From a virus: a stretch of DNA of 64,000 bases. The DNA is taken from positions 53,614 through 117,613 of the IMG/VR virus record IMGVR_UViG_3300032307_000723, one strand, 5' to 3'. The position numbers and the translations under genes were made by a program. Under the pieces are notes generated by a model. It was not told the origin of the DNA. It did not search any database and was given only the letters and a program-made list of their open reading frames with translations. Positions 1 to 64,000 of the stretch are shown here, piece after piece. How positions within the stretch are numbered: position 1 is the stretch's first letter; each line of letters begins with the position of its first letter.

Positions 1-2
1 TT

Positions 3-347
3 GGAGATGTTGAGTACACACCTGAAGTTGACTTGATTATTGAAACCGCATGGAATGTACCAACCGAGTATCTTCAAAAAGTGGTTGAAGTAATGAATGA
101 AGTTGATAAGGATATTGTTGCTTATGGTACCTATGAAGATGAAGGGTATTCTCCTGTAGGTGCTTTTGTTTATGGATATGATTATGATGATATTGAAGAT
201 TATGATGAGGTTGACTCGGGACGTATGTGGGAAGACGATGATTATAATGAAGAAATTTATAGTGAGTTATATTCACTTAGAGATGGTTTATATGAATCAT
301 ATCTTGAAGTAAAAAAAGAAAGAGAAGAAGATGATAGAAACGGGTAA
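3..347 (+). CDS. Acidic protein, 5' end cut by the window edge
   Basis: The frame is open to the left edge, so the true start lies outside the window; the internal TTG at 33 is probably not the start. The visible ~115 residues are rich in Asp, Glu and Tyr, with a YDYDD-type acidic stretch in the middle and a charged C-terminal helix (EVKKEREEDD). The last 17 bases overlap the methyltransferase gene. I do not recognise the family. Confidence 0.6.
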   Translation, partial: GDVEYTPEVDLIIETAWNVPTEYLQKVVEVMNEVDKDIVAYGTYEDEGYSPVGAFVYGYDYDDIEDYDEVDSGRMWEDDDYNEEIYSELYSLRDGLYESYLEVKKEREEDDRNG

Positions 348-1182
348 GATTATTAATGGAGATTGTGTTGAGGTTATGAAGACCTTACCTGAAGGTAGTG
401 TTGATTTAATCGTTACATCTCCACCATACAATGCCAACATCAAGTATGATGAATATGACGATGGGTTATCAATGGAGGAGTATTGGGATTTCACAATCAA
501 TTGGTTGAGTGAAGCTTTCCGTGTGTTAAAAGATGATGGAAGGGTTGCAATAAATGTTCCAATTGAAATGAATGTTCAAGAACGTGGTGGTAGAATATTA
601 TTCAATGCTGAATTTTGGATGAAGATGAAAGAGGTTGGATTTCAATTCTTTGGAATGGTTGACCTTACTGAAGATTCTCCACATAGAGTTAGACAGACGG
701 CTTGGGGTTCTTGGATGAGTGCTAGTAGTCCTTATATCTATAACCCGAAAGAATGTGTGATACTAGCTTATAAGAAATCAAAAAAGAAATTGAATAAGGG
801 TGAATCACAATGGGAAGGTAGTCATACTAAAATAACATTGGAAGATGGGACTTTAAAAGATAAAGTTATTTATGATGATGACGATAAAAAAGAGTTTATG
901 AATTTAGTTTTTGGTAGATGGGAATATTTTGCGGATACTAAATCATTAACTAAAGCAACCTTTTCAATGGACATCCCATCAAAGGCGATTAAGATTTTAA
1001 GTTATAAAAATGATATTGTTCTTGACCCTTTTATGGGTAGTGGAACTACTGCGGTTAGTGCTGAATTATTAGGTCGTAGATGGTTGGGAATAGAATATAG
1101 TTCAAACTATGTTGAGATAGCAACGAATAGGATTAAACATTTTATTGAGGAGAGGAATCAAACTGAATTAGAATTAGAATAG
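331..1182 (+). CDS. Site-specific DNA methyltransferase, beta class (N4-C or N6-A)
   Basis: This enzyme transfers a methyl group from SAM to an exocyclic amino group in DNA. The catalytic motif IV TSPPY is at residues 29-33. The SAM-binding motif DPFMGSGT comes late, at 232-239. This IV-before-I order defines the beta class, and the S in SPPY is common in N4-cytosine enzymes, but the base cannot be settled by eye. Length 283 residues is normal. No partner restriction enzyme is adjacent, so it is likely an orphan phage methylase protecting DNA or changing its signals. It overlaps the upstream gene by 17 bases and is followed by a strong terminator. Confidence 0.93.
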   Translation: MIETGKIINGDCVEVMKTLPEGSVDLIVTSPPYNANIKYDEYDDGLSMEEYWDFTINWLSEAFRVLKDDGRVAINVPIEMNVQERGGRILFNAEFWMKMKEVGFQFFGMVDLTEDSPHRVRQTAWGSWMSASSPYIYNPKECVILAYKKSKKKLNKGESQWEGSHTKITLEDGTLKDKVIYDDDDKKEFMNLVFGRWEYFADTKSLTKATFSMDIPSKAIKILSYKNDIVLDPFMGSGTTAVSAELLGRRWLGIEYSSNYVEIATNRIKHFIEERNQTELELE

Positions 1183-1208
1183 AAAAGGGTCTTATGACCC
1201 TTTTTTTT
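1183..1208 (+). terminator. Rho-independent terminator
   Basis: A 7-bp stem (AAGGGTC with GACCCTT), loop TTAT, followed by eight T. It lies directly after the methyltransferase stop. Confidence 0.9.
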
Positions 1209-1219
1209 GTTAGTAGTGA

Positions 1220-1227
1220 TATTTATA
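1220..1227 (+). promoter_or_regulatory. TATTTAT box (putative late promoter)
   Basis: TATTTATA sits 22 bases before the ATG of the gene at 1242. It belongs to the long-spacing class of this motif (also at 42486, 45121 and 52801). Confidence 0.55.
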
Positions 1228-1241
1228 AATAAAACATTAAA

Positions 1242-2276
1242 ATGTCAGATATTATTATAACAGAATCCCAACTCAAAACCATTCAAGAATTTTATGATGA
1301 AAATGGTCAACTATTAAATGAAGAATGGTGGAATACTATTGGAGACGTTGTTGGTATTTTTGACCCAACAGGATTAGTGGATTTAGTAAATGGTCTTGAT
1401 TATATAAGACAAGGGGAATATTTCTTTGGTTTCTTATCTATGATTGCGATAATTCCATATGCAGGAGATGTTATTGCAAAACCTCTTATGGGTGTGTCAA
1501 AAGGTAGTAAAGCAATGAGAGGTGTAAGTGAAGCCATGGGTATTATAAAAAAAGGTGGTAGTACTGCTGAGGCTAGTAGGTTATTAGCGAACGCAGGAAA
1601 ATCATCTCCATTGTTTGCTAAACTATTAAATACTTCAATAAGTTGGGGTGGAAAATTAAAAGAAATAGTTGATAGAATTCCTGGTGGAAGTTTAACAAGT
1701 GGTTTAAGAAAAACTATAATGGATTGGATAGACCTTTTTATAAGTGGCGCTAGACAAAGTAAGAGGACAGGTAAGATTACCGCTAATTTTGCTAAAAAAG
1801 TTAAGGCAGCTGACCCTGCAACCGCAACCGCTTTAATGAAACAATTACAAAGTCAATTAACAAAAAGTAGTAGAACTTTTAGGGATTTCAAACTTGCGGA
1901 CCCTGGTTTTATGAGTAAATATGTTTGGCCAGGTCTTTCATTTAGAAACAGAAATTTAATGGCGTTAATGAGAAGAACTAAGTTTTATGCGGGACTATTA
2001 GATTATGTTGGTGTTGCAAATTTTGTTGGGCCGGAAGAGTTATCACAACAAATGGGGGAAGAAAATTTACAGAAAAAAATTACTGAATATTCTCAAACAC
2101 CGGAAGGTCAAAAAAATTGGACAGAAGATATGTCTTCAGCAAACATGAGTCAAGAAAATCCAACACCACAAACAAACACAACAACATCAAGTGATGGTGA
2201 TATTAATGACGACCCATTTTCTAAAATGTTTAAAAAGATGTTAATAGGTCAATTAAACCCAATACCGGGAATGTAA
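1242..2276 (+). CDS. Tagged putative virion-delivered protein with pretoxin-like region
   Basis: The N-terminus carries the ITESQL tag and a possible cleavage site LNE at residues 25-27. Next comes a hydrophobic Gly-rich segment (about 33-80) with the pattern DPTGLVD ... GFLS ... IIPYAGDVI. This resembles the pre-toxin TG segment that precedes toxin domains in polymorphic toxins. The C-terminal two thirds are basic helices and a Gln/Asn/Thr-rich tail. No catalytic motif is evident. A TATTTAT box and the tag suggest a late virion protein. The toxin link rests only on the short segment. Confidence 0.5.
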   Translation: MSDIIITESQLKTIQEFYDENGQLLNEEWWNTIGDVVGIFDPTGLVDLVNGLDYIRQGEYFFGFLSMIAIIPYAGDVIAKPLMGVSKGSKAMRGVSEAMGIIKKGGSTAEASRLLANAGKSSPLFAKLLNTSISWGGKLKEIVDRIPGGSLTSGLRKTIMDWIDLFISGARQSKRTGKITANFAKKVKAADPATATALMKQLQSQLTKSSRTFRDFKLADPGFMSKYVWPGLSFRNRNLMALMRRTKFYAGLLDYVGVANFVGPEELSQQMGEENLQKKITEYSQTPEGQKNWTEDMSSANMSQENPTPQTNTTTSSDGDINDDPFSKMFKKMLIGQLNPIPGM

Positions 2277-2289
2277 TAAATAAAAAATT

Positions 2290-2661
2290 ATGAAAGAAGA
2301 AATAATATTAAAACTAGTACAAGTACAAGTCCAATTTAAATTTATGCATTGGCAAACAACTGGTGATGCCAAACACAGAGCGTATGGTGACATTTATGAT
2401 ACATTAGGGGATTTAATTGATAATTTTACAGAATCTATGATGGGAAAATATGGTAGACCTGAATTTGAATCAGAGTTCTCACTTATGTTCCAAGATTTAA
2501 AATCATTAAGTTTACAAAATTTTATGGATGGGATTACTGATTTTTTAGTTTCAATTACTGAAATGTTAGACCCAAAATACGACACCGACCTTTTAAATTT
2601 AAGAGATGAGATGTTGGCGGCAATTAATAAACTAAAATACTTACTTACATTAAAATCATAA
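2290..2661 (+). CDS. Dps/ferritin-like helical protein
   Basis: This 123-residue, mostly helical protein has HWQTTGDAKHRAYGDIYDTL near residues 20-39. The pattern recalls the HW...H...Y..L motif of Dps-like ferritins and of a related phage domain of unknown function. A complete ferroxidase set is not clear, so it may be a non-catalytic relative. It sits 13 bases after the previous gene and 1 base before the next, so it is probably co-transcribed. Confidence 0.55.
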   Translation: MKEEIILKLVQVQVQFKFMHWQTTGDAKHRAYGDIYDTLGDLIDNFTESMMGKYGRPEFESEFSLMFQDLKSLSLQNFMDGITDFLVSITEMLDPKYDTDLLNLRDEMLAAINKLKYLLTLKS

Positions 2662-2662
2662 T

Positions 2663-3010
2663 ATGGCAAAGATTATAAGATTAACAGAATCTGATTTAAA
2701 TAGAATTGTTAAAAGAGTTATCGAAGAACAAATGAATCAACAAAAAGCGGTTGATGTTCAAATGGAAAAAATTAAACCTGAAATGGGTGGTAAATATTGT
2801 TTTGGTGACCCAAAACGACTTCAGTCAGCTTATGGTTACAATGTTAAATTACTTAAGGTTAAATCGGGTGATACATTAAGTGGTATTGCTTCAAAACACC
2901 CTGGAGTAACAAGTGTTGACGACCTTATTAGAATTAATAAGGGTTGTGCATTAACTAAAGGTTTGAAGAGTGGTGATGTACTTGCCATTGTGATTATGCC
3001 TGAAATGTAA
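2663..3010 (+). CDS. LysM-domain protein with N-terminal virion tag
   Basis: Residues 1-22 form the basic helix tag with RLTESDL and a candidate cleavage site I-E-E near residues 20-22. Residues about 62-110 form a LysM domain (VKSGDTLSGIA ... LIRIN ... LKSGDVL), which binds N-acetylglucosamine chains in peptidoglycan. The combination suggests a wall-binding protein carried in the particle. It overlaps nothing and is 1 base from the next gene. Confidence 0.85.
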   Translation: MAKIIRLTESDLNRIVKRVIEEQMNQQKAVDVQMEKIKPEMGGKYCFGDPKRLQSAYGYNVKLLKVKSGDTLSGIASKHPGVTSVDDLIRINKGCALTKGLKSGDVLAIVIMPEM

Positions 3011-3011
3011 T

Positions 3012-4415
3012 ATGAAAAAACTAATAAAAGAAAGTGGTATCAGGGACATAAAAAAATTGTCCCAACGATACCCTAAAGCCGAAATATATTTTCACCAAGA
3101 TTTAGATGGGGTTACCACGGCAATTGCAATGAAGAAATACCTTGAAGATAATGGTATTAATGTTGTGGATGCTCACGTTATTCAATATGGGGATAAAGAG
3201 TTCTCTGTAAAGAAGAATGATGCTCAAGGTGACACTATGCCGGTCTTAGTTGATTTTGCTCACGGAAAACCAATGTTTGTTATCCATACAGACCATCACG
3301 ATAGACAAGCAGGTGCTGAAGATACTAAATCAACTTCTTTTAGACAATCTCGTTCAAATGTTGAAACAATTTCTCAAATAGTTTCACCGAAAGAATTGTT
3401 TCCTTCTTCTGATATCTTACTAATATCAACCGTGGACTCAGCGGACTTTGCGAAACATGACATCTCACCTGATGAGGTTGTGAATTATTTGTTTAGATTT
3501 GATAAAGAGAAACCATTACAGAGAAACAAAATGTTATTGGGGTTTGTTGTTAACAAACTCATATTGGCGTTCAAAAACAAACCGGGATTTTTAGAAGGTT
3601 TAGTTATGAATTCGGAGCCATCATTAATGTCTATCCTTACAAATATTAAGGAATGGATGACAAAAACAAATGCCGTTAAACCGGAACTATTACAAAAAAA
3701 TGCAGAAGACTATAAAACATCGATGCAAGGATATCCAAATGTCAGCGACAACATTATCTTCCAATATGGTGGGGGTAGCATGTTCAAGCCTGGGTCTTAT
3801 GATAGATACACCCCATTTAGAAATAATCCTGAAGCAGACTTTCTTATTATGGCGTGGCCATTGGGTCTTGTTCAAGCATCTTGTAACCCATTCAAGAAAG
3901 AACGAGAACTTAAAGGGGTTAACTTGGGTGAAATTGCCCAAGAAGTTTTATCGAAATGGGAGGACCAATTAAAAACTAGGGATATACCTTTATCAACTAT
4001 CAAATGGGTAAGTGAGACAGGGGTAGGTCCTGAGAGCGTTGGGTTCACATTTAAAGATTTCAAAGCATTATATGGGGATAAGTTTAAATCGATTGATAAT
4101 GGAGAAAAAGCGTTGAAACACATTCAACAAATGATGGAAGTTCCATTTTCAGAATTGAGTGAAGAACATCGAGCAATGTTGGATAAGATTACCATCAATG
4201 CTTGGGAATTGATTCAGGCTAATTCAGGAGGTCACAAATGTATTACGAATATTTCAGGGTTGAATTATCTTGGAAGAAGTACTCGACCACCAAAAGGAAG
4301 TCATCGATATAATGAATCAGATGATTCACCGACAGTGAAGTTCACAAAAATGATTGCAGGTCAATTACAAAAAGTATTAAAAGAGAAAATACAACAATCG
4401 AAGGGTGATAATTAG
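3012..4415 (+). CDS. DHH-family phosphoesterase
   Basis: Residues 24-36 contain YFHQDLDGVTTA, the first metal-binding motif. DFAHGKPMFVIHTDHHD at 81-97 holds the signature DHH triad. A further Asp in TVDSADF fits motif III. The family includes RecJ-type exonucleases and nano-RNA or cyclic-dinucleotide phosphodiesterases; the C-terminus has no DHHA1 signature I can recognise, so the substrate is open. The start MKKLIKES is similar to the tag-like N-termini here but lacks a full tag. The gene is convergent with DUF192, with 4 bases of overlap. Confidence 0.85.
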   Translation: MKKLIKESGIRDIKKLSQRYPKAEIYFHQDLDGVTTAIAMKKYLEDNGINVVDAHVIQYGDKEFSVKKNDAQGDTMPVLVDFAHGKPMFVIHTDHHDRQAGAEDTKSTSFRQSRSNVETISQIVSPKELFPSSDILLISTVDSADFAKHDISPDEVVNYLFRFDKEKPLQRNKMLLGFVVNKLILAFKNKPGFLEGLVMNSEPSLMSILTNIKEWMTKTNAVKPELLQKNAEDYKTSMQGYPNVSDNIIFQYGGGSMFKPGSYDRYTPFRNNPEADFLIMAWPLGLVQASCNPFKKERELKGVNLGEIAQEVLSKWEDQLKTRDIPLSTIKWVSETGVGPESVGFTFKDFKALYGDKFKSIDNGEKALKHIQQMMEVPFSELSEEHRAMLDKITINAWELIQANSGGHKCITNISGLNYLGRSTRPPKGSHRYNESDDSPTVKFTKMIAGQLQKVLKEKIQQSKGDN

Positions 4416-4759
4416 AATAAGTATTCTATAACATCACCCGCTTCGATGTTTAAAAATTCACAAGTACCACCTTCAAGTTCGAGTACGATATTACCGTTAC
4501 CACAATAACTTGGACATTCTTCACTTTCACATGGTGGACAATTATGGTGGATATTTACGATAACATTATTACGGATAATAATAATATCCAAAGGGATGAT
4601 ACAATTCTTCATCCAAAAACATTGTTTGTTACCTCCCATTAGGAATAACAAACCTTCGAAAGATTTGTCAAACGTTTTTCCCATCATGCCAATGGCTTGG
4701 GAGCTCTTATCAGTAAGAGTTTTGACTTTGAAAATATTTTGATTAATTTTAACATTCAT
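4412..4759 (-). CDS. DUF192 family protein
   Basis: The pattern GMMGK..F...GLLFLM....QCFWMKN..IPLDIIII ... LELEGGTCEFLNIEAGDVI matches the DUF192 fold of small secreted or cytosolic proteins of unknown role. It has a Cys-rich insert (PPCESEECPSYC) not usual for the family. On its own strand a TATTTATT box begins 11 bases before the ATG. Confidence 0.85.
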   Translation of the reverse strand: MNVKINQNIFKVKTLTDKSSQAIGMMGKTFDKSFEGLLFLMGGNKQCFWMKNCIIPLDIIIIRNNVIVNIHHNCPPCESEECPSYCGNGNIVLELEGGTCEFLNIEAGDVIEYLF

Positions 4760-4771
4760 AACAATAAATAT

Positions 4772-5194
4772 ATGGGAATTAAAAGGTATGTCGGAGTTTT
4801 AGTAAAATGTGGTAATAAAGTTTTACTATGTAAGAGAAACGCTAAGGGTCCATATCCAGGTATGTGGTCATTACCCGGTGGTCATCTTGAAAAAAATGAG
4901 ACCACCTTGGATTGTGCAAAGAGAGAATTCTTTGAGGAAACTGATATAGATATTGATGATATGGATTTAACTTTCGTTGGTGTTGTCCCAAGAACAAGTC
5001 GTGATGGAAGAGAAATTAGAGGGATTATGTATGTTTATCAATTGGATGTGGATAAAGAATTGGAGCCTGACTTAGATAACGCTATGGATGGTGAAGAACA
5101 TACTGATTGGGAATACTTTACCAGTAATCAGGTGAAACCGGAGAAGACCGGAGTGAAACTACACAAACTCATTACACACGTAATGGAAAAATAA
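4772..5194 (+). CDS. NUDIX hydrolase
   Basis: It hydrolyses nucleoside diphosphates linked to another group. The Nudix box runs from about residue 37 to 58, with GHLEKNE and REFFEET carrying the metal-binding Glu residues. I chose ATG 4772 because the longer frame from 4697 would overlap the start region of the opposite gene and adds residues foreign to the family. At 140 residues it is a minimal NUDIX domain. Substrate is not predictable; phage relatives act on dNTP oxidation products, NAD-type caps or ADP-ribose. Confidence 0.9.
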   Translation: MGIKRYVGVLVKCGNKVLLCKRNAKGPYPGMWSLPGGHLEKNETTLDCAKREFFEETDIDIDDMDLTFVGVVPRTSRDGREIRGIMYVYQLDVDKELEPDLDNAMDGEEHTDWEYFTSNQVKPEKTGVKLHKLITHVMEK

Positions 5195-5206
5195 TTTAAT
5201 TTTTAT

Positions 5207-5236
5207 TTGGCAATACCAAAATTAGTTGTATCTTTG
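5207..5236 (+). promoter_or_regulatory. Bacteroidota-type promoter
   Basis: TTG at 5207-5209, a 19-base spacer, and TATCTTTG at 5229-5236, matching the primary sigma consensus of Bacteroidota. It rules out the upstream TTG start for the next gene. Confidence 0.75.
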
Positions 5237-5257
5237 TACTCACAAAACGGTAGAGAT

Positions 5258-5512
5258 ATGGCTAAAGAGAAATTATACAGAAGTGTTTACGGAGAATACC
5301 TTTATCTATTTAATTGGATTGGTGGGGGATTTAATGATGTTTGGGCTCCGAGTAAGAGAGAGGCATATGCCAAGGTCATGAGAGAACAAAAAGTTCACGA
5401 AAAGAAATATCCAACACACGTTAAGTTGAGACCTGATTATAAGTCAATGAGAAAATGTACTTATTCTCAGTATCAAGCACAAAACCGAATGGGTTGGATG
5501 ATGAGTATGTAA
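5258..5512 (+). CDS. Small basic protein of unknown function
   Basis: 84 residues from ATG 5258. The longer frame from TTG 5207 would run through the promoter and is rejected. The sequence is aromatic and basic (YLYLFNWIGGGFNDVW, then Lys/Tyr-rich) and ends in MGWMMSM. No family recognised. It is followed after 7 bases by another very small gene. Confidence 0.6.
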   Translation: MAKEKLYRSVYGEYLYLFNWIGGGFNDVWAPSKREAYAKVMREQKVHEKKYPTHVKLRPDYKSMRKCTYSQYQAQNRMGWMMSM

Positions 5513-5519
5513 AAACTAC

Positions 5520-5669
5520 TTGAGTAAGCGGGAGTGGTCAATCAACAACCCGAAGAAGGTTCAGGTAAAACTATATTTAAAAGAGGACGGCCGAGCCTAT
5601 AATAGAGTAAGTAGGAAGTTAATGTTTTTTAGGAAGATTGAGTCAGTTTTTAACATTAACGAAACATAG
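5520..5669 (+). CDS. 49-residue basic protein with TTG start
   Basis: The frame from TTG 5520 encodes a compact, charged protein (SKREWSINNPKKV ... GRAYNRVSRKLMFFRKI) with coding-like composition. No ATG exists in the frame upstream of it. Its TAG stop at 5667-5669 overlaps the first bases of the tRNA-like gene, so translation and RNA processing may interfere. Function unknown. Confidence 0.5.
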   Translation: MSKREWSINNPKKVQVKLYLKEDGRAYNRVSRKLMFFRKIESVFNINET

Positions 5670-5769
5670 TCAGGAGACCATTGGTTGGTATCACCTCCCC
5701 AAGGTTGAGTAACGGTAAGGCCGACTCTTTATGGCAAAGACGGAACAGGTTCGAATCCTGTCCTGACTA
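5668..5769 (+). tRNA. tRNA-like gene with an insertion, isotype not assignable
   Basis: Acceptor strands AGTCAGG (5668-5674) and CCTGACT (5762-5768) pair perfectly over 7 bp. The T arm ACAGG-TTCGAAT-CCTGT (5745-5761) is canonical. A D-arm-like hairpin (GGTT / GGCC, with CGGTAA in the loop) lies at 5703-5722. However, about 28 bases that can form their own hairpin (GGAG / CTCC) separate acceptor and D arm. The anticodon-like hairpin at 5726-5740 has no U33. CCA is not encoded. It may be a tRNA with an inserted element, a decoy, or a decayed gene. Confidence 0.5.
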
Positions 5770-5880
5770 CAAATTAAAAAAAAAATAACAAAGGTATTGA
5801 CTTTTGGTGATGTTAGGAGATATTTATATTCTCACGGTTCGAGAGAACCAAAACACCCCAACAAAAGTTTCATAAAAAAT
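5770..5880 (+). other. Intergenic stretch with small hairpins, no gene seen
   Basis: AT-rich. It has a T-arm-like hairpin GGTT-CGAGAG-AACC at 5837-5850 inside a longer pairing of TTTTGGT with ACCAAAA. The 10-mer TTCGAGAGAA occurs here and again in the small RNA at 5938-5947. The open frames that cross this island are not credible genes. Confidence 0.4.
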
Positions 5881-5911
5881 TTGGTAGTATCAAAACTATT
5901 ACTTACCTTTG
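5881..5911 (+). promoter_or_regulatory. Promoter of small RNA
   Basis: TTG 5881-5883, 20-base spacer, TACCTTTG 5904-5911. Confidence 0.7.
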
Positions 5912-5916
5912 TGAAA

Positions 5917-5971
5917 CATATATCCCACAGATGTATGTTCGAGAGAATTTATGTGTGTGGGTTTTTTTTTT
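5917..5971 (+). ncRNA. Small RNA hairpin ending in a T run
   Basis: Transcription from the promoter at 5881 would start near 5917. The transcript folds with CCCACA (5924-5929) pairing to TGTGGG (5956-5961) and stops at ten T. The apical part contains TTCGAGAGAA. At about 55 nt it is close to a bare terminator, so it may be an attenuator-like or decoy RNA. Confidence 0.45.
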
Positions 5972-5993
5972 CAAAAAAAAAGTGTTAAAGTTT

Positions 5994-6024
5994 TTGACAA
6001 ATCAAAATAAATGTTTTACCTTTG
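5994..6024 (+). promoter_or_regulatory. Promoter of the permuted tRNA-like RNA
   Basis: TTG 5994-5996, 20-base spacer, TACCTTTG 6017-6024, an excellent match to the Bacteroidota consensus. Confidence 0.75.
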
Positions 6025-6060
6025 TCGAAGAAATAAAGTTCATAAAAATATTGAAAGATT

Positions 6061-6142
6061 GGTGTGGGTGTCGTGTCGAGGTTTCAAATCCCTCCGGATT
6101 TATCCGTAGCTCAGGTGGTAGAGCATACACCCACATTTTTTT
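6061..6142 (+). ncRNA. Circularly permuted tRNA-like cloverleaf
   Basis: Cloverleaf parts appear in the order: 3' anticodon strand, T arm, acceptor, D arm, 5' anticodon strand. TGTGGGTGT (6063-6071) pairs with ACACCCACA (6127-6135). The T arm is GAGG / CCTC around TTCAAAT (6078-6094). The acceptor is a closed hairpin CGGA-TTTA-TCCG (6095-6106). The D arm is canonical: TA-GCTC-AGGTGGTA-GAGC-A (6107-6125). Seven T (6136-6142) follow the closing stem, which also acts as the terminator. As written it cannot yield a normal 7-bp acceptor with CCA, so it is probably a tRNA mimic rather than a translator tRNA. Confidence 0.7.
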
Positions 6143-6146
6143 ATAT

Positions 6147-6221
6147 GACTACGATAGCTCAGCGGGTAGAGCAATCATTGGGAACAATGGTGTGCCGGTG
6201 GTTCGATTCCATCTCTAGTCA
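6147..6221 (+). tRNA. tRNA-like gene with non-standard acceptor and anticodon arms
   Basis: The D arm TA-GCTC-AGCGGGTA-GAGC and T arm GGTGG-TTCGATT-CCATC are canonical. The acceptor pairs as GACTA(C)GA with TCTAGTC, leaving one bulged C. The anticodon arm has one base too many: its stem closes around TGGGAACA or a shorter loop, and no U33 is in register. If U33 is placed by sequence, the anticodon would be GGG (Pro). CCA is not encoded, which fits the CCA-adding enzyme at 23061. Confidence 0.6.
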
Positions 6222-6228
6222 CAAATAG

Positions 6229-6353
6229 ATTACTCTGTGATAAGATAGCAGATAGACCTATTACAGCAGACTATCCCGACGGGAGTGCGAGTTTTAGGTA
6301 GTAAAGAATGGGTGACCTACGAATTTGTAAATCTTAAGGTCTTATCACAGATT
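6229..6353 (+). ncRNA. Structured RNA of unknown class
   Basis: An 11-bp perfect terminal stem (CTGTGATAAGA 6235-6245 with TCTTATCACAG 6340-6350) encloses GATAG / CTATC, CCC-GAC-GGG and TAGGT / ACCTA hairpins. This is a multi-branched fold. No start codon or coding signal is evident. It may be cut from the same transcript as the tRNA-like gene upstream. Confidence 0.55.
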
Positions 6354-6377
6354 AAAAAAAAAAGTTTTATAGAGTTC

Positions 6378-6407
6378 TTGACAAATAGAAATTATGTGTT
6401 ATACTTA
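6378..6407 (+). promoter_or_regulatory. Promoter of the large RNA
   Basis: TTG 6378-6380, 19-base spacer, TATACTTA 6400-6407. A weaker match than its neighbours. Confidence 0.5.
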
Positions 6408-6413
6408 TAAAAC

Positions 6414-7332
6414 AAATTAGGGAAACCTAATACGTTCTTAGAAATTTTAGATTATCCATATAGTACTTCGGTATTATAAAAACGATAATGGGTGGTATAT
6501 CATCCTTAAATAAACCGGGAAACCGGGATAAAGTGAATCTGTTGTGTTGACAGGTTTGCGGTCTCAGAAATGGGACTCGAGTATACAAGTCGGATATCAC
6601 CTGACCTTCAGTATTGAGGGCAACGCTTTAGAGAAAGTGGTTGGGTGACCGGGCGATGTGGGTCGTCAGGTTGAGGAGGGAACTCCAATAAGAATAACCG
6701 ATAGGAACCAAACAAGAAATTAGGTCATCCAACTTAGTAATTGTGGGTTCCAATATCAGAGAGGACTTAAAACCGAAAGGTATGATAGAGAACGAGTGGT
6801 GTCGCTACTATCCTTACAAAACATCTACCAAGGTGTCAGTTTGAAGTAATCTTAAAATATGAGAGTGGGGACACTCTACCGAGTAGATTAGTATTTTGTT
6901 GTTCAAAAGATAACGAAGCTTACGACAGACCTCTACTTGGACACATCCACGACACATTTAACTTATAGGATATTTTAAGTAAAACTAAAAGATACATAAG
7001 CAAAAGTGTCTGTCAGGTATCATCGACAAGGTGACTACATAGTAACGAGCCGTTCGTTGCACAGGATGACCGCAAGTCTGAATGTATTCTTACGAAAAAC
7101 CTCTAAGGAGTCGAATCCCGAGTCAGTCCGCAAGATTGAAGAGAGTTGAATAATAAGAGAGTAGATGATATCTCAAGGAGTAATTGGTCTAACCAATTGT
7201 CACTGAGAATTACCATTCAAAAGATGGTGGAAAAGAAGGGAAACTATAATCCTTCCGAAGATTCTTAATAACACGAGTATTCTCATCGTATTAGCCAAAG
7301 AGGTGTTACATTAATTTGTAACACCTTTTTTT
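6414..7332 (+). ncRNA. Large ornate RNA, GOLLD/ROOL-like by size and context
   Basis: About 0.9 kb without a plausible coding frame, bounded by a promoter and a strong terminator. It is packed with capped hairpins: TTAGG-GAAA-CCTAA (6418-6431), a 7-bp stem with a TTCG loop near 6460-6477, CCGG-GAAA-CCGG near 6515-6526, GGAG-GGAA-CTCC near 6676-6687, GAGTG-GGGA-CACTC near 6863-6876, and AATTGG / CCAATT near 7182-7198. Known GOLLD and ROOL RNAs are phage-associated, 0.5-0.9 kb and often beside tRNA genes. I infer the class from architecture only and did not match a covariance model. Confidence 0.65.
7302..7332 (+). terminator. Strong terminator of the large RNA
   Basis: A 9-bp perfect stem GGTGTTACA / TGTAACACC with a 6-base loop, then seven T. 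Confidence 0.92.
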
Positions 7333-7360
7333 GTTTATATGAATTTTTATATTATATTTG
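7331..7360 (+). promoter_or_regulatory. Promoter giving a near-leaderless mRNA
   Basis: TTG 7331-7333, 19-base spacer, TATATTTG 7353-7360. The ATG follows after only four bases (7365). Confidence 0.7.
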
Positions 7361-7364
7361 CATC

Positions 7365-7646
7365 ATGAGAAAAGTAAAAACAAAAGATTCGGAAAGAATC
7401 TATACCGGACAATTTCGTAAAAAAAGAGTATTATCAATCTTTCCATTTATTATTATGGATGGAATAAAAAGTGATTTCCATTGGACCGGAAAATGGTTCC
7501 AATATGTTACGGTCAAACAACAAAAGATAAAAGACCGTTATTTGGAGTTCAATGAAGGGAATTACCAAAATTATTGGGGTAAATGGGAGACAACTTGGGT
7601 TTTTACCAAAATTATGAAAAATGAACAAGTCAATAAACATTATTAA
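7365..7646 (+). CDS. Small basic aromatic protein of unknown function
   Basis: 93 residues, Lys-rich, with a Trp/Phe-rich centre (FHWTGKWFQY). The predicted transcript starts at or next to the ATG. It overlaps the SmpB gene by 26 bases, suggesting coupled expression. No family recognised. Confidence 0.65.
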   Translation: MRKVKTKDSERIYTGQFRKKRVLSIFPFIIMDGIKSDFHWTGKWFQYVTVKQQKIKDRYLEFNEGNYQNYWGKWETTWVFTKIMKNEQVNKHY

Positions 7647-8058
7647 TAAGAAAGCCAGATTTGAATATGAATTTCTACAGACTGAGATTTGCGGTATTCA
7701 ATTGGTAGGTTCTGAGGTTAAGTCAATCCGTCAGGGAAAAGTATCCATATCTGAAGGGTATTGTTATTTCAAAGATGGTGAGTTATTCGTAAAGGGTATG
7801 AATATATCTGACTACGGGTTTGGTTCATTTCATGAGACCGTTAGGGACCGTAAGTTATTATTAAAACGAAAAGAGTTGAATGAATTGGAATCAAAACTTA
7901 TCAACGGACTTACCATTGTTCCTCATAGAGTGTTTCTTAATGGTAAAGGATTGATTAAAATGGAGATTGTTCTTGCTAAAGGTAAAAAGATTCACGATAA
8001 AAGAGAAAGTATTAAATCTCGAGACATTGACCGGGATATGAAAAGAGTTCAACTATGA
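7621..8058 (+). CDS. smpB: SsrA-binding protein SmpB
   Basis: SmpB delivers tmRNA to stalled ribosomes. The start INKKARFEYEFLQTEICGI, the EVKSIRQGKVSI strand, RDRKLLL, GLTIVPHRVF and LAKGKKIHDKRE are all hallmark segments in the right order over 145 residues. The basic C-terminal tail is short: it ends soon after the RD...DMKR segment. No tmRNA gene is evident in the window, so it may use host tmRNA, compete with host SmpB, or serve one of the RNAs in the island directly upstream. It overlaps the next gene by 4 bases. Confidence 0.93.
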   Translation: MNKSINIINKKARFEYEFLQTEICGIQLVGSEVKSIRQGKVSISEGYCYFKDGELFVKGMNISDYGFGSFHETVRDRKLLLKRKELNELESKLINGLTIVPHRVFLNGKGLIKMEIVLAKGKKIHDKRESIKSRDIDRDMKRVQL

Positions 8059-8942
8059 ATGTAATTTGGGTTGCTGAAGACATTAAAAAAGATGGTACGT
8101 TTAAACAAAGTAAACCGGAACTAATGTGTACGGTTTCTTGTGTTTTATTCGTGAAACATTATTATCCGGAATTTAAAAGAATATTTTTTGTGGATGATTT
8201 CACCAAAGAATATTATAATCAATTTGGTATTTTAGAATTGTTTGATGAGGTTAACGATACCTTATTGAATGAACCGATTGATATTGATAAAGAAATATTT
8301 TGGGCGGCTAGTAAAATTATGGCACAAAGAATAACTCCCGGGCCAACCATTACATTTGATTTAGATTTTAGGATTTATGATGACATATCTAAATTAGGTG
8401 TGTTTGATGGAGATGTAAGTTGTTTGTGGTTAGAAGAAATTAATAACGAGTTTTATGGGAAACCGGAGAATCTCTTAAAATACCCAAATTTAAAATGGGA
8501 TTTTAATTGGACAGACAATGCTCTGAATGTTTCATTTCTTTATTTGAAAGATGAAGACTTCAAGAATAGATATTGTGATTTGGCGTTAGAGTTCATGAAA
8601 TCATCATATGGTAGAATCCCCAAAAATTTAGATAGAGTACAGAACAATAAGTTTATATTGTTTATTGAACAATATATGTTATATCAGTTGTGTTTAAGTC
8701 ATAATCAGAAGGTAAAATTATTGATAGATGATTTCTATCCGATTAAAGACAATATCGTGAGCGGGTGTGGTGTTAATATGAGTACTTGTTGTAATCATTT
8801 TTACCATTTTGGAGACCATAAAAAATTGATGGAGATAGATAACGAGTTCTATTGGAATGAAGTTAACCTATGTTACGAAATCACAAATAAAAATATTAGT
8901 GATGAATATGGGCTAAATGTATTTAATAAAATTTATAATTAA
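8055..8942 (+). CDS. Putative glycosyltransferase-like protein
   Basis: 295 residues with an alternating beta/alpha N-terminus (IFFVDDFT) and a DLD motif in ITFDLDFRIYDD near residues 105-115. These features and an acidic, aromatic C-terminal half resemble nucleotide-sugar transferase folds of phage and Bacteroidota gene sets. I cannot name the family. It follows smpB with a 4-base overlap. Confidence 0.4.
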   Translation: MNVIWVAEDIKKDGTFKQSKPELMCTVSCVLFVKHYYPEFKRIFFVDDFTKEYYNQFGILELFDEVNDTLLNEPIDIDKEIFWAASKIMAQRITPGPTITFDLDFRIYDDISKLGVFDGDVSCLWLEEINNEFYGKPENLLKYPNLKWDFNWTDNALNVSFLYLKDEDFKNRYCDLALEFMKSSYGRIPKNLDRVQNNKFILFIEQYMLYQLCLSHNQKVKLLIDDFYPIKDNIVSGCGVNMSTCCNHFYHFGDHKKLMEIDNEFYWNEVNLCYEITNKNISDEYGLNVFNKIYN

Positions 8943-8965
8943 GTGATAAATAACTAATTATAGTA

Positions 8966-9484
8966 ATGAAAGTTACTTGTGGGTTAACATATTATTATGA
9001 GGATTTTATTACTATTGAAGAACAAAGATTCTTAAGTGAATGGGTATTAAATAATGAAGAAAATTTAATTCCAAATCCAACGGGACCATATCGTAAAAGA
9101 AAAGTATTAAATAAATTACCGGACTATCCAAACATTTTAACTGAATTAAAAGAAAGAATTATACGATTGGAGAATCTTAATATTTCAGAAGATATTATAA
9201 CAAATGGTGACCAAGATATTGTTAGTGTTCAACGAAATATGGGAATGGTTCCGGAACATATTGATTATGATAGGATTGAAGGGTATTATTTGAGGAGATA
9301 TAATATATTTGTTTCTTTACCTGAAGAAGGTGGATTACCCGTATATGATGGGAAGGTTATTGAGTTGAAGGAAAGATGTGTGTTGAAAGTAGATGCTGGA
9401 TTAATATCCCATTCGACTACTAAAATAAATGGTGAGATACCTCGTATAATGTTATCTTATGGTTTTAATATAAAAAGAATATAA
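8966..9484 (+). CDS. 2-oxoglutarate/Fe(II)-dependent oxygenase
   Basis: The double-stranded beta-helix signature is visible: HID at 98-100 supplies the first His and Asp, GLISHS with His149 gives the second His, and Arg160 (IPRIML) is the 2OG-binding Arg. Spacing fits prolyl-4-hydroxylase-like enzymes. Substrate is unknown; nearby sugar genes or protein side chains are possible. Confidence 0.8.
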   Translation: MKVTCGLTYYYEDFITIEEQRFLSEWVLNNEENLIPNPTGPYRKRKVLNKLPDYPNILTELKERIIRLENLNISEDIITNGDQDIVSVQRNMGMVPEHIDYDRIEGYYLRRYNIFVSLPEEGGLPVYDGKVIELKERCVLKVDAGLISHSTTKINGEIPRIMLSYGFNIKRI

Positions 9485-9490
9485 TTTTAT

Positions 9491-9520
9491 TTGTGAGTTT
9501 GTAAAAAATGATTATCTTTG
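9491..9520 (+). promoter_or_regulatory. Bacteroidota-type promoter
   Basis: TTG 9491-9493, 19-base spacer, TATCTTTG 9513-9520, upstream of the gene at 9542. Confidence 0.75.
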
Positions 9521-9541
9521 TCCCAATAAAAAGATATAAAA

Positions 9542-9820
9542 ATGGAATTACCTAATTTTAATGTTAAGATTCAAAGTGAGAAGTTTGGAGTTTTGTTAAA
9601 TGAAAATTTTTTTGACAGAACTCAGTTCAAAATATTTATCAGTATGGTTCAAGGGTCTATTGAATTAAAAAATGATTTTACATTTTTTAACGGGAATGAT
9701 TTTTTGGTTCATATTCCTCACAAATATTTAATTGAATCTATTGTAACAACAAGTATGGATTTATCATTGACATTAACTGAGCACATGGCTAAAAAAATGA
9801 AATTAGAAGAATCTATTTGA
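9542..9820 (+). CDS. Small protein of unknown function
   Basis: 92 residues with beta-rich N-terminus, FTFFNGNDFLVHIP centre and a helical C-terminus (LSLTLTEHMAKKMKLEES). It has its own promoter and is followed by a bidirectional terminator. No family recognised. Confidence 0.6.
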   Translation: MELPNFNVKIQSEKFGVLLNENFFDRTQFKIFISMVQGSIELKNDFTFFNGNDFLVHIPHKYLIESIVTTSMDLSLTLTEHMAKKMKLEESI

Positions 9821-9874
9821 TTTCCAAGTTAGATTAAACTTGGTGGTGGAGTCGGTACAAACTAGTACAGACCT

Positions 9875-9906
9875 AAAAAAAGGGACATTTAGTCCCTTTT
9901 TTTTTT
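9875..9906 (+). terminator. Bidirectional terminator
   Basis: GGGAC-ATTTA-GTCCC flanked by A7 and T10, between convergent genes; the minus gene's stop lies in the T run. Confidence 0.88.
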
Positions 9907-10402
9907 ATTGTTGTCTATCAAACCAAATCCCAAATCCACAATTTTCCCTGATAAAATCAAAACATTCGTCTCTTATGTTGTCAATCATTTCATCAAATTC
10001 ACCCCATTCACCCATTCCTAAATTTTCGTAAATTTCATCCATGTTTGAATCATACTCTTCACCATTTTCATCAACCCCGGTTAATCTATTATCACCCCAA
10101 CTCCAATCAATAAGAACTGCGTCTCCGGTTTCGTCTAAATCAATTCTTGATTGATGTATCTCAAGGTAAATATAATTGCGATTCTCACTATCCAAAGGTA
10201 CTCTAATCCCTTTTCCGTCTTTGTTTAGTTTGGAAAGTGCTCTCTCAGTAAATTCATTAGCTTTTATTTCTCCAACTTCTTTTATCAAATCAGGTAAAAA
10301 ATTATCTAAATCATAATCCATCGACCTGGCTATTGACATTGTATTGGGACTAGGATATCCCATCTTATTCATTACTTTTAAAAATCTATTTAACTCACTC
10401 AT
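9905..10402 (-). CDS. Acidic protein of unknown function
   Basis: 165 residues. The N-terminal third looks helical (LNRFLKVMNKMGY). The centre is a beta region with IYLEIHQSRIDLDE and LIDWSWGDN. The C-terminus is acidic and ends in a Cys/Phe-rich tail. It lies 14 bases downstream of the zinc-finger gene on the same strand, so the two are probably co-transcribed. Confidence 0.65.
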   Translation of the reverse strand: MSELNRFLKVMNKMGYPSPNTMSIARSMDYDLDNFLPDLIKEVGEIKANEFTERALSKLNKDGKGIRVPLDSENRNYIYLEIHQSRIDLDETGDAVLIDWSWGDNRLTGVDENGEEYDSNMDEIYENLGMGEWGEFDEMIDNIRDECFDFIRENCGFGIWFDRQQ

Positions 10403-10416
10403 TTGTTTTAATACTA

Positions 10417-11268
10417 TCAGCTAAAATTACTCAGGTTTTGAAATGGTATATTAATAACAACCATACCATTTTGAGTTATTTTAAGTTTAGGGTTATCATC
10501 GTGTCCAAAACAATAGACCTCATTGGCATTAAATCCTTTTTTGAACTCAAGATAATTATCATCACCATAATACTTAATAACTAAGTAATTGTTTTCTTGA
10601 TGATAATTTTCGGTTGTTGTTATTGGTACCAAAGTATTTTCAAATTCAATTGATTCTTGATTTAACTTTTTATTCCAACTTGCAATAACTTCTATTTCGT
10701 AATTCCAATCATCAGTTTCAATCTCACCGATTTCATCACATTCTTGACAAGGTTCAATTCTACTTCCATAACATTCAGGACATTCTTCAACAGTATTACC
10801 ATGACATGAAGAACAAGTCCTAAGACCATCACCATTACAATCCCAACATGATTCTTCTTCATTATCAGGGTCAATACCACTACCATTACAGGTATCACAA
10901 GCAACTTCTCCGGTTGCGTCACATTCTTCACAAGGAGCTTCTCCAGTTCCATCACAGGTATTACATTCAACTTGTCCATCTCCTGCACAAACTTCACATA
11001 ATTCACGGTGATTAGACCCATCACTAAATAACATGTATAGGAATATTAAATCGTTTAGTATTTCTTCTCCTAATTCAAAAGATTGTGTTTTTTTATATGA
11101 GTAGATTAGAAATGTTAATTTAATGATGTTTTCTCCACCTATTATTTCAAAATAATCCAATTGTTTCTTTGACAAAGTTATCAATTCATCATAGACATCT
11201 TGAGGTGTCTCAGAATATTTTACAATATCTTCAAGTCTAATAGCAATTTTTTTTAATTTTTCGTTCAT
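10417..11268 (-). CDS. DnaJ-like CxxCxG zinc-finger protein without a J domain
   Basis: Residues about 95-190 carry repeated CxxC units, several in CxxCxG form (CNTCDGTGE, CDTCNGSG, CWDCNGDG). This is the Zn-binding, substrate-holding region of DnaJ. There is no HPD-bearing J domain. The N-terminus is helical and the C-terminus beta-rich. It could bind unfolded proteins or act as a scaffold. A TATTTATT box lies upstream on its strand at longer spacing. Confidence 0.75.
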   Translation of the reverse strand: MNEKLKKIAIRLEDIVKYSETPQDVYDELITLSKKQLDYFEIIGGENIIKLTFLIYSYKKTQSFELGEEILNDLIFLYMLFSDGSNHRELCEVCAGDGQVECNTCDGTGEAPCEECDATGEVACDTCNGSGIDPDNEEESCWDCNGDGLRTCSSCHGNTVEECPECYGSRIEPCQECDEIGEIETDDWNYEIEVIASWNKKLNQESIEFENTLVPITTTENYHQENNYLVIKYYGDDNYLEFKKGFNANEVYCFGHDDNPKLKITQNGMVVINIPFQNLSNFS

Positions 11269-11346
11269 ATTATGTTAAATATTAACAATAAATAGATTTG
11301 TTTTAGGAAAGATATTAATTATATTTTTATTATAAACTCGTATAAT

Positions 11347-11634
11347 ATGTCAATTAAAATTAAAATCACAGAAGAAGAAATTTTGAGTAAACCAAATGAC
11401 TCTGAATTAGGGTCATACATTAGATATAAATACTTGGTTCAAAAGGACTCATTAAAACAAGAGAAGGATGTGTTATCTCTTGGACAAATACCCGATGACG
11501 AACCGGAGAGATGTTTGGTTTGTGGTGAATTCACACCATACACTAAAGACACTCATGTTGATTTTAGGGTGGGTTATATTAGAGGGGCTGGTCAAGGATG
11601 TTACACACCAATAAAATGTGAAAAAAATAATTAA
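11347..11634 (+). CDS. Small zinc-ribbon-like protein
   Basis: 95 residues. The first part has KIKITEEE, reminiscent of the tags but without the basic helix. The second part has CLVCGEFTPYTKDTH and GYIRGAGQGC, a conserved-looking Cys pattern suggesting metal binding. Role unknown. Confidence 0.65.
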   Translation: MSIKIKITEEEILSKPNDSELGSYIRYKYLVQKDSLKQEKDVLSLGQIPDDEPERCLVCGEFTPYTKDTHVDFRVGYIRGAGQGCYTPIKCEKNN

Positions 11635-11640
11635 ATTGTT

Positions 11641-11669
11641 TTGTGGTTTAAATTAATTCCTTATCTTTG
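11641..11669 (+). promoter_or_regulatory. Bacteroidota-type promoter
   Basis: TTG 11641-11643, 18-base spacer, TATCTTTG 11662-11669. Confidence 0.72.
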
Positions 11670-11692
11670 TACTCAATAAAAACCACTACCAT

Positions 11693-12427
11693 ATGTCACA
11701 CACTACCATTTCAAAAGTTCGTAATTATCAAGGAAACAATTCATTTGTAAATAAAATGAAAGATGTTGTTAACAAATACGGTTCATTAACCGTTAAACAA
11801 GTTGAAGCAGTTGAAAAATGTCTTAAATCTACTGCGGTTGTTGAGACTAAAGAATTACCTGAAGACGTTAAGAGAATTGTTGATTACGTAGGTGAGAACT
11901 CTTTTGTTAAAGAGATTGGTTCTAAGTTCAAAAAGTATGGTACTTTAACTGAGAAACAAATCTCAGCAGCAATTAACCAAATTCAAAAAGAAGAGGATAA
12001 AGAAAGAACGATTCGTATGAATTGGCCGACAATCGGTGAGACAATTAAAATCACTCGTAAAGTTGGGGAAGAGTTGAAAAAAACTTATGACCTTCAATTC
12101 AATCCTATCTTACTTGATATTACAAGATTGAAAGCAGTTAGTCCTAAAGCAGTTCAGTTTGTCGGTAAGATGACTGTTAACCGAGGTAAAGTTTGTACTT
12201 GTTGTGGTAGAACCCTGACTGATGAGTTCTCAATGTTAACCGGAATTGGTAGATTATGTGCAAAACACATCGGGGTTGAATATATCACTGACCGAAGTCA
12301 AGCTGATAGATTCCGTAACGAATACCTTGACAGAGTTGAGGAAATTGGTGAGATGGAGTTTTGGATTCCAAAATCACAAATTGTGAAGTGGGACGGAATT
12401 ACAGAGAAAATTTTAAGAACAATGTAA
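11693..12427 (+). CDS. DUF6011-like zinc-binding protein with N-terminal repeats
   Basis: Two related repeats, NNSFVNKMKDVVNKYGSLT near 15-33 and ENSFVKEIGSKFKKYGTLT near 68-86, are followed by a beta linker. Then comes CTCCGRTLTDE...TGIGRLCAKHIG near 167-195, the Cys4-type zinc motif seen in DUF6011 and in some phage helicase-associated proteins. It may bind nucleic acid. Confidence 0.75.
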   Translation: MSHTTISKVRNYQGNNSFVNKMKDVVNKYGSLTVKQVEAVEKCLKSTAVVETKELPEDVKRIVDYVGENSFVKEIGSKFKKYGTLTEKQISAAINQIQKEEDKERTIRMNWPTIGETIKITRKVGEELKKTYDLQFNPILLDITRLKAVSPKAVQFVGKMTVNRGKVCTCCGRTLTDEFSMLTGIGRLCAKHIGVEYITDRSQADRFRNEYLDRVEEIGEMEFWIPKSQIVKWDGITEKILRTM

Positions 12428-12437
12428 ATTATAGGGT

Positions 12438-12770
12438 ATGAGTGGAGGAGCTTTTAATTATGACCAATACAAGATTGGTTATATGGTTGACCAAATAGAG
12501 GAGACGGTGGTAAAGAACGGGGTCGAGAAGACCCCGGAAGACCTAAAAAATGAAGGTTGGAGAGACCCTGATTGGTATAAAAAATACCCGGAGGATTTGT
12601 TCCATTACAAATATCCTGATGAGGTTATTGAGAAAATGAAGGAAGGTATTGAAGTTCTTAAGAGAGCTCAGATATATGCTCAAAGAATTGATTGGTTGTT
12701 ATCGGGTGATGATGGTGAGGAATCATTCTTGAGAAGATTGGAAGAAGAGTTAAATGAATTAAACAAATAG
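12438..12770 (+). CDS. Conserved small protein (MSGGAFNY type)
   Basis: 110 residues. It starts with MSGGAFNYDQYKI, a beginning seen in many phage and bacterial hypothetical proteins. The rest is helical and acidic. Function unknown. It lies 10 bases after the DUF6011-like gene. Confidence 0.75.
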   Translation: MSGGAFNYDQYKIGYMVDQIEETVVKNGVEKTPEDLKNEGWRDPDWYKKYPEDLFHYKYPDEVIEKMKEGIEVLKRAQIYAQRIDWLLSGDDGEESFLRRLEEELNELNK

Positions 12771-12772
12771 TT

Positions 12773-13012
12773 ATGGGAAAAATTGATAATACTGAGTTAG
12801 AGTTTTATTTTTTTATGAAAGGTCAATCAGGGTCATTTCATACAAACCTATTCAAGACGATTATGAGTGCCGATTTTGGTAATCAATATAAACTTGCATT
12901 CGGTTTTCCGGATGAGGTTACGGTTGTCCAAAGATATCAGAAAGAAGATGGTTATTGGGAATCACTACAAGATAAATTCGAAAAGAAATTTAATGAAAAC
13001 AAAGAAGCCTAG
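12773..13012 (+). CDS. Small protein of unknown function
   Basis: 79 residues with an aromatic N-terminus (LEFYFFMKGQSGSFHTNLF) and a charged C-terminus. It is 2 bases after the previous gene and overlaps the glycosyltransferase start by 20 bases. Confidence 0.65.
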   Translation: MGKIDNTELEFYFFMKGQSGSFHTNLFKTIMSADFGNQYKLAFGFPDEVTVVQRYQKEDGYWESLQDKFEKKFNENKEA

Positions 13013-14240
13013 TGCGATAGTTTACGGGTGGCATAAAGAAGGGGAAGAGATATTAGTTTCGGATGTTTATTTTCAAGAAGGGTTAGAGGATGAAGTAATA
13101 GTTTATTCTCTACCCTATACTGATGCTGTATTGGAAGACTATTCAAAGTATCAACCGGATTTAATTATATCAATTAATCAAGATATTAATGTTCCTCACG
13201 AATACCTTAAAAATAAACATATTAATGTCGAGGAACCATTACCTGATAATATTATTGCGAATATTATAGTATGTCAGGCGGTGTTTAAATCTTGTGAGGT
13301 TAATCGACCAAGGTTTTCTGTTTTTACACCTGTATATAAAACTGGTGAAAGGATTTTTAGAACCTATGAAGGATTAAAGAACCAAGTGTTTGATAATTGG
13401 GAATGGATTGTTGTTGATGATTCTCCTGACGAAGAAACTTGGAAATTACTAAAAGAAATATCAAATAATGATTATCGAGTTAAACTACATAGAATTTATC
13501 CATTGTCCGGTGGTAACATTGGATTAGTTAAACATAGGGCGGCTATGTTGGGTGAGGGAGATTGGTTAGTAGAACTTGACCATGACGACTATCTTACCAA
13601 CGAATGTTTATTAACTTGTAATGACGCTATTGAAAAATTCCCTGATGGTAAATTCATATACACAAATTGTGCTGAAATTTACGATGATGGTGAACCAAAA
13701 TACTACGACCACGATTGGACCGGTAATTGGTATGCGAGAGAAGATAACTATTTTGATTTTGGATACGCAGGACACTCTTGGGTGAATGTAGATGGTATTG
13801 ATAGACTTGCTCATCACTACCCGGATATTAATCCATTAACTATTAGATATAACATTAGTATGCCAAACCACGCTAGAATGTGGGAAAGAAAATTGTATCA
13901 TGAAATTGGTGGGCACAATACTAAAACTCCGGTTGCGGATGATTTGGAAATTATTATAAGAAGTTTTTTGAATACAAGGATGATTCATGTAAAAAAAGTG
14001 TTATACTTACAATACAACAATAAAAATAGTACGGTGGATAATAATGCCAACGACATTAACCGAAGAGCCCGATTAATTCGTGATTATTACGACAAGGCTA
14101 TTCATAACCGAATTATAGAACTAGGATTTCATGATTGGAATTGGATAGAAGAGGATGAACATTCTCAAAAATATCAAAACCGATGTCCAATTAGAAAGTA
14201 CTATGACGAAGAACAAGTAATGAATTACATTTATGAATAA
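12993..14240 (+). CDS. GT-A fold glycosyltransferase, family 2 type
   Basis: The domain begins near residue 104 with FSVFTPVYKTGERI, then WEWIVVDDSPD and WLVELDHDDYL, the nucleotide-binding strand and a DHDD variant of the metal-binding DxD. An ~100-residue N-terminal region precedes it. I chose ATG 12993 because the upstream part of the longer frame (12867) overlaps another gene and has an unusual composition. It overlaps the next glycosyltransferase by 8 bases. Confidence 0.85.
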   Translation: MKTKKPSAIVYGWHKEGEEILVSDVYFQEGLEDEVIVYSLPYTDAVLEDYSKYQPDLIISINQDINVPHEYLKNKHINVEEPLPDNIIANIIVCQAVFKSCEVNRPRFSVFTPVYKTGERIFRTYEGLKNQVFDNWEWIVVDDSPDEETWKLLKEISNNDYRVKLHRIYPLSGGNIGLVKHRAAMLGEGDWLVELDHDDYLTNECLLTCNDAIEKFPDGKFIYTNCAEIYDDGEPKYYDHDWTGNWYAREDNYFDFGYAGHSWVNVDGIDRLAHHYPDINPLTIRYNISMPNHARMWERKLYHEIGGHNTKTPVADDLEIIIRSFLNTRMIHVKKVLYLQYNNKNSTVDNNANDINRRARLIRDYYDKAIHNRIIELGFHDWNWIEEDEHSQKYQNRCPIRKYYDEEQVMNYIYE

Positions 14241-15390
14241 AAAAACAAGAATTTGTTTAAATGCAATGGTTGGTAATGAAGCCAAAACCATAACAAGAAT
14301 GTTGGAGTCCGTTGTTCCACACATTGACTATTACGTAATTCAATGTAATGGTAAAGAAGATAACACTCGAGAAATTATTGACAATTTCTTCAAGGAGAAA
14401 AACATTCCGGGTTATACTTACGAAACCGAATGGAATTTCCCTGGATTCAACAGAGACCATACACTTCAAGAGTGTTTGAGAGCTGACCACCAATGTGATT
14501 GGATTCTTAGAATGGATGCTGATGAAAGACTTCATGTTGATGATAACTTTGATTGGAGTGTTCTTGATGACACGTCAGTTGATAGTTATAATATCACTGC
14601 TCAGGCGGGAGATACAAGATATTTCAGAACTTGGTTTTGGAATGCTAAACGACCTTGGTTTTTCCAACATGATAAAAGACATGAAACAATTCATTTGCCT
14701 GAAATTGGAGAAGGGTTTACGAGATTTAACATGCCTTACGGGTTTAGACATTTGGTCTCTCAAGATGGTGAGACTTGGGATGTCCCAAGAAAATTTCTTA
14801 AAGATGCTTTAGAATTAGAAATTGATAAAGTTGTTGGGTATAAAGTATTAGACGACCATTATCATTTATGGTATCTTGCTAAGAGTTATGCAGATTGTTA
14901 TGGTAATCCAAATGAATTACCTTTTGGTCAAACTCATTCAGAAGAATACGCTAGAAGGTCTATATGGTATTTTAGTAGATATTTTGAAGTATCTCATAAT
15001 TGGGATGGGAATGGAGTTCCCGAAAGAGAAGATGAAATGGGATATTTTGCGTTAATATTGATGGCTCAGGCATATGACTTTATGAAAGAGTATGAAAAAT
15101 CAAAAAATCATTACATGGCCGCTGAGTTATTCATTAAAGACAGAAATGAACATTTATTATATCATTGTTTTTCATTGGAACAACAAGGTAAATACGATGA
15201 AATTTTACCTATAATTGATAGAATGAGTATTCCTGAAAAAATTAATCCATTCCCAAATAGGACCTTTTTAATTGAAGACAGAGCTTACCTTAACACAAGT
15301 AATTTTTTAAATGAATATAAATCAAATATTCAAAGAAGAATGAGTGAACATAGAGTAAATATGGATAGTGTAACATTTGATTTTAAATAA
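14233..15390 (+). CDS. GT-A fold glycosyltransferase, family 2 type
   Basis: RICLNAMVGNEAKTITRMLES near 5-25 and WILRMDADERL near 96-106 are the family-2 signature strands; DAD acts as the DxD. The C-terminal ~150 residues look like helical TPR-type repeats (AQAYDFMKEYEKSKNHY), common in bacterial glycan-modifying transferases. It forms a unit with the genes on either side. Confidence 0.88.
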   Translation: MNKKTRICLNAMVGNEAKTITRMLESVVPHIDYYVIQCNGKEDNTREIIDNFFKEKNIPGYTYETEWNFPGFNRDHTLQECLRADHQCDWILRMDADERLHVDDNFDWSVLDDTSVDSYNITAQAGDTRYFRTWFWNAKRPWFFQHDKRHETIHLPEIGEGFTRFNMPYGFRHLVSQDGETWDVPRKFLKDALELEIDKVVGYKVLDDHYHLWYLAKSYADCYGNPNELPFGQTHSEEYARRSIWYFSRYFEVSHNWDGNGVPEREDEMGYFALILMAQAYDFMKEYEKSKNHYMAAELFIKDRNEHLLYHCFSLEQQGKYDEILPIIDRMSIPEKINPFPNRTFLIEDRAYLNTSNFLNEYKSNIQRRMSEHRVNMDSVTFDFK

Positions 15391-15392
15391 GA

Positions 15393-16508
15393 TTGAAAAC
15401 AAAACCAAAATATGATTATTTGATAGTTGGAGCCGGAATATTCGGCTCTACTTGTGCGTATGAATTAACTAAACGAGGTAAAAAATGTTTAGTTATTGAC
15501 AAGAGAGATGTAATTGGTGGGAATTGTTATACCGAGAATGTGGATGGTATTCACGTTCATAAGTATGGGGCACATATTTTTCACACCAATGATAAACATT
15601 TGTGGGATTATGTGAATCAGTTTACAGAGTTTAGACAATACACTCATAATGTGATTGCCAATTATAAAAATAAGATGTTTACATTACCTTTTAATATGTG
15701 GACATTCAACCAACTATGGAATGTTAATGAGCCTGAAGAGGCCAAACAAATTCTAATGAGCCAAACATATTCCGGTGAAATAACAAATCTTGAGGAACAA
15801 GCCTTATCAATGGTTGGTAAAGATGTTTATGAAAAACTAATTAAAGGTTATACTGAGAAACAATGGAATCGACCTTGTGATGAGTTACCTTCATCAATAA
15901 TTAAAAGAATTCCGGTTAGGTTTACTTGGGATAGTAATTATTTCAGTGATAAATATGTTGGAATGCCGGTTGGGGGTTACACTCAAATATTTGAAAAAAT
16001 GTTAGAAGGTTGTGATGTGATGTTGAATACCAATTACTTCCAAGACCAACTATCATTTGATTTGATGGCTGATACGACAATATACACCGGACCAATAGAT
16101 ACATTCTTTGGGTACAAATATGGTAAATTAGAATATCGTAGTTTAAATTGGGTAACCAAAAAACTTGAACAGGATAACTTTCAGGGTGTTCCGGTTATGA
16201 ATTACACAGATAATGAAACACCATTCACAAGAATATTGGAGCATAAATGGTTTGACCCACAGAACCAAAAGGGTACAATTGTTAGTTACGAATATCCAAC
16301 AGATTACGATGGTACCAACGAACCATATTATCCAATTAGAGACAATAAAAACGTTGAAGTATATGAGAAGTATAAAGATTTAACTAAGTCACTTAAAACT
16401 CACATATTTGGTGGTAGATTGGGTTCCTATGTTTATTATGATATGCATCAAGTAATTGCACAAGCGTTAAAACTAATCAAGGACCTTGACAACACAGAAA
16501 CAAAATAA
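15393..16508 (+). CDS. glf: UDP-galactopyranose mutase
   Basis: A flavoenzyme that converts UDP-galactopyranose to UDP-galactofuranose. It has an FAD-binding GAGIFG at 13-18, IGGNCYTE near 45-52, YGAHIFHT, WNRPCDELP and the late GRLGSYVYYDMHQ segment. Length 371 is normal. The start is TTG (15393), 2 bases after the previous stop. With the two transferases it could add galactofuranose to a host or phage surface. Confidence 0.95.
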   Translation: MKTKPKYDYLIVGAGIFGSTCAYELTKRGKKCLVIDKRDVIGGNCYTENVDGIHVHKYGAHIFHTNDKHLWDYVNQFTEFRQYTHNVIANYKNKMFTLPFNMWTFNQLWNVNEPEEAKQILMSQTYSGEITNLEEQALSMVGKDVYEKLIKGYTEKQWNRPCDELPSSIIKRIPVRFTWDSNYFSDKYVGMPVGGYTQIFEKMLEGCDVMLNTNYFQDQLSFDLMADTTIYTGPIDTFFGYKYGKLEYRSLNWVTKKLEQDNFQGVPVMNYTDNETPFTRILEHKWFDPQNQKGTIVSYEYPTDYDGTNEPYYPIRDNKNVEVYEKYKDLTKSLKTHIFGGRLGSYVYYDMHQVIAQALKLIKDLDNTETK

Positions 16509-16531
16509 TATAATTAAATAAAACTTAAGAG

Positions 16532-16969
16532 ATGAACATCAAGAAAGCGTTAAAAGAGAAAAATAGAATAGTAAAAGAAATCCAAGACCTACAACTTAGA
16601 GTTGTTACTTATAACTCAATTGAGGTTGGGAATAAGAGACCATATTCTGTTAGAGAATCATTGGAATTACTTAATGAAAAAAGTAATGAGTTAGTGGAAC
16701 TTAAAACAAAAATCCACGTAGCGAACGCACCAATCTATAAACATATTTTTAGATTGTCGGAATTAAAATCTATGATTACAAGAATTAAAAACTTGGATTG
16801 TAATGAAGGGATTGTTCAAGATTACTACTCAAGAAATCGTGAGACACCAACAGTGAAAGAGACGGAAATCTCAATTGTTGAGAGAGATGAGATGGTTAAA
16901 CATATGGAAAACCAAATTGAGGAGATTCAAGATATCTTAGATAATCATAATCAAGTCACTGAAATTTAA
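16532..16969 (+). CDS. Coiled-coil protein, DIP1984-like
   Basis: 145 residues, nearly all helical and charged. The pattern KKALKEKNRIVKEIQDLQ ... ELLNEKSNELVELKTKIHVANAP resembles the DIP1984 group of small coiled-coil proteins of unknown role. Assignment is tentative. Confidence 0.6.
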   Translation: MNIKKALKEKNRIVKEIQDLQLRVVTYNSIEVGNKRPYSVRESLELLNEKSNELVELKTKIHVANAPIYKHIFRLSELKSMITRIKNLDCNEGIVQDYYSRNRETPTVKETEISIVERDEMVKHMENQIEEIQDILDNHNQVTEI

Positions 16970-16970
16970 T

Positions 16971-17159
16971 ATGTGTGGTGATGTTGAATTTGACAAATGT
17001 GATTTTTGCCATGAAGAGAAACCGGTTGAGAGAACTTATCTAAGACCAACCAAATATGTTAAGCCGGAAACCCCTGAGGAATATTTGAAGTTGTATAACG
17101 AAGGTGGATATTTCATCATCGTTAAAACTTGTTTCGAGTGTGGGGTTCCTAAAGTATAG
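16971..17159 (+). CDS. Small zinc-ribbon-like protein
   Basis: 62 residues with two Cys pairs, CDFCHEEK near 10-17 and CFECG near 54-58, spaced as in a zinc ribbon. It starts 1 base after the coiled-coil gene's stop. Confidence 0.65.
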   Translation: MCGDVEFDKCDFCHEEKPVERTYLRPTKYVKPETPEEYLKLYNEGGYFIIVKTCFECGVPKV

Positions 17160-17379
17160 TTCAGTGTCCGGAAGGGATTTAATGTAATGTAATATTGACT
17201 ATCAATATTAAACATACAGACAATTATGGAGCATCGACGTTTTGATGATGATAAAGTATTCAAGCCTCAAGATTCAGCAGTTCAACATTAGTTTATCAAA
17301 CCTTAAAACTCTTTTTAACTTACTTATTGAACTTCCAACCTGACTATAACTTAACCCTCGAGAAATCGGGGGTTTTGTA
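17160..17379 (+). other. Intergenic stretch with weak terminator
   Basis: No convincing gene. A 21-codon frame from ATG 17226 is possible but unsupported. ACCC...GGGGT followed by TTTT near 17354-17376 may act as a terminator. Confidence 0.4.
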
Positions 17380-17387
17380 TATTTATA
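17380..17387 (+). promoter_or_regulatory. TATTTAT box, 12 bases before ATG
   Basis: TATTTATA begins 12 bases before the ATG at 17392. Confidence 0.6.
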
Positions 17388-17391
17388 TGTT

Positions 17392-17793
17392 ATGAAAGTA
17401 TGTTTAAAAGGTATGAAGAGCTTTCCTGTTGAAGGTGGGGAAGAATTAGTTAAGAGTTTCTGTGAGTTTTTACAATCACAAGTACCTCTGACTAATGATA
17501 TTACCGTAGAATTTTTAGATACTCGACAAGGGTCAATGACCACAGGTGTTAGATATCCTGGTAATAAGATTCAGGTTTTATCTTCCGGTCGATTACCAAT
17601 TGATGTATTGAGAACTTTATCTCATGAATGGATACACGAATTCCAAACTCAAAAACTTGGGGTTGATGATAGTAAACCGATTCAAGATATTGGAGGACCT
17701 GAAGAAAATATGTGTAATGTTCTAACAGGTATCTTTATCAAACAATTTGAACAAAATAATTCTGAATTTGAAGGTATATTATACAATGAATAA
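17392..17793 (+). CDS. HExxH metallopeptidase-like protein
   Basis: 133 residues. LSHEWIHEFQ at 77-84 gives an HExxH zinc motif (His78, Glu79, His82) and a later Glu-rich segment (GPEENMCN) may supply the third ligand. The surrounding fold resembles minimal phage and Bacteroidota zincins. It carries no recognisable tag but has the TATTTAT box typical of tagged genes. Confidence 0.7.
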   Translation: MKVCLKGMKSFPVEGGEELVKSFCEFLQSQVPLTNDITVEFLDTRQGSMTTGVRYPGNKIQVLSSGRLPIDVLRTLSHEWIHEFQTQKLGVDDSKPIQDIGGPEENMCNVLTGIFIKQFEQNNSEFEGILYNE

Positions 17794-17794
17794 T

Positions 17795-18964
17795 TTATTC
17801 TTCGGGTTTGTATCTTCTTGAAATCGAATGAGTCCAAGTTTTAGTAGTACCACCATCCGGATTTGATGAAACCAAATTGTCAATAATTTTAGGGTCAGAC
17901 ATTGATTTGAAAAATTCATTATCTCGATATTGATTGTAACTAAAAGTGATTCTTTTTAATCTTGGGTATCTTTTTACTGATAAATCATCTGATTGTTTTT
18001 TAAACAACCAATATGGTATTTTAAAATATTGAAACCCTTCTTTACCTTCTACCGGACCTAATATTTCTACTTGTGATTTTGGTAATTTAACTTTATGTAT
18101 TTTTATATTGTAAGGGTCGGCACCATCCATATAGATACCTTTACCTGTTAAAATCTCTTTAACATTTAATAATTCAATCATTTTATCTGTTTCATCATAA
18201 ATGGTGTAAGCTCCAATTATTGATTTATCATCAGGATTATAAACATTTTTATAAAAGTCAGGAGTTATTTCCTTAGGTTCGTCAATTGATTCTTCCTCTT
18301 GTTCTCTAATTTCTTCATCATTAGATGTGTCATTCCAATCAATTGTATTGTCTTCATTGTCAGACATTTTAGGTGGGATTGGTGGGTTTAATAAAAATTT
18401 ATCATTAACCCATTTTCGCAATTCATTTTCAACGAAGTATTCAGGTACCTCTTCATCATCCGGTTTTTCACTTGCAACATTTGCAATGTGTTTGGCGAAC
18501 TTAACTTTATACCTATCGTCTAACATTGTCATTAGTCCGTCTGATATAAAAAATATTTTAGTTAGAGGGTCTGATAAATTAATTTCACCTTCTGCAATTT
18601 TGAAAGATTTTAGAATTGCTTTGCCCCAAAATGTTTTATAGTTATCTGTTTCAACTAAACTTGGTGCTAGTATTTTATTTGCTGCTCGTACTGCTCCTGC
18701 GATTGCACCTGCAATAAATAATTGTGGTACGAACCAAGGGAGTAAACGTATAGTTGCTTTCACACCACCCTCACCAACGTGTTTGAATATTCTTCTCTTA
18801 GTAGCACTATCAACTAAAGCTTTAAGTTGTCCAAATGTAATTTTACCTTGTGCTTTACAGAACTTTTCACTATCACAAATATTCTTGACAGCGGTTTTAG
18901 ATGGTTCCACATCTTCTATAATTCTTTGGAGTTGAGACTCACTTACAATATAATTTTTATTCAT
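17795..18964 (-). CDS. Tagged putative virion-delivered protein with hydrophobic segment
   Basis: The N-terminus NYIVSESQLQRIIED is a variant of the ITES tag. Residues about 82-100 (LPWFVPQLFIAGAIAGAV) are hydrophobic enough to insert in a membrane. The middle is acidic, and the C-terminus has beta strands and Arg/Lys-rich ends. A TATTTATT box starts 11 bases before its ATG. Like the protein at 1242 it may be a particle-borne effector. No enzyme motif seen. Confidence 0.55.
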   Translation of the reverse strand: MNKNYIVSESQLQRIIEDVEPSKTAVKNICDSEKFCKAQGKITFGQLKALVDSATKRRIFKHVGEGGVKATIRLLPWFVPQLFIAGAIAGAVRAANKILAPSLVETDNYKTFWGKAILKSFKIAEGEINLSDPLTKIFFISDGLMTMLDDRYKVKFAKHIANVASEKPDDEEVPEYFVENELRKWVNDKFLLNPPIPPKMSDNEDNTIDWNDTSNDEEIREQEEESIDEPKEITPDFYKNVYNPDDKSIIGAYTIYDETDKMIELLNVKEILTGKGIYMDGADPYNIKIHKVKLPKSQVEILGPVEGKEGFQYFKIPYWLFKKQSDDLSVKRYPRLKRITFSYNQYRDNEFFKSMSDPKIIDNLVSSNPDGGTTKTWTHSISRRYKPEE

Positions 18965-18990
18965 AACAATAAATATAACTCATGATGGTA

Positions 18991-19021
18991 TTGGTAAATC
19001 AAATTTTAATTCATATCTTTG
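18991..19021 (+). promoter_or_regulatory. Bacteroidota-type promoter
   Basis: TTG 18991-18993, 20-base spacer, TATCTTTG 19014-19021. Confidence 0.75.
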
Positions 19022-19043
19022 TATCCAATATTAATACAATTAT

Positions 19044-19937
19044 ATGTCAAGATTAGATAAACTTAAAGAACAACATCCGGAACTAAATATGTCGGTTATG
19101 GATGTATTAGGTAAAATAGACCCTACAAACACTTACAAATATATGGAATTCTTGATTAAGAAATTCAAAGAGTTCTATTCTGAATACGATGATTGGTCAA
19201 TTGGATTAGGGATTGAAATGATGGGTAGTGATAATATGGATGCGTTGAATGAGTTTGAAAGGCACGCCAAGGCAAATAGAATCACCAATCCGGATATTAG
19301 TCAATATAAAGATTTTAATCAAATCAATGACGCAGTTAAAGAAGCTGAGGAAAAAGTTAGATTGAAGGAACTTGAGAAACAAGTTATCAAACTTTATGAT
19401 GATGATGAATGGTCTGTTGTTATTCCATTGAGTTATGAGGCGTCTAAAACATATGGTGCCAATACTAAATGGTGTACTACACAAGAAAGATATTGGAATG
19501 ACTATTACAAGACATATAAGTTAATCTACATTCAAAATAAAAAGACGAATGAGAAATACGCAGTTTCAAGACATTGGGAGGATAATAAAAAAGTTCAGGC
19601 TTGGATGTCTAATGACAATGAAACAAGTCCAATGTTACTTCCACTACCAATTGAGGTTATGAGTGTTATTCTTTGTGAGGTTAATAAGACAGATACTATA
19701 TTTGAACTTCAATCTAAACATAACATTGTTGAAGGTACTAAATCTAAAAAAGAGGGTAGACCTGATTATTTTGATGTAGATTCTTATGACAACCAATATA
19801 GTCGTAATGACGTGGAAATGGAAGCACTACGACGTAACATTTATGCTCCTTATGTATCAAATAATAGTTGGGGGTTTGAGAATAATGATGGTTTAAGTAT
19901 GAGAGATATAATAAGGAGATTAACCACTACTGATTAA
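19044..19937 (+). CDS. Phage protein with a TKWCTT motif
   Basis: 297 residues. After a helical N-terminus, WSVVIPLSYEASKTYGANTKWCTTQ and KLIYIQNKKTNEKYAVSRH form a beta-rich core. I associate this core with phage proteins of unknown function. Host-type promoter, no tag. Confidence 0.6.
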   Translation: MSRLDKLKEQHPELNMSVMDVLGKIDPTNTYKYMEFLIKKFKEFYSEYDDWSIGLGIEMMGSDNMDALNEFERHAKANRITNPDISQYKDFNQINDAVKEAEEKVRLKELEKQVIKLYDDDEWSVVIPLSYEASKTYGANTKWCTTQERYWNDYYKTYKLIYIQNKKTNEKYAVSRHWEDNKKVQAWMSNDNETSPMLLPLPIEVMSVILCEVNKTDTIFELQSKHNIVEGTKSKKEGRPDYFDVDSYDNQYSRNDVEMEALRRNIYAPYVSNNSWGFENNDGLSMRDIIRRLTTTD

Positions 19938-19949
19938 AAAAATATAGAT

Positions 19950-20543
19950 ATGGGATGTGATATACATTTGTTTAGTGAAAAGAAAAAAAGCGTAAATGGT
20001 GTTGAAAAATGGGTCAATGCTGACCATTGGACGATAAACCCTTATTTTGGGACTGACGAATATGAGTCAGAGTTAGAGTTAGTGTCAATATATCGTAATA
20101 GAAATTACAATTTATTTAATATTCTTGCTGAGGTTAGAGGTAATGGACCTTCGATATCCCAACCAAGAGGATTACCGGATGATGTCTCAGATGTTGTGAA
20201 AAAAGAATCAGACCGATGGGATGGTGATGGACATAGTCATAGTTATTTTACACTTGCTGAGTTGAAAAAATACTATGAAGCTAATTCCCATACCTCACAT
20301 AATGGGTTCCTTAGTGAAAGACAAAAAAAGGAATTGGATGAAGATGGTAAGGCACCATACAGTTGGGTTGAATGGTCAGGTCCTGATTTGGAATATAGAG
20401 AATGGAAAGAGGATTCTCCGTTAAAACAACTTGTTGAAAAGGTAGATGAAAGAATGAGGGATGAGTTTTGGATTAGTAAAGACGATGAAGACACCTCAAA
20501 GTTTGATGAGAAGTTTAGAATTGTGTTTTGGTTTGATAATTAA
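19950..20543 (+). CDS. Conserved phage protein (MGCDIH type)
   Basis: 197 residues starting MGCDIHLFSE, a start shared by a family widespread in phages and some bacteria. RNRNYNLFNILAEVRG and a His/Trp/Asp-rich centre follow. Function unknown. It is 12 bases after the TKWCTT gene. Confidence 0.75.
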   Translation: MGCDIHLFSEKKKSVNGVEKWVNADHWTINPYFGTDEYESELELVSIYRNRNYNLFNILAEVRGNGPSISQPRGLPDDVSDVVKKESDRWDGDGHSHSYFTLAELKKYYEANSHTSHNGFLSERQKKELDEDGKAPYSWVEWSGPDLEYREWKEDSPLKQLVEKVDERMRDEFWISKDDEDTSKFDEKFRIVFWFDN

Positions 20544-20551
20544 AAAAAAAT

Positions 20552-20887
20552 ATGGAAAAAAGATTAGGTAAAATAGAATCTGTGAGTTTCGGTCTTGGTG
20601 GATATCAAGGGGCGATGTTAGGACTTCATGTTACATTAAGTAATGGAGGTTGGGGTGTTGGAGACTCAAACGCTCATTGGGATTCAGAACAGGTAAAATG
20701 GTCAGAAAATACCAAATGGTCTGAGGAAGACCGAGACGGTTGGTATGCTGAAATTATGAGATATGTCTCAAAGTTATTGAAGGATGCCAAGGTTGATTCA
20801 GTTGATAAATTAAAAGGGAAACCGGTTGAGGTTACCTTTGATGGTAATCAATTAAAAGAATGGAGAATATTAACAGAAGTATTATGA
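20552..20887 (+). CDS. Small protein of unknown function
   Basis: 111 residues with an N-terminal beta domain (VSFGLGGYQGAMLGLHVTL), a Trp-rich middle and a final strand KGKPVEVTFDGNQL. Its stop overlaps the next start (ATGA). Confidence 0.65.
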   Translation: MEKRLGKIESVSFGLGGYQGAMLGLHVTLSNGGWGVGDSNAHWDSEQVKWSENTKWSEEDRDGWYAEIMRYVSKLLKDAKVDSVDKLKGKPVEVTFDGNQLKEWRILTEVL

Positions 20888-21282
20888 AAAGAGGAATAAC
20901 TGCCAGTACATTTGATTTACTTCACGCGGGTCATATCCTGATGTTGAAGGAGGCAAAATCGGTTTGTGATTATCTTATTGTTGCGTTACAGGTTGACCCG
21001 ACAATTGATAGACCGGAAAAGAATAAACCAATTCAATCTTATTATGAGAGATGGGTTCAAGTATCTGCGGTTAAATATGTTGATGAGATTATCCCATATG
21101 CCACTGAAGAAGAATTAAGAACTATATTACAGAACTACGAAATTGATATTAGAATTTTGGGTGATGAATATTACGATAGATATTTCACAGGTAATGATTT
21201 ACAGATGGAATATCACTACAATAAGAGGACACACGGGTATAGTTCAACAGAATTAAGAAAAAGAATAAAAAGTTTGGAGTAA
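20884..21282 (+). CDS. Cytidylyltransferase, glycerol-3-phosphate type
   Basis: FDLLHAGHILML near 9-20 is the HxGH nucleotide-binding motif, and the C-terminal YSSTELRKRI matches the family's late signature. The ~132-residue length is typical. It would form a CDP-activated alcohol or sugar. I prefer ATG 20884, which overlaps the previous stop by 4 bases, to the start at 20860. Confidence 0.85.
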   Translation: MKRGITASTFDLLHAGHILMLKEAKSVCDYLIVALQVDPTIDRPEKNKPIQSYYERWVQVSAVKYVDEIIPYATEEELRTILQNYEIDIRILGDEYYDRYFTGNDLQMEYHYNKRTHGYSSTELRKRIKSLE

Positions 21283-21296
21283 TCCAAACTTTTTTT
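21271..21296 (+). terminator. Terminator overlapping stop codon and next promoter
   Basis: AGTTTGG-AGTAAT-CCAAACT then six T. The upstream gene's TAA lies in the loop, and the -33 TTG of the next promoter lies in the left arm. Confidence 0.85.
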
Positions 21297-21305
21297 ATAT
21301 CTTTG
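21274..21305 (+). promoter_or_regulatory. Bacteroidota-type promoter
   Basis: TTG 21274-21276, 21-base spacer, TATCTTTG 21298-21305. Confidence 0.7.
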
Positions 21306-21319
21306 TGGAAAATAATAAT

Positions 21320-21508
21320 ATGTTTTACGATGATTTTGAGGTAGGTGATACTATCGGGTATGATGAGAATTGGGACGGTAGAAAGACAGGTAGGATGATA
21401 GAGCATGTATTAACTGAAGTGTCTTTGAGAGATATCAAGATATGGGAAAAGGAATATAACGAACATAACATGAGAATAATTAAAAAACATAAAGAGGAAA
21501 ACATATGA
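21320..21508 (+). CDS. Small acidic protein of unknown function
   Basis: 62 residues from ATG 21320; the GTG at 21305 belongs to the promoter box. DDFEVGDTIGYDENWDG suggests a small beta barrel. It overlaps the next gene by 4 bases. Confidence 0.6.
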   Translation: MFYDDFEVGDTIGYDENWDGRKTGRMIEHVLTEVSLRDIKIWEKEYNEHNMRIIKKHKEENI

Positions 21509-22008
21509 TAGTATTGGGAATTATTTTAGGAGCTATTTTAACCATTTTATTGGCGATTGTTGTTGGTGATTATATTCAAAGTAAAAACAGAAAGAATAAA
21601 TGTAAGAATTGGCAAATTGGGGATAAACTTATTTTAAACCGAGGGGATTATCGTCGTGAATTAGAGAAAAATAATGTTGAATACGCGATTCTTAAGGGTT
21701 GGTCTTTAACTGATTTATACATTAATTGTGGAGATGACTTTGTTCATAAAGTGTCTTGGAGTTGTTTAGATAATAATAAATCTGCAAATTGGAGACAGAA
21801 CTATGAAGAAGCCAAAAAGGTTATGGGGTGTGACCCTCAATTCCCAAACGGAGTTGGTACTTCTTCAACATCAAAGGGTGACGTTAACGGGAAACCAATT
21901 GAGGTATTGAGTGAAATTGAGTGTGAGGTTCAACTGAAGTTAGCGATTGAAAAAGAAGACTATACTTTGGCGGACAAACTTAGAAAACGATTAGAAAAAT
22001 TTAGATAA
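21505..22008 (+). CDS. Membrane-anchored protein with C-terminal UVR motif
   Basis: Residues 2-23 form one transmembrane helix, followed by a basic stop-transfer segment. The C-terminal helix pair LKLAIEKEDYTLADKLRKRL matches the UVR motif of UvrB/UvrC-type interaction hairpins. The centre is a beta-rich domain with several Cys and Trp. Role unknown. Confidence 0.6.
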   Translation: MIVLGIILGAILTILLAIVVGDYIQSKNRKNKCKNWQIGDKLILNRGDYRRELEKNNVEYAILKGWSLTDLYINCGDDFVHKVSWSCLDNNKSANWRQNYEEAKKVMGCDPQFPNGVGTSSTSKGDVNGKPIEVLSEIECEVQLKLAIEKEDYTLADKLRKRLEKFR

Positions 22009-22009
22009 G

Positions 22010-22516
22010 ATGAGAGAGTGGTGTATAGAACAACATAGAAAAACGAATCATATGTATGATGTGTATCTTCCATATGAGTTCCATTTAAGAATGGTGAACA
22101 ATGTGTATAAAGACTTTCGACATTTATTGGATGAAGAATTGAATGATTATTGTGGTAAAGCTGTTTGGGGTCATGACTTAATTGAGGACTGTAGAGTATC
22201 TTATAATGATGTGAAGAACCATTTAGATGAAGGTGCGGCTGATATTATTTACGCAGTTACCAACGACAAAGGTAAGAATCGTAAAGAGAGAGCCGGTGTG
22301 AAATACTATGAAGGAATCCGTAAAACTCCGGGAGCCGTGTTTGTAAAACTATGTGATAGAATTGCGAATGTTCAGTATGGTAAGATGACTAAATCTCGTA
22401 TGTTTGAGATGTATAAAAACGAAAACTCAGATTTTGAACAATATTTAGGTCGTTACACCTCAAACAAGGACCTGGAACCAATGTTTGTTTATTTAAAAAA
22501 CCTATTCAATGAGTAA
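22010..22516 (+). CDS. HD-domain hydrolase, MESH1/SpoT-like
   Basis: The HD superfamily ligands are visible: His25 (EFHLRMV), His55-Asp56 (WGHDLIED) and Asp116 (KLCDRIANV). The last segment is characteristic of the (p)ppGpp hydrolase half of RelA/SpoT and of MESH1. At 168 residues it matches stand-alone alarmone hydrolases. It could remove host ppGpp during infection, but NADPH or another nucleotide is also possible. Its end overlaps the next gene by 8 bases. Confidence 0.75.
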   Translation: MREWCIEQHRKTNHMYDVYLPYEFHLRMVNNVYKDFRHLLDEELNDYCGKAVWGHDLIEDCRVSYNDVKNHLDEGAADIIYAVTNDKGKNRKERAGVKYYEGIRKTPGAVFVKLCDRIANVQYGKMTKSRMFEMYKNENSDFEQYLGRYTSNKDLEPMFVYLKNLFNE

Positions 22517-23021
22517 GATTGTTAAAATATTCAATGAGTTAATTCATCAAAAACTATCATCGCAATTTGGTGAGGTTTTATTGGATTGTAAGTTAATTGG
22601 TAGAAATGGCGGGATTGGTGATTATCGATATGACTTGTTGTTTATTTTTGATAGTGAATATAATAATCCGAGTATACAACTTGAAAGTGTTTTAAGAACC
22701 TGTGACGAGCTATTTGATTGGATTGATTTAAGTTTTAGTACTAACCTCAGTATTGTTATAATGCATAAGTTTGGTAGAAACCAACATTATAGTTATTTTG
22801 AGTTAATTGATGAGTTATGTAGACGTAATAGTTATTTTTCTTTTCATGAGTCAATGAGACATCCGAGGTATAAAGAGTATCAGGAATGGAAACTTAATAA
22901 AGAACGTGAAGAAAGAAGAAGAAGTGCTTGGGAGATGGAGATGGGAAGAATAACAAGAAATGATTTAATGCAACAAACAAGAATGACCGAATCAAGAAAA
23001 AAGAAGTTTTTATTTTGGTAA
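22509..23021 (+). CDS. Unknown protein with basic C-terminus
   Basis: 170 residues: an alpha/beta N-terminal part (YRYDLLFIFDSE, NLSIVIMHKFG) and a long Lys/Arg/Glu-rich helix near 122-160, then a basic end. Coupled to the HD gene by overlap. No family recognised. Confidence 0.6.
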   Translation: MSKIVKIFNELIHQKLSSQFGEVLLDCKLIGRNGGIGDYRYDLLFIFDSEYNNPSIQLESVLRTCDELFDWIDLSFSTNLSIVIMHKFGRNQHYSYFELIDELCRRNSYFSFHESMRHPRYKEYQEWKLNKEREERRRSAWEMEMGRITRNDLMQQTRMTESRKKKFLFW

Positions 23022-23044
23022 ATCAAAATAAAGGATTATCTTTG
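23015..23044 (+). promoter_or_regulatory. Bacteroidota-type promoter
   Basis: TTG 23015-23017, 19-base spacer, TATCTTTG 23037-23044. Confidence 0.75.
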
Positions 23045-23060
23045 TTGAAAATAAATTGAT

Positions 23061-23792
23061 ATGTTTAAATTTTACGAAGTCGGAGGGAAAGTTAGGGATG
23101 AGATTTTAGGTCTTGAGTCTAAGGATGTGGATTATGTTGCGGTTCCAAGTGACAAATTACTTCAGGACTTTGACACTGCGGAATCAATGTTCTCAATGTT
23201 GGAACAATATTTAAGAGATGAGAAGTTTGAAATCTTTTTAGTTACCGCAGATTGTTTTACAATTAGAGCTAAGTTCCCAAAAGACCACAAGTATAGTGGT
23301 GTCGCAGACTTTGTTATGGCTCGAAAAGAGATTGGATATATCGAAGGTACAAGAACACCAATCGTTAAACCGGGGACATTATATGATGACCTTGAGAGAA
23401 GGGATTTTACCTTGAATGCATTGGCAAAAGATGAAGATGGGAAAATCATCGACTTCTTCAACGGACTTGAAGATTTGAAGAATAAGTATTTGATAACTCC
23501 ATTACCAATTCATCAGACATTTAATGACGACCCTCTTAGAATTTTGAGGGCAATTAGATTCTCAATTACAAAAGGATTTACAATTCCTATGAGAATGGCA
23601 CTTGTCATAGAATCGTACAACTACGATGAAAAGATGGGTGTTGTTTCAACAGAAAGAATTAGAGAGGAATTATTCAAGTGTTTTAAACATGACACTTTGG
23701 AAACATTAAAAGTTCTTAATGAATTTCCATTACTGAAAAATTACATCTTCAAGGATAAAGGATTATGGTTAAAACCAACAATGGAGCAATAA
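23061..23792 (+). CDS. cca: CCA-adding tRNA nucleotidyltransferase, class II
   Basis: It adds or repairs CCA at tRNA 3' ends. GGKVRD at 8-13 and DVD at 22-24 are the nucleotidyltransferase motifs. RRDFTLNA near 112-119 is the ribose/template motif B-C, then DDPLRILRAIRF and STERIREELF. At 243 residues it lacks the long C-terminal body and tail of bacterial enzymes, a compact phage form. It fits the tRNA-like genes here, none of which encodes CCA. Confidence 0.9.
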   Translation: MFKFYEVGGKVRDEILGLESKDVDYVAVPSDKLLQDFDTAESMFSMLEQYLRDEKFEIFLVTADCFTIRAKFPKDHKYSGVADFVMARKEIGYIEGTRTPIVKPGTLYDDLERRDFTLNALAKDEDGKIIDFFNGLEDLKNKYLITPLPIHQTFNDDPLRILRAIRFSITKGFTIPMRMALVIESYNYDEKMGVVSTERIREELFKCFKHDTLETLKVLNEFPLLKNYIFKDKGLWLKPTMEQ

Positions 23793-23805
23793 AAATAAAT
23801 AAGAT

Positions 23806-24561
23806 ATGAAATCAATAGAACAATCAATCCAAGAAATTAAAGACTTTAATTTCTTGGATTCATCACAAGAACAAATAGAGAAAATTCTCCCAACATTTGG
23901 TATGAATAATGAACAGACTTTTGAAATGCCCATGGAATTTGAAAAATACATGGGGTGGGGAATAAAGTTTTGGCAATACCCAAATCAATTGAGTAAATTT
24001 ATAGAGTTTATAAAAGGTAAGGAAATAAATTCTTATCTTGAAATTGGGGCTAGATGGGGTGGTACATTTATATTAATCAGTGAGGTTTTACGTCAAACTA
24101 ATCCACATATCGCAGCTTTTGCAAATGACTTCATAGAACCATCTGAAATATTACATACTTACCAACATAAATTTGATTCAAATAGATTTACTTACTTACA
24201 AAAGAATTCTAATGATATAGGTCTTTATGAAGATTTAAGTTCAATGGTTATGAAACCTAATCCACAAGTAGATATGGTTTTTATTGATGGTTGTCATTTA
24301 TATTGGTGTGTAAAAGAAGATTATCAGAGAGCATTAAATTTTGGTGCAAAATATATAATATTTCATGATATTGTTAGTCAATCTAGCCCGGCAACCAAAG
24401 CGGCTTGGGATGATATTAAAAAGAAACATAAAAAAACATTTGAATTTACTGACCAATATGATTCAGTTAAGGGTAAATACTTAGGTATTGGGGTTATTGA
24501 AGTAACTAAAGAAGATGATTGTTTTCCATTTTATAAAGAATATTATCCACATTTATTTTAA
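23806..24561 (+). CDS. Class I SAM-dependent methyltransferase
   Basis: SYLEIGARWGGTF near 72-84 is the SAM-binding motif I, and VFIDGCHLYWCVKEDYQRAL near 162-181 followed by IIFHDI matches the Methyltransf_24 or cephalosporin-hydroxylase-like group. Those often act on sugars or small molecules. 251 residues. It begins 13 bases after cca. Confidence 0.8.
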   Translation: MKSIEQSIQEIKDFNFLDSSQEQIEKILPTFGMNNEQTFEMPMEFEKYMGWGIKFWQYPNQLSKFIEFIKGKEINSYLEIGARWGGTFILISEVLRQTNPHIAAFANDFIEPSEILHTYQHKFDSNRFTYLQKNSNDIGLYEDLSSMVMKPNPQVDMVFIDGCHLYWCVKEDYQRALNFGAKYIIFHDIVSQSSPATKAAWDDIKKKHKKTFEFTDQYDSVKGKYLGIGVIEVTKEDDCFPFYKEYYPHLF

Positions 24562-24619
24562 CATTAGCTGAGTGGTTTAATAAATAAAAAATGATTACAT
24601 TTGTATTATAAAAAAAAAT

Positions 24620-24826
24620 ATGGAAGAAAAATTTGGGGCGTTTATGTTAATGGTATTAATGTTGGTCGTGTTAGGAATTTTAATGGCTTGGCCTGTTCAA
24701 ATATTGTGGAACTTATGTTTGATTCATGCAATTGATGGATTAAATCCAATTACCTTTTGGCAAGCATTAGGGATTAACATATTATGTTCTATTTTATTTA
24801 AAAATTCAACAACTTCAAAAGATTAG
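24620..24826 (+). CDS. Small two-helix membrane protein
   Basis: 68 residues with hydrophobic helices near 8-30 and 44-62. A TACATTTG box at 24596-24603 may be its promoter. Short phage membrane proteins of this type can be holins or inhibitors; nothing here decides. Confidence 0.6.
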   Translation: MEEKFGAFMLMVLMLVVLGILMAWPVQILWNLCLIHAIDGLNPITFWQALGINILCSILFKNSTTSKD

Positions 24827-24831
24827 GAATT

Positions 24832-25281
24832 ATGAAAAGAATATACTTAGATGATGTAAGAACTCCAATCGATAAAGATTGGGTTGTTGTGAGAAGTTAC
24901 GAAGAGTTTGTTGAGAAAGTTAATGAGATTGGTTTGCATAATATTGAAACCATTTCATTGGACCATGACTTGGGTGATACTGCGATGAAAGAATATTTCG
25001 ACAATGTATCTCCAAACTATACCTTGGACTATAATAACATTCACGAGAAGACCGGATATGATGCAATAAAATTCTTAGTATCATTATTCTACAATACTAA
25101 TGTGGAAAGATTCAACATGAGTAGAAGAGAAAGAAAGGAACATGAGTTTATTTTTCCAAAAGTATATGTTCACTCAGCCAATCCAATTGGGTCAGCAAAC
25201 ATTATTGGGTATTGTAATAATTTCTTGATGAATGAAGGACAAGACCAAACCTGTGTAAGAGTAAAAATAGAACATACATAA
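24832..25281 (+). CDS. Cyclic-phosphate-processing receiver domain (cREC)
   Basis: YLDDVRTP at 5-12 gives the two acidic residues of a receiver fold, SLDHDLGD at 42-49 is the distinctive DHD motif, and VHSANPIGSANI is the conserved late segment. This version of the receiver domain is known from nucleic-acid end-processing contexts, where it is proposed to handle cyclic phosphates rather than signal. Two further end-processing candidates (cca and the PNK-like gene at 57002) are in the window. Confidence 0.8.
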   Translation: MKRIYLDDVRTPIDKDWVVVRSYEEFVEKVNEIGLHNIETISLDHDLGDTAMKEYFDNVSPNYTLDYNNIHEKTGYDAIKFLVSLFYNTNVERFNMSRRERKEHEFIFPKVYVHSANPIGSANIIGYCNNFLMNEGQDQTCVRVKIEHT

Positions 25282-25282
25282 T

Positions 25283-25663
25283 ATGAAAGGAAGATTAAAT
25301 AAATTAGCGAAAGGATGGGTTGTAGAATATATTTTACCGGGACCACCATTTGTTGGAGAATTACCATTATTAATGGATGAAACAACATTTCCAAAGGACA
25401 GAGAATTATTTGTTGTTGGTAGTGAGGTTAGTTTCAAAATCGTTGAACAGTGGGAGGTTGGTGACTTCGATATGGAAGGTATTGTTGAATATGCTGAGAT
25501 TGTACCGGAAGTTAAGGAAGAAGAACCTTATGACTATTGGAAAGAAAGATGTTTGGCAGCGGAGAAGTTTATTGACTTATCTCCTTGTGACCCTGATATT
25601 TACGATGACCAATTAATCGCTCATGGTGAATGGGTTGCAATAAAAAACAAACAAACAAATTAA
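25283..25663 (+). CDS. Unknown phage protein
   Basis: 126 residues with a beta-rich N-terminus (GWVVEYILPGPPFVGELPL) and a C-terminus typical of phage proteins that carry a Trp/Glu helix (DYWKERCLAAEKFI). It follows cREC by 1 base and precedes the DUF805 gene directly. Confidence 0.6.
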   Translation: MKGRLNKLAKGWVVEYILPGPPFVGELPLLMDETTFPKDRELFVVGSEVSFKIVEQWEVGDFDMEGIVEYAEIVPEVKEEEPYDYWKERCLAAEKFIDLSPCDPDIYDDQLIAHGEWVAIKNKQTN

Positions 25664-26050
25664 ATGGAGAATTTTAAAAAGTATTTCGAGTTCGGTGGAA
25701 CTATCTCAGGGTTAAATTATTTCTTGAGACAATTATTAACATCATTAGTCGCTTTTATTGGTGGATTTACCCTAGGGTATGGTATGGGAAGTGATAGTAT
25801 AGGGTTGATTACATTAGGTATGGTGATATTATCACCGGCTGTGTGGATGTCATTCGCAACTATCTATAAAAGATGTGAGGCGTTATTTCCCGGACAAGCA
25901 TCATCATATACTTCAGGTATTGTAATTTTACAGGTGTTAAGTCAATTTATGGGAGAAACCGCCTTGAGTGGATTAACATCACTAATATTACTCGTTATTG
26001 GGTTGTATTTAATATTCAAGAATTCAAATATTGTTGAACATAACGGATAA
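25664..26050 (+). CDS. DUF805-like membrane protein
   Basis: 128 residues with about four transmembrane helices after a KKYFEFGGTISGLNYFLR start. That start resembles the KY-F-G-S-Y-F pattern of DUF805 inner-membrane proteins. Function unknown. Confidence 0.7.
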   Translation: MENFKKYFEFGGTISGLNYFLRQLLTSLVAFIGGFTLGYGMGSDSIGLITLGMVILSPAVWMSFATIYKRCEALFPGQASSYTSGIVILQVLSQFMGETALSGLTSLILLVIGLYLIFKNSNIVEHNG

Positions 26051-26051
26051 C

Positions 26052-26080
26052 AAAAAAGAGGACTTAGTCCTCTTTTTTTA
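26052..26080 (+). terminator. Bidirectional terminator
   Basis: AGAGGAC-TTA-GTCCTCT with flanking A and T runs between convergent genes. Confidence 0.88.
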
Positions 26081-26687
26081 TGTCATAATAAAATGAATCT
26101 GTATCTTCACTAACCCATCGGTCTGATTGGTTTTCAACTGATGGTAGGTCTGTATCAACTTTAAATTGTTTTAAGTTCTCAGGTAATTTTTTTGTCACGA
26201 AATTACTATCTTTCCAAAAGATTCTGTTATTAGGTTGACATAATAAATAACCATCATCTGCTTGGAATATGTGACCACATTTATAATCACTTGGTTCATC
26301 ACTATAAGGATTATTAAACCAATCTATTGTGAACATATAAGTTGCCCACACTTTGGTTCCATCTCTTAATACAATTTCTGCTCTATGATATGCTAAAAAA
26401 TCATATTCAATTACAGTTGCGTTTTCTGAGAAACAATCCCAAAGTTGTTTATAATTGAACGGGATGTCATTAGTTGGTTCCTTTACGTATATTTCCGAGA
26501 TTGGAACTCTACTTCGAACCATTCCATCGTCTGTCATTACATGGAATGTTAATATAACTCCGGCAACGGATTGAATACCAAAACAATAAACATTCAAAAA
26601 TGTGTCGTGGTCTTCATTATTTTTGGTTAGATGAGATTTTCTCACTAATCCTTTAAAGCTGGGTATGTTTAAATTTAATTTACTCAT
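26064..26687 (-). CDS. Unknown beta-rich protein
   Basis: 207 residues. Alternating strands (VAGVILTFHVMTDDGMVRSRVPI) are followed by a Trp/Cys-rich middle and an acidic C-terminus. No motif recognised. It stands alone on the minus strand. Confidence 0.65.
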   Translation of the reverse strand: MSKLNLNIPSFKGLVRKSHLTKNNEDHDTFLNVYCFGIQSVAGVILTFHVMTDDGMVRSRVPISEIYVKEPTNDIPFNYKQLWDCFSENATVIEYDFLAYHRAEIVLRDGTKVWATYMFTIDWFNNPYSDEPSDYKCGHIFQADDGYLLCQPNNRIFWKDSNFVTKKLPENLKQFKVDTDLPSVENQSDRWVSEDTDSFYYDIKKED

Positions 26688-26711
26688 AATGGTAAATCTA
26701 ATTCAATTTGT

Positions 26712-26719
26712 TATCTTTG
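26712..26719 (+). promoter_or_regulatory. TATCTTTG box of a dual promoter
   Basis: TATCTTTG here is followed by a TATTTATT box at 26731-26738, which starts 11 bases before the ATG. One gene therefore seems to have both promoter classes. Confidence 0.6.
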
Positions 26720-26741
26720 TAAACTTAAGGTATTTATTATT

Positions 26742-27326
26742 ATGAAAGAATTGATTAGAAAAGTATTAATGGAAGAGGTTAGTCGACGTTTCACTTCAGG
26801 AACTTCAGAAAAACGGAATTTTATTATTAAACGATTGGAAGAATTATTATCTGAAGCAACAAGAGTTATTCCACCACTTGAAGAGAATTATGGGATACAT
26901 AATGAGGAATGGTGTAAAAATGGTAAGGTTGTAATGGAGGCTCGTTATCATGTGGATGAGGATACTGATGAATTTTTCTCAGGTGATTTGTTTATCGACC
27001 AAGATGTGATTGAGTTTTTATCCAAAATGTTGCAGGTTAGAAAACCCTTTATACTTAATGTTGTTACTGAATGGTATGATGAAAATTACGCTAGTAAGTT
27101 TGGACCTGAAGTTAATCATCCGGAGTTTGAGATTTTTGAAACATTTGAAACAGATGCTAAACGTAAATGTTATCAGATGATTAATATGGATGGCATTAGT
27201 AGAGACGAAATGGTTGATTATTTAGATAAGGAAACTGCTTATAGAAGAAAAGAATTAGAAGAATTACCTGATAATGAACTAAAAAGTAGATATAGAAGTG
27301 TTTATAACTCACGATTAAATAGATAA
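26742..27326 (+). CDS. Protein with short basic tag, unknown function
   Basis: The first 13 residues, MKELIRKVLMEEV, form a basic amphipathic helix ending in L-M-E, a short version of the tags. The rest (194 residues in all) is acidic with helical and beta parts and no known motif. Both promoter types precede it. Confidence 0.65.
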   Translation: MKELIRKVLMEEVSRRFTSGTSEKRNFIIKRLEELLSEATRVIPPLEENYGIHNEEWCKNGKVVMEARYHVDEDTDEFFSGDLFIDQDVIEFLSKMLQVRKPFILNVVTEWYDENYASKFGPEVNHPEFEIFETFETDAKRKCYQMINMDGISRDEMVDYLDKETAYRRKELEELPDNELKSRYRSVYNSRLNR

Positions 27327-27332
27327 AAACAA

Positions 27333-27356
27333 ACCCCACCTAATTGGCGGGGTTTT
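27333..27356 (+). terminator. Bidirectional terminator
   Basis: CCCCACC...GGCGGGG with an AT-rich loop and flanking A and T runs. Confidence 0.75.
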
Positions 27357-27666
27357 CTTTATCATATACCCATTTCCTTTTCATTCCGGAGTTGTCGTAT
27401 CGATAACAAATATTTTTATCTTCAAAAACAAAGTTGATATCCATCATCATTGTCTCATCATATAATCCGGAGAATTTTATTATAGTTCCAACTTCTTTTT
27501 TAACTTCAAGATATTTTTTCCATCGAATTTGTTTATTGACTAAAAATAGGTAAGTCCAAAATTTGTAGTCGGTGAAAGAACCGTCAATACATCCCATTAA
27601 TTTAATAATATCAGGGTGACTCCGGACAATAGCCTTATCAATTATTTTCATAATCTGTTTGTCCAT
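27340..27666 (-). CDS. Unknown protein
   Basis: 108 residues with a helical N-terminus (IMKIIDKAIVRSHPDIIKLM) and a beta C-terminus (NFVFEDKNICYRYDN). It overlaps the upstream minus-strand gene by 1 base, so the two form an operon. Confidence 0.6.
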   Translation of the reverse strand: MDKQIMKIIDKAIVRSHPDIIKLMGCIDGSFTDYKFWTYLFLVNKQIRWKKYLEVKKEVGTIIKFSGLYDETMMMDINFVFEDKNICYRYDNSGMKRKWVYDKENPAN

Positions 27667-27935
27667 TACGCCATATTTTTTAATACTGAGTTGATGATAT
27701 CTATGGACTCCTTATCTTGTTTGGTCTTAACCTTTTTATTCTTCAAGAATTCCAGTGACTCCAATAATTCTTCTTTTTTAGTTACGGGTTTTTGTTGAGG
27801 TTTTGCGATAGAAACATTACCATATTCAAGGTTGGATTTAATTTCCGGTCTGAATATGGTTTCATAAAGTTTAATTGATTCATCTGTATTCTTAACAATT
27901 AAACGAATAACTAAAAGTGTAAGTAATTTTCTCAT
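27666..27935 (-). CDS. Small Lys/Glu-rich protein with hydrophobic start
   Basis: 89 residues. MRKLLTLLVIRLIVKN could be a short membrane segment; the rest is charged helix (TKKEELLESLEFLKNKKVK). Not recognised. Confidence 0.55.
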   Translation of the reverse strand: MRKLLTLLVIRLIVKNTDESIKLYETIFRPEIKSNLEYGNVSIAKPQQKPVTKKEELLESLEFLKNKKVKTKQDKESIDIINSVLKNMA

Positions 27936-27970
27936 ACGACAAAGGTATGGAAATGTTTTATCTTATACAA

Positions 27971-28000
27971 AAAAAAACGAAGATAAATTATCTTCGTTTT
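27971..28000 (-). terminator. Bidirectional terminator
   Basis: A nearly perfect palindrome around ACGAAGAT / ATCTTCGT with A and T runs, ending the YIITES operon on the minus strand. Confidence 0.85.
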
Positions 28001-28289
28001 ATATAATTTGATGTTTTTGCCAAAAGTCTTTAATATGTTCGTAAAAGTTATTACGAATGTATTGTTTTATTTGATTTCTAAATATGATATAGTTATCACC
28101 ATCAATATTAGATTCGTTAGCCATTTCTACTGCGACAGCATCCGAGATATGTAAGATTAGATGGTCTAAAGGTACAAAATATAAATCATTTTGAAGTTTC
28201 GCCATCATAAGTTGATTGTCGACTCTTTTTTTCATATCTGACTCTCGTCTGAGTAATCTATATTGGTTTTCTGTTATAATGTATTTCAT
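27999..28289 (-). CDS. YIITEN-tagged small protein
   Basis: 96 residues. The tag MKYIITENQYRLLRRES ends with R-R-E. The body is helical and hydrophobic (FVPLDHLILHISDAVAVEMA) and differs from the FG-WF family upstream. Last gene of the eight-gene minus-strand operon. Confidence 0.7.
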   Translation of the reverse strand: MKYIITENQYRLLRRESDMKKRVDNQLMMAKLQNDLYFVPLDHLILHISDAVAVEMANESNIDGDNYIIFRNQIKQYIRNNFYEHIKDFWQKHQII

Positions 28290-28290
28290 A

Positions 28291-28662
28291 TTACCATTGA
28301 GGGTTTGTATTTAGATTAACTACTTCATATTTTATGTCAATCGGTAGTCCGGTTGATTTTCTAATGTTATATTGTAATTCATATATGAAGTCAGAGTAAT
28401 CTTTATATCTCATAAAATTATACATGATGTTAATTTTAAGGATTATCTTTGGGTTATGTTCGGATGGTAATGTTTCGGCATCGGTTACGGTTATGTATTC
28501 GATACTAAATATTGAATCACACATAATATAATCGTTTTCATCGTCATTACATATATCTTGAATTTCTTTGAACTCCCTATTGATTAGTTCTTGGAAGACT
28601 TGAAGTCGTTTGTTACCTTCAACAATGGTTTTATATTGTGATTCAGTTATAATGTATTTCAT
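28291..28662 (-). CDS. YIITES-tagged small protein
   Basis: 123 residues. The tag MKYIITESQYKTIVEG is followed by a helix, an acidic turn, and beta strands (FSIEYITVT, PKIILKINIMYNF). The order helix-strand-strand-helix resembles the untagged proteins at 51959 and 53173. One base from its neighbour. Confidence 0.7.
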   Translation of the reverse strand: MKYIITESQYKTIVEGNKRLQVFQELINREFKEIQDICNDDENDYIMCDSIFSIEYITVTDAETLPSEHNPKIILKINIMYNFMRYKDYSDFIYELQYNIRKSTGLPIDIKYEVVNLNTNPQW

Positions 28663-28663
28663 A

Positions 28664-29032
28664 TTAAATAAAATCGTCAGTTATTTGGTTTACAATTAAT
28701 CCTGTATTCTCTTCAAACCATTTCTTAAACACGGGTTTCCAAATATCACCAAATAATGAGTTTAATTGTTGGCTAACCTTAGGATAAATTGATAGTAAAG
28801 GGCATTTATAATTATAAAGATGACCATCTTCAGAGCCATTTATAATTTCATTATCTGCGTTACATCCATAATAAATGTAAGAATCAACATCATTGATAAA
28901 AAAAACAAGGTCACCCCATCTATCAACATCTTCTTGATAACTATCGGTCCACCCATAATCCGGATAAAAGTTCTCATCCAAATAACTAATGATGGCGCTC
29001 TCTAATTTGCTTTCAGTGATAATGTATTTCAT
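28664..29032 (-). CDS. YIITES-tagged FG-WF family protein
   Basis: 122 residues from the ATG at 29032; the longer frame adds a Lys/Met/Thr-rich stretch that is really the end of the upstream gene. Tag MKYIITESKLESAIISYL. The C-terminus LFGDIWKPVFKKWFEENTG carries the FG...WF signature of this family. Confidence 0.72.
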   Translation of the reverse strand: MKYIITESKLESAIISYLDENFYPDYGWTDSYQEDVDRWGDLVFFINDVDSYIYYGCNADNEIINGSEDGHLYNYKCPLLSIYPKVSQQLNSLFGDIWKPVFKKWFEENTGLIVNQITDDFI

Positions 29033-29033
29033 C

Positions 29034-29423
29034 TTAGTCGTAGTATTCTTCATCTTCATCTTCATCTTCATCATCGTAGTAATAGGTATCAGAATTTGAT
29101 AACCATTCAAAATCGTGAATGTCTACGTTCAAATCATATTTTTGGTTAAACCAATTTATAATTGAGTTTATTGAGTCTTCACTACTCAACCCAAATAATT
29201 GAGCGATTTTTGTAACCAAATCATCTGAAATAGAAATGGATGGATAAGATTTATCAGGGTATGTTAATGAGTGTTGGATTTCATAACGAATAACATCATT
29301 ACCATGTTTCCCATCAGTAATATTAAATTCTCCGTCACCAATATCTGATGTGTCTAATCCTCGGTTATCCAAATATATGGAAACAAAGTTATTAATTTTT
29401 GATTCTTTTATGATGTATTTCAT
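29034..29423 (-). CDS. YII(K)ES-tagged FG-WF family protein
   Basis: 129 residues. Tag MKYIIKESKINNFVSIYL, core strands, then LFGLSSEDSINSIINWFNQK. It ends in a run of Asp, Glu and Tyr. A TATTTATA box starts 12 bases before its ATG on the minus strand, so it may head its own transcript within the block. Confidence 0.72.
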   Translation of the reverse strand: MKYIIKESKINNFVSIYLDNRGLDTSDIGDGEFNITDGKHGNDVIRYEIQHSLTYPDKSYPSISISDDLVTKIAQLFGLSSEDSINSIINWFNQKYDLNVDIHDFEWLSNSDTYYYDDEDEDEDEEYYD

Positions 29424-29445
29424 AATTTATAAATAGTTCATGGAT

Positions 29446-29817
29446 TTAATCTATGAAACCTAATGACCTATCATCAATAGTTTCATGAGTATAACTTTCA
29501 TACCAATTAATTAATATGTTATGTGTCTCTCGATGGGTCAATCCAAATAATGACATAGTTTTAAGATAGAATGGTTTATTAACCATTAAAACTCTTTCAG
29601 TCGGACATTCTTCATCTTCTCCTTCATCTCCAATACAATCTTCATTTTCAAATGCTTCAAATATTGCATCTTCGGGAAATTGTGATTCACTTTTAAAGAA
29701 TAATCGTGTCATATCGCCCCATTCAGGGTCAGTATAATCGGCAATCTCCCAATCAATATCACTAAGATATTTGAATATGATATTATTTAATCTACTTTCA
29801 GTTATAATGTATTTCAT
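29446..29817 (-). CDS. YIITES-tagged FG-WF family protein
   Basis: 123 residues. Tag MKYIITESRLNNIIFKYL. The central strand region has an acidic Cys-containing loop (CIGDEGEDEECPTE). C-terminal signature LFGLTHRETHNILINWYE. Confidence 0.72.
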   Translation of the reverse strand: MKYIITESRLNNIIFKYLSDIDWEIADYTDPEWGDMTRLFFKSESQFPEDAIFEAFENEDCIGDEGEDEECPTERVLMVNKPFYLKTMSLFGLTHRETHNILINWYESYTHETIDDRSLGFID

Positions 29818-29818
29818 A

Positions 29819-30142
29819 TTATTTACATCTTGTATTATAGTATTTCACTAAGTATTTTCCAAATTTATCAACGAAGTAATAGTAGAGTGTGTCTTTATCT
29901 TTTGGTGACATCGTTTTACCATATTCATTTGAGAAATAATCAGAAGAAAGTTCCACCAAATTATCACAAGCGTCAGATACAAAATCACCAATACTATTAT
30001 AATCACATATATTACTCATATCATCAAGAACTCCCCATTCCAAATCATTCATCATGTTTTCAAATGGAAGTCTTCTACGAAATTCAGACGATAAATTTTC
30101 ATTTAGTAATTTGTATTGTGATTCGGTTATAATATATCTCAT
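29819..30142 (-). CDS. YIITES-tagged protein, divergent member
   Basis: 107 residues. Tag MRYIITESQYKLLNENLS with a good L-N-E site at residues 13-15. The body is helical and lacks the clear FG...WF ending; it closes with YYFVDKFGKYLVKYY. It overlaps the upstream gene by 1 base. Confidence 0.7.
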   Translation of the reverse strand: MRYIITESQYKLLNENLSSEFRRRLPFENMMNDLEWGVLDDMSNICDYNSIGDFVSDACDNLVELSSDYFSNEYGKTMSPKDKDTLYYYFVDKFGKYLVKYYNTRCK

Positions 30143-30456
30143 TATCTTCCATAAATTTTGTGAACCTCAATCCCATAATTGTCCAAAAACCACTTCTCCA
30201 TTATTGTTTTGGACCTAATCCAACCTAAATCAAAAACATTTTCAAGGTGGTTTACAATATGTTCTTTAAGTCCCGGTATTTCAATATACAAATTACCTGA
30301 ATCTGTGGCATAATAAAAAATTACCTTATTGTTTTCATTAACAAAATGTTTTAGATAAAGTCTTGGTTCATCAATTTCTTTCAATCCACCAAAAAAACCT
30401 CCAATATATTTGGAAATGAACTTATCTAATTGGTTTTCGGTTATAATATATTTCAT
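30142..30456 (-). CDS. YIITEN-tagged FG-WF family protein
   Basis: 104 residues from ATG 30456 (the longer frame lies inside its neighbour). Tag MKYIITENQLDKFISKYI, strands KVIFYYAT and NLYIEIPG, then VFDLGWIRSKTIMEKWFLDN as the C-terminal signature. Confidence 0.7.
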   Translation of the reverse strand: MKYIITENQLDKFISKYIGGFFGGLKEIDEPRLYLKHFVNENNKVIFYYATDSGNLYIEIPGLKEHIVNHLENVFDLGWIRSKTIMEKWFLDNYGIEVHKIYGR

Positions 30457-30457
30457 C

Positions 30458-30829
30458 TTAGCTAACTGTTTTAACCGGTAAATCAAAATTTTTCATAAAC
30501 CAATTTTTAAATGGTTCGTGCCACATATCACCAAAATAACCGTTTAATTTTCTCTCATATTCATACTGAACACCAACCATTGGACAGATAGTTCTAGCAA
30601 AACTTCCTGGGTTAAAGTAATCACATTCGTGCCAATAAAAACATCCTTCATCTTCCCCCTCGTAATCACCTATGTAAAACACAACCCGATTAACATCATC
30701 CCATTCTTCACCTGTCTCTAAATCATAATCTAAAGGGTGTGTCCAATTAATATCATCGATGTTGAAAAGTTCATCTAAGTAATTGGTTATTGTTTCGTCC
30801 AATTTACTTTCGGTTATAATGTATTTCAT
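30458..30829 (-). CDS. YIITES-tagged FG-WF family protein, first of operon
   Basis: 123 residues. Tag MKYIITESKLDETITNYL; central VNRVVFYIGDYEG strand and a Cys/His loop (CFYWHECDYF); C-terminal YFGDMWHEPFKNWFMKNF. A TATTTATA box starts 12 bases before its ATG, probably the main promoter of the block. Confidence 0.72.
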   Translation of the reverse strand: MKYIITESKLDETITNYLDELFNIDDINWTHPLDYDLETGEEWDDVNRVVFYIGDYEGEDEGCFYWHECDYFNPGSFARTICPMVGVQYEYERKLNGYFGDMWHEPFKNWFMKNFDLPVKTVS

Positions 30830-30858
30830 AATTTATAAATAGTTGACGAAATAAAAAA

Positions 30859-30878
30859 GGGGTTGGGGATTTAACGCC
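30859..30878. repeat. Partial copy of the GGGGTYGGGG repeat
   Basis: GGGGTTGGGGATTTAACGCC matches the first half of the two 37-base repeats at 37941 and 38340. It again lies at the edge of a YIITES gene. Confidence 0.6.
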
Positions 30879-30900
30879 AGCCACCACACAACAGATTATG

Positions 30901-31623
30901 TTATTGAATTAATTTCCATTCATTATCGTGGGTAAGAACAAGAGCGGAGAAGTTTTCCACCCAATCACCTGAATTATAATATTTGATTCCGTTAATTTCT
31001 TTAATAGCGGGGATATGAATATGACCACAAATAACTCCATTACAATTAAGGGTTTTGGCGTAATCACAGGCATTAATCTCAAAGTCATTAATGAATGACA
31101 ATGCTTTCTTAAAGTTTTCTTTAATTACTTTAGAGATACTATAATATGGTTTACCGGTGAATTCTCTATACTTGTTGTACCAAGTATTAATTCTAAGTGC
31201 GAGGTCATACCCAATGGAACCAATCTGAGTAAGTAATTTATATTTGGTTGTGATATCAATCTTATCACCATGAAACACAAGGTATTTTTTATCATCAACA
31301 TTAAGGATATACTCATCCATGAACTTAATGTTTCCAAGTCCGGATGAATATAAATCTTTCACATCATTATCGTGGTTCCCTCTGATATAAATAATCTCGG
31401 TGTTACGGGACATATCCAATAGTTTAATCACCACTTTCATATGTTTATTCTTCCACTTGCTCCCACGATTAAGGGCATCAATATCAACAATGTCTCCGTT
31501 AAGGATAAGGACATCCGTTTTAATAGATTCGAGGAATTCAAGAATACGTTTTGGTTTACTATCCGTCATACCCAAATGTAGGTCGGACAATACAACACAC
31601 TTATACCCAATAGTTGTGGTCAT
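30901..31623 (-). CDS. Calcineurin-like metallophosphoesterase, LpxH-like
   Basis: The metal-binding motifs are in order: LSDLHLG near 12-18, LNGDIVD near 40-46, IRGNHDND near 80-87, FHGDK near 117-121 and CGHIHIP near 205-211. Length 240 and the pattern match UDP-diacylglucosamine pyrophosphatase-like enzymes of Gram-negatives. The phage substrate may differ. Overlaps the upstream transferase by 23 bases. Confidence 0.9.
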   Translation of the reverse strand: MTTTIGYKCVVLSDLHLGMTDSKPKRILEFLESIKTDVLILNGDIVDIDALNRGSKWKNKHMKVVIKLLDMSRNTEIIYIRGNHDNDVKDLYSSGLGNIKFMDEYILNVDDKKYLVFHGDKIDITTKYKLLTQIGSIGYDLALRINTWYNKYREFTGKPYYSISKVIKENFKKALSFINDFEINACDYAKTLNCNGVICGHIHIPAIKEINGIKYYNSGDWVENFSALVLTHDNEWKLIQ

Positions 31624-32299
31624 CTTTAAAGAACTCAGGATTATATTTATTTTTTTCAGAAAGATACGCCATCTTAATCATATACCATAAACCTTTTTTT
31701 CTAAAACGTCTATCAGTTGTGAACACTATATCATCTGACACATGAAATTTATGAGAAAATACTTTCATACTAAGATGAAAGTCCTCGGCAAATTTATCTT
31801 CATTATCAAATCCGCCAAGTCTTTTAAACTCAGAGGTTTTAAATAACATAAATCCACCAATTGCGCATGGGGTACTTTTCATAAATTTATTTCTATAGAA
31901 CTCAAAGATGGGGAATACAAATGAATAAAACCCTTCAACTCTGAATTTGGTTGTAAGAAGAGTTAGTTGTCTATTCTTCATTTCTTTAATTGAGTTTGAT
32001 ATTGTGAATGGGTTTTGTAAGAAGATGTCGGCATCCAAGAATAATACATATGGGGTCTTAACCAATTCAGCTCCGTTGTTTCTTGCAACACTCGGTAAAC
32101 CACCGTCGATAATTTTAATTCTTAATTTTGTGTATTTTCCTGATTTAATGACCTCACGGGTATTATCATCAGAACAATCGGCAATAATTACTTGAGTGCC
32201 ATAGATACTATATTGTTTATTAAGTAAGGTAAGTGTTTTGTCTATAATCTCGCTCTCATTCTTAGAGGGGATTACAATAGTTAGTTTGTGTTTAATCAT
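31601..32299 (-). CDS. Family-2 glycosyltransferase
   Basis: LTIVIPSKNESEII near 5-18, ADCSDDNTREVI and VLFLDADIFL give the GT-A fold with DAD as metal motif; GGFMLFKTSEFKRLGGFDN is the acceptor-loop segment. I start it at ATG 32299, since a TATATTTG promoter overlaps the longer frame. 232 residues. Confidence 0.88.
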   Translation of the reverse strand: MIKHKLTIVIPSKNESEIIDKTLTLLNKQYSIYGTQVIIADCSDDNTREVIKSGKYTKLRIKIIDGGLPSVARNNGAELVKTPYVLFLDADIFLQNPFTISNSIKEMKNRQLTLLTTKFRVEGFYSFVFPIFEFYRNKFMKSTPCAIGGFMLFKTSEFKRLGGFDNEDKFAEDFHLSMKVFSHKFHVSDDIVFTTDRRFRKKGLWYMIKMAYLSEKNKYNPEFFKDDHNYWV

Positions 32300-32304
32300 A
32301 GATA

Positions 32305-32335
32305 CAAATATAGTGATAAATACCTTAATAATCAA
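32305..32335 (-). promoter_or_regulatory. Bacteroidota-type promoter, minus strand
   Basis: On the minus strand: TTG (32335-32333), 20-base spacer, TATATTTG (32312-32305), then 5 bases to the ATG. Confidence 0.7.
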
Positions 32336-32451
32336 ATACATGGAAAAAGGGATTTATATTACCAAAATATGTAATAATCTTCATTATTACCGAAATGTGT
32401 AATATCGGTCCTGAGCCTCATTAGAAAGGTGGGGTTTTTTATTCTACAGAG

Positions 32452-32459
32452 TATTTATT
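32452..32459 (+). promoter_or_regulatory. TATTTAT box, 12 bases before ATG
   Basis: TATTTATT starts 12 bases before the ATG at 32464 and may drive the whole plus-strand block to 37898. Confidence 0.6.
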
Positions 32460-32463
32460 AGTA

Positions 32464-33453
32464 ATGAAAAAATTATCAACAATAGCGGAACAATCCAACG
32501 AGCCAGCACTAAGAATAATCACCAAATTATTCAAGGTGTTAGATGAGGAAAAGAAAAAGAATAGAACAAGAGCGTCTTTATTAGAGGTTATTAAACGTAT
32601 GTCTCCATATTTTGGAATACCTAAAGGGTTTGAACAATATGTTTTGGAGTTATATATGTTAAATTACAGAAAAGATGGTGACTATTCAAATCTAACAAAG
32701 GAGAACTTTGTTGACCCAAGAAAACAAAGTGGGAAGGTTGTGTCAAATCCAAAGGCACAATTATACACAATTGCTCAATTACCATTTAGGGGTTCAAATA
32801 TGGAAGGATATTGGACTGAAGACCCAAAAGGTGTTCCATACTATAAAGTTACATCATACGGATGGTACCCGATTTACATATTCAAAGATGATAAGTGGTA
32901 TGAGGTAACACAAAACTATTCTTCATCCACGGCTAGACAAAAGAGTAACGCCAATCCTGTACTATGGAGTGATGAATTATATGATAGTGTATACACATTA
33001 ACTGCTGAGGAAATGAAATTATTAGAGAGGGGTTATAGTCACGAGGATGTAATGAAGAATAAGGTACAGAAATTAAAAAGTCTCCAACCTGAATTATCAA
33101 AGAGAAAGAAAACGGCAAAGACATATGGTTATAGGGGATTAAATCCGGACAACTATGTACCAAATACAAATATAAAGTTCCAAGTTAAGAACATAGATGT
33201 GGAAGATGACAAAGCCATCGTGGATATAGATATTTATGATGTTGTCAACAGAGAAGGTGGAAGACAAGTGGATACACCACAAAACTATTTAAAGGGTGAA
33301 ATTCCTGACCTTACTCCGGCCAAGGTGGAAGATGCCATCAGAATCAAAATGAGGGGAGAATTAAGAGACTATATCGGTAGGAGATTTAGATGGGTTGCTG
33401 AAGACCCAAAAGGGGCAAAAATAGAGTTTAGGTTTAATCATTTAAAACAATAA
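32464..33453 (+). CDS. Unknown protein, possible virion component
   Basis: 329 residues. The start MKKLSTIAEQSNEPALRII is weakly tag-like. A helical N-terminal part is followed by a Tyr/Trp-rich beta region (YWTEDPKGVPYYKVTSYGWYPIYIF) and a C-terminal alpha/beta domain (IKFQVKNIDVEDDKAIVDIDIYD). First gene of the MNLQEN operon, 2 bases from the next. No family recognised. Confidence 0.6.
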   Translation: MKKLSTIAEQSNEPALRIITKLFKVLDEEKKKNRTRASLLEVIKRMSPYFGIPKGFEQYVLELYMLNYRKDGDYSNLTKENFVDPRKQSGKVVSNPKAQLYTIAQLPFRGSNMEGYWTEDPKGVPYYKVTSYGWYPIYIFKDDKWYEVTQNYSSSTARQKSNANPVLWSDELYDSVYTLTAEEMKLLERGYSHEDVMKNKVQKLKSLQPELSKRKKTAKTYGYRGLNPDNYVPNTNIKFQVKNIDVEDDKAIVDIDIYDVVNREGGRQVDTPQNYLKGEIPDLTPAKVEDAIRIKMRGELRDYIGRRFRWVAEDPKGAKIEFRFNHLKQ

Positions 33454-33455
33454 GT

Positions 33456-34412
33456 ATGAATTTACAAGAGAACATACAGAGAATAAAACAGGTGATGGGA
33501 CTTCTTACAGAAGAAGAAAATCAACCTGCAACAAAAGGAGTTAATCACGGAGTTGTAATTAAGCAGCCATATCAACAAGGTCAAGAAGGAGAACAATTAA
33601 ATAGTTTTATAATCGGGGTTACTCATTTTGATGAAAAAAACCCTGTATACTTAGAACTTGATGATATTGACCCTTCAATTATTAATGATATAAAACAAGT
33701 TGCAACAAACTGTGGGTATTATTATGAGGGTGTGGGTGGAGACGACCTAAAGAACATCGAAAGATTCTTCAAAGAAGAATTAGGGTTAAATGTTACCGAA
33801 AAGATGAGAAAAGGAAGTTACGAACCAAAGATAGATAATGAGCAACCCGACAAAAAGTATTTCATGTATACTTTTTTTTCTAATGGGAATGCTGTGGATG
33901 AGAAAACTAAAGCACAATTAGACGGAATCAACCAAGATAAAATTTTATTAGACCAACTTTCCATATTAAAAAATAGCGGTCAAAAAATAAATTCAATTTA
34001 TGACTTAATTAAGTTTGGTGATGGGTCAAAGTTATTTTGGGATGGTAGTTTATCTTTTAATGATGAGGATAAAGACTGGTTTATTAAACAAATACAAGGA
34101 ACTCCTAACACACAAAATGTAATGGAGTTACTAAAAAGTGCACCAACACCTGAAAATATTAGAAAATTTATTCAGAGTGGGTTTGATGTTATGTGGGGGA
34201 ATTTTGATTCAAAAACGGATAATTTTGGGTACGAACAAGATATAAATAAAACTAAGAATTTATTGACCAAGATGGCAGAAATTGCCACACAAAAAAGAAG
34301 AGAATACATTAAAAACAATCTTGTTTGTGGGATTTATTTTATAGGTGAAGGACACATAAAATCTTGGCAAGAACAATTTGTGGGTACACAAGTATTTAAA
34401 AAAACAAAATAA
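33456..34412 (+). CDS. MNLQEN-tagged protein of unknown function
   Basis: Tag residues 1-20 are MNLQENIQRIKQVMGLLTEE, with candidate cleavage after L-T-E. The 318-residue body has an acidic N-terminal domain and a helical C-terminus. Its stop codon overlaps the next start by 1 base. Confidence 0.7.
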   Translation: MNLQENIQRIKQVMGLLTEEENQPATKGVNHGVVIKQPYQQGQEGEQLNSFIIGVTHFDEKNPVYLELDDIDPSIINDIKQVATNCGYYYEGVGGDDLKNIERFFKEELGLNVTEKMRKGSYEPKIDNEQPDKKYFMYTFFSNGNAVDEKTKAQLDGINQDKILLDQLSILKNSGQKINSIYDLIKFGDGSKLFWDGSLSFNDEDKDWFIKQIQGTPNTQNVMELLKSAPTPENIRKFIQSGFDVMWGNFDSKTDNFGYEQDINKTKNLLTKMAEIATQKRREYIKNNLVCGIYFIGEGHIKSWQEQFVGTQVFKKTK

Positions 34413-35071
34413 TGAACTTAAACGAGAATATACAGAGAATCAAAGAAATGATGGGACTTGTTACCGAAGAAGAACAAAAGTCTTATGAAAGTAAACCTAT
34501 TGTATTAATAGGTCCACAAGGAACGGGAAAATCAACCACAGCAGAGGCACTTGCTAAAAAACTTGGTATACCATTAATCACAACGGATATGTTAATGATT
34601 GATGAAAAATACGAGGAAATGTGTAAAAATGAACCGGAAGTTGAGGTTGAGATTACACGAGTTAAAGGTGGGGGAATAAATTATTCATCAAACAAAGAAT
34701 ACGAGTTTTGTGTAATGAATAAGATATTTGATAATTATGATAATCAAAAAATAGTCCTTGATGTGGGAGGTTCACATGCAAAGTGGGATGACAAACATTC
34801 CGAAAGAATGCAAGAATTATTTAATTCAACACCAAATATTTTTATATTCAATGTTAGTGATGATGAAGATGAAACTTACGAATTCTTGAAAAAAAGAAGA
34901 GAAGGTAGAGGAGAACCAATATCACCTGAAAATGAAGTTAAGTTCAGAAATATTATAAGTGATTTAAATAATTTTTATAGAGGTACACAAAAAATATCAA
35001 TTATTGACAAAGATAAGAAATCAAAAACAACCGATGAGTTGGTTGATGAAATAATTACAAAATTAACATAG
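34412..35071 (+). CDS. MNLNEN-tagged P-loop kinase, shikimate-kinase-like
   Basis: After the tag (residues 1-21, cleavage candidate V-T-E), residues 34-42 are a Walker A GPQGTGKST. LGIPLITTDML follows as in shikimate or gluconate kinases, IVLDVGG is a Walker-B-like strand, and RREGRGEP a lid with Arg residues. It should phosphorylate a small molecule or nucleic-acid end. An enzyme domain behind the tag supports the idea that the tag is a transport signal. Confidence 0.82.
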   Translation: MNLNENIQRIKEMMGLVTEEEQKSYESKPIVLIGPQGTGKSTTAEALAKKLGIPLITTDMLMIDEKYEEMCKNEPEVEVEITRVKGGGINYSSNKEYEFCVMNKIFDNYDNQKIVLDVGGSHAKWDDKHSERMQELFNSTPNIFIFNVSDDEDETYEFLKKRREGRGEPISPENEVKFRNIISDLNNFYRGTQKISIIDKDKKSKTTDELVDEIITKLT

Positions 35072-35490
35072 TGAAATTATACGAAGACATACATAAGATA
35101 CAATCAATGATGGGGGTTATAACTGAAGACAATAAGAATAATGTTATACGAAAAATGGTTGATTCTCTTGGATTAAAAACTACCATCCAAATGGTGGGGG
35201 ATTATTATGCAATTGAACCATATTTAACGGATGTTGATAAAGTTAACTACATTAAAGATAGAGTTTCAGAATTAGGTAGAGGTGGTATTAGTTTCCATGA
35301 TATGGATGAAGACTCAATTCTTGTTTATAAAAATGGTAATGAAGTAAAACAAATTGAATTCTTAGGTAAAGATAGAGCATATATTAACTCTTACTATCGT
35401 AACGCACTTGTGGGTGATGAAAGAGTTCCATATGAAGATTTACCGGGACAAATAATTGATGAGTTAACTGAGATATTAATCAATAAGTAA
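35071..35490 (+). CDS. Tagged paralogue A of a four-member family
   Basis: GTG start overlapping the previous TAG. Tag MKLYEDIHKIQSMMGVITED, then the family core: KMVDSLGLKTTIQMVGDYY and YLTDVDKVNYIKDRV. 139 residues. The C-terminus has ELPG-type spacing before a final helix. Paralogues at 35853, 37007 and 37443. Confidence 0.72.
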   Translation: MKLYEDIHKIQSMMGVITEDNKNNVIRKMVDSLGLKTTIQMVGDYYAIEPYLTDVDKVNYIKDRVSELGRGGISFHDMDEDSILVYKNGNEVKQIEFLGKDRAYINSYYRNALVGDERVPYEDLPGQIIDELTEILINK

Positions 35491-35493
35491 GAG

Positions 35494-35856
35494 ATGAATC
35501 TACAGGAGAACATAGAAAGAATTAGAGAAATGATGGGAATGGATAATCCTCGTCATACTTTCAATATACAGAAACTTGTTGACGATAATATTATTTTTGT
35601 TACAATGCCAGGTGATGGTCAGGGTGGTATTGCCGAACCAAATTGGGAAGGTGATTGTAGTGTACTTACATTAGACAACTTAACTGGCGAAGAAATTGAA
35701 TTAAATCCGTGGAGATTGGAAGCAATCAAACAACCTTTACCCGATTGTATTCCATATGTACAAGATAGACAAAATGATTGGAGTGATGAGAAATATTATC
35801 AAGTAATCAACTCTATAGAAAAAAATGGAGGGGATGTCAATAATTACATAATATGA
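35494..35856 (+). CDS. MNLQEN-tagged small protein
   Basis: 120 residues. Tag MNLQENIERIREMMGMDN lacks a clear [LI]-x-E end. Body beta-rich with PGDGQGGIAEPNWEGDCSV. Its stop overlaps the next start by 4 bases. Confidence 0.68.
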   Translation: MNLQENIERIREMMGMDNPRHTFNIQKLVDDNIIFVTMPGDGQGGIAEPNWEGDCSVLTLDNLTGEEIELNPWRLEAIKQPLPDCIPYVQDRQNDWSDEKYYQVINSIEKNGGDVNNYII

Positions 35857-36290
35857 ATTTACAAGAGAACATAGAAAGAATACACGAGATAATGGGCGGG
35901 GTTATAACTGAAGACAAAATGGATAAGGTTATAAAGAACATGATTGATAGTGTAGGGATAGAAAGTACATTTAAAATGGTGGGTGACTACGATGTGGTGG
36001 AGAAATATTTTACAGATGAAGATAAGATTAATTATATTAAAGACCAATTTCATAAAATAAATGATGGTAATTTTTTTAGTCTTGAACAAATATGGCAAAA
36101 ACCAATTCAACTTGAAATACAAGAAGACGGGGTAAAGAGAGTTCAAATAGAGGGATTAAGTGAAAACCATGTGTCCGTTGTCAAATATAAGTTTAATGGT
36201 TCACCTATGAAGTATTATTCAAAATATGAAGTATTATCTTCGGAGACAATAGATAAATTATTTAGAATGATGTTAGGTCAATACATTTAG
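35853..36290 (+). CDS. Tagged paralogue B of a four-member family
   Basis: Tag MNLQENIERIHEIMGGVITE then core NMIDSVGIESTFKMVGDYD and YFTDEDKINYIKDQF, the closest to paralogue C in the core. 145 residues. Confidence 0.72.
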   Translation: MNLQENIERIHEIMGGVITEDKMDKVIKNMIDSVGIESTFKMVGDYDVVEKYFTDEDKINYIKDQFHKINDGNFFSLEQIWQKPIQLEIQEDGVKRVQIEGLSENHVSVVKYKFNGSPMKYYSKYEVLSSETIDKLFRMMLGQYI

Positions 36291-36292
36291 AT

Positions 36293-36595
36293 ATGAACTT
36301 AAAACAGGCCATAAGAAGAATATTAAGGGAAGAAGTTAACACCACAAATTATATCAGAAGAAGATATAATTGTATGGATGAATATATAACAAAATTAGAA
36401 AATGGGGAAGAAAGTCTTCCAATAAGAAGAGGACAATTAGATTGGACTACTTACCAAATAATGATAACCGCTTTTATAAGAAGTAATTGTCAAGACGATA
36501 ATGGGTATTATGACCCAAATTTACATTCAAATATTATGGATATATTTGGTGATAGACTATATCAATGGTATTATAAAAATAATATTAAGTTATGA
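36293..36595 (+). CDS. Tagged small protein (RRILRE type)
   Basis: 100 residues. A short, strongly basic tag MNLKQAIRRILREE with L-R-E, then a Tyr/Arg-rich helical body. The next gene has nearly the same first 14 residues, pointing to duplication or tag swapping. Confidence 0.7.
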   Translation: MNLKQAIRRILREEVNTTNYIRRRYNCMDEYITKLENGEESLPIRRGQLDWTTYQIMITAFIRSNCQDDNGYYDPNLHSNIMDIFGDRLYQWYYKNNIKL

Positions 36596-37005
36596 ACTTA
36601 AAACAAACCATAAGAAGAATATTAAGGGAAGAGTTATATTCTCCTGCAAGTGATGAATACACACCGGGGAAATTCATTGTTCACAAATCAAGTCCTGTAT
36701 GGAGGGAGAACATAGAACTTACCGGACTACAAGTATCGGTGGGGGATTGTTATCAACAGCACGTAGGTGGAGATGAAGAATGTAAAGAATCCATATTCGC
36801 CACAGATTCATTAGATGAAAGAGATATGTTTGATTCTACTTATGATGATGACATTTGGGTAATAGATACTGAATGTGCGGGAGTTACATGGTACAAAGAT
36901 AAACATTTTGATGGGGGTGATTACAAACATCATATAGTTACCTTCGAGAATATATCACCTGAGTGTATTAAACTAATGCATAAAGGAACGGGGAAAAGTT
37001 ATTAA
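36592..37005 (+). CDS. Tagged small protein (RRILRE type)
   Basis: 137 residues. Tag MNLKQTIRRILREEL differs from the preceding gene by one residue, while the body (Cys-, Asp- and His-containing beta region, VGDCYQQHVGGDEEC, HIVTFENI) is unrelated. It overlaps the preceding gene by 4 bases. Confidence 0.7.
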   Translation: MNLKQTIRRILREELYSPASDEYTPGKFIVHKSSPVWRENIELTGLQVSVGDCYQQHVGGDEECKESIFATDSLDERDMFDSTYDDDIWVIDTECAGVTWYKDKHFDGGDYKHHIVTFENISPECIKLMHKGTGKSY

Positions 37006-37006
37006 T

Positions 37007-37441
37007 ATGAGATTACAAGAGAATATACAGAGAATTAAACAGATAATGATTAAAGAAGATAAGGTACCATTAATTAAAAAAATGATTGATGATATTGGTC
37101 TTAAGAACACATTTAAGATGGTGGGGGATTACGACAAACTTGACCCCTACTTAACAGATTCTGATAAGATTAACTTTATTGAGAACAGTGTTTACAGATT
37201 ATCAGAGGAAATGGAAACTGTTCTCGTCGGTTTTGCCCTTCAAATTATTGGAGAAAACCCGATTCATTATGGTGAACAAGATGGGGAATTACATCTAATA
37301 GAATCTTTGTTTCCCAAATATGTGGAAGTTGATTATTATAGTGACAATATGGACACTTATTTAGGTGACTATAATGTTAGGTATGGTAGTTTACCCACAC
37401 AGGTATTAGATAAAATATTTAGAATGTTATTAGATAAGTAA
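37007..37441 (+). CDS. Tagged paralogue C of a four-member family
   Basis: Tag MRLQENIQRIKQIMIKED with I-K-E. Core KMIDDIGLKNTFKMVGDYD and YLTDSDKINFIENSV. 144 residues, one base after the preceding gene. Confidence 0.72.
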   Translation: MRLQENIQRIKQIMIKEDKVPLIKKMIDDIGLKNTFKMVGDYDKLDPYLTDSDKINFIENSVYRLSEEMETVLVGFALQIIGENPIHYGEQDGELHLIESLFPKYVEVDYYSDNMDTYLGDYNVRYGSLPTQVLDKIFRMLLDK

Positions 37442-37442
37442 T

Positions 37443-37898
37443 ATGGATTTACAAGAGAATATAAGTAGAATACAATCAATGATGGGTCTTATAACTGAAG
37501 ACAAAGATTCATTGACTAAAAAAATGATTGATGAACTTGGGGTAATGGCAACCATTAACTTAATGGGGGGTTTTGATTATTCTATGGAAGATTATATATC
37601 CAAGGAAAATAAAATTAAATTCATTAAAGAGGTTGTAGAAAAACTTTGTGAAAAGTACGACGATGTAGAGGTCGCTCAGTATAATCTTAATGGTAAACAA
37701 GTACAATATGATGAAGAAGAAGGTGAGAAACAAATGATAGAATATTATAGACCGGAATTTGTTATCGTAGAAAGATATAAATATGGTGAAGAAGATGTAT
37801 ACGATGACTACTATCTCGGGTCATTTGAAGTTCCATATGAAGAATTAAGTCATAGTTTAATAAATGAAATTTTCCATTTAATGTTAGAAGAAATATAA
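37443..37898 (+). CDS. Tagged paralogue D of a four-member family
   Basis: Tag MDLQENISRIQSMMGLITED. The core is diverged (KMIDELGVMATINLMGGFD, YISKENKIKFIKEVV). 151 residues. Last gene of the operon, followed by a terminator. Confidence 0.72.
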   Translation: MDLQENISRIQSMMGLITEDKDSLTKKMIDELGVMATINLMGGFDYSMEDYISKENKIKFIKEVVEKLCEKYDDVEVAQYNLNGKQVQYDEEEGEKQMIEYYRPEFVIVERYKYGEEDVYDDYYLGSFEVPYEELSHSLINEIFHLMLEEI

Positions 37899-37903
37899 AG
37901 AAT

Positions 37904-37931
37904 AACCCTCACTATAATGGTGGGGGTTTTT
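37904..37931 (+). terminator. Operon terminator, element shared with 40234
   Basis: AACCCTCAC pairs with GTGGGGGTT around a TATAAT-type loop, then T5. Almost the same element recurs at 40234-40260. Confidence 0.8.
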
Positions 37932-37940
37932 AATTAAAAG

Positions 37941-37977
37941 GGGGTCGGGGGATAACGCCTCGGACCATATGAAAGAT
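37941..37977. repeat. 37-base direct repeat, copy 1
   Basis: Begins GGGGTCGGGG and ends ATATGAAAGAT; it ends at the stop codon of the YIITES gene on the minus strand. It differs from copy 2 at three positions. Confidence 0.85.
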
Positions 37978-38324
37978 TATCTTGTTAAAGAGTACATCTT
38001 TTCCACTTCCTCAAAATAGGCATAATGAAGAGGGGAAATTCTTCTTAAAGTTAAATTGTAATGCTCCTTAAACCAATCATACAGAATCCATTGTTTGGTG
38101 TGAGATTCTAACCCAAAAAAAGAATCCAAGAATTCCCAAAGATATTCACTTACACCAATCTTTTCATATTCGGGGTTGTATTCAAAAATAACCTTACCAT
38201 TTTTCATAAAGAATATCAAATCATTATACTCTTTAGTTCTAAATTCTTCTAAATCACTATACTTAGAGTTAAGGTATTTGATTACCATTTTCTCCATTTG
38301 ACTTTCTGTAATAATGTATTTCAT
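37977..38324 (-). CDS. YIITES-tagged FG-WF family protein, repeat-flanked
   Basis: 115 residues from ATG 38324; the longer frame runs into the repeat and is rejected. Tag MKYIITESQMEKMVIKYL, strand KVIFEYNPEY, then FFGLESHTKQWILYDWFKEH. A TATTTATT box starts 12 bases before its ATG. The gene sits between two copies of a 37-base direct repeat, like a cassette. Confidence 0.75.
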   Translation of the reverse strand: MKYIITESQMEKMVIKYLNSKYSDLEEFRTKEYNDLIFFMKNGKVIFEYNPEYEKIGVSEYLWEFLDSFFGLESHTKQWILYDWFKEHYNLTLRRISPLHYAYFEEVEKMYSLTR

Positions 38325-38339
38325 ATTAAATAAATATAA

Positions 38340-38376
38340 GGGGTCGGGGATTAACGCATCGGACCATATGAAAGAT
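38340..38376. repeat. 37-base direct repeat, copy 2
   Basis: 34 of 37 bases match copy 1, including GGGGTCGGGG and CGGACCATATGAAAGAT. It lies just upstream of the promoter box of the flanked gene. Confidence 0.85.
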
Positions 38377-38583
38377 ATATCAGTAAGGGAAAATACTAAA
38401 CGATTAAACCATTCGTTCATACCTATGTTCCGTTTCACTCCACTCCGGATTCACTCATAGTTTCATCCTTTACTATTTTACATTTTACTATACATAGTCA
38501 ATAGTCTAATCTCCCCGCCTGTTGTGGGGTCCCCGCCTAACGACAAGACAATAAACGAAGTGGTGATTAGTAATCCGGTGAGT

Positions 38584-38634
38584 GTTCATTATTAAAGGAT
38601 GTTCATTTACAATGAACAATAGAATGAAATGAAC
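38584..38634. repeat. Four GTTCATT/AATGAAC iterons
   Basis: GTTCATT at 38584-38590 and 38601-38607; inverted AATGAAC at 38611-38617 and 38628-38634. Starts are 17 bases apart within each pair, and the pairs face each other. Confidence 0.7.
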
Positions 38635-39208
38635 AATGAGAGGATAATATAATAAGTTATGTTCCATATCAAGATAGTCAGGTTTCACCTCACAGGAATG
38701 ATATGAATAATAACTTTCCCACTTCTTACCACCTACGACTTGTCTTTCTTCGAAGGGACATATAATGGTCGATTAATGGTCCATTAAGTAGTATCGGTTC
38801 CCTCGTTGAGGTTATAAAAGTCCTCTTATAGGTTCCCTAAAGGGAACTCCCGGCGTTCTGTACTACTCTTAACTCTTTTTGCCAGGTTTTATATATAGTA
38901 AAAAATTACCTCTCACACTATCAGGAGGGGGAAAAAAGTGGTCTTTACACTATAACCAGCCACGAATCGGTGGTAAAATGTGGGAGACTTTCCCATTCAA
39001 TGGCGGGGAAAAAGTGGGTAAAGGGATTATCCCCTATCGCGAGCTCCCCTGACATTTTGACAAATCCAAGAAAAATGGTCATAACTTATTAACAATGTAC
39101 AACTTTTTTTATCAACTGACATAGCGTCAGGACCATTCCCCGCCTGTAACTATCTTTATTTTTATACGTTCCATAACTATACTTAATGGTACCAACACAA
39201 AATGACAC

Positions 39209-39523
39209 ATGGACAATTTAATATTCAACATAGATAGGATGGATGAGAACAAGATTCGAATAATCATTTCAGATGAGAACATCATCCAAAAGGGGATTTT
39301 ATATTTCGAGAGAGTAAAGGTGGGGTTCAATAGAAAACCCATAAGTATGAACTCATGGGCATGTATAGATGCGAAGGTGGAAGGTCTCTACGACATGGGC
39401 GGGGACTTCACCTCATTAGACATTCTAAACAAATGTCAGTTATTAATATCTTCTTTGGTTTCTGTTAATGAACATATCGTAGATGGCCATAACAAACCAA
39501 CCGATGATAAGGGCTCTAAGTAA
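39209..39523 (+). CDS. Small protein of unknown function
   Basis: 104 residues from ATG 39209. Beta/alpha N-terminus (KIRIIISDENIIQKGILYFERV), then a loop, then a hydrophobic helix (LLISSLVSV) and a polar tail. No clear promoter. Gene call rests on composition and length. Confidence 0.5.
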   Translation: MDNLIFNIDRMDENKIRIIISDENIIQKGILYFERVKVGFNRKPISMNSWACIDAKVEGLYDMGGDFTSLDILNKCQLLISSLVSVNEHIVDGHNKPTDDKGSK

Positions 39524-39811
39524 ATTTCTCATAGTTAATAAATATATTTGACTACAAAGATACACCAAATTATGGAATCCACAAACAATTCCGGATTTTA
39601 TTACGAATTATTTTCAGAACCTTATAGGGTCCATTATCATATTCTCAGTAATGGGCGGGGTTTATATAAAAAAATATAAAGCGCTGTGGAGTCTACTCTT
39701 CCACCTTCCGGTCCGCCCCCTGTTGGGTTGATTACCAATTCAGTGATACAAAGGTACGAATTAATAATGACCCCGCCAAACAATTTAACATTTGTTTAAG
39801 TATTTATTATC
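39524..39811. other. Intergenic stretch
   Basis: About 290 bases. It has a TATATTTG box near 39543, GGCGGGG at 39654 and CCCCGCC at 39771, and a TATTTATT box at 39801-39808, 11 bases before the next ATG. No gene seen. Confidence 0.45.
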
Positions 39812-40201
39812 ATGATAACACCGGAAGAAGTAGAACAATCATATGTGTTCAAAATAGTAAGACGAGCATTAATACAAGAGTACCCATGGATAACAGAAGT
39901 TAAAGTGGACAAGGATGACTATGACAATTATAAACACAATATATTCTTGGACGTATATATTGACCCACATGTGTTGGGGGAAGAATATGATTGGGATGTG
40001 GCCCGATGGGTGGAACCCGGATACTCATCATCATCGGTGGGGATGTTCTTTAGGGGAAGACATGAATCATACTCCGATGTTACACAAGAAGTTAATGACT
40101 TCATGTTAAGAGTATGTCACTCCCCCGCCATTCCGGATGAACTAAGATTACCAAAACCTAAGGATGACTTTGTAGTTGGTTCCTACATATCAAAACAATA
40201 A
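39812..40201 (+). CDS. Small protein of unknown function
   Basis: 129 residues. Begins MITPEEVEQSYVFKIVRRAL, a basic helix with partial tag character. EVKVDKDDYDNYKHNIFLDVYID follows, a helix-strand-strand pattern shared with the proteins at 51959 and 60527. Ser-rich centre. Confidence 0.6.
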   Translation: MITPEEVEQSYVFKIVRRALIQEYPWITEVKVDKDDYDNYKHNIFLDVYIDPHVLGEEYDWDVARWVEPGYSSSSVGMFFRGRHESYSDVTQEVNDFMLRVCHSPAIPDELRLPKPKDDFVVGSYISKQ

Positions 40202-40233
40202 ATGACATCCTGTCAAAACCAAGACACTATCAT

Positions 40234-40260
40234 AACCCTCACTATATTGGTGGGGGTTAT
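40234..40260 (+). terminator. Terminator, second copy of the 37904 element
   Basis: AACCCTCAC / GTGGGGGTT around an AT-rich loop. The T run is short and interrupted. Confidence 0.65.
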
Positions 40261-40262
40261 TT

Positions 40263-40464
40263 ATTAACAACCGGAGGGAGGGTATGTTGATAACTATTCA
40301 TATCTCCCTCCCATACCCCCTACATGGGGCGGGGTACCCCCTCCCCCCTCCCGTATCCCCCCTTACTATAGTGTCAAAATGTCATATAGGGGGGATAATC
40401 CCCTGAATAAAATAAAAATATTTTTGGGAAAAATTTGTCCCCCTCCCTAAAGGGAAGGAGGATA
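40263..40464. other. C-rich intergenic stretch with imperfect inverted repeats
   Basis: GGAGGGAGGGTATG and, about 17 bases on, CATATCTCCCTCC form an imperfect hairpin. Poly-C blocks and GGGGCGGGGTACCCC follow. Very unlike the rest of the window in composition. No gene seen. Confidence 0.45.
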
Positions 40465-40475
40465 TATTTATCAAT

Positions 40476-40766
40476 ATGGAATATAGTATAACTGAAAATA
40501 GATTACGAAAACTTTTCGTAAATTATATGAATTCACAATATGATTTAAGGTATGATAAATCTACCCGGGAGTTTGTGGGTAAGGACGGGGAGATATTCGG
40601 ATATCTCTTATTCAATACACTGGAATATAAATCTAAACATTTTTACTATGGGGATTATAAAACAGAGTACTTATTAAACGGAATGTTTGGGGAACTCACC
40701 AATGAGTTATTACTTCATTATTTTAGAGAAAGATTTCCGGATGTAACTATTGACGGAATAGAATAG
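40476..40766 (+). CDS. SITEN-tagged FG-WF family protein
   Basis: 96 residues. The tag MEYSITENRLRKLFVNYM replaces YII by YSI. Strand GYLLFNTLEY, then MFGELTNELLLHYFRERF, in which the Trp of WF is Tyr. A TATTTATC box starts 11 bases before the ATG. Confidence 0.7.
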   Translation: MEYSITENRLRKLFVNYMNSQYDLRYDKSTREFVGKDGEIFGYLLFNTLEYKSKHFYYGDYKTEYLLNGMFGELTNELLLHYFRERFPDVTIDGIE

Positions 40767-41085
40767 ACCCCTCCTGTTGATAATCCGGGGGAGTTCGTTT
40801 ATATTTATAATAAAAGGATAAACAATTAAATAATTTTGGTATGAGAGAAATTTGTAATTTCATCAGTAGAGTAACCTCCGGGAGAATATGTTTCGGATGG
40901 TGTAAAAAGTAAGACATTCAACCCCTCCCTTCAAGGTGGGGTTTTTTATTTTCTGTAAACACGACCCCCTTTTTTATTTTACCCCTTCAATGACAAAAAA
41001 AATTTTTGGAAAATTTTCATGAAATATGGAATAATACTTTACTGGTAAATTTTCTAGTATTATCTTTATACAAAAAAATATAACT
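40767..41085. other. Intergenic stretch with possible 23-codon gene and terminator
   Basis: A short frame at 40841-40912 (MREICNFISRVTSG..., ending in CKK) precedes a hairpin ACCCC...GGGGT with T6 near 40921-40947. The hairpin is a likely terminator; the micro-ORF is weak. A TATCTTTA box near 41059-41066 could serve the next gene. Confidence 0.4.
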
Positions 41086-41493
41086 ATGGAAGAGAAATTA
41101 GAATTACTTATGGATAGTGAGTATAAGGGTGAGTTAATCGAAATGATTAATAATTTGTATAATGAGAAATATCCTCAACGAGTACAGACCAAGAGATATG
41201 GTTTTAATGTTGGGGGGACTTTATTTGTTAACCCCACAACAAATGAGAATTACTTAAATGTGATTCGTCATTTTGAGGGTGTTGTTGGTTTTGGAGTATT
41301 CTCTAAGGTATTGAAGAATTATGTAAGGGATAGTTATGATTCATTCCCGGATTCTTATAAGGGGGCCAATCAGGTTGTTAAGATTAGTAACTTTTATCTT
41401 ACCACAAAAACAACTACGGATATGAAGATTAGTCATATAAAATCTTTGGGTGAGTATTTGGATATTCCGGTTGATGTTGTTCCTATGTCATAG
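41086..41493 (+). CDS. Unknown protein
   Basis: 135 residues. Acidic helical start, then a beta region (YGFNVGGTLFVNPTTNENY) and VGFGVFSKVLKNYVRDSY. No tag, host-type promoter. Followed directly by the first dispersed repeat. Confidence 0.6.
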   Translation: MEEKLELLMDSEYKGELIEMINNLYNEKYPQRVQTKRYGFNVGGTLFVNPTTNENYLNVIRHFEGVVGFGVFSKVLKNYVRDSYDSFPDSYKGANQVVKISNFYLTTKTTTDMKISHIKSLGEYLDIPVDVVPMS

Positions 41494-41510
41494 GCGGGGT
41501 TATTCATATA

Positions 41511-41558
41511 CCGCGTCGTCCGGTCTCACTTCGTTCGAGGGAATCCCAGCCCTTTTTT
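41511..41558 (+). repeat. Dispersed intergenic repeat, copy 1
   Basis: Contains CCGCGTCGTCCGG, CACTTCGTTCGAGGGAATCC and CAGCCC followed by eight T. Lies right after a stop codon. Confidence 0.85.
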
Positions 41559-41595
41559 TTAATTTATTTTTTTTTATTATTGTAAAAAAAAAATT

Positions 41596-42147
41596 ATGTC
41601 AGAGAAAGTAATAACTAAACAGTCGGAATATTATTTGGAGTTTTTAAAGTCTAACCCTATTAAAGGATATGAATACAAATATTTTAGTGAGGAACATGAT
41701 GATGACGGTAAGTCAAAAATTGTTTTAACATTAAATGTTGATTGTGAAACTTATGTATTTGGGGAAAATAATAGGGAAGAGATTTTAGAAGAAATGGAAA
41801 AATTACCATATGATGTTTTTGGTTATGATTCTCAATTTATTTCTTTGAAGATTGTTAATAAAGATAAATTTTTTGATAACCATATAATTCCATTAAAAAA
41901 GTATTTGAAGGAATCGTTAATTGGTGGGGAAATAAAAACAATTAATTTTTATCGTAGAAAGGGTAGTGAGATTTATCCTCCCGAGGTTTCTATTTCTATT
42001 AAACCTGATATGCTAAGTACTGAATGGACGAATACTTCCATTAAATTAAAAACATTATTAAATTCTTATTGTAATAAAAATCATTTTAACAATTTAGAAT
42101 TTATTACTCCTATGAGTTCTTATGAAAATTATTTGTACGGGGGGTAA
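41596..42147 (+). CDS. Unknown protein
   Basis: 183 residues: an alpha/beta protein with an acidic N-terminal half (YKYFSEEHDDDGKSKIVLTL) and a basic C-terminal half. No tag. It lies between two copies of the dispersed repeat. Confidence 0.6.
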   Translation: MSEKVITKQSEYYLEFLKSNPIKGYEYKYFSEEHDDDGKSKIVLTLNVDCETYVFGENNREEILEEMEKLPYDVFGYDSQFISLKIVNKDKFFDNHIIPLKKYLKESLIGGEIKTINFYRRKGSEIYPPEVSISIKPDMLSTEWTNTSIKLKTLLNSYCNKNHFNNLEFITPMSSYENYLYGG

Positions 42148-42155
42148 TTCGTACA

Positions 42156-42204
42156 CCGCGTCGTCCGGACTCACTTCGTTCGAGGGAATCCCAGCCCTTT
42201 TTTT
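42156..42204 (+). repeat. Dispersed intergenic repeat, copy 2
   Basis: Nearly identical to copy 1. Its T run overlaps the -33 element of the next promoter. Confidence 0.85.
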
Positions 42205-42233
42205 GGTAATGTGGAAATCATTTTATATCTTTG
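42203..42233 (+). promoter_or_regulatory. Bacteroidota-type promoter
   Basis: TTG 42203-42205, 20-base spacer, TATCTTTG 42226-42233. Confidence 0.75.
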
Positions 42234-42247
42234 TAAAAAAAATAGTT

Positions 42248-42418
42248 ATGGTAAATAAGGTGTTTATGGTTTTGGGATTAATTCTTCTTATAGGGGGGAA
42301 TATTTTATCCTATGTGTATAATGGAAGAATGTTATACACAATGACAAATGTTTGTTTTGTTTTGATGATAGTTTTAAATTTCTATAATTATAGAAGTGGT
42401 AAACGAAGAGACGGGTAG
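42248..42418 (+). CDS. Small two-helix membrane protein
   Basis: 56 residues from ATG 42248; the longer frame passes through the repeat and promoter. Hydrophobic helices near 5-23 and 31-47, then a basic end (SGKRRDG). Confidence 0.6.
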   Translation: MVNKVFMVLGLILLIGGNILSYVYNGRMLYTMTNVCFVLMIVLNFYNYRSGKRRDG

Positions 42419-42426
42419 TTCGTATA

Positions 42427-42476
42427 CCGCGTCGTCCGGACTCACTTCGTTCGAGGGAATCCCAGCCCTTTTTTTT
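42427..42476 (+). repeat. Dispersed intergenic repeat, copy 3
   Basis: Same core as copies 1 and 2, followed by eight T, 9 bases after a stop codon. Confidence 0.85.
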
Positions 42477-42485
42477 AAACCTGAG

Positions 42486-42493
42486 TATTTATA
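42486..42493 (+). promoter_or_regulatory. TATTTAT box, long spacing
   Basis: TATTTATA starts 21 bases before the ATG at 42507. Confidence 0.55.
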
Positions 42494-42506
42494 ATAAAAT
42501 TAAATT

Positions 42507-42869
42507 ATGAATAGAAGTTTTAGTAAAATAAGACACATACAAGAATCCAATCAACAATTGGAAAAAAGAATGTTGAGAGAAGAAATTTCAAATAGAGATG
42601 AGAGCGGAGATTTGAATCTTGAATTTAATGATTCATTTGTATTATTAAGAGATTTAACTCAAAAGAAGGTTCAAGATTATTTATCGAAAATGTCTGAGTC
42701 GGTAAATTATTTGGTTATAATGGATTGTCAAGGTGTTGATTTTTCAGATGTTGACATTTGTTCATTTAATCAATTGATACATATCAATTTGTCGGGAACT
42801 CCAAATAACTTTGATGAATTCAATGATTGTGGTTTCGAAGAATATAAACCTGACCTTTATTCAAGATAA
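42507..42869 (+). CDS. MNRSFSKIRHIQE-tagged protein, leucine-rich-repeat-like
   Basis: 120 residues. A distinct tag, MNRSFSKIRHIQESNQQLEK, ends in M-L-R-E near residue 28. The body has VNYLVIMDCQGVDFSDVD and LIHINLSGTP, like one or two leucine-rich-repeat turns. Its stop overlaps the next start by 1 base. Confidence 0.65.
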   Translation: MNRSFSKIRHIQESNQQLEKRMLREEISNRDESGDLNLEFNDSFVLLRDLTQKKVQDYLSKMSESVNYLVIMDCQGVDFSDVDICSFNQLIHINLSGTPNNFDEFNDCGFEEYKPDLYSR

Positions 42870-43216
42870 TGAACAGAAGTTTTAGTAAGATTAGACATAT
42901 ACAAGAAGCTAATCAAAAATTAGAAAAAAGATTAATAAATGAAGACAATGATGATTTGTTTTTAAAACGAAGATTGTCCACTATTGAAGACCTTATTGAT
43001 AAGAATATTGAAAAGGTTAATGATGAAGGAGGATATGGATTTAAGGATGAATTTGAATTTGCCGATAATATTATTTCTTGGGTCATACAAGATTTAACAA
43101 AATATGACTATGAAAGTAATGATTATGATAAACTTGTTGATTTAATAAAAGACAATTTTGGTGAATATATCTTATCACAATATGTTGAAGAAGATTTTGA
43201 CGATGACGATTTCTAA
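42869..43216 (+). CDS. MNRSFSKIRHIQE-tagged acidic protein
   Basis: 115 residues. The tag repeats the previous gene's first 20 residues with two changes (EANQKLEK), then an unrelated, strongly acidic helical body ending DFDDDDF. The shared tag with different bodies suggests module shuffling. Confidence 0.65.
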   Translation: MNRSFSKIRHIQEANQKLEKRLINEDNDDLFLKRRLSTIEDLIDKNIEKVNDEGGYGFKDEFEFADNIISWVIQDLTKYDYESNDYDKLVDLIKDNFGEYILSQYVEEDFDDDDF

Positions 43217-43224
43217 AAATTATT

Positions 43225-43253
43225 AACCCACCTTTTATAGGTGGTTTTTTTTT
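43225..43253 (+). terminator. Rho-independent terminator
   Basis: CCACC / GGTGG stem, TTTTATA loop, then nine T. Confidence 0.85.
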
Positions 43254-43260
43254 ATATCAC

Positions 43261-43305
43261 GTCGTCCGGACTCACTTCGTTCGGTTTAATCCCATCCCTT
43301 TTTTT
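43261..43305 (+). repeat. Dispersed intergenic repeat, copy 4 (diverged)
   Basis: GTCGTCCGGACTCACTTCG is kept, but the next part reads TTCGGTTTAATCCCATCCC. Its T run again overlaps the next promoter's TTG. Confidence 0.8.
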
Positions 43306-43334
43306 GACAATGTAATAATCATTTCATATCTTTG
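43304..43334 (+). promoter_or_regulatory. Promoter giving a near-leaderless mRNA
   Basis: TTG 43304-43306, 20-base spacer, TATCTTTG 43327-43334; ATG after 4 bases at 43339. Confidence 0.72.
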
Positions 43335-43338
43335 TATT

Positions 43339-43752
43339 ATGGGAGAAGAGAATGATTACGAAACTACAATCAATATGAAAGATTCATATGCGAATGCATG
43401 TGAAATTGAAATACCTGAAAGATTCAATAAGGTTATTTTAAAATTGTGCCCCGAGATTAGGGAAGTTACCACAATCGGATATAAAAGTACAAGTGTTTAT
43501 AACCCAACGAATTTTGAACCCATTTTTAAATTCTTGGTTGCCATCAATCTATTCTTTAACGAGAATGATATTCCAAAAGGTGGTAAAGAACATTATGAAA
43601 CATTATTCAATGATTATTTCAAAATGACCTATGGTGTGGAAATGGATTTTATTTCATTTAAAGTTGAATCCTTGATTGTTCCTCCGGTAAAAACAAATGA
43701 AGATAAGTTTTTTGAATTGTTTAAAAAGAAAGTGGATGGAAAAAATAGTTAA
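43339..43752 (+). CDS. Unknown protein
   Basis: 137 residues, helical, untagged (YANACEIEIPERFNKVILKL, NDYFKMTYGVEMDF). Overlaps the NGVKET-repeat gene by 17 bases. Confidence 0.6.
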   Translation: MGEENDYETTINMKDSYANACEIEIPERFNKVILKLCPEIREVTTIGYKSTSVYNPTNFEPIFKFLVAINLFFNENDIPKGGKEHYETLFNDYFKMTYGVEMDFISFKVESLIVPPVKTNEDKFFELFKKKVDGKNS

Positions 43753-44638
43753 TAAGTTAATTAATCATATGATTAAAGGGGTGGACACTTATACTCACAA
43801 TGGTTCCACTTGGTTAATATTCACGGATAAAAAAGAGTGGGTTGTTGAATTAACTGAAGAAAAAACTCTGTGGTATAACTACAACTTTTTCAAAAGAGTG
43901 TTTGCTTATGTTTCAATGGATGTTGTTGAAAATCAATCATACATCACCAAATGGGTGGAAGGTAATATTATTGGTGGGGTGGGACAAACTCAAAGATGTT
44001 CCCAAGTTAGTGATAGATTATTGGAAGTCACCATTCAAAACGGGGTGAAAGAAAACTCCTTTACTTATGTTAGTAAGATAATTGGTTGTGTTGGAGCCAT
44101 TGAGAATGGGGTGAAGGAAACCCGTTTGGAAATGAACATTACTGAAGGTGAAGTTGATGACATCATACAAGATGGTGTGAAGGAAACTATGTTTAATCAA
44201 GGACATCAGAGTTACACAGTTAAAAATATAATTGAAAATGGAGTGAGACACACCCTCAACACTGAGTATATGCCAACGTCAATGGTTGAAGACATTATCC
44301 AAAGTGGTGTGAAGGAAACAAAAGGACACGGTTTTGAACAACAAAATATAATTGATGACATCGTTAAAGATGGTGTTAAAGAAACAAAAACACCCGGTAA
44401 AGATGGAGATATTTTATCAACCATTGAATGGATGGAAGAAAATAAATCCACTAGTTATACCAAAATGATTGATGATGTTATTGATAATGGTATTAAAGAA
44501 GTCCAACCATTACCTGACCAAAGTGGAGAACTAATAGGTTATGGTAATTACTATAAATTAAAAGAAGATAGAACAAAGCCGTTCATAGATTATCTTGAGG
44601 ATACAATTAAATTTGGGGTTAAGGAATCTCTTGGTTAA
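43736..44638 (+). CDS. Protein with eight NGVKET-type repeats
   Basis: 300 residues from ATG 43736. The first ~80 residues are an aromatic alpha/beta domain (WLIFTDKKEWVVEL). Then eight units with the core [DE]-I-I-x-x-G-V-K-E-T follow at 20-30 residue steps: QNGVKEN, ENGVKET, QDGVKET, ENGVRHT, QSGVKET, KDGVKET, DNGIKEV, KFGVKES. Spacers differ in length. It looks like a solenoid or string of short helical hairpins. No known repeat family recognised. Confidence 0.7.
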   Translation: MEKIVNKLINHMIKGVDTYTHNGSTWLIFTDKKEWVVELTEEKTLWYNYNFFKRVFAYVSMDVVENQSYITKWVEGNIIGGVGQTQRCSQVSDRLLEVTIQNGVKENSFTYVSKIIGCVGAIENGVKETRLEMNITEGEVDDIIQDGVKETMFNQGHQSYTVKNIIENGVRHTLNTEYMPTSMVEDIIQSGVKETKGHGFEQQNIIDDIVKDGVKETKTPGKDGDILSTIEWMEENKSTSYTKMIDDVIDNGIKEVQPLPDQSGELIGYGNYYKLKEDRTKPFIDYLEDTIKFGVKESLG

Positions 44639-44665
44639 ACCCCACTTCTTTTTTTGGAACCTGAG

Positions 44666-44673
44666 TATTTATC
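44666..44673 (+). promoter_or_regulatory. TATTTAT box, 11 bases before ATG
   Basis: TATTTATC starts 11 bases before the ATG at 44677. Confidence 0.6.
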
Positions 44674-44676
44674 ATC

Positions 44677-45105
44677 ATGGAATATATTATTGACGAATCT
44701 AAATTAGCGAATGTTATTTCAAAATTTCTAAATCTATCTTTTGATGGGTTTGAGGATATGGATTATAATTGGGCCGACTTTAATTGTGGGTGGGGTGTAT
44801 GTTGTGACATTTATGCAATTGGTTTTGTTCTTCCCGGTAGAGAACACGATGATTATTTATTTAAGTTGGTTGATGGTGAGAACTATAATAATTATGGGAA
44901 TTACCCTGAAGAACTTATGGGAGAATTACCTGAACCTTGTCATGATGTTCCGGATATCACCGAATCTCGATTTGATACCATATGGTTGGAAGAAGAACTT
45001 ATTGACCGACTTATCGATATGTTTGGTAGTGTTGATGTTTGGGGTAAATCATTTTTGAATATGTTTAATCAAAAATATGGAACAAACGCAACTCAGATTG
45101 GTTAA
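44677..45105 (+). CDS. YIIDES-tagged FG-WF family protein
   Basis: 142 residues. Tag MEYIIDESKLANVISKFL, a Cys-containing beta region (GWGVCCDIYAIGFVLPG), an acidic loop, then MFGSVDVWGKSFLNMFNQK with M in place of the Trp. Confidence 0.7.
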   Translation: MEYIIDESKLANVISKFLNLSFDGFEDMDYNWADFNCGWGVCCDIYAIGFVLPGREHDDYLFKLVDGENYNNYGNYPEELMGELPEPCHDVPDITESRFDTIWLEEELIDRLIDMFGSVDVWGKSFLNMFNQKYGTNATQIG

Positions 45106-45120
45106 ATACGGGTTTGTTTA

Positions 45121-45128
45121 TATTTATA
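45121..45128 (+). promoter_or_regulatory. TATTTAT box, long spacing
   Basis: TATTTATA starts 25 bases before the ATG at 45146. Confidence 0.5.
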
Positions 45129-45145
45129 ATAAAGACAAATAAAAT

Positions 45146-45514
45146 ATGAAAAAAGTAATAAGATTAACCGAATCTGATTTGACAAGATTGGTTAGAAGAG
45201 TAATTAAAGAATCCAATTTATTGGAACAATTTAATATGGACGATATGGGAACATCTTCTGATGAACCTAAACCTATGGATAGGCCGTCTTTAGATGATGC
45301 GAAAAAAAGTAATCTTATAAACAATGTTATTCCTATGTTGGAAGAAATAGTTAGTAACTTTATGGATATTAATTGTGATAATGTTGGACCGGGATATGAG
45401 GATTATGATAAAACCCCTGAATATGTGCAAACTTATTGTAGATATTATAACGGAAAAACAAGAAGTGATATTTTCCGTTTACTAAAAAAACTTAAACAAC
45501 AAGTAAGTCAATAA
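45146..45514 (+). CDS. RLTESDL-tagged small protein
   Basis: 122 residues. Tag MKKVIRLTESDLTRLVRRVI continues to I-K-E-S at 20-23, a clean cleavage candidate. The rest is acidic with two Cys and a basic C-terminal helix. Confidence 0.75.
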   Translation: MKKVIRLTESDLTRLVRRVIKESNLLEQFNMDDMGTSSDEPKPMDRPSLDDAKKSNLINNVIPMLEEIVSNFMDINCDNVGPGYEDYDKTPEYVQTYCRYYNGKTRSDIFRLLKKLKQQVSQ

Positions 45515-45518
45515 GAAT

Positions 45519-45908
45519 ATGAAAAAAGTAATAAGATTAACTGAATCTGATTTAATTCGTATCGTTAGACGAGTTATTAATGAACAAGAAGTAGGTGGAT
45601 TTAAAGAAGGTCCTGGTGACCCTCAAACTGATGAATTTGACCACTATAATAAAATTGTTAAACCAAGATTATTGAAAGCGGGTTTCAAAGATGAATATGA
45701 TAAAAACTTAAAACAATTTGGTAAAGAGAATTCTTTAACTTATGGTGGACATAATAACGGTGTTAATGTCCTATGGGATAGAATGAAAGGAATTTATCAT
45801 GTGTGGGTTGGAAATAATAAGGGTATGAAAGAATTCCAACTTGGTACTGGAGACCTAAAACTTATTGCAAATAAAGTTGTTCAGTATGCGTTATCGTTAA
45901 AAAGATAA
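45519..45908 (+). CDS. RLTESDL-tagged small protein
   Basis: 129 residues. Tag MKKVIRLTESDLIRIVRRVI continues to I-N-E-Q. The body (FKDEYDKNLKQFGKEN, GIYHVWVGNNKGM) is unrelated to the neighbour despite the near-identical tag. 4 bases from it. Confidence 0.75.
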   Translation: MKKVIRLTESDLIRIVRRVINEQEVGGFKEGPGDPQTDEFDHYNKIVKPRLLKAGFKDEYDKNLKQFGKENSLTYGGHNNGVNVLWDRMKGIYHVWVGNNKGMKEFQLGTGDLKLIANKVVQYALSLKR

Positions 45909-45914
45909 TAAAAT

Positions 45915-46409
45915 ATGAAAATAAAAATTACAGAATCCCAATATAAATTATTAAAAGAACAGACATTCTTTGGGGCTGCCGAAGTTCTTGATGTTATGAA
46001 TAACGCAGCAGGTCCAAGTGCTGACATTAGTTTTAGTACAGGACTTGAATGTCAAAAACCAAACCCCGCAGAAACTAAAGTTTCACAATTATTTAAATTC
46101 GCCCAAAAACAACCACAGGTTCAAATTAATCAAGTGGGTGGTTGGATTAACCGATTGAAAAAAGGTATGACAGGAATTGGTGCTAGTGATGATGTTTTAA
46201 AAGTATTAAAAGAAATTAAAACCATACAACAATTATCAACAATTATTAATAATTGGTCAAAATATAGTGGTAATAAACAAACTTTATTACAATGGTTTGA
46301 TGAAGAACATACAATAACTTGGGATACAATATGGGAATCTTTTGGTAAATTTAAAGACCAAGCTAACATTCCTAATTGTTTGGACAAACCAACCCATCTA
46401 AGTGCTTAA
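45915..46409 (+). CDS. ITESQYKLL-tagged protein
   Basis: 164 residues. Tag MKIKITESQYKLLKEQ with L-K-E at 13-15. The body is helical and ends in a Trp-rich segment (WDTIWESFGKF). Third gene of a three-tag operon. Confidence 0.72.
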   Translation: MKIKITESQYKLLKEQTFFGAAEVLDVMNNAAGPSADISFSTGLECQKPNPAETKVSQLFKFAQKQPQVQINQVGGWINRLKKGMTGIGASDDVLKVLKEIKTIQQLSTIINNWSKYSGNKQTLLQWFDEEHTITWDTIWESFGKFKDQANIPNCLDKPTHLSA

Positions 46410-46414
46410 AATAT

Positions 46415-46441
46415 AACCCCACATTTAGTGGGGTTTTTTTT
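46415..46441 (+). terminator. Bidirectional terminator
   Basis: CCCCAC-ATTTA-GTGGGG with T8; convergent gene ends in its T run. Confidence 0.9.
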
Positions 46442-46802
46442 ATGATTCATCCACATTTGTTGCGATGATATTGAATCCACCTACTCTTCTATATTCTTCA
46501 TCCGGTAATCCGACATCCATCCATTCTTGTGAGTATTTGTTTCTTGAGTCATCATAAACTTCCATATCATAACATTCATCAAATGTTAAATCGTAAGCCT
46601 CTTCCCCATAAACAGCTTCATTGTCTGATGCCCAATCATAATTTCTGTAAACATTATCTCTTAAATATTCTAAAAGGTCTTGTTCTGTTTCACCCTCGAA
46701 TGGAGGTTCACATTGTTTAAGTTTTTCGATGTTAACTTCGATTGGTTGTGAGGCCTCCCATACGGTATATCTCTCACATTTTCTTACATAAATTTTTTCC
46801 AT
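46440..46802 (-). CDS. Unknown acidic protein
   Basis: 120 residues. It starts MEKIYVRKCERYTVWEA and is strongly acidic and Tyr-rich (EAYDLTFDECYDMEVYDD). No tag. It is the only minus-strand gene for several kb. Confidence 0.6.
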   Translation of the reverse strand: MEKIYVRKCERYTVWEASQPIEVNIEKLKQCEPPFEGETEQDLLEYLRDNVYRNYDWASDNEAVYGEEAYDLTFDECYDMEVYDDSRNKYSQEWMDVGLPDEEYRRVGGFNIIATNVDES

Positions 46803-46860
46803 GGTATTTTTTATTTAATGATAATGATTATTTTTTTTATGGTCAAATTTATTAACTAAA

Positions 46861-46899
46861 CCGGACTCACTTCGTTCGAGGAAATCCCAGCCCTTTTTT
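46861..46899 (+). repeat. Dispersed intergenic repeat, copy 5 (5'-truncated)
   Basis: CCGGACTCACTTCGTTCGAG, then GAAATCCCAGCCC and T6. It lacks the CCGCGTCGT part. Confidence 0.8.
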
Positions 46900-46909
46900 G
46901 AATGGAGTA

Positions 46910-46917
46910 TATTTATT
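46910..46917 (+). promoter_or_regulatory. TATTTAT box, 11 bases before ATG
   Basis: TATTTATT starts 11 bases before the ATG at 46921. Confidence 0.6.
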
Positions 46918-46920
46918 AAT

Positions 46921-48228
46921 ATGAATTTAAATGAACACATAAATAGGATAAAAGAAATGATGGGGTTAATTGTTGAGGACACCCCAACAATCGAACCTAA
47001 TAAAGAAACATTTATAGACCTGAATACTCCTGTCAATTTAAATATATCTTCCATTGAAGATTTAAAAACCGCAGTTAAAAAGCAAGGACTACAATATGGT
47101 AAAGGTACATTAAGTAGAGGAAGAGGTATTGATTTAAGTAACTTGTTAAAATCGATTGAGAATTTGGAAGACAAAGAAATTTATGAAGATTATTTTATTA
47201 AAATCTCAAATTTGATTTCAAAATACAAATCGGGGTCATTTTCATTAAAAAAATTAAGTGAGATTATTAAACAACTTTATTCAAAAGACCCTCAAATAGC
47301 CAAAGCCCAAATTGAGTCCGTTATTTCAATATTTGAAGACCCAAGATTTGCCGAAAAAAGTAAGAAAAAACTAATATCCATTTTAACAGGTTCTGGAGAA
47401 ATAAATTTGGATAAGTTTTATAGAGAAACATCTTTGGCGTATCAAGATTATGAAAATTCATTGGCGGAAGGTCAATTAAGTCCGTTCATTTTATACAGAA
47501 CATCTCCAAGAATGAGAGTTAATTTATTAGAGGATTATGCATATAATGATTTAGTAATCTATGCTAACAAATTTAACTCACAAGACTCTAACTTAAACAA
47601 AGTACTTTATATCTTAGATGAAATCTCAAAATCAAAATTTTATTCAAGTGGTGATGAGGTTATTTCCAAAGTGGTGTCATCATTAAAATTCGGGTTTGAT
47701 TTCAACTTCAGTGAAGATAATGTAAAAGCGGATTTGAAATTAAAAGAAACTTTGATGTACGAAGACAGAAGAGATAGAAAAGTCTATATGGTTGCAAAAA
47801 AGGGGTCAAATATTGAGGTTAAGTCTAATTTATACAATAAACCATATTATTTATCTGAGTTTTTCAAAATAGATTCTTCAGACAAAAATTACGATATAAT
47901 AATACAATCACTTTCAAAAGTTCCAAGAATTAAAGATGTAACTTCATCGTTTAAAATATTAATGTCGTCATTGGCAACAAACTTATCTAATACCATAAAG
48001 TCAACAAATGGAAATCAAATTATGGAGCATTTGATAAAAAATATGGGAGGAATGATATTCAAGAACGATATATTCATAAAAAAAGAGGATATTAATTTTT
48101 ATTGGAATAATGTGGGTTATGCCGGTAAATCTCGTCTATCGTTGTATTATGAGGTAAATGAGAATCCAACATTATATAAATTGTCAAAGAGTGATTTAGG
48201 TTACTCAAGATTTGTCCAAAAACTATAA
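46921..48228 (+). CDS. MNLNEH-tagged large protein, putative virion cargo
   Basis: 435 residues, the largest tagged protein here. Tag MNLNEHINRIKEMMGLIVED with I-V-E. A KQGLQYGKGTLSRGRGIDLS segment near 55-75 is followed by a long helical body with many Lys, Ser and Leu (LNKVLYILDEISKSKFYSS) and a late YWNNVGYAGKSRLSLYYEV. No enzyme signature. Possibly an ejected effector or internal head protein. Confidence 0.6.
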   Translation: MNLNEHINRIKEMMGLIVEDTPTIEPNKETFIDLNTPVNLNISSIEDLKTAVKKQGLQYGKGTLSRGRGIDLSNLLKSIENLEDKEIYEDYFIKISNLISKYKSGSFSLKKLSEIIKQLYSKDPQIAKAQIESVISIFEDPRFAEKSKKKLISILTGSGEINLDKFYRETSLAYQDYENSLAEGQLSPFILYRTSPRMRVNLLEDYAYNDLVIYANKFNSQDSNLNKVLYILDEISKSKFYSSGDEVISKVVSSLKFGFDFNFSEDNVKADLKLKETLMYEDRRDRKVYMVAKKGSNIEVKSNLYNKPYYLSEFFKIDSSDKNYDIIIQSLSKVPRIKDVTSSFKILMSSLATNLSNTIKSTNGNQIMEHLIKNMGGMIFKNDIFIKKEDINFYWNNVGYAGKSRLSLYYEVNENPTLYKLSKSDLGYSRFVQKL

Positions 48229-48231
48229 ATT

Positions 48232-48591
48232 ATGAATAATTTTAATTTCGATAAAAACCAAATGGAAAATTTGGAAAAATTTAATAACATGACAACATCA
48301 TTTATGTTTAAGATGTTAGGATGGGTTAGTCGTATAATAGATTTTTTCTCTAAAAATTTAAAATTATTTTATGGTATTATATTAATTTTCATTTTATTTA
48401 AAGTTGGTACTTACGTTGTATCATATGAACCAAGTGGTATCTATGAAATAACAACATCATCAGGTGTTGTTTATAACACAAATAAAGTTGAGGTTAAGGA
48501 CGGTTGTGTTTATTTTAAAACAATGAACAATAAAGATGAGATGATTATTTGCGGAGGTTGTTCGATAAAAAAGAATAATAGTTTGGAATGA
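48232..48591 (+). CDS. Membrane protein with one helix
   Basis: 119 residues. A transmembrane helix near 44-64 (LFYGIILIFILFKVGTYVV) separates a polar helix from a C-terminal beta domain with three Cys (IYEITTSSGVVYNTNKVEV). It follows the tagged gene by 3 bases. Confidence 0.65.
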   Translation: MNNFNFDKNQMENLEKFNNMTTSFMFKMLGWVSRIIDFFSKNLKLFYGIILIFILFKVGTYVVSYEPSGIYEITTSSGVVYNTNKVEVKDGCVYFKTMNNKDEMIICGGCSIKKNNSLE

Positions 48592-48619
48592 TTATTGATA
48601 TTTATCAAATAAAAATGTT

Positions 48620-49105
48620 ATGAAAAAAATTATATCATTATTATTTTTGATTTTTACATTATCATCTTGTGGTAATTATCAAAACGTCTCATCACAACCA
48701 AGAATAACTCATATTTTGGCTGTTAATGAATTGGGACAACAAGTTCAAGTCCCATTATCTTCCTTTTCAAACCAATTAGACCCATATTATTATAATAATT
48801 GGAGGTTTTATTGGGGAAATAATTGGTATTATGGTAACAATTGGTGGTTTTATTTTGATGACCCGTATTGGAGACCAAGAATTCATAACTATTATTATTC
48901 ACATCCGGTATATTATAATCAAGGATTTAGGGTTGCAAGAAATAATGGGTATCGAGGAAGTTCTCAGGTGAGAACAGAATCAGTTAGACCACAATCAACA
49001 AGAACAGAAACTCCATCAGTAAGACCTCAACGAGAATATAGACCCGAGACACCTTCAGTTAGACCACAAAGTGGAGGAAGACCATCATCAGGAAGAAGAG
49101 GTTAA
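48620..49105 (+). CDS. Lipoprotein with Tyr/Trp/Asn-rich middle and repeat tail
   Basis: 161 residues. The signal peptide ends in a lipobox LSSC (Cys17). Residues about 55-100 are packed with Tyr, Trp and Asn (YYNNWRFYWGNNWYYG). The tail has repeated TETPSVRPQ-like units. It probably sits in the host outer membrane, as Bacteroidota lipoproteins do, possibly for surface exclusion. A TATTTATC box lies 22 bases upstream. Confidence 0.75.
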   Translation: MKKIISLLFLIFTLSSCGNYQNVSSQPRITHILAVNELGQQVQVPLSSFSNQLDPYYYNNWRFYWGNNWYYGNNWWFYFDDPYWRPRIHNYYYSHPVYYNQGFRVARNNGYRGSSQVRTESVRPQSTRTETPSVRPQREYRPETPSVRPQSGGRPSSGRRG

Positions 49106-49109
49106 CGAA

Positions 49110-49137
49110 ATATCCCACCCTAATCTGTGGGATTTTT
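49110..49137 (+). terminator. Rho-independent terminator
   Basis: TCCCAC / GTGGGA stem with an 8-base loop, then T5. Confidence 0.8.
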
Positions 49138-49169
49138 GATTTCTGATATATTTATAATAAAACTGAATT

Positions 49170-49673
49170 ATGAAACACATTTTAAATAATCTAACGGAAG
49201 AAGAAAAAAACGCTATCCGTGAACAACATACAGGAGGAATGAAAGTGATAACTGAGAATTTCTCAAAATTAATTAATTCAAAACTTGGTGATTCAAAACC
49301 ATTGGTTAACGAACAATCTGAAACAAATTTAACTGATAAAATTAAAAAAAGAATTGGGAGTTTTTTTGATAAAATGAAAAATAGTAATAATTATACTCAA
49401 TTTAAAGGGTCACCAAAACAAAATGGGTTTAATGATAGTGGATTATCAGTGACTGGACTTAACAAACTTATTGGAGGATTTCAAGTTGGGGATGAAGGGT
49501 ATTTTGCCTTTTACAAACATAGTAATCCCTCAGCTCCATATAAAGCCGGTGATAAAGTAGTTTTTTTAGATAAAAGACTAACATTAAAAGAACCTAAAGT
49601 TCATACATCGGATGGTAATATTTACTTAATTGCGAATGACAAGATATACAACCAATTGTTAAAAAGTTTGTAA
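49170..49673 (+). CDS. LTEEEK-tagged protein
   Basis: 167 residues. A different long N-terminal module: LNNLTEEEKNAIREQHTG, then MKVITENFSKL with I-T-E, and a second possible end at PLVNEQ. The body is beta-rich (FQVGDEGYFAFYKHSN, AGDKVVFLDKRLTLKEP), like a small SH3-type or barrel domain. Confidence 0.65.
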   Translation: MKHILNNLTEEEKNAIREQHTGGMKVITENFSKLINSKLGDSKPLVNEQSETNLTDKIKKRIGSFFDKMKNSNNYTQFKGSPKQNGFNDSGLSVTGLNKLIGGFQVGDEGYFAFYKHSNPSAPYKAGDKVVFLDKRLTLKEPKVHTSDGNIYLIANDKIYNQLLKSL

Positions 49674-49681
49674 TAAAACTT

Positions 49682-49708
49682 AACCCACCCTAATCGGTGG
49701 GTTTTTTA
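49682..49708 (+). terminator. Bidirectional terminator
   Basis: CCCACC / GGTGGG stem, CTAATC loop, T6. Confidence 0.85.
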
Positions 49709-49837
49709 TTCTTTCCCCTCATCAATTTTCTTTAATCGAATTGCTTCTTCAATTAATTTTTCCACACTTCCATACTTACAAGTACATGAGGAACGACCGG
49801 TGTTTCTTAAATAATGTTTTGCCTCGGATGATGTCAT
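49706..49837 (-). CDS. Very small Cys-containing protein
   Basis: 43 residues from ATG 49837 (MTSSEAKHYLRNTGRSSCTC, then a helical end). The longer frame adds an Asn/Ile-rich stretch that looks non-coding. Weak call. Confidence 0.45.
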   Translation of the reverse strand: MTSSEAKHYLRNTGRSSCTCKYGSVEKLIEEAIRLKKIDEGKE

Positions 49838-49964
49838 TTTCTTTGAATATTTAATATTAATAAGTATATTTTTGTTTATTAAAATACTTGTGTGATTTAT
49901 TATCATTTAGTTGGGGAGAAAGTTTAATTGTTATTATATTTATCATTAACAGAATAATAATGAT

Positions 49965-50627
49965 ATGCAAGCAAGAGAAGCAATATATGAGAATTTCAAT
50001 AAAAATAGTACCTTAATTGTGACATTTCAGGCACATGCGAATAAAATGTTTGGAACAACAATTGAAGAATTTAAAGGGGTCCTAAATTCTTTGGCATCAA
50101 TGGGATACGACACATTAAAGATTAATGACACGAATGATTCTTTCTTTTTTCAAGGAATTGATTCCGAAAGAGATTCATTTCAAAAAACAATTGATATGTT
50201 ATCTTTATATATGAAGGGTTATGAAAGAACTATTTTTATGGGTAATTGTGCCGGAGCTTACGCAGCAATTCTTTTTGGTACTATGTTAGATGTTGAAAAG
50301 GTTATTGGTATAAATACTGTCACATATATTGACCAAGCAAGTTTAATTGAGGCAGGAGATGGGAGAGAATCTCAAGTTAGTTTTTTAGACCAAAACATAC
50401 CTTATCTTAATTTACGTAATCATTTGAAAACCACAAAATATAATACTCAAATCTATTCTATTGTGGACCAAAACACACCAAAACACGTAAAGCAAAGTCA
50501 AAATATTGCTGAAAGTCCAAATGTTATCATTGAATATGTTGATTCACCAATCCCTCAAATTGGTTTTCATTTATTACGAAATGGTGAGTTAATTAATAAA
50601 ATAATTGGAACAATTGACCCGAGATAA
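49965..50627 (+). CDS. Alpha/beta-hydrolase-like protein, Cys nucleophile elbow
   Basis: 220 residues. TLIVTFQAHANKMFG opens a hydrolase-like sheet. The nucleophile-elbow pattern G-x-C-x-G appears as GNCAGAYAA at 93-101 with Cys95. A late His (GFHLL) could complete a triad. Such proteins occur in surface-sugar regions. Function open. Confidence 0.6.
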   Translation: MQAREAIYENFNKNSTLIVTFQAHANKMFGTTIEEFKGVLNSLASMGYDTLKINDTNDSFFFQGIDSERDSFQKTIDMLSLYMKGYERTIFMGNCAGAYAAILFGTMLDVEKVIGINTVTYIDQASLIEAGDGRESQVSFLDQNIPYLNLRNHLKTTKYNTQIYSIVDQNTPKHVKQSQNIAESPNVIIEYVDSPIPQIGFHLLRNGELINKIIGTIDPR

Positions 50628-50629
50628 TA

Positions 50630-50932
50630 ATGAAATACATAATAACAGAAAGTAAATTAAACGACTTAAGAAAAGAATATATTGAAAATAGAATTGGGTC
50701 CGATTCTGACTTTGAAGAATTTATCATTATCTATCACCCTGGTGAAGTAGATGATATAGAAGATGAAGTTATGATGGAATACGACCATACCGATGGAAGA
50801 CTATATGTTAATAGTTCATTTGGTCGTGCATTTGCGGATTTCTTTTTTCCTAACGATGAAGAGGCTTATAAGTTCATCTCAGAATGGTTTGAATGGAAAT
50901 ATGGTGTTGATGTAAAATTTACTCAATCTTAA
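50630..50932 (+). CDS. YIITES-tagged FG-WF family protein
   Basis: 100 residues. Tag MKYIITESKLNDLRKEYI, acidic loop, then FADFFFPNDEEAYKFISEWF, in which the FG is replaced by FF. 2 bases after the previous gene. Confidence 0.7.
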   Translation: MKYIITESKLNDLRKEYIENRIGSDSDFEEFIIIYHPGEVDDIEDEVMMEYDHTDGRLYVNSSFGRAFADFFFPNDEEAYKFISEWFEWKYGVDVKFTQS

Positions 50933-50996
50933 TTTTTTTAATCGAAAACTTTTTTATATCTTTGTGGAATAAATTATAACCTAAATAAAAATTAAA

Positions 50997-51167
50997 ATGA
51001 CACAAGAAGTTCAAAACAAAGTTAGAGAGTATGTATTGGCACGTTACAGACAAACATTCACACCGGATTCGACTATGATTATCAAAGAACACGATAATTT
51101 TTTCACAGTTGCAACTCACAAAACCGCATCTCCAATTATCTTAGGTAAGAAAATTTTAGAAAATTAA
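50997..51167 (+). CDS. 56-residue protein of unknown function
   Basis: Too short for many gene finders but coding-like: MTQEVQNKVREYVLARYRQT, then SPIILGKKILEN at the end. A TATCTTTG box at 50957-50964 is 33 bases upstream of the start region. Confidence 0.6.
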   Translation: MTQEVQNKVREYVLARYRQTFTPDSTMIIKEHDNFFTVATHKTASPIILGKKILEN

Positions 51168-51206
51168 ATGATTTACGTTTGATATTTATTATTAAAATAT
51201 AATATT

Positions 51207-51500
51207 ATGTCAACAATAAGTTTTGTGGTTTCATCTGCCAGCACTGAAGAAGATGCTTTTAATACTTTAGAACCAACTTTCACAATTTATGCTGAGGATT
51301 TGGGATTGTGTGATTCTTGTAACCAAATTGTGGGTAATTGTTATCCATGTTTACAAACAAGTCAAATAATTTATAGTGACTCGGAGTTAACAACACCTGT
51401 AGGTAATGGGTATTATCATTTTGTTGATAGTGTAACTGAATATAGTGCAGTTTGGCACATATTTGATGGTTCTCCGACCGGAGAAGGATTTTACAATTAA
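51207..51500 (+). CDS. Cys-containing small protein
   Basis: 97 residues. CDSCNQIVGNCYPC near 35-48 has four Cys in close spacing. The fold resembles a small beta protein, with an aromatic C-terminus (YYHFVDSVTEYSAVWHIF). A TATTTATT box lies 25 bases upstream. Confidence 0.6.
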   Translation: MSTISFVVSSASTEEDAFNTLEPTFTIYAEDLGLCDSCNQIVGNCYPCLQTSQIIYSDSELTTPVGNGYYHFVDSVTEYSAVWHIFDGSPTGEGFYN

Positions 51501-51504
51501 AAAA

Positions 51505-51531
51505 TAACCCTCATTTATTGAGGGTTTTTTA
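51505..51531 (+). terminator. Rho-independent terminator
   Basis: ACCCTCA-TTTAT-TGAGGGT then T6. Confidence 0.88.
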
Positions 51532-51569
51532 TTTCAAAACTTTTTTATATCTTTGTGAAAAAATAATTT

Positions 51570-51935
51570 ATGGCAACTTATAAAAAGGGGTGGACTCCTG
51601 AAGAAAAAAAGATTATTGATACCACCAAAAGTACATTTAAATCCGTGTTTGAATCTGTGAAGACATTAATATTCCCTAATACGTTATCGGAATATTCATT
51701 TGAAGACTTCAAAGAAAGTTTTATTTATAGATATGTTCGTAATTTCATTGGTGGGTTATTAATAATTGGGGTCGTTCTATTGGTACTTTATTTACTTGCA
51801 ATGTTTGTTACATGGGGAATAGTTGAATCTAAACCTAATAACGAACCAATTAGTGACGTAGCGAAAATGTTTATGAGATTTTTATTTTTGGGGTATAGTT
51901 TTGGTATTTTAATTTTAACAGTGGAGGAAGATTAA
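51570..51935 (+). CDS. Two-helix membrane protein
   Basis: 121 residues. A polar N-terminus (WTPEEKKIIDTTKSTFKSVF), then transmembrane helices near 56-83 and 100-117. A TATCTTTG box at 51548-51555 precedes it. Confidence 0.65.
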   Translation: MATYKKGWTPEEKKIIDTTKSTFKSVFESVKTLIFPNTLSEYSFEDFKESFIYRYVRNFIGGLLIIGVVLLVLYLLAMFVTWGIVESKPNNEPISDVAKMFMRFLFLGYSFGILILTVEED

Positions 51936-51947
51936 TATTACTAAGAG

Positions 51948-51955
51948 TATTTATC
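51948..51955 (+). promoter_or_regulatory. TATTTAT box, 11 bases before ATG
   Basis: TATTTATC starts 11 bases before the ATG at 51959. Confidence 0.6.
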
Positions 51956-51958
51956 TGT

Positions 51959-52213
51959 ATGATTGAAAAAGCTTTAAAAAAACTATTACTTACAATGTTG
52001 AAGGATGAATATCCCGAAATTAAAGGTATTGTAATTTCATCAACGGATATGGGTCATGTTATTCTATATCGTGTCGGGATTGGTTTGAAATACGATGATT
52101 TACCAGCAAATGATGATGATAGATTAAAAAATAGAGTAAAGCAATTATCAAAATATGTTTTGGATAAAAGCGGTCTCATTGATAATGTTTATTACTATGA
52201 CCCAAATTATTAA
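51959..52213 (+). CDS. Small alpha/beta protein
   Basis: 84 residues. MIEKALKKLLLTMLKDEYPE is a basic helix, then IKGIVISSTD and VILYRVGIGLKYD strands. The YP...I-x-V pattern is shared with 39812 and 60527, suggesting a second family of small paralogues. Confidence 0.6.
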   Translation: MIEKALKKLLLTMLKDEYPEIKGIVISSTDMGHVILYRVGIGLKYDDLPANDDDRLKNRVKQLSKYVLDKSGLIDNVYYYDPNY

Positions 52214-52224
52214 GAAAAAAATTC

Positions 52225-52254
52225 ATCCTACCATTGCCGGTGGGATTTTTTTTT
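52225..52254 (+). terminator. Terminator
   Basis: TCCTACC / GGTGGGA imperfect stem, then nine T before the next promoter box. Confidence 0.7.
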
Positions 52255-52255
52255 A

Positions 52256-52263
52256 TATCTTTG
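52256..52263 (+). promoter_or_regulatory. TATCTTTG box giving a near-leaderless mRNA
   Basis: The box ends 4 bases before the ATG at 52268. Confidence 0.6.
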
Positions 52264-52267
52264 TCCC

Positions 52268-52504
52268 ATGAATGTAGAACTGATAGAAAAATATTTGGTA
52301 AGTAAATATGGCAAATCACCTTTAGTAAAAAAACAAGACGGATACACGATTGATGACTTATTTATTTACCAAAACAAGGAATTAAGGTGGTATGTTAATA
52401 TTGAGACGGACTTGTATGCGTGGTTCGGTCCGGGTAACTACTATAATATTATTCGTAATTGGTTTTTCAAACAATTCGGTAAAGAAATTGGTTATGACAA
52501 ATAA
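52268..52504 (+). CDS. FG-WF family protein without a tag
   Basis: 78 residues. It has the C-terminal YNIIRNWFFKQFGKEIG and the central beta strands (LRWYVNIETDLYAWFG) of the YIITES family but begins MNVELIEKYL, with no tag. It has a host-type promoter, not the TATTTAT box. It overlaps the next gene by 11 bases. Confidence 0.62.
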   Translation: MNVELIEKYLVSKYGKSPLVKKQDGYTIDDLFIYQNKELRWYVNIETDLYAWFGPGNYYNIIRNWFFKQFGKEIGYDK

Positions 52505-52796
52505 AGAATTATTTTTAACTTTTTTTGAAGTTGAAAGTGCGACAATTATTGATATTAAGTATCGTAATATTGGGAAAATACAATTGTTATTGAATCCCAC
52601 TGAGAAGAACAAATTTATGGATAGAATGCCAATCAGACTTCTAATTGATGCTGATGGACATTATTCTAAAATTATGAGTACTTCTGACAACACCTTTAAT
52701 TTGTTTAAATATTTAGGGTTTAGTGCAAATGAAGTTGTTGGTATTTGTCGTGAAATTCATCAAGACATGGGTTCCAAAAAACTAATTGTTCCGTAG
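52494..52796 (+). CDS. Small alpha/beta protein
   Basis: 100 residues from ATG 52494, which overlaps the previous stop; the longer frame lies within its neighbour. IIDIKYRNIGKIQLLLNPTE and PIRLLIDADGHY strands, then a helical end. No family recognised. Confidence 0.6.
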   Translation: MTNKELFLTFFEVESATIIDIKYRNIGKIQLLLNPTEKNKFMDRMPIRLLIDADGHYSKIMSTSDNTFNLFKYLGFSANEVVGICREIHQDMGSKKLIVP

Positions 52797-52800
52797 ATGG

Positions 52801-52808
52801 TATTTATT
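52801..52808 (+). promoter_or_regulatory. TATTTAT box, long spacing
   Basis: TATTTATT starts 22 bases before the ATG at 52823. Confidence 0.5.
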
Positions 52809-52822
52809 GTGAAATACTAATC

Positions 52823-52939
52823 ATGTCAAAATCAAAAAAACCCGGGAAACCAAAAAAGAACAGAGCGAACACTCTAAAAGACTTGAAAAGAATGGATAAG
52901 AATAACGAAATTCTTAGTCGTTTGAAAAAAGAACTTTAA
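52823..52939 (+). CDS. 38-residue very basic protein
   Basis: Lys/Pro-rich start (MSKSKKPGKPKKNRANTLKD) and a basic amphipathic end (EILSRLKKEL). Probably nucleic-acid binding or structural. Short, but bounded by a box and a terminator. Confidence 0.6.
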   Translation: MSKSKKPGKPKKNRANTLKDLKRMDKNNEILSRLKKEL

Positions 52940-52944
52940 AAATA

Positions 52945-52975
52945 TTAACCTCGTCAATAGTCGAGGTTTTTTTTT
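52945..52975 (+). terminator. Rho-independent terminator
   Basis: AACCTCG / CGAGGTT with an 8-base loop, then nine T. Confidence 0.88.
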
Positions 52976-53004
52976 GTTTATAAGAAATAAGTTTCATATA
53001 TTTG
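52974..53004 (+). promoter_or_regulatory. Bacteroidota-type promoter
   Basis: TTG 52974-52976, 20-base spacer, TATATTTG 52997-53004. Confidence 0.72.
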
Positions 53005-53025
53005 TGAAGTAAATTTTAGAGAATT

Positions 53026-53169
53026 ATGTTTGGTTGGTTTATTTGGTATATGTTAATGATGAGTAATGGTCCTCGTGGAGGTAGACTATTGCCAACACCA
53101 CCAAGACATCTAATGTTAACAAGACCGGAAAGACCTGTTAAAAAAAGTAAAAGGAAGAAAAAGAAATAA
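53026..53169 (+). CDS. 47-residue protein with basic tail
   Basis: MFGWFIWYMLMM is a short hydrophobic start; a Pro/Arg-rich middle and KKSKRKKKK end follow. Possibly a membrane-tethered small protein. It lies 3 bases before the next gene. Confidence 0.55.
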   Translation: MFGWFIWYMLMMSNGPRGGRLLPTPPRHLMLTRPERPVKKSKRKKKK

Positions 53170-53172
53170 GGT

Positions 53173-53619
53173 ATGGCAAGACAGAGTATTATAGATAGAT
53201 ATCAAGAGTTGATGGAAAGGGGAGGTTGGAACCAACCTTGTAATATCACCCCGGTTTTATCCACTGTTGGATTAGATAGAAGTTATGTCCGTAATGAATT
53301 TGAATTGGATGTAACACCCTTAAATAGATTTATTAAAAAGATGTTTCCATTTGTTATTGATATCTCATACCTAAAAGTTAATGAATCAAAATATACGGAT
53401 GGAAGAAGAACACTTGATAATCCTCAGATAAAATTAATTGTATCTCCAACACATAGAGCAGAACTTTATAATGAGGATATTGAATATAAAGTTAAAAATC
53501 ATATTCGTGAAAAATTAATACCATTACTGAGAACTATGTATGAAATTAGTCCGGGGTTTGGATTGGAGATATATTTTGGAAGCGAACGTTCGGAGACAAT
53601 ACTTGAACATTTAGATTAG
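53173..53619 (+). CDS. Small alpha/beta protein
   Basis: 148 residues, untagged. FPFVIDISYLKVNESKYT and PQIKLIVSPTHRAELY strands, then a helix and GFGLEIYFG. Same general pattern as 51959. Confidence 0.6.
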   Translation: MARQSIIDRYQELMERGGWNQPCNITPVLSTVGLDRSYVRNEFELDVTPLNRFIKKMFPFVIDISYLKVNESKYTDGRRTLDNPQIKLIVSPTHRAELYNEDIEYKVKNHIREKLIPLLRTMYEISPGFGLEIYFGSERSETILEHLD

Positions 53620-53883
53620 ATGACAAAAATTGAAAAAGAGATTGTGAAACTCATTGAGGAAAAGTTTGGTTATCCTTATATGACTTACGATAAAGCGGAA
53701 CAAACATGGACCAATAATTATTTCCTATACGACATTAAAACCGAGACAATTTATAGTTCCGATAATGTTAAACTTTATCTATCAAAACGATTTGGTACCA
53801 AGTATATTGAGAACAATTATTTTAATTTAATCTCGAAGTGGTTTAAGATGAGTAATAAATATGATGTTAAACACGTTGTTTAA
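53620..53883 (+). CDS. FG-WF family protein without a tag
   Basis: 87 residues. MTKIEKEIVKLIEEKFGYPY replaces the tag; YFLYDIKTETIYSS strands and YFNLISKWFKMSNKYDVKHV end match the YIITES family body. It directly follows the previous stop. Confidence 0.62.
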   Translation: MTKIEKEIVKLIEEKFGYPYMTYDKAEQTWTNNYFLYDIKTETIYSSDNVKLYLSKRFGTKYIENNYFNLISKWFKMSNKYDVKHVV

Positions 53884-53891
53884 TATTTATC
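53884..53891 (+). promoter_or_regulatory. TATTTAT box, 12 bases before ATG
   Basis: TATTTATC overlaps the stop of the previous gene and starts 12 bases before the ATG at 53896. Confidence 0.6.
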
Positions 53892-53895
53892 GTAT

Positions 53896-54261
53896 ATGGA
53901 ACTTAACAAAATCATAAAGAAAGTATTACGGGAATCAATTATTAATTGGGAGTTATACCATAAGGTAAAAAAAACACCGACAATTATTGAAACCGAATCC
54001 AAATATTCTCCTGAAGAAAGAAAACTGAAACTAATTCAAACATATTTGGATGTTGTATTGATTCCGAGAAATGAATTAATACATGATGCGAAGGTTTATA
54101 GGTTAACTAATAGAGATGAATACGCCATCACAATTTGGGTTAATACTGAAAGAGCTCTTAATAGAGATGAATATGATGGATTGGTTGACGATACTTGGGA
54201 AGAGATTCATAATATGTTCGATGTCCCAGTCTCAATTCGTAGAATCCCAATGAGCCGATAA
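53896..54261 (+). CDS. Protein with short basic tag, unknown function
   Basis: 121 residues. Tag MELNKIIKKVLRES with L-R-E at 11-13. The body is alpha/beta (YLDVVLIPRNELIHDAKVY, YAITIWVNTERAL) of the small paralogue type at 51959. Confidence 0.68.
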   Translation: MELNKIIKKVLRESIINWELYHKVKKTPTIIETESKYSPEERKLKLIQTYLDVVLIPRNELIHDAKVYRLTNRDEYAITIWVNTERALNRDEYDGLVDDTWEEIHNMFDVPVSIRRIPMSR

Positions 54262-54267
54262 AATTTA

Positions 54268-54294
54268 TAACCCTTCACCTCGAAGGGTTTTTTA
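54268..54294 (+). terminator. Rho-independent terminator
   Basis: CCCTTC-ACCTC-GAAGGG, then T6. Confidence 0.88.
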
Positions 54295-54333
54295 TTTAAA
54301 AAATATTTCATATCTTTACCAAAAAGAATATTC

Positions 54334-54777
54334 ATGGAAAACTCACATATAGAAGAATGGGATTTAAGAGGTTGGATGGGTATTGAAGAACCAACCCCAA
54401 ACGCTCAACGAGAGTGGAATAAAACTCTTATTAATAAAATAATGATGATATCAAATAAGATACATCAATCATCAAGACGAGGTGGTGCGGATACAATAAT
54501 AATGCATCCGGAACTTGAGATATTATTACATCCTGACCAATATGATGATTTTAGAAAAAAATTGTCAAATGGAATTGATGTCATCTTGGACCCGACCATG
54601 GAGAAAGACCGAATTGAAATCAATTGTAGAAAGGTATTAGATGATTTACAATTTATTCCATTCGAAGGTGAAGACGAGAATAGAATCGACTTTAAACCTC
54701 TTATTTCTTGTACTGAAGATGAAGTTATAAAATACATTGAAGGCCTTGTTGGATTTGTTTTAATTGACAACATTTAG
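54334..54777 (+). CDS. Unknown protein
   Basis: 147 residues, untagged. Centre ADTIIMHPELEILLHPDQYD and a Glu/Asp-rich C-terminus. A TATCTTTA box lies ~20 bases upstream. Confidence 0.6.
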   Translation: MENSHIEEWDLRGWMGIEEPTPNAQREWNKTLINKIMMISNKIHQSSRRGGADTIIMHPELEILLHPDQYDDFRKKLSNGIDVILDPTMEKDRIEINCRKVLDDLQFIPFEGEDENRIDFKPLISCTEDEVIKYIEGLVGFVLIDNI

Positions 54778-54779
54778 TG

Positions 54780-55073
54780 ATGAACAAGTGGGAACATTTC
54801 AAATACATTCTTGATAGTACTCTACCGTCCTATAAACGTTTTACAAATTTATCTTTAGAATGTACCCGACCTCACCATCATTATGAATATTATAATTATG
54901 TTTGGAGATTAAAGATTGCATATGGTTGTGGATTATTCCCCGAATTAGTTAGTCTATCAAAATTTTGTGGAATAGAATGGGAACACCAAACTTACACGGA
55001 AATCGATGGTGGATACATGATAATAGAAATGAGTGAAAATTATAGAGAACCGATTTCACCGGTTTTTTGGTAA
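54780..55073 (+). CDS. Unknown small protein
   Basis: 97 residues from ATG 54780 (a GTG one codon earlier overlaps the previous stop). Rich in His, Tyr, Trp and Cys (YNYVWRLKIAYGCGLFPEL). No family recognised. Confidence 0.6.
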   Translation: MNKWEHFKYILDSTLPSYKRFTNLSLECTRPHHHYEYYNYVWRLKIAYGCGLFPELVSLSKFCGIEWEHQTYTEIDGGYMIIEMSENYREPISPVFW

Positions 55074-55094
55074 AAATTAAAAACAAAAATAAAA

Positions 55095-55277
55095 ATGGAA
55101 AACGAAACATATAGTGACTTAGCATCATATTATAATAATATTTACGGTAAGGTTTTAAGTGATTTACTACTTAGAGAAATTAATTCATTCACGGGGAGTA
55201 GTAACCCTTGTTGTGAAATTGAATTACCAAAAGAAAAGAAATCAGAAAAACCGAATTTCAACCAAACAAAAAAATAA
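55095..55277 (+). CDS. Small protein of unknown function
   Basis: 60 residues. A Tyr-rich helical N-terminus, CC pair (SSNPCCEIEL), then Lys-rich tail. Confidence 0.55.
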   Translation: MENETYSDLASYYNNIYGKVLSDLLLREINSFTGSSNPCCEIELPKEKKSEKPNFNQTKK

Positions 55278-55300
55278 CCCTTAACCACCGGGGTTTTTTC
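55276..55300 (+). terminator. Weak terminator
   Basis: ACCC / GGGT around TTAACCACC, then T6. Confidence 0.6.
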
Positions 55301-55310
55301 ATTATAAATC

Positions 55311-55318
55311 TATTTATA
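55311..55318 (+). promoter_or_regulatory. TATTTAT box, 12 bases before ATG
   Basis: TATTTATA starts 12 bases before the ATG at 55323. Confidence 0.6.
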
Positions 55319-55322
55319 AGTA

Positions 55323-56180
55323 ATGGAAAGAATACACACACTTACCGAATCAGACCTTGAGAGAATCGTGAAAACGGTTTTGGAAAATTTTAATCCAAGT
55401 GAATACGAGGATGAAGACTTTATTGAAGTTTTCCTTAATTACTTTAGACCATGGGTTAAGAAAAACCACGGTGATGAAATAGGACAATACCCACTTTCAT
55501 TATTGATTAAAAATCATATTAATGAATTTATTGAAGATTATGGTATTGAAAATAATACACGTTATTATGGTGCTTATCGTAACATGGCTAATGTTGGGAG
55601 GGAGTTAGCAATAAAAGGTGTACACAAAATGCCAAACCTTAGAAAAGAAGGACTTTTTACTGATAAGTTTAAAAAAGCACTTAATTATTTTACTGATAGG
55701 TTAAACTTACCTGAATGGATAACTTTAGAGTTGACTGAAGATTCACCTTATGTTGTGAATGGTCGTTTTATAGTTGATTGGGATAAAGCAATCCGTGATA
55801 AGTCTGATAAAAATTATCGAGCATCTGATTTGGCATTCGACTTCACAAAAGCATTAACTGATTTTACAGGTGTTGAAATTGGTAGTGTTACCCATGGGAA
55901 GTTAGATTTAAATATAAATGGTTCCTTTTTGTATAAGGGTGTTGATGAATGGGTTTCAAAAACATTGAATAAAGAACTAAAAAAGAAAATTAGGGCACTC
56001 CCTAATTCTCATGTATTACATTCAGTTAAATTTGGACCATCTCATAATAGTGTTGGTGGGTATATCACATTAACTTATAAAAGTAATGCATGGAGACACT
56101 CGAATGATTTTACTAAAGAAGTTAATGAATTAATGAGTGATTTAGGATATAATACGGATATATTAAGAGTAGGTAAGTAA
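55323..56180 (+). CDS. LTESDL-tagged protein, putative virion cargo
   Basis: 285 residues. Tag MERIHTLTESDLERIVKTVL with V-L-E at 19-21. Two parts follow: a helical acidic domain, then an alpha/beta domain (EWITLELTEDSPYVVNGRFI ... GYITLTYKSN). No enzyme motif seen. Confidence 0.65.
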   Translation: MERIHTLTESDLERIVKTVLENFNPSEYEDEDFIEVFLNYFRPWVKKNHGDEIGQYPLSLLIKNHINEFIEDYGIENNTRYYGAYRNMANVGRELAIKGVHKMPNLRKEGLFTDKFKKALNYFTDRLNLPEWITLELTEDSPYVVNGRFIVDWDKAIRDKSDKNYRASDLAFDFTKALTDFTGVEIGSVTHGKLDLNINGSFLYKGVDEWVSKTLNKELKKKIRALPNSHVLHSVKFGPSHNSVGGYITLTYKSNAWRHSNDFTKEVNELMSDLGYNTDILRVGK

Positions 56181-56181
56181 C

Positions 56182-56370
56182 ATGGAATATACTATCAACA
56201 GTCAAGACAAAACAATAACCATTTTTAGCGAAGGTGGTAATGTTGAAGAAATTAAAGCAATAATGGAAACGTTTAAGGGATATACACTTTTAACCGGACC
56301 TCAAAAAGAAAAAAAAGAATGCGTTTGCAACCCTAAAAAAGGTGGTGACGGCATTTGTAAATGTGATTAA
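56182..56370 (+). CDS. Small protein with Cys-rich end
   Basis: 62 residues. Small beta-alpha domain (YTINSQDKTITIFSEGG), then CVCNPKKGGDGICKCD, four Cys that may bind metal. 1 base after the previous gene. Confidence 0.62.
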   Translation: MEYTINSQDKTITIFSEGGNVEEIKAIMETFKGYTLLTGPQKEKKECVCNPKKGGDGICKCD

Positions 56371-56371
56371 T

Positions 56372-56749
56372 ATGTGGAACGTAAATGTAACAATTAAGAA
56401 TAATACCGATTATACAATAACTACGGTAAATAATTATTCACCTCAAGAGGTGATACAACCTAACGGAGGTGAATTCAGTTGGAACACAACTGAACCAAAC
56501 AATTCAACATCGATTAGATTTTGGAAAGTTCCAAGTCAATGGTATATGCAAGGTGGTGTTAGTTTTGGTCCTGAAGCTGGTGTGTATGTTGACCGAGGGT
56601 GGATGTCAAGTGATGACCAAACAATTTCTATGACAGCAGTTGCAAATGGAAAAAGTTGGACCCAAACCTCTAATGGAGGTGAAACTCTTTTATCTTGGAA
56701 TGAGTTTGAACAAGGAGGTGACATTGAATTGACATTTGATAAAATATAA
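56372..56749 (+). CDS. Beta-sandwich protein of unknown function
   Basis: 125 residues from ATG 56372, 1 base after the previous stop. Strand-rich, with NVNVTIKNNTDYTIT and SIRFWKVPSQWYMQGGVSFG, similar to aegerolysin- or lectin-like beta sandwiches. That similarity is impressionistic. Confidence 0.55.
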   Translation: MWNVNVTIKNNTDYTITTVNNYSPQEVIQPNGGEFSWNTTEPNNSTSIRFWKVPSQWYMQGGVSFGPEAGVYVDRGWMSSDDQTISMTAVANGKSWTQTSNGGETLLSWNEFEQGGDIELTFDKI

Positions 56750-56811
56750 ATTGTATTAAGGTTTTAAATAACTAACTATTTTTTATTTTAATATTATGTT
56801 TATTATTAAGT

Positions 56812-56973
56812 ATGAGTGATACAGTAGGAACAATTTTAGTTGACGACACTAAAATAACGTTAAAACCTTTTGAAGGTAAGGAAGAAGTTTGGGAGGAATC
56901 CAAAGCTTTGATAAATGCCGTTGGAACCAAATTTATCTTTTTTGAAGGTAAAAAGTATTATCCGAAAAAATAA
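56812..56973 (+). CDS. 53-residue protein of unknown function
   Basis: MSDTVGTILVDDTKITLKPF starts a small beta protein ending KKYYPKK. Coding-like and followed by a good terminator. Confidence 0.6.
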   Translation: MSDTVGTILVDDTKITLKPFEGKEEVWEESKALINAVGTKFIFFEGKKYYPKK

Positions 56974-56976
56974 TAA

Positions 56977-57001
56977 AACCCACCAATAGGTGGGTTTTTT
57001 A
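56977..57001 (+). terminator. Bidirectional terminator
   Basis: AACCCACC-AATA-GGTGGGTT with T6 between convergent genes. Confidence 0.9.
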
Positions 57002-57400
57002 TTATAATTTAACCTCGAAACGTTTTTTCATTAAACCCAATTTGTCTTCCGGAACCCCGTGTTCATTAACACCACCGTGTCTGTTTTCTACGATAAGTGA
57101 ATGAACTCTGTATCCATATTTTTCAGCTAATTCAAAATAAGGTGTCATTTCCCACTCTTGAGTGAATGTGTTTGAAACTACAATTCGTTCATTTATTTTT
57201 GTTGCTAAATTTAAAATCATTGCGTTACTAACTTGTGTCTGACACCAACTATGTGCATCTCTTAATAACGTAACATCAAATTGATACTCACCATCTTTAA
57301 TAAAAAACATATCGGCTTCGTAATGAACTCCGCCGATTGATTTTGCCAATGTTGATTTACCACTTCCCGGTAATCCTCTTAATAGAAATAATTCTTTCAT
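57002..57400 (-). CDS. P-loop kinase, polynucleotide-kinase-like
   Basis: 132 residues. Walker A GLPGSGKST at 9-17. VSNTFTQEWEM near 75-85 and ENRHGGVNEHGVPEDKLGLM near 105-124 resemble the PNK-type kinase module found in N4BP2-like proteins. It would phosphorylate a 5' end or small nucleotide. There is no phosphatase half, unlike T4 Pnkp. Candidate for RNA or DNA end repair. Confidence 0.8.
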   Translation of the reverse strand: MKELFLLRGLPGSGKSTLAKSIGGVHYEADMFFIKDGEYQFDVTLLRDAHSWCQTQVSNAMILNLATKINERIVVSNTFTQEWEMTPYFELAEKYGYRVHSLIVENRHGGVNEHGVPEDKLGLMKKRFEVKL

Positions 57401-57624
57401 TTTTTTACTTTAAACAATTCTTGCATCATTTTATTTGCCATTTCGGTCATATTATTCATTTCTTCTTTATTTCCGAAGTTAGGTACATTTCTCCAATCAG
57501 TGTTTAATTGAGTTGGAAAATTTTTAATTTTATTTTTATATTCCTTTACTAAATAAAGTGCTAAGATAAGAAAAGAAATTAAAATAACACAAAGAATTGT
57601 CAAAATTACATTTAAGTATATCAT
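57397..57624 (-). CDS. Single-helix membrane protein
   Basis: 75 residues. Transmembrane helix near 4-26, then a polar tail with NMTEMANKMMQELFKVKK. Its end overlaps the kinase start by 4 bases, so the two are co-expressed. Confidence 0.62.
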   Translation of the reverse strand: MIYLNVILTILCVILISFLILALYLVKEYKNKIKNFPTQLNTDWRNVPNFGNKEEMNNMTEMANKMMQELFKVKK

Positions 57625-57682
57625 ATTTTTTTTTAAGAATGATATTAAATAATCATTAATAAGTCAAATAAAGTTATTTGGG

Positions 57683-57690
57683 TATTTATA
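57683..57690 (+). promoter_or_regulatory. TATTTAT box, 11 bases before ATG
   Basis: TATTTATA starts 11 bases before the ATG at 57694. Confidence 0.6.
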
Positions 57691-57693
57691 AGT

Positions 57694-58725
57694 ATGAAGT
57701 ATATTATCACGGAATCACAATATAAATTGTTAACTGAGGACTTGGGAGTTTCTCGTGCGTCAATTCCATTCACAAATTTAATTTACAATTTTGTAAGTGG
57801 AAAAGTTAAGAGTTTGTTGAATTCAAATAAAAAAATAGAAGAAACACTTAAATTATCTCTTAAAGATATTTTCCCAATTTATAAATCTAATTTGGAGGAT
57901 TTTATTGAATTACCTATTGAAGAAATTATAATTAAATTCTCTTTTGAGAGATTAGATGAAAATCCAATACCTGAAGGATTTCAAGTTTTAGCCTTTGCAG
58001 ATATGATTGACCATGGTTCATATATAAAAGAACCAAGCAAATATCTACCAAAAAAGTTTTCAGATGAGATTCACATGTCATTGGTTGCAGGTTTCGAATT
58101 CCAATTCATTATGAACAAAGATTTTGAAGATATTAATGAGATGTTGTATGATTTTAGGGATGCGGTATTACATGAGTTCAATCATATGTATGAATATTAT
58201 AATAGAGCGGTAAAAGGAGAGAAAGAATTGGACACCACCTTATCATTTATGAAAAAACCTTTTGAAATGATAGATACCGGAATTAATGAAGAAGTTCTTT
58301 CTGTGTGGAAACAATTTTTATCTTTATTATATATGTCTGAACCTTATGAGGTTAGAGCAATGTCTCAAGAAGCTTATAGTAAAAGATTAAGAATGCCGTT
58401 TGAAGAATTCAAAAATACAAAATATTGGCAATATTCCCAAGGGATGAAAAACTTTGAGGCTAACGACTATTATGAATATATCTTGGAACTTATTGAAGAT
58501 TTATCTCAAGAAGAACAAAATACCATTTTAGAAACACTTCACACTTATTTTATTGCATACTATGAATTTAGTAAAAAAACAGGTTACAACAATCCTTTAA
58601 ATAAAAAAATCATGAACACCAAAAATATCTTGGATATTATGAAATATTTCCAACCAATAATAAATAAAATGGGTGAAAAATTAAGAAGAAATTTCATTAG
58701 ATTATATTCGTTAAATCCTGAATAG
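57694..58725 (+). CDS. YIITES-tagged zinc metallopeptidase-like protein
   Basis: 343 residues. The tag MKYIITESQYKLLTED has a clean L-T-E at 13-15. The zinc motif HEFNH is at 160-164 (VLHEFNHMYEYY), and a downstream Glu in EPYEVRAMSQEAY near 216-228 fits the third ligand, as in gluzincin-type zincins. C-terminal helical region. This is the clearest case of an enzyme behind the commonest tag. Confidence 0.8.
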   Translation: MKYIITESQYKLLTEDLGVSRASIPFTNLIYNFVSGKVKSLLNSNKKIEETLKLSLKDIFPIYKSNLEDFIELPIEEIIIKFSFERLDENPIPEGFQVLAFADMIDHGSYIKEPSKYLPKKFSDEIHMSLVAGFEFQFIMNKDFEDINEMLYDFRDAVLHEFNHMYEYYNRAVKGEKELDTTLSFMKKPFEMIDTGINEEVLSVWKQFLSLLYMSEPYEVRAMSQEAYSKRLRMPFEEFKNTKYWQYSQGMKNFEANDYYEYILELIEDLSQEEQNTILETLHTYFIAYYEFSKKTGYNNPLNKKIMNTKNILDIMKYFQPIINKMGEKLRRNFIRLYSLNPE

Positions 58726-58726
58726 T

Positions 58727-58993
58727 ATGGATGTCATTATTAGTGAAAAACAAAAAGAAAGAATAATATCCACAATTAAAGAAATAGTTGAAGATATTAA
58801 AGTCCCATTGGCGATAAAAGTTGAAGTTATATTTTCATCGACGGGTTCCATATATGTTTTAATTCCATTAAAAAATTATCTAATGAGTAAATCAAAAACA
58901 AAATACCAATTATTAATTCGTAATAAAATAAAAAATTATATTGGTTTAGACGTTGAGGTTATAATGATGGAGAAATCAGACATTGATTATTAA
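58727..58993 (+). CDS. Small alpha/beta protein with ISEKQ start
   Basis: 88 residues. MDVIISEKQKERIISTIKEI is a degenerate tag-like helix; IKVEVIFSSTGSIYVLIPL strands follow. Related in pattern to 51959. 1 base after the metallopeptidase gene. Confidence 0.6.
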   Translation: MDVIISEKQKERIISTIKEIVEDIKVPLAIKVEVIFSSTGSIYVLIPLKNYLMSKSKTKYQLLIRNKIKNYIGLDVEVIMMEKSDIDY

Positions 58994-59038
58994 TTGACAA
59001 TATAAAATACTTTTCATATATTTTACAAAAAATAACAT

Positions 59039-59473
59039 ATGACTAAAGTAAAATTTTCTACAGACAAAGGTGACATGATTGCCGAACTATACGATAATGA
59101 AACTCCAATTACCGTAAAAAACTTTAAAGACCTTATTGAAAAAAAATTCTATGATGGATTAAATTTTCATAGAGTTATCCCTAATTTTGTAATCCAAGGA
59201 GGATGTCCAAACGGAACCGGTAGTGGTGGTCCGGGATATAATATCCCTTGTGAGGTTACTTCATCAAACCAATTCCACGATAGAGGAGTATTATCTATGG
59301 CACATGCCGGAAGAAATACAGGTGGCTCACAATTCTTTATTTGTCATAATAGACAAGGTACTCAACACTTAGATGGTAACCATACTTGTTTTGGACGAGT
59401 AACTGAAGGGTTAGAAATTGTTGATTTAATTCAACAAGGAGATAAAATCAACTCAATTACCATATTAAATTAA
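59039..59473 (+). CDS. Peptidyl-prolyl cis-trans isomerase, cyclophilin type
   Basis: FHRVIPNFVIQGG at 43-55 includes the catalytic Arg; GPGYNIPCE, LSMAHAGRNTGGSQFFI and FGRVTEGLEIVD complete the cyclophilin core. 144 residues, no signal peptide, so cytosolic. It may help fold phage proteins. Confidence 0.95.
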   Translation: MTKVKFSTDKGDMIAELYDNETPITVKNFKDLIEKKFYDGLNFHRVIPNFVIQGGCPNGTGSGGPGYNIPCEVTSSNQFHDRGVLSMAHAGRNTGGSQFFICHNRQGTQHLDGNHTCFGRVTEGLEIVDLIQQGDKINSITILN

Positions 59474-59496
59474 AAAAACCCCCGTATGGGGGTTTT
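59473..59496 (+). terminator. Rho-independent terminator
   Basis: AACCCCC-GTAT-GGGGGTT then a short T run. Confidence 0.85.
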
Positions 59497-59517
59497 GTTA
59501 TATTTATATAATAAAAC

Positions 59518-59525
59518 TATTTATA
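59518..59525 (+). promoter_or_regulatory. TATTTAT box, 11 bases before ATG
   Basis: TATTTATA starts 11 bases before the ATG at 59529; a second copy lies at 59501. Confidence 0.6.
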
Positions 59526-59528
59526 GAT

Positions 59529-60254
59529 ATGGGAAAAAAATATACAGTCAGGTTAACTGAGCAAGACTTAATTGATTTAATTTCAAAACAAGTAACAGGT
59601 AAAGGTACTGACGACATCATTAAAGATTATGTGGGTAAAATATTGAATATTAAATCACCTACTTCTACAGATTCGACCAATAATGACGATAAAACGGATT
59701 CTACTTCCCCAATAATTAAAAATTCCGGTGATTTTACTCAATTGGATTTAAACACCACTGAAGGATATAACGCATATAAAGATATTTCAGATAAATTTAT
59801 AAATGGTCGTTCATCAAATTTATTAGGTATTGATGGTGATATGTTAGCGAACGCTGCAAAACAATCATATAATAAATTTAAATCATATGTTCCACCCGAA
59901 TTGGCGTTAGCTCAATTAACTGCTGAAGGTGGTTTTTCTAACAATCCGAAAGCAAGACCAATTAGAACTAAAAATCCTTTTAACGTTGGAAATGTTGATA
60001 GTGGAAAAAATGTTAGTCATGGGTCGGTTCAAAGTGGTATTCAATCATATTACGATTTAATGGCTAGAAATTATCTATCAGCAGGTAAAAGTGCTTCAGA
60101 CTTAATTAATAATTTTGTAAATACTAAAGGTCAAAGATACGCTTCAAGTAAAGATTATGAGAATATGGTTAAGAAAGTGTCTTCTCAGGTAAATCAAATG
60201 TCACAACCAATTTACGCAGCATTAGGGGACAAAGGTCAAACAGGTTTAGTGTAA
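59529..60254 (+). CDS. RLTEQDL-tagged glucosaminidase-type lysozyme
   Basis: 241 residues. Tag residues 1-20 (YTVRLTEQDLIDLISKQV), a Ser/Thr/Asp linker, then from about residue 100 a lysozyme-like domain: PPELALAQLTAEGGFSNNP with the catalytic-type Glu, NPFNVGN, and SGIQSYYDLMARNYL. This matches bacterial glucosaminidases that cut peptidoglycan. A tagged wall hydrolase could help genome entry. Confidence 0.82.
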   Translation: MGKKYTVRLTEQDLIDLISKQVTGKGTDDIIKDYVGKILNIKSPTSTDSTNNDDKTDSTSPIIKNSGDFTQLDLNTTEGYNAYKDISDKFINGRSSNLLGIDGDMLANAAKQSYNKFKSYVPPELALAQLTAEGGFSNNPKARPIRTKNPFNVGNVDSGKNVSHGSVQSGIQSYYDLMARNYLSAGKSASDLINNFVNTKGQRYASSKDYENMVKKVSSQVNQMSQPIYAALGDKGQTGLV

Positions 60255-60255
60255 T

Positions 60256-60525
60256 ATGAAAAAGGATAGTAAAAAAGTTGAAAAACTATTGGATGCTTTT
60301 TTTGCTAATAGTACTGTTCATTCACAACCTGTACTTAATATAATAAAAGAAATGAGGTCAACTTATGATGGCGATTATCCTTATTTTGAATTGGTTTATG
60401 ATGCCAGTAATTACAACAACGGAAATGAAATGGATAAATTAATTGAGTCAGTTACCGGATATACCGGATTAAGAGAAGGTCGTGACTATTGGTTAGGAGT
60501 GACTTGGCAATATTTAGAAGTTTAA
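60256..60525 (+). CDS. Small protein of unknown function
   Basis: 89 residues. A Lys-rich helical start, then YDGDYPYFELVYDASNY and an aromatic end (DYWLGVTWQYLEV). 1 base from each neighbour. Confidence 0.6.
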   Translation: MKKDSKKVEKLLDAFFANSTVHSQPVLNIIKEMRSTYDGDYPYFELVYDASNYNNGNEMDKLIESVTGYTGLREGRDYWLGVTWQYLEV

Positions 60526-60526
60526 A

Positions 60527-60859
60527 ATGATAGAGAATACCCAAATAAAAGGACTTGAGAAATTACTTAATAGTGATGTTATTAAACGCATCTACCCTAT
60601 TGTTGGCGAAATTGAAGTCCATAATAGTGATAACCCTTTTGATGTTCTTGAAAATACATTACACTTAAATATTTATTTGAACGAACCGATAGAACATGGA
60701 GATGACTTATGGAACAATCACCAATTTGATGAACACTGGATGGTTGACCATCATGTAAGAAGATTACTACCTTATCTTGGTATCGATAACGATAAGACAT
60801 CAATAAGGTTTAGTGTGTACGATACAAATATGGATATGATTAAAACTAACGATTTTTAA
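60527..60859 (+). CDS. Small alpha/beta protein, acidic
   Basis: 110 residues. IKRIYPIVGEIEVHNSD and NTLHLNIYLNEPIEHG follow the YP...strand pattern of 39812 and 51959; a His-rich helix (DEHWMVDHHVRRLLPYL) follows. Confidence 0.6.
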   Translation: MIENTQIKGLEKLLNSDVIKRIYPIVGEIEVHNSDNPFDVLENTLHLNIYLNEPIEHGDDLWNNHQFDEHWMVDHHVRRLLPYLGIDNDKTSIRFSVYDTNMDMIKTNDF

Positions 60860-60860
60860 T

Positions 60861-61058
60861 ATGGATTTTTTAAAATTTGCGATAGTTTGGATGGGTTCCA
60901 ATTTAGCGGTTCCATTTTGGGTTGTTGGACATGTTCATTTAACCGTGAATGTTTATGAAGATATCCATGAAATAATCGCATCATTCGGAATGAATATTTT
61001 GGTTTTGGTTGCTTTTTGGTTGGAATGGAAAAAACATAAAAAAGAAACAAAAGAGTAG
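60861..61058 (+). CDS. Two-helix membrane protein
   Basis: 65 residues. Helices near 4-26 and 38-54, then a basic tail (WKKHKKETKE). Directly follows its neighbour. Confidence 0.6.
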   Translation: MDFLKFAIVWMGSNLAVPFWVVGHVHLTVNVYEDIHEIIASFGMNILVLVAFWLEWKKHKKETKE

Positions 61059-61105
61059 TTACAATCCAAAAAAAAATAATACATTTAATAAAAACACAAG
61101 ATATT

Positions 61106-61294
61106 ATGAATTTAACTCAAGATGAAAAAGCAAGATTGTATAATGATATGATAATGAGATATCAAAGAATGCAAGAAGAGGTAAGACAAATTAAAGCTGA
61201 AAATTTTGAGGTTTCAGATGCGGACCAACAAAAAATCAATTTAATTGAAGCTAAAATGAAAAAACTCTTTAATGATTCACAAAAATTATATTAA
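61106..61294 (+). CDS. Small coiled-coil protein
   Basis: 62 residues, entirely helical and charged (MIMRYQRMQEEVRQIKAENF). Ends just before a terminator. Confidence 0.62.
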   Translation: MNLTQDEKARLYNDMIMRYQRMQEEVRQIKAENFEVSDADQQKINLIEAKMKKLFNDSQKLY

Positions 61295-61295
61295 T

Positions 61296-61324
61296 AAAAA
61301 AACCCTCCGAAGAGGGTTTTTTTA
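61296..61324 (+). terminator. Bidirectional terminator
   Basis: ACCCTC-CGAA-GAGGGT with flanking A and T runs. Confidence 0.9.
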
Positions 61325-61963
61325 TTTTACGTTGAATTTAAAACCGGTTAATTTTTCAATAACCTCTAATTTAACTAAATTATTTTCAATCCCATCCGGT
61401 TTGGTTGTTGTGTTATCAAAAAGATATGAGTAATAGGTGTTACTTTTTTTGATATAAATTACTTTCCAACATTGTTTTGGAACGGCAACTCGACCTATCC
61501 TTTTAATTTCGCCAACATTACCACACCAAACTTTAATACTATCTTGTTCGGTTGCTAACTTACGAGTTAATGTTTCTAATGATTTCCAATCACCGGCATT
61601 TAATGAATGGTATTGTGCTGACATATTTGAAAAGTAAAAACATTCATCTTGTACTTGTGGGGTTTGACAAAGATTATCTGCGGCAGGCATCATATGTCCA
61701 CGGTCAGTACCACTACCTACATAATCTTTTAATAAGTCCGTTTCTTTTAGTAATTGAGGGTCCGGTTTAAAATTATCTTTTCGTTTAAGTGGTGTTTTAC
61801 AAGTAACCATAGACTTTGTTGTCCACCACTCAACTAAGACCGGATAATGTTTAGTTTTACTAAATACTGTTGTATAATTAGTATGTTTGATTCTAATAGT
61901 GTCTTGACTAAATAACACTGAAGACATTAGAATAAATCCTAAAGTTAAAATTATTTTTCTCAT
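61322..61963 (-). CDS. Secreted DNA/RNA non-specific endonuclease (NUC type)
   Basis: 213 residues with a cleavable signal peptide at 1-19. The beta-beta-alpha-metal motif DRGHM is at 87-91, with the Asn/metal segment SNMSAQ near 112-117, as in Serratia-type nucleases. It is exported, probably to the periplasm, where it could degrade incoming rival phage or plasmid DNA. A TATTTATT box starts 11 bases before its ATG on the minus strand. Confidence 0.9.
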   Translation of the reverse strand: MRKIILTLGFILMSSVLFSQDTIRIKHTNYTTVFSKTKHYPVLVEWWTTKSMVTCKTPLKRKDNFKPDPQLLKETDLLKDYVGSGTDRGHMMPAADNLCQTPQVQDECFYFSNMSAQYHSLNAGDWKSLETLTRKLATEQDSIKVWCGNVGEIKRIGRVAVPKQCWKVIYIKKSNTYYSYLFDNTTTKPDGIENNLVKLEVIEKLTGFKFNVK

Positions 61964-61980
61964 ATCAATAAATACTTAAT

Positions 61981-62700
61981 ATGAATATTTCTCACAAATA
62001 TAAAACAATTTGGTGGGCACCTGAAAGGTGTGGTACTAAAGCAACCGCTCATATCTTAAGACACTTCCATTTTGAATATATTACAAAGTATTATGATTCA
62101 AAAACCCCAACTAGTTATCAATCTCATGAAATTTCACTTCCAAATGAAGAATATAGTGATTATCAAGTAATTTGTAGTATTAGAAATCCATATGACAGAA
62201 TGTTAGGACTTTTTTTAAATTTTGCAAGTCTTGGTGCATCATCTGTGTATGACAAATATAATCATCAACAAACAATGTATAATTTTTCAAAATTTATTGA
62301 CGAATTGTTTAAAGTAAGAGAAATAATATTAAAATTAGAAAAACCTGTTAGTAATAAAGAATTTGTTATTAATCATTATATTTCTAAATATAATTTTGAT
62401 ATTACTATACCTAAACATTATATCCGTATGGAAAATATTGTTGAAGATATGGGTAAAATTGATTTTATTAATGAGAGTCAATTGTGGTCTTCAGATTATA
62501 TTAAAAATTATTTAATAAAAAATGAACATATAACCACACACCCATATAAATTTAATTCAATTTACACATTTGAAACTGCAAAAAAAGTGTATGACTATTA
62601 TAAACAATTTTTCTTAGTATTAGGTTATGACCCATTTTCATTTACAACTGAAGAATTAACTAATGAACAAAAAATAGATTTTCTACATGGAATATTATAA
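61981..62700 (+). CDS. Sulfotransferase-like protein
   Basis: 239 residues. APERCGTKAT near 13-22 is a PSB-like loop for the 5'-phosphosulfate, and SIRNPYDRMLGLF near 66-78 is the 3'-phosphate-binding strand and Arg. The layout matches carbohydrate sulfotransferase families. Divergent from the nuclease with 17 bases between the starts. Substrate unknown. Confidence 0.75.
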   Translation: MNISHKYKTIWWAPERCGTKATAHILRHFHFEYITKYYDSKTPTSYQSHEISLPNEEYSDYQVICSIRNPYDRMLGLFLNFASLGASSVYDKYNHQQTMYNFSKFIDELFKVREIILKLEKPVSNKEFVINHYISKYNFDITIPKHYIRMENIVEDMGKIDFINESQLWSSDYIKNYLIKNEHITTHPYKFNSIYTFETAKKVYDYYKQFFLVLGYDPFSFTTEELTNEQKIDFLHGIL

Positions 62701-62709
62701 TTATTGGTA

Positions 62710-62717
62710 TATTTATA
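62710..62717 (+). promoter_or_regulatory. TATTTAT box, 11 bases before ATG
   Basis: TATTTATA starts 11 bases before the ATG at 62721. Confidence 0.6.
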
Positions 62718-62720
62718 GAC

Positions 62721-63221
62721 ATGGGAACTAAAAGATTTACAATTACGGAATCAGAAATTGATTCAATCAAAAAACTTTACATGATTGAACAATCTGAAGA
62801 AAAAGAAGATAGAAAATTCTGCCACGGTGGAAATGTTAAAACATTAGATGATATTATGGGTGACGATGACTCAGAAGATTATATTGATGGTGTTACAATT
62901 AGAAGAAATGGTGTTAACGGATTAGTTGATATGCTTGAATTATTAAAAACTCTTAGATTACATCCAAAAGTTTCAGATGGTGGAGAACATTTAGCTTCTG
63001 AAATTATGAATCACCTAAAATCGTTCAAACCTTACAACTATTTTGATGAAACAAAAAAAGAGTGTAATAAAGCTATGGATAAAATCATTGAACTTTATAA
63101 AGAGAATGAACACGGTGAGGAGTTAGTTAAAGATATCGAAAAAGTTTATATGATGAATCACGTATCTCCAAGAGCAAAAGAATTCCTAAAACATGGTATT
63201 TCAATGATTAAAGGTCAATAA
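62721..63221 (+). CDS. TITES-tagged protein
   Basis: 166 residues. Tag MGTKRFTITESEIDSIKKLY, with a possible Q-S-E end near 24-26. The body is helical, acidic, with one Cys pair (FCHGG, KECNK). No family recognised. Confidence 0.68.
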   Translation: MGTKRFTITESEIDSIKKLYMIEQSEEKEDRKFCHGGNVKTLDDIMGDDDSEDYIDGVTIRRNGVNGLVDMLELLKTLRLHPKVSDGGEHLASEIMNHLKSFKPYNYFDETKKECNKAMDKIIELYKENEHGEELVKDIEKVYMMNHVSPRAKEFLKHGISMIKGQ

Positions 63222-63252
63222 GTTGAACTTTCAAAAAATATAATTTATAATT

Positions 63253-63281
63253 AGTGTTCCAATTAGGGACACTTTTTTTTT
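63253..63281 (+). terminator. Terminator
   Basis: AGTGTTCC / GGGACACT stem (8 bp, one G-T) with an AATTA loop, then eight T. Confidence 0.82.
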
Positions 63282-63665
63282 ATGTCAACACAGTCACACA
63301 TCGATAAGGTAGAGTTAAAGGCGAATTTACTTTCGTACCCATCCCATGTAGGTGCCCCGAAGATAGATGTCCCCGATTTAACATCGTTTAAGAAAAACGG
63401 GACCGACCGGGTGAACAAAATTTATGACACAAAATATAAAGAACTAATTCGAGACGCAGAGAACCTTTATAATTCATTTATTCTTAACCAAGAGGTCTAT
63501 GAGTCATCTTATCGATTTGAACCCATTATTGGTCAAATTTACCACCTCTATGAAGATGTTAAAGGTAATAAGTTCTTATCTCTAATTGAACCCAATACGT
63601 GGAGACAGAAACATGTTTATTCTGTCATTTTAAATTCCGATATGACATGGACAAAGATAGAGTAA
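63282..63665 (+). CDS. Unknown protein
   Basis: 127 residues. A helical start (KVELKANLLSYPSH), then GPIIGQ-type strands (FEPIIGQIYHLYEDVKGN) and an aromatic end. The ATG is 1 base after the terminator's T run. It overlaps the last gene. Confidence 0.6.
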   Translation: MSTQSHIDKVELKANLLSYPSHVGAPKIDVPDLTSFKKNGTDRVNKIYDTKYKELIRDAENLYNSFILNQEVYESSYRFEPIIGQIYHLYEDVKGNKFLSLIEPNTWRQKHVYSVILNSDMTWTKIE

Positions 63666-63898
63666 GAAGATTATGTGAAAAGGTTTTGGATGTATCATAT
63701 AGTGGGGTTACAATATGTGATTTTGACATGACACCCACGTTTAAGTATGATGAAAGTTTAAGTAAGTGGGTTCCGGATTCATTTGCTTTGTTTGTCCAAA
63801 TTAAATCACCATTACCGAGAGAATCTCATAGACCAACAAATGTCCAAGAAACTTTGGAGGGTGTGTTAGGTTTTGAATGTTGTGTGGATTTTGCCTAA
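63647..63898 (+). CDS. Small protein of unknown function
   Basis: 83 residues from ATG 63647; the longer frame from 63599 lies in the neighbour. It has CDFDMTPTFKYDES strands and a CC pair near the end (FECCVDFA). Confidence 0.55.
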   Translation: MDKDRVRRLCEKVLDVSYSGVTICDFDMTPTFKYDESLSKWVPDSFALFVQIKSPLPRESHRPTNVQETLEGVLGFECCVDFA

Positions 63899-64000
63899 CT
63901 AGTTCTAGTACTAGTGCTTATTTTTCTTTTTTAGTTTTTTATTATATTTTATTGTTATATTATTATTCTTTTAAGAATAATAATTATTCGCTTCCCGACC
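63899..64000. other. AT-rich end of window
   Basis: Contains TTCTAGTACTAGT, a short palindrome, and AT-rich tracts. No gene seen. Confidence 0.4.

What the first reader, a model, noticed from the sequence alone, without database searches (positions are those of the whole stretch)
6061..6142. Inside-out (circularly permuted) tRNA-like RNA as a stand-alone transcript
The T arm and 3' acceptor strand come before the 5' acceptor strand and D arm, joined by a TTTA loop; the ends pair through a 9-bp stem where the anticodon stem would be. The D arm is fully canonical, so this derives from a true tRNA. It has its own promoter, and the closing stem plus T7 makes a terminator. Known permuted tRNA genes occur in some algae and archaea; I know of no phage example with this form. 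The acceptor is too short to become a normal tRNA, so a decoy for a tRNA-binding or tRNA-cutting host factor is plausible.
Basis: partly seen in the sequence, partly recalled or inferred. Interest (0 to 1): 0.92.

Follow-up and report, generated by a model that had tools for sequence, protein, structure and literature searches.

The report
Ro60-less Y-RNA-like tRNA mimic in phage
A large virus of bacteria carries a small RNA gene that folds like the body of a tRNA with its ends in the wrong place; this is the known 'Y RNA' kind of tRNA look-alike, but here it lacks both the usual partner protein Ro60 and the stem that would hold it, so it probably works alone, perhaps as a tRNA decoy.

Summary
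Window 6061-6137 folds as T arm, acceptor hairpin, D arm, closed by an 11-bp stem where the anticodon stem would be. It is conserved in 25 relatives, with compensatory changes in the closing stem and acceptor hairpin. Its Bacteroidota-type promoter is conserved in most relatives; the 'terminator' T-run is not.

The claim that no phage example exists is wrong. This is the tRNA-mimic module of bacterial Y RNAs (Rfam YrlA RF02553: 38 bits, E 2.8e-6, below the gathering score of 69). A structure-only pattern found 33 other viral contigs with permuted modules. Of these, 21 encode Ro60 (TROVE), always on the same strand within 2.3 kb. Those score 31.9-50.7 bits, the range of this element.

This clade is unusual because it has neither Ro60 (0 of 33 related records, four of them module-bearing and at least 308 kb) nor the 5' stem motif (GGTTACTTC-like) of Ro60-adjacent phage Y RNAs. 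The module sits in a tRNA-mimic/GOLLD/SmpB-tmRNA locus; the large relatives also encode a T4 Rnl1-type RNA ligase.

Best reading: a YrlA-type tRNA mimic freed from Ro60, acting as a decoy for a tRNA-binding host factor. Identity is well supported; function is inferred. New variant of a known kind.

The parts
5993..6024 (+). Bacteroidota-type promoter: TTTG (5993-5996), 20 nt, TACCTTTG (6017-6024)
   Evidence: sequence; TAnnTTTG conserved at the same distance in nearly all relatives, not in L007; the general consensus is from established knowledge
6029..6060 (+). AU-rich 5' tail of the predicted transcript; no Ro60-associated motif
   Evidence: best match to GGTTACTTC-like motif at background level in this clade; start site inferred
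6061..6071 (+). closing stem, 5' strand (place of the anticodon stem)
   Evidence: fold; two compensatory pairs in relatives
6072..6077 (+). CGTGTC, variable-loop equivalent ending in C48
   Evidence: sequence
6078..6094 (+). T arm (4-bp stem, TTCAAAT loop, 53:61 mismatch)
   Evidence: fold; invariant stem in relatives
6095..6106 (+). acceptor-stem equivalent closed as a hairpin (CGGA TTTA TCCG)
   Evidence: fold; A-U to U-A change and variable loop in relatives
6107..6124 (+). U8 A9 and canonical D arm
   Evidence: sequence and fold
6127..6137 (+). closing stem, 3' strand
   Evidence: fold
6136..6142 (+). T7 run after the stem; possible intrinsic terminator, not conserved
   Evidence: present only in window and L019 group
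6051..6147 (+). match to Rfam RF02553 YrlA, full model, 38 bits (gathering 69)
6147..6222 (+). adjacent tRNA-like gene with 8-nt anticodon loop (GGAA); in relatives a tRNA-like gene with a hairpin insert in the D loop follows the module
6879..7289 (+). GOLLD RNA 3' domain, same strand, conserved neighbour
   Evidence: relatives
7621..8058 (+). SmpB gene (PF01668, E 7e-48), conserved neighbour; relatives also carry tmRNA

Best explanation
The element is a short (about 110 nt) phage RNA whose body is the tRNA-like module of bacterial Y RNAs (YrlA type): a tRNA elbow with the acceptor end sealed as a hairpin and the RNA's own ends leaving through the anticodon-stem position. Unlike known Y RNAs it has no Ro60-binding basal stem, and the phage clade has no Ro60. 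It most likely acts alone, as a non-decoding, uncuttable tRNA look-alike that occupies a host protein which binds the tRNA body. The likeliest targets are a tRNA-attacking defence nuclease or PNPase, which Y RNA tRNA-like domains are reported to bind. Shown: structure, conservation, compensatory changes, kinship in form with Ro60-linked phage Y RNAs, absence of Ro60 and of the Ro60-associated motif. Inferred: transcription, protein partner, decoy function.
For: YrlA covariance match over the whole model. The same permuted layout, found in 33 other viral contigs by pattern alone, marks Ro60 loci in 21 of them, with RF02553 scores of 31.9-50.7 bits against 30-41.5 for this clade (one fragment at 21.5). 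Conservation with compensatory changes. No TROVE in 33 related records, four of which are module-bearing and 308-322 kb, nor in 18 Bacteroidota genomes nearest by SmpB. Ro60-adjacent RNAs carry a GGTTACTTC-like 5' motif (16 of 20 score at least 7 of 9; background 4%), while this clade scores at most 6. Decoy side: PMC7790460 reports that the YrlA tRNA-like domain is not cut by an anticodon nuclease and suggests it could be a competitive inhibitor; PMC8394870 says the domain binds PNPase. The large relatives encode a T4 Rnl1-type RNA ligase, 4-8 kb from the module on the same strand in three of them, and a kinase-like ORF beside it in the one examined. The neighbouring tRNA-like genes also look unfit to decode.
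Against: No transcript or binding data. The Rfam score is below the curated gathering score (true of the Ro60-linked controls too). The T-arm 53:61 mismatch departs from both tRNA and YrlA. The ligase is also present in G025, a sister genome without the module, and was not found in the window's own 117-kb record, so that link is loose. The GGTTACTTC motif was derived from the same set it was scored on.
Confidence: 0.6

Rival explanations
1. It is a true Y RNA that works through a Ro60 protein of the host, or a divergent Ro60 of the phage, redirecting a Ro60-PNPase machine during infection.
For: Same module as Ro60-linked phage Y RNAs; PNPase tethering is the described role of bacterial Y RNAs (PMC8394870, PMC7790460).
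Against: No TROVE in the clade by profile or by protein; none in 18 nearest-SmpB Bacteroidota genomes, though the true host is unknown; no Ro60-type motif or internal loop in the stem.
Confidence: 0.12
2. The module is a processing or insulating element: a stable structured 5' leader that protects or helps mature the tRNA-like and GOLLD RNAs behind it.
For: It precedes a tRNA-like gene by about 10-15 nt in most relatives and GOLLD in all five checked; the T-run terminator is not conserved, so read-through is likely in most.
Against: A leader needs no canonical D arm or tRNA elbow; in L001 and L007 the next RNA differs but the module is kept.
Confidence: 0.12
3. It is a decoy or partner in the phage trans-translation system (SmpB/tmRNA), the module standing in for the tRNA-like domain of tmRNA.
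For: SmpB is 1.5 kb downstream in the window; tmRNA lies nearby in many relatives.
Against: tmRNA's tRNA-like domain lacks a D stem, whereas this has a full one; G025 and G026 have SmpB and tmRNA without the module; no tmRNA found in the window's record.
Confidence: 0.08
4. It is a permuted tRNA gene whose RNA is circularised and cut into a working tRNA.
For: Order of parts matches permuted tRNA genes.
Against: Acceptor is 3-5 bp with a 2-8 nt loop, with no room for 7 bp plus CCA; no anticodon loop; no intron-type splice motif; the closing stem is kept by compensatory change.
Confidence: 0.02

Closest known systems
Bacterial Y RNAs of the YrlA type (Rfam RF02553)
   Same: T arm, sealed acceptor hairpin, D arm in that order, with the RNA's ends leaving through the anticodon-stem position; tRNA elbow residues kept; full-length covariance match.
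   Different: No Ro60-binding basal stem or motif, no Ro60 gene in the phage clade, 4-bp T stem with a 53:61 mismatch, 3-5 bp acceptor hairpin, neighbours are GOLLD and SmpB rather than Ro60.
Ro60-linked phage Y RNAs (the 21 viral contigs found here)
   Same: Same permuted module, similar RF02553 scores.
   Different: Those lie within 0.2-2.3 kb of TROVE and most carry the GGTTACTTC-like 5' motif; this clade has neither.
Permuted tRNA genes of algae and archaea
   Same: 3' half before 5' half.
   Different: Those have full acceptor stems and an anticodon and are processed to working tRNAs; this cannot be.
tRNA-like domain of tmRNA (including permuted, two-piece tmRNA)
   Same: tRNA mimic with a helix in place of the anticodon arm.
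   Different: Here a full D arm, no tag reading frame, no free CCA end.

Membership tests
Bacterial Y RNA, YrlA type (RF02553) | Permuted tRNA-like domain: T arm, acceptor hairpin, D arm, closed by the stem of the RNA's ends | tested here: met
Bacterial Y RNA, YrlA type (RF02553) | Score above Rfam gathering threshold (69 bits) | tested here: not met
   38 bits; but none of 21 Ro60-linked phage RNAs reaches it either
Bacterial Y RNA, YrlA type (RF02553) | Basal stem that binds Ro60 | tested here: not met
   plain 8-11 bp stem, no outer stem; no GGTTACTTC-like motif; binding itself not testable here
Bacterial Y RNA, YrlA type (RF02553) | Encoded near, or together with, Ro60 (TROVE) | tested here: not met
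   0 of 33 related records, protein search also negative; the window's own record is a fragment
Bacterial Y RNA, YrlA type (RF02553) | tRNA-like domain modified by tRNA enzymes and bound by PNPase | not testable with these tools
   described in PMC8394870; needs experiment
Permuted tRNA gene | 7-bp acceptor and anticodon arm recoverable after circularisation | tested here: not met
   3-5 bp acceptor hairpin with 2-8 nt loop, no anticodon loop
tmRNA | tRNA-like domain without D stem plus tag reading frame | tested here: not met
   full D arm present; no tmRNA match at this locus

The most novel reading that the evidence does not exclude
A clade of large Bacteroidota phages has turned the Y RNA tRNA-mimic module into a free-standing, anticodon-less tRNA decoy against tRNA-attacking host defences, working beside a T4-type tRNA repair ligase, phage tmRNA-SmpB and a GOLLD RNA.
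Probability: 0.27. Interest if true: 0.72.

Novelty: new variant of a known kind. Interest (0 to 1): 0.46.

Why it matters
Y RNAs are thought of as Ro60 tethers. A conserved tRNA-mimic module kept without Ro60 would show that the tRNA-like half has a function of its own and offers a natural 'effector only' RNA for finding its protein partner. It also shows that the YrlA Rfam threshold misses phage Y RNAs: none of the 21 Ro60-linked ones found here reaches it.

Tried and rejected
Chance fold: rejected. Algal/archaeal-type permuted tRNA gene: rejected on acceptor size and lack of anticodon. Conserved terminator: rejected. LR745206 (634 kb) as a Ro60-bearing relative with the module: its YrlA hit is two ordinary tandem tRNAs, and its Ro60 lies far away. 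RF02553 hits below about 30 bits can be tandem tRNAs, so layout, not score, was used for the census; three tandem-tRNA loci (L182, L572, L589) were left out. RtcB link as in the Salmonella operon: none in ten records. Nearest annotated phages by DNA: no homologue of the module. The founding Y RNA paper was not in the paper library, so YrlA facts are from PMC8394870 and PMC7790460.

Full report
Observation. The elbow-forming residues of a tRNA are all in place by sequence (U8, A14, G15, G18G19, C48, U54-U55-C56, A58); the one exception is pair 53:61, a mismatch throughout the clade. A loose four-stem descriptor finds only this site in the window and 2 sites in 150 single-strand Markov windows.

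Conservation. SmpB, 1.5 kb downstream, was used to fetch relatives. 25 of them carry the element, upstream of a GOLLD RNA (seen in all five checked) and SmpB. Promoter TAnnTTTG is conserved in nearly all. In eight distinct modules 98.8% of pair cells are standard pairs; two closing-stem pairs and one acceptor pair change on both sides; sliding the partners destroys the fit. T and D stems never vary here, so they are uninformative. The T-run after the stem is present only in the window and the L019 group; most relatives instead have a tRNA-like gene 10-15 nt on.

Identity. An Rfam scan of the locus gives YrlA (RF02553), full model, 38 bits, E 2.8e-6, below the gathering score of 69; relatives give 21.5-41.5 bits, all but one fragment at 30 or more. 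To judge this sub-threshold score I collected permuted modules from IMG/VR using only the T-loop, D-arm and spacing, then required the acceptor hairpin and closing stem. 33 contigs outside the clade were tested for Ro60. 21 contain a TROVE domain, and in all 21 the YrlA match is on the same strand within 2.3 kb, 20 of them within 1.21 kb. These Ro60-linked RNAs score 31.9-50.7 bits, none above the gathering score. So the permuted layout is the signature of phage Y RNAs, and this element scores within their range.

What is different. The clade has no TROVE domain (0 of 33 related records, four of them module-bearing and 308-322 kb; protein search also negative). Bacteroidota genomes nearest by SmpB have none either (0 of 18). 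Ro60-linked phage RNAs carry a GGTTACTTC-like motif on the 5' side of the stem (16 of 20 with at least 7 of 9 letters, background 4%); this clade is at background. That motif was read from the same set, so it is a description and not an independent test. By the membership rule I do not file it as a Y RNA: the tRNA-like module is met, the Ro60 features are not. It works like the tRNA-like half of one.

Surroundings. The large relatives carry phage tmRNA as well as SmpB, and a T4 Rnl1-type RNA ligase (five of five at 282-322 kb), 4-8 kb from the module on the same strand in three of the four module-bearing ones; a kinase-like ORF lies next to the ligase in G022. The ligase was not found in the window's own 117-kb record. 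The neighbouring tRNA-like genes have 8-nt anticodon loops and, in relatives, a hairpin inserted in the D loop.

Function. Papers report that the basal stem of YrlA holds Ro60 (Rsr) and the tRNA-like domain binds PNPase and is modified by DusA and TruB (PMC8394870), and that the domain is not cut by an anticodon nuclease and might inhibit one (PMC7790460). With the Ro60 half missing, the most economical reading is a free tRNA decoy for such a factor. This step is inference; nothing here shows the partner.

Novelty. The permuted tRNA-like RNA is a known kind and common in phages; a conserved version without Ro60 and without the Ro60 motif, in a GOLLD/SmpB locus, is a variant I found no record of in the papers available.

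Noticed in passing
window 6147-6222; L005:4652, L018:4795, L020:3889 and others: tRNA-like gene with an 8-nt anticodon loop holding GAA in register (GGAA, CGAA, TGAA) and no consistent U33; relatives have a 6-bp hairpin inserted in the D loop. Either a four-base-decoding tRNA or a non-decoding mimic.
   Followed up: partly
window 5668-5771: About 104-nt tRNA-like RNA with good acceptor and T arms but an expanded D-arm region and no standard anticodon arm; relatives have similar tRNA matches of about 100 nt (e.g. L007:3284-3386, L018:4172-4274).
   Followed up: no
window 5920-5975: Strong hairpin (z -4.3) with GTTCGAGA loop followed by T9-10, just upstream of the module's promoter; looks like a short structured RNA or terminator.
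   Followed up: no
window 6218-6356: Structured stretch (z -2.6) closed by a 13-bp stem, between the tRNA-like gene and GOLLD; no Rfam match.
   Followed up: no
L007:7297-7693 (-), L018:6921-7336 (-), G025:209677-210063 (-): Phage-encoded tmRNA near phage SmpB in large relatives; none found in the window's own 117-kb record.
   Followed up: partly
window 23061-23792: PolyA_pol head domain protein, probably a CCA-adding enzyme, another tRNA-maintenance gene in this phage.
   Followed up: no
L174 (G038), about 824-1000 on the - strand: Two YrlA-like modules directly in tandem on a contig without detected Ro60.
   Followed up: no
G076 (210 kb), 110989-111463: Two Y-RNA-like modules with a TTCCTTC-type stem motif but no TROVE found in a 210-kb record; perhaps another Ro60-free or divergent-Ro60 lineage.
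   Followed up: no
Rfam RF02553: The gathering score (69 bits) excludes all 21 Ro60-linked phage Y RNAs seen here (31.9-50.7 bits), so the phage side of the family is under-annotated.
   Followed up: yes
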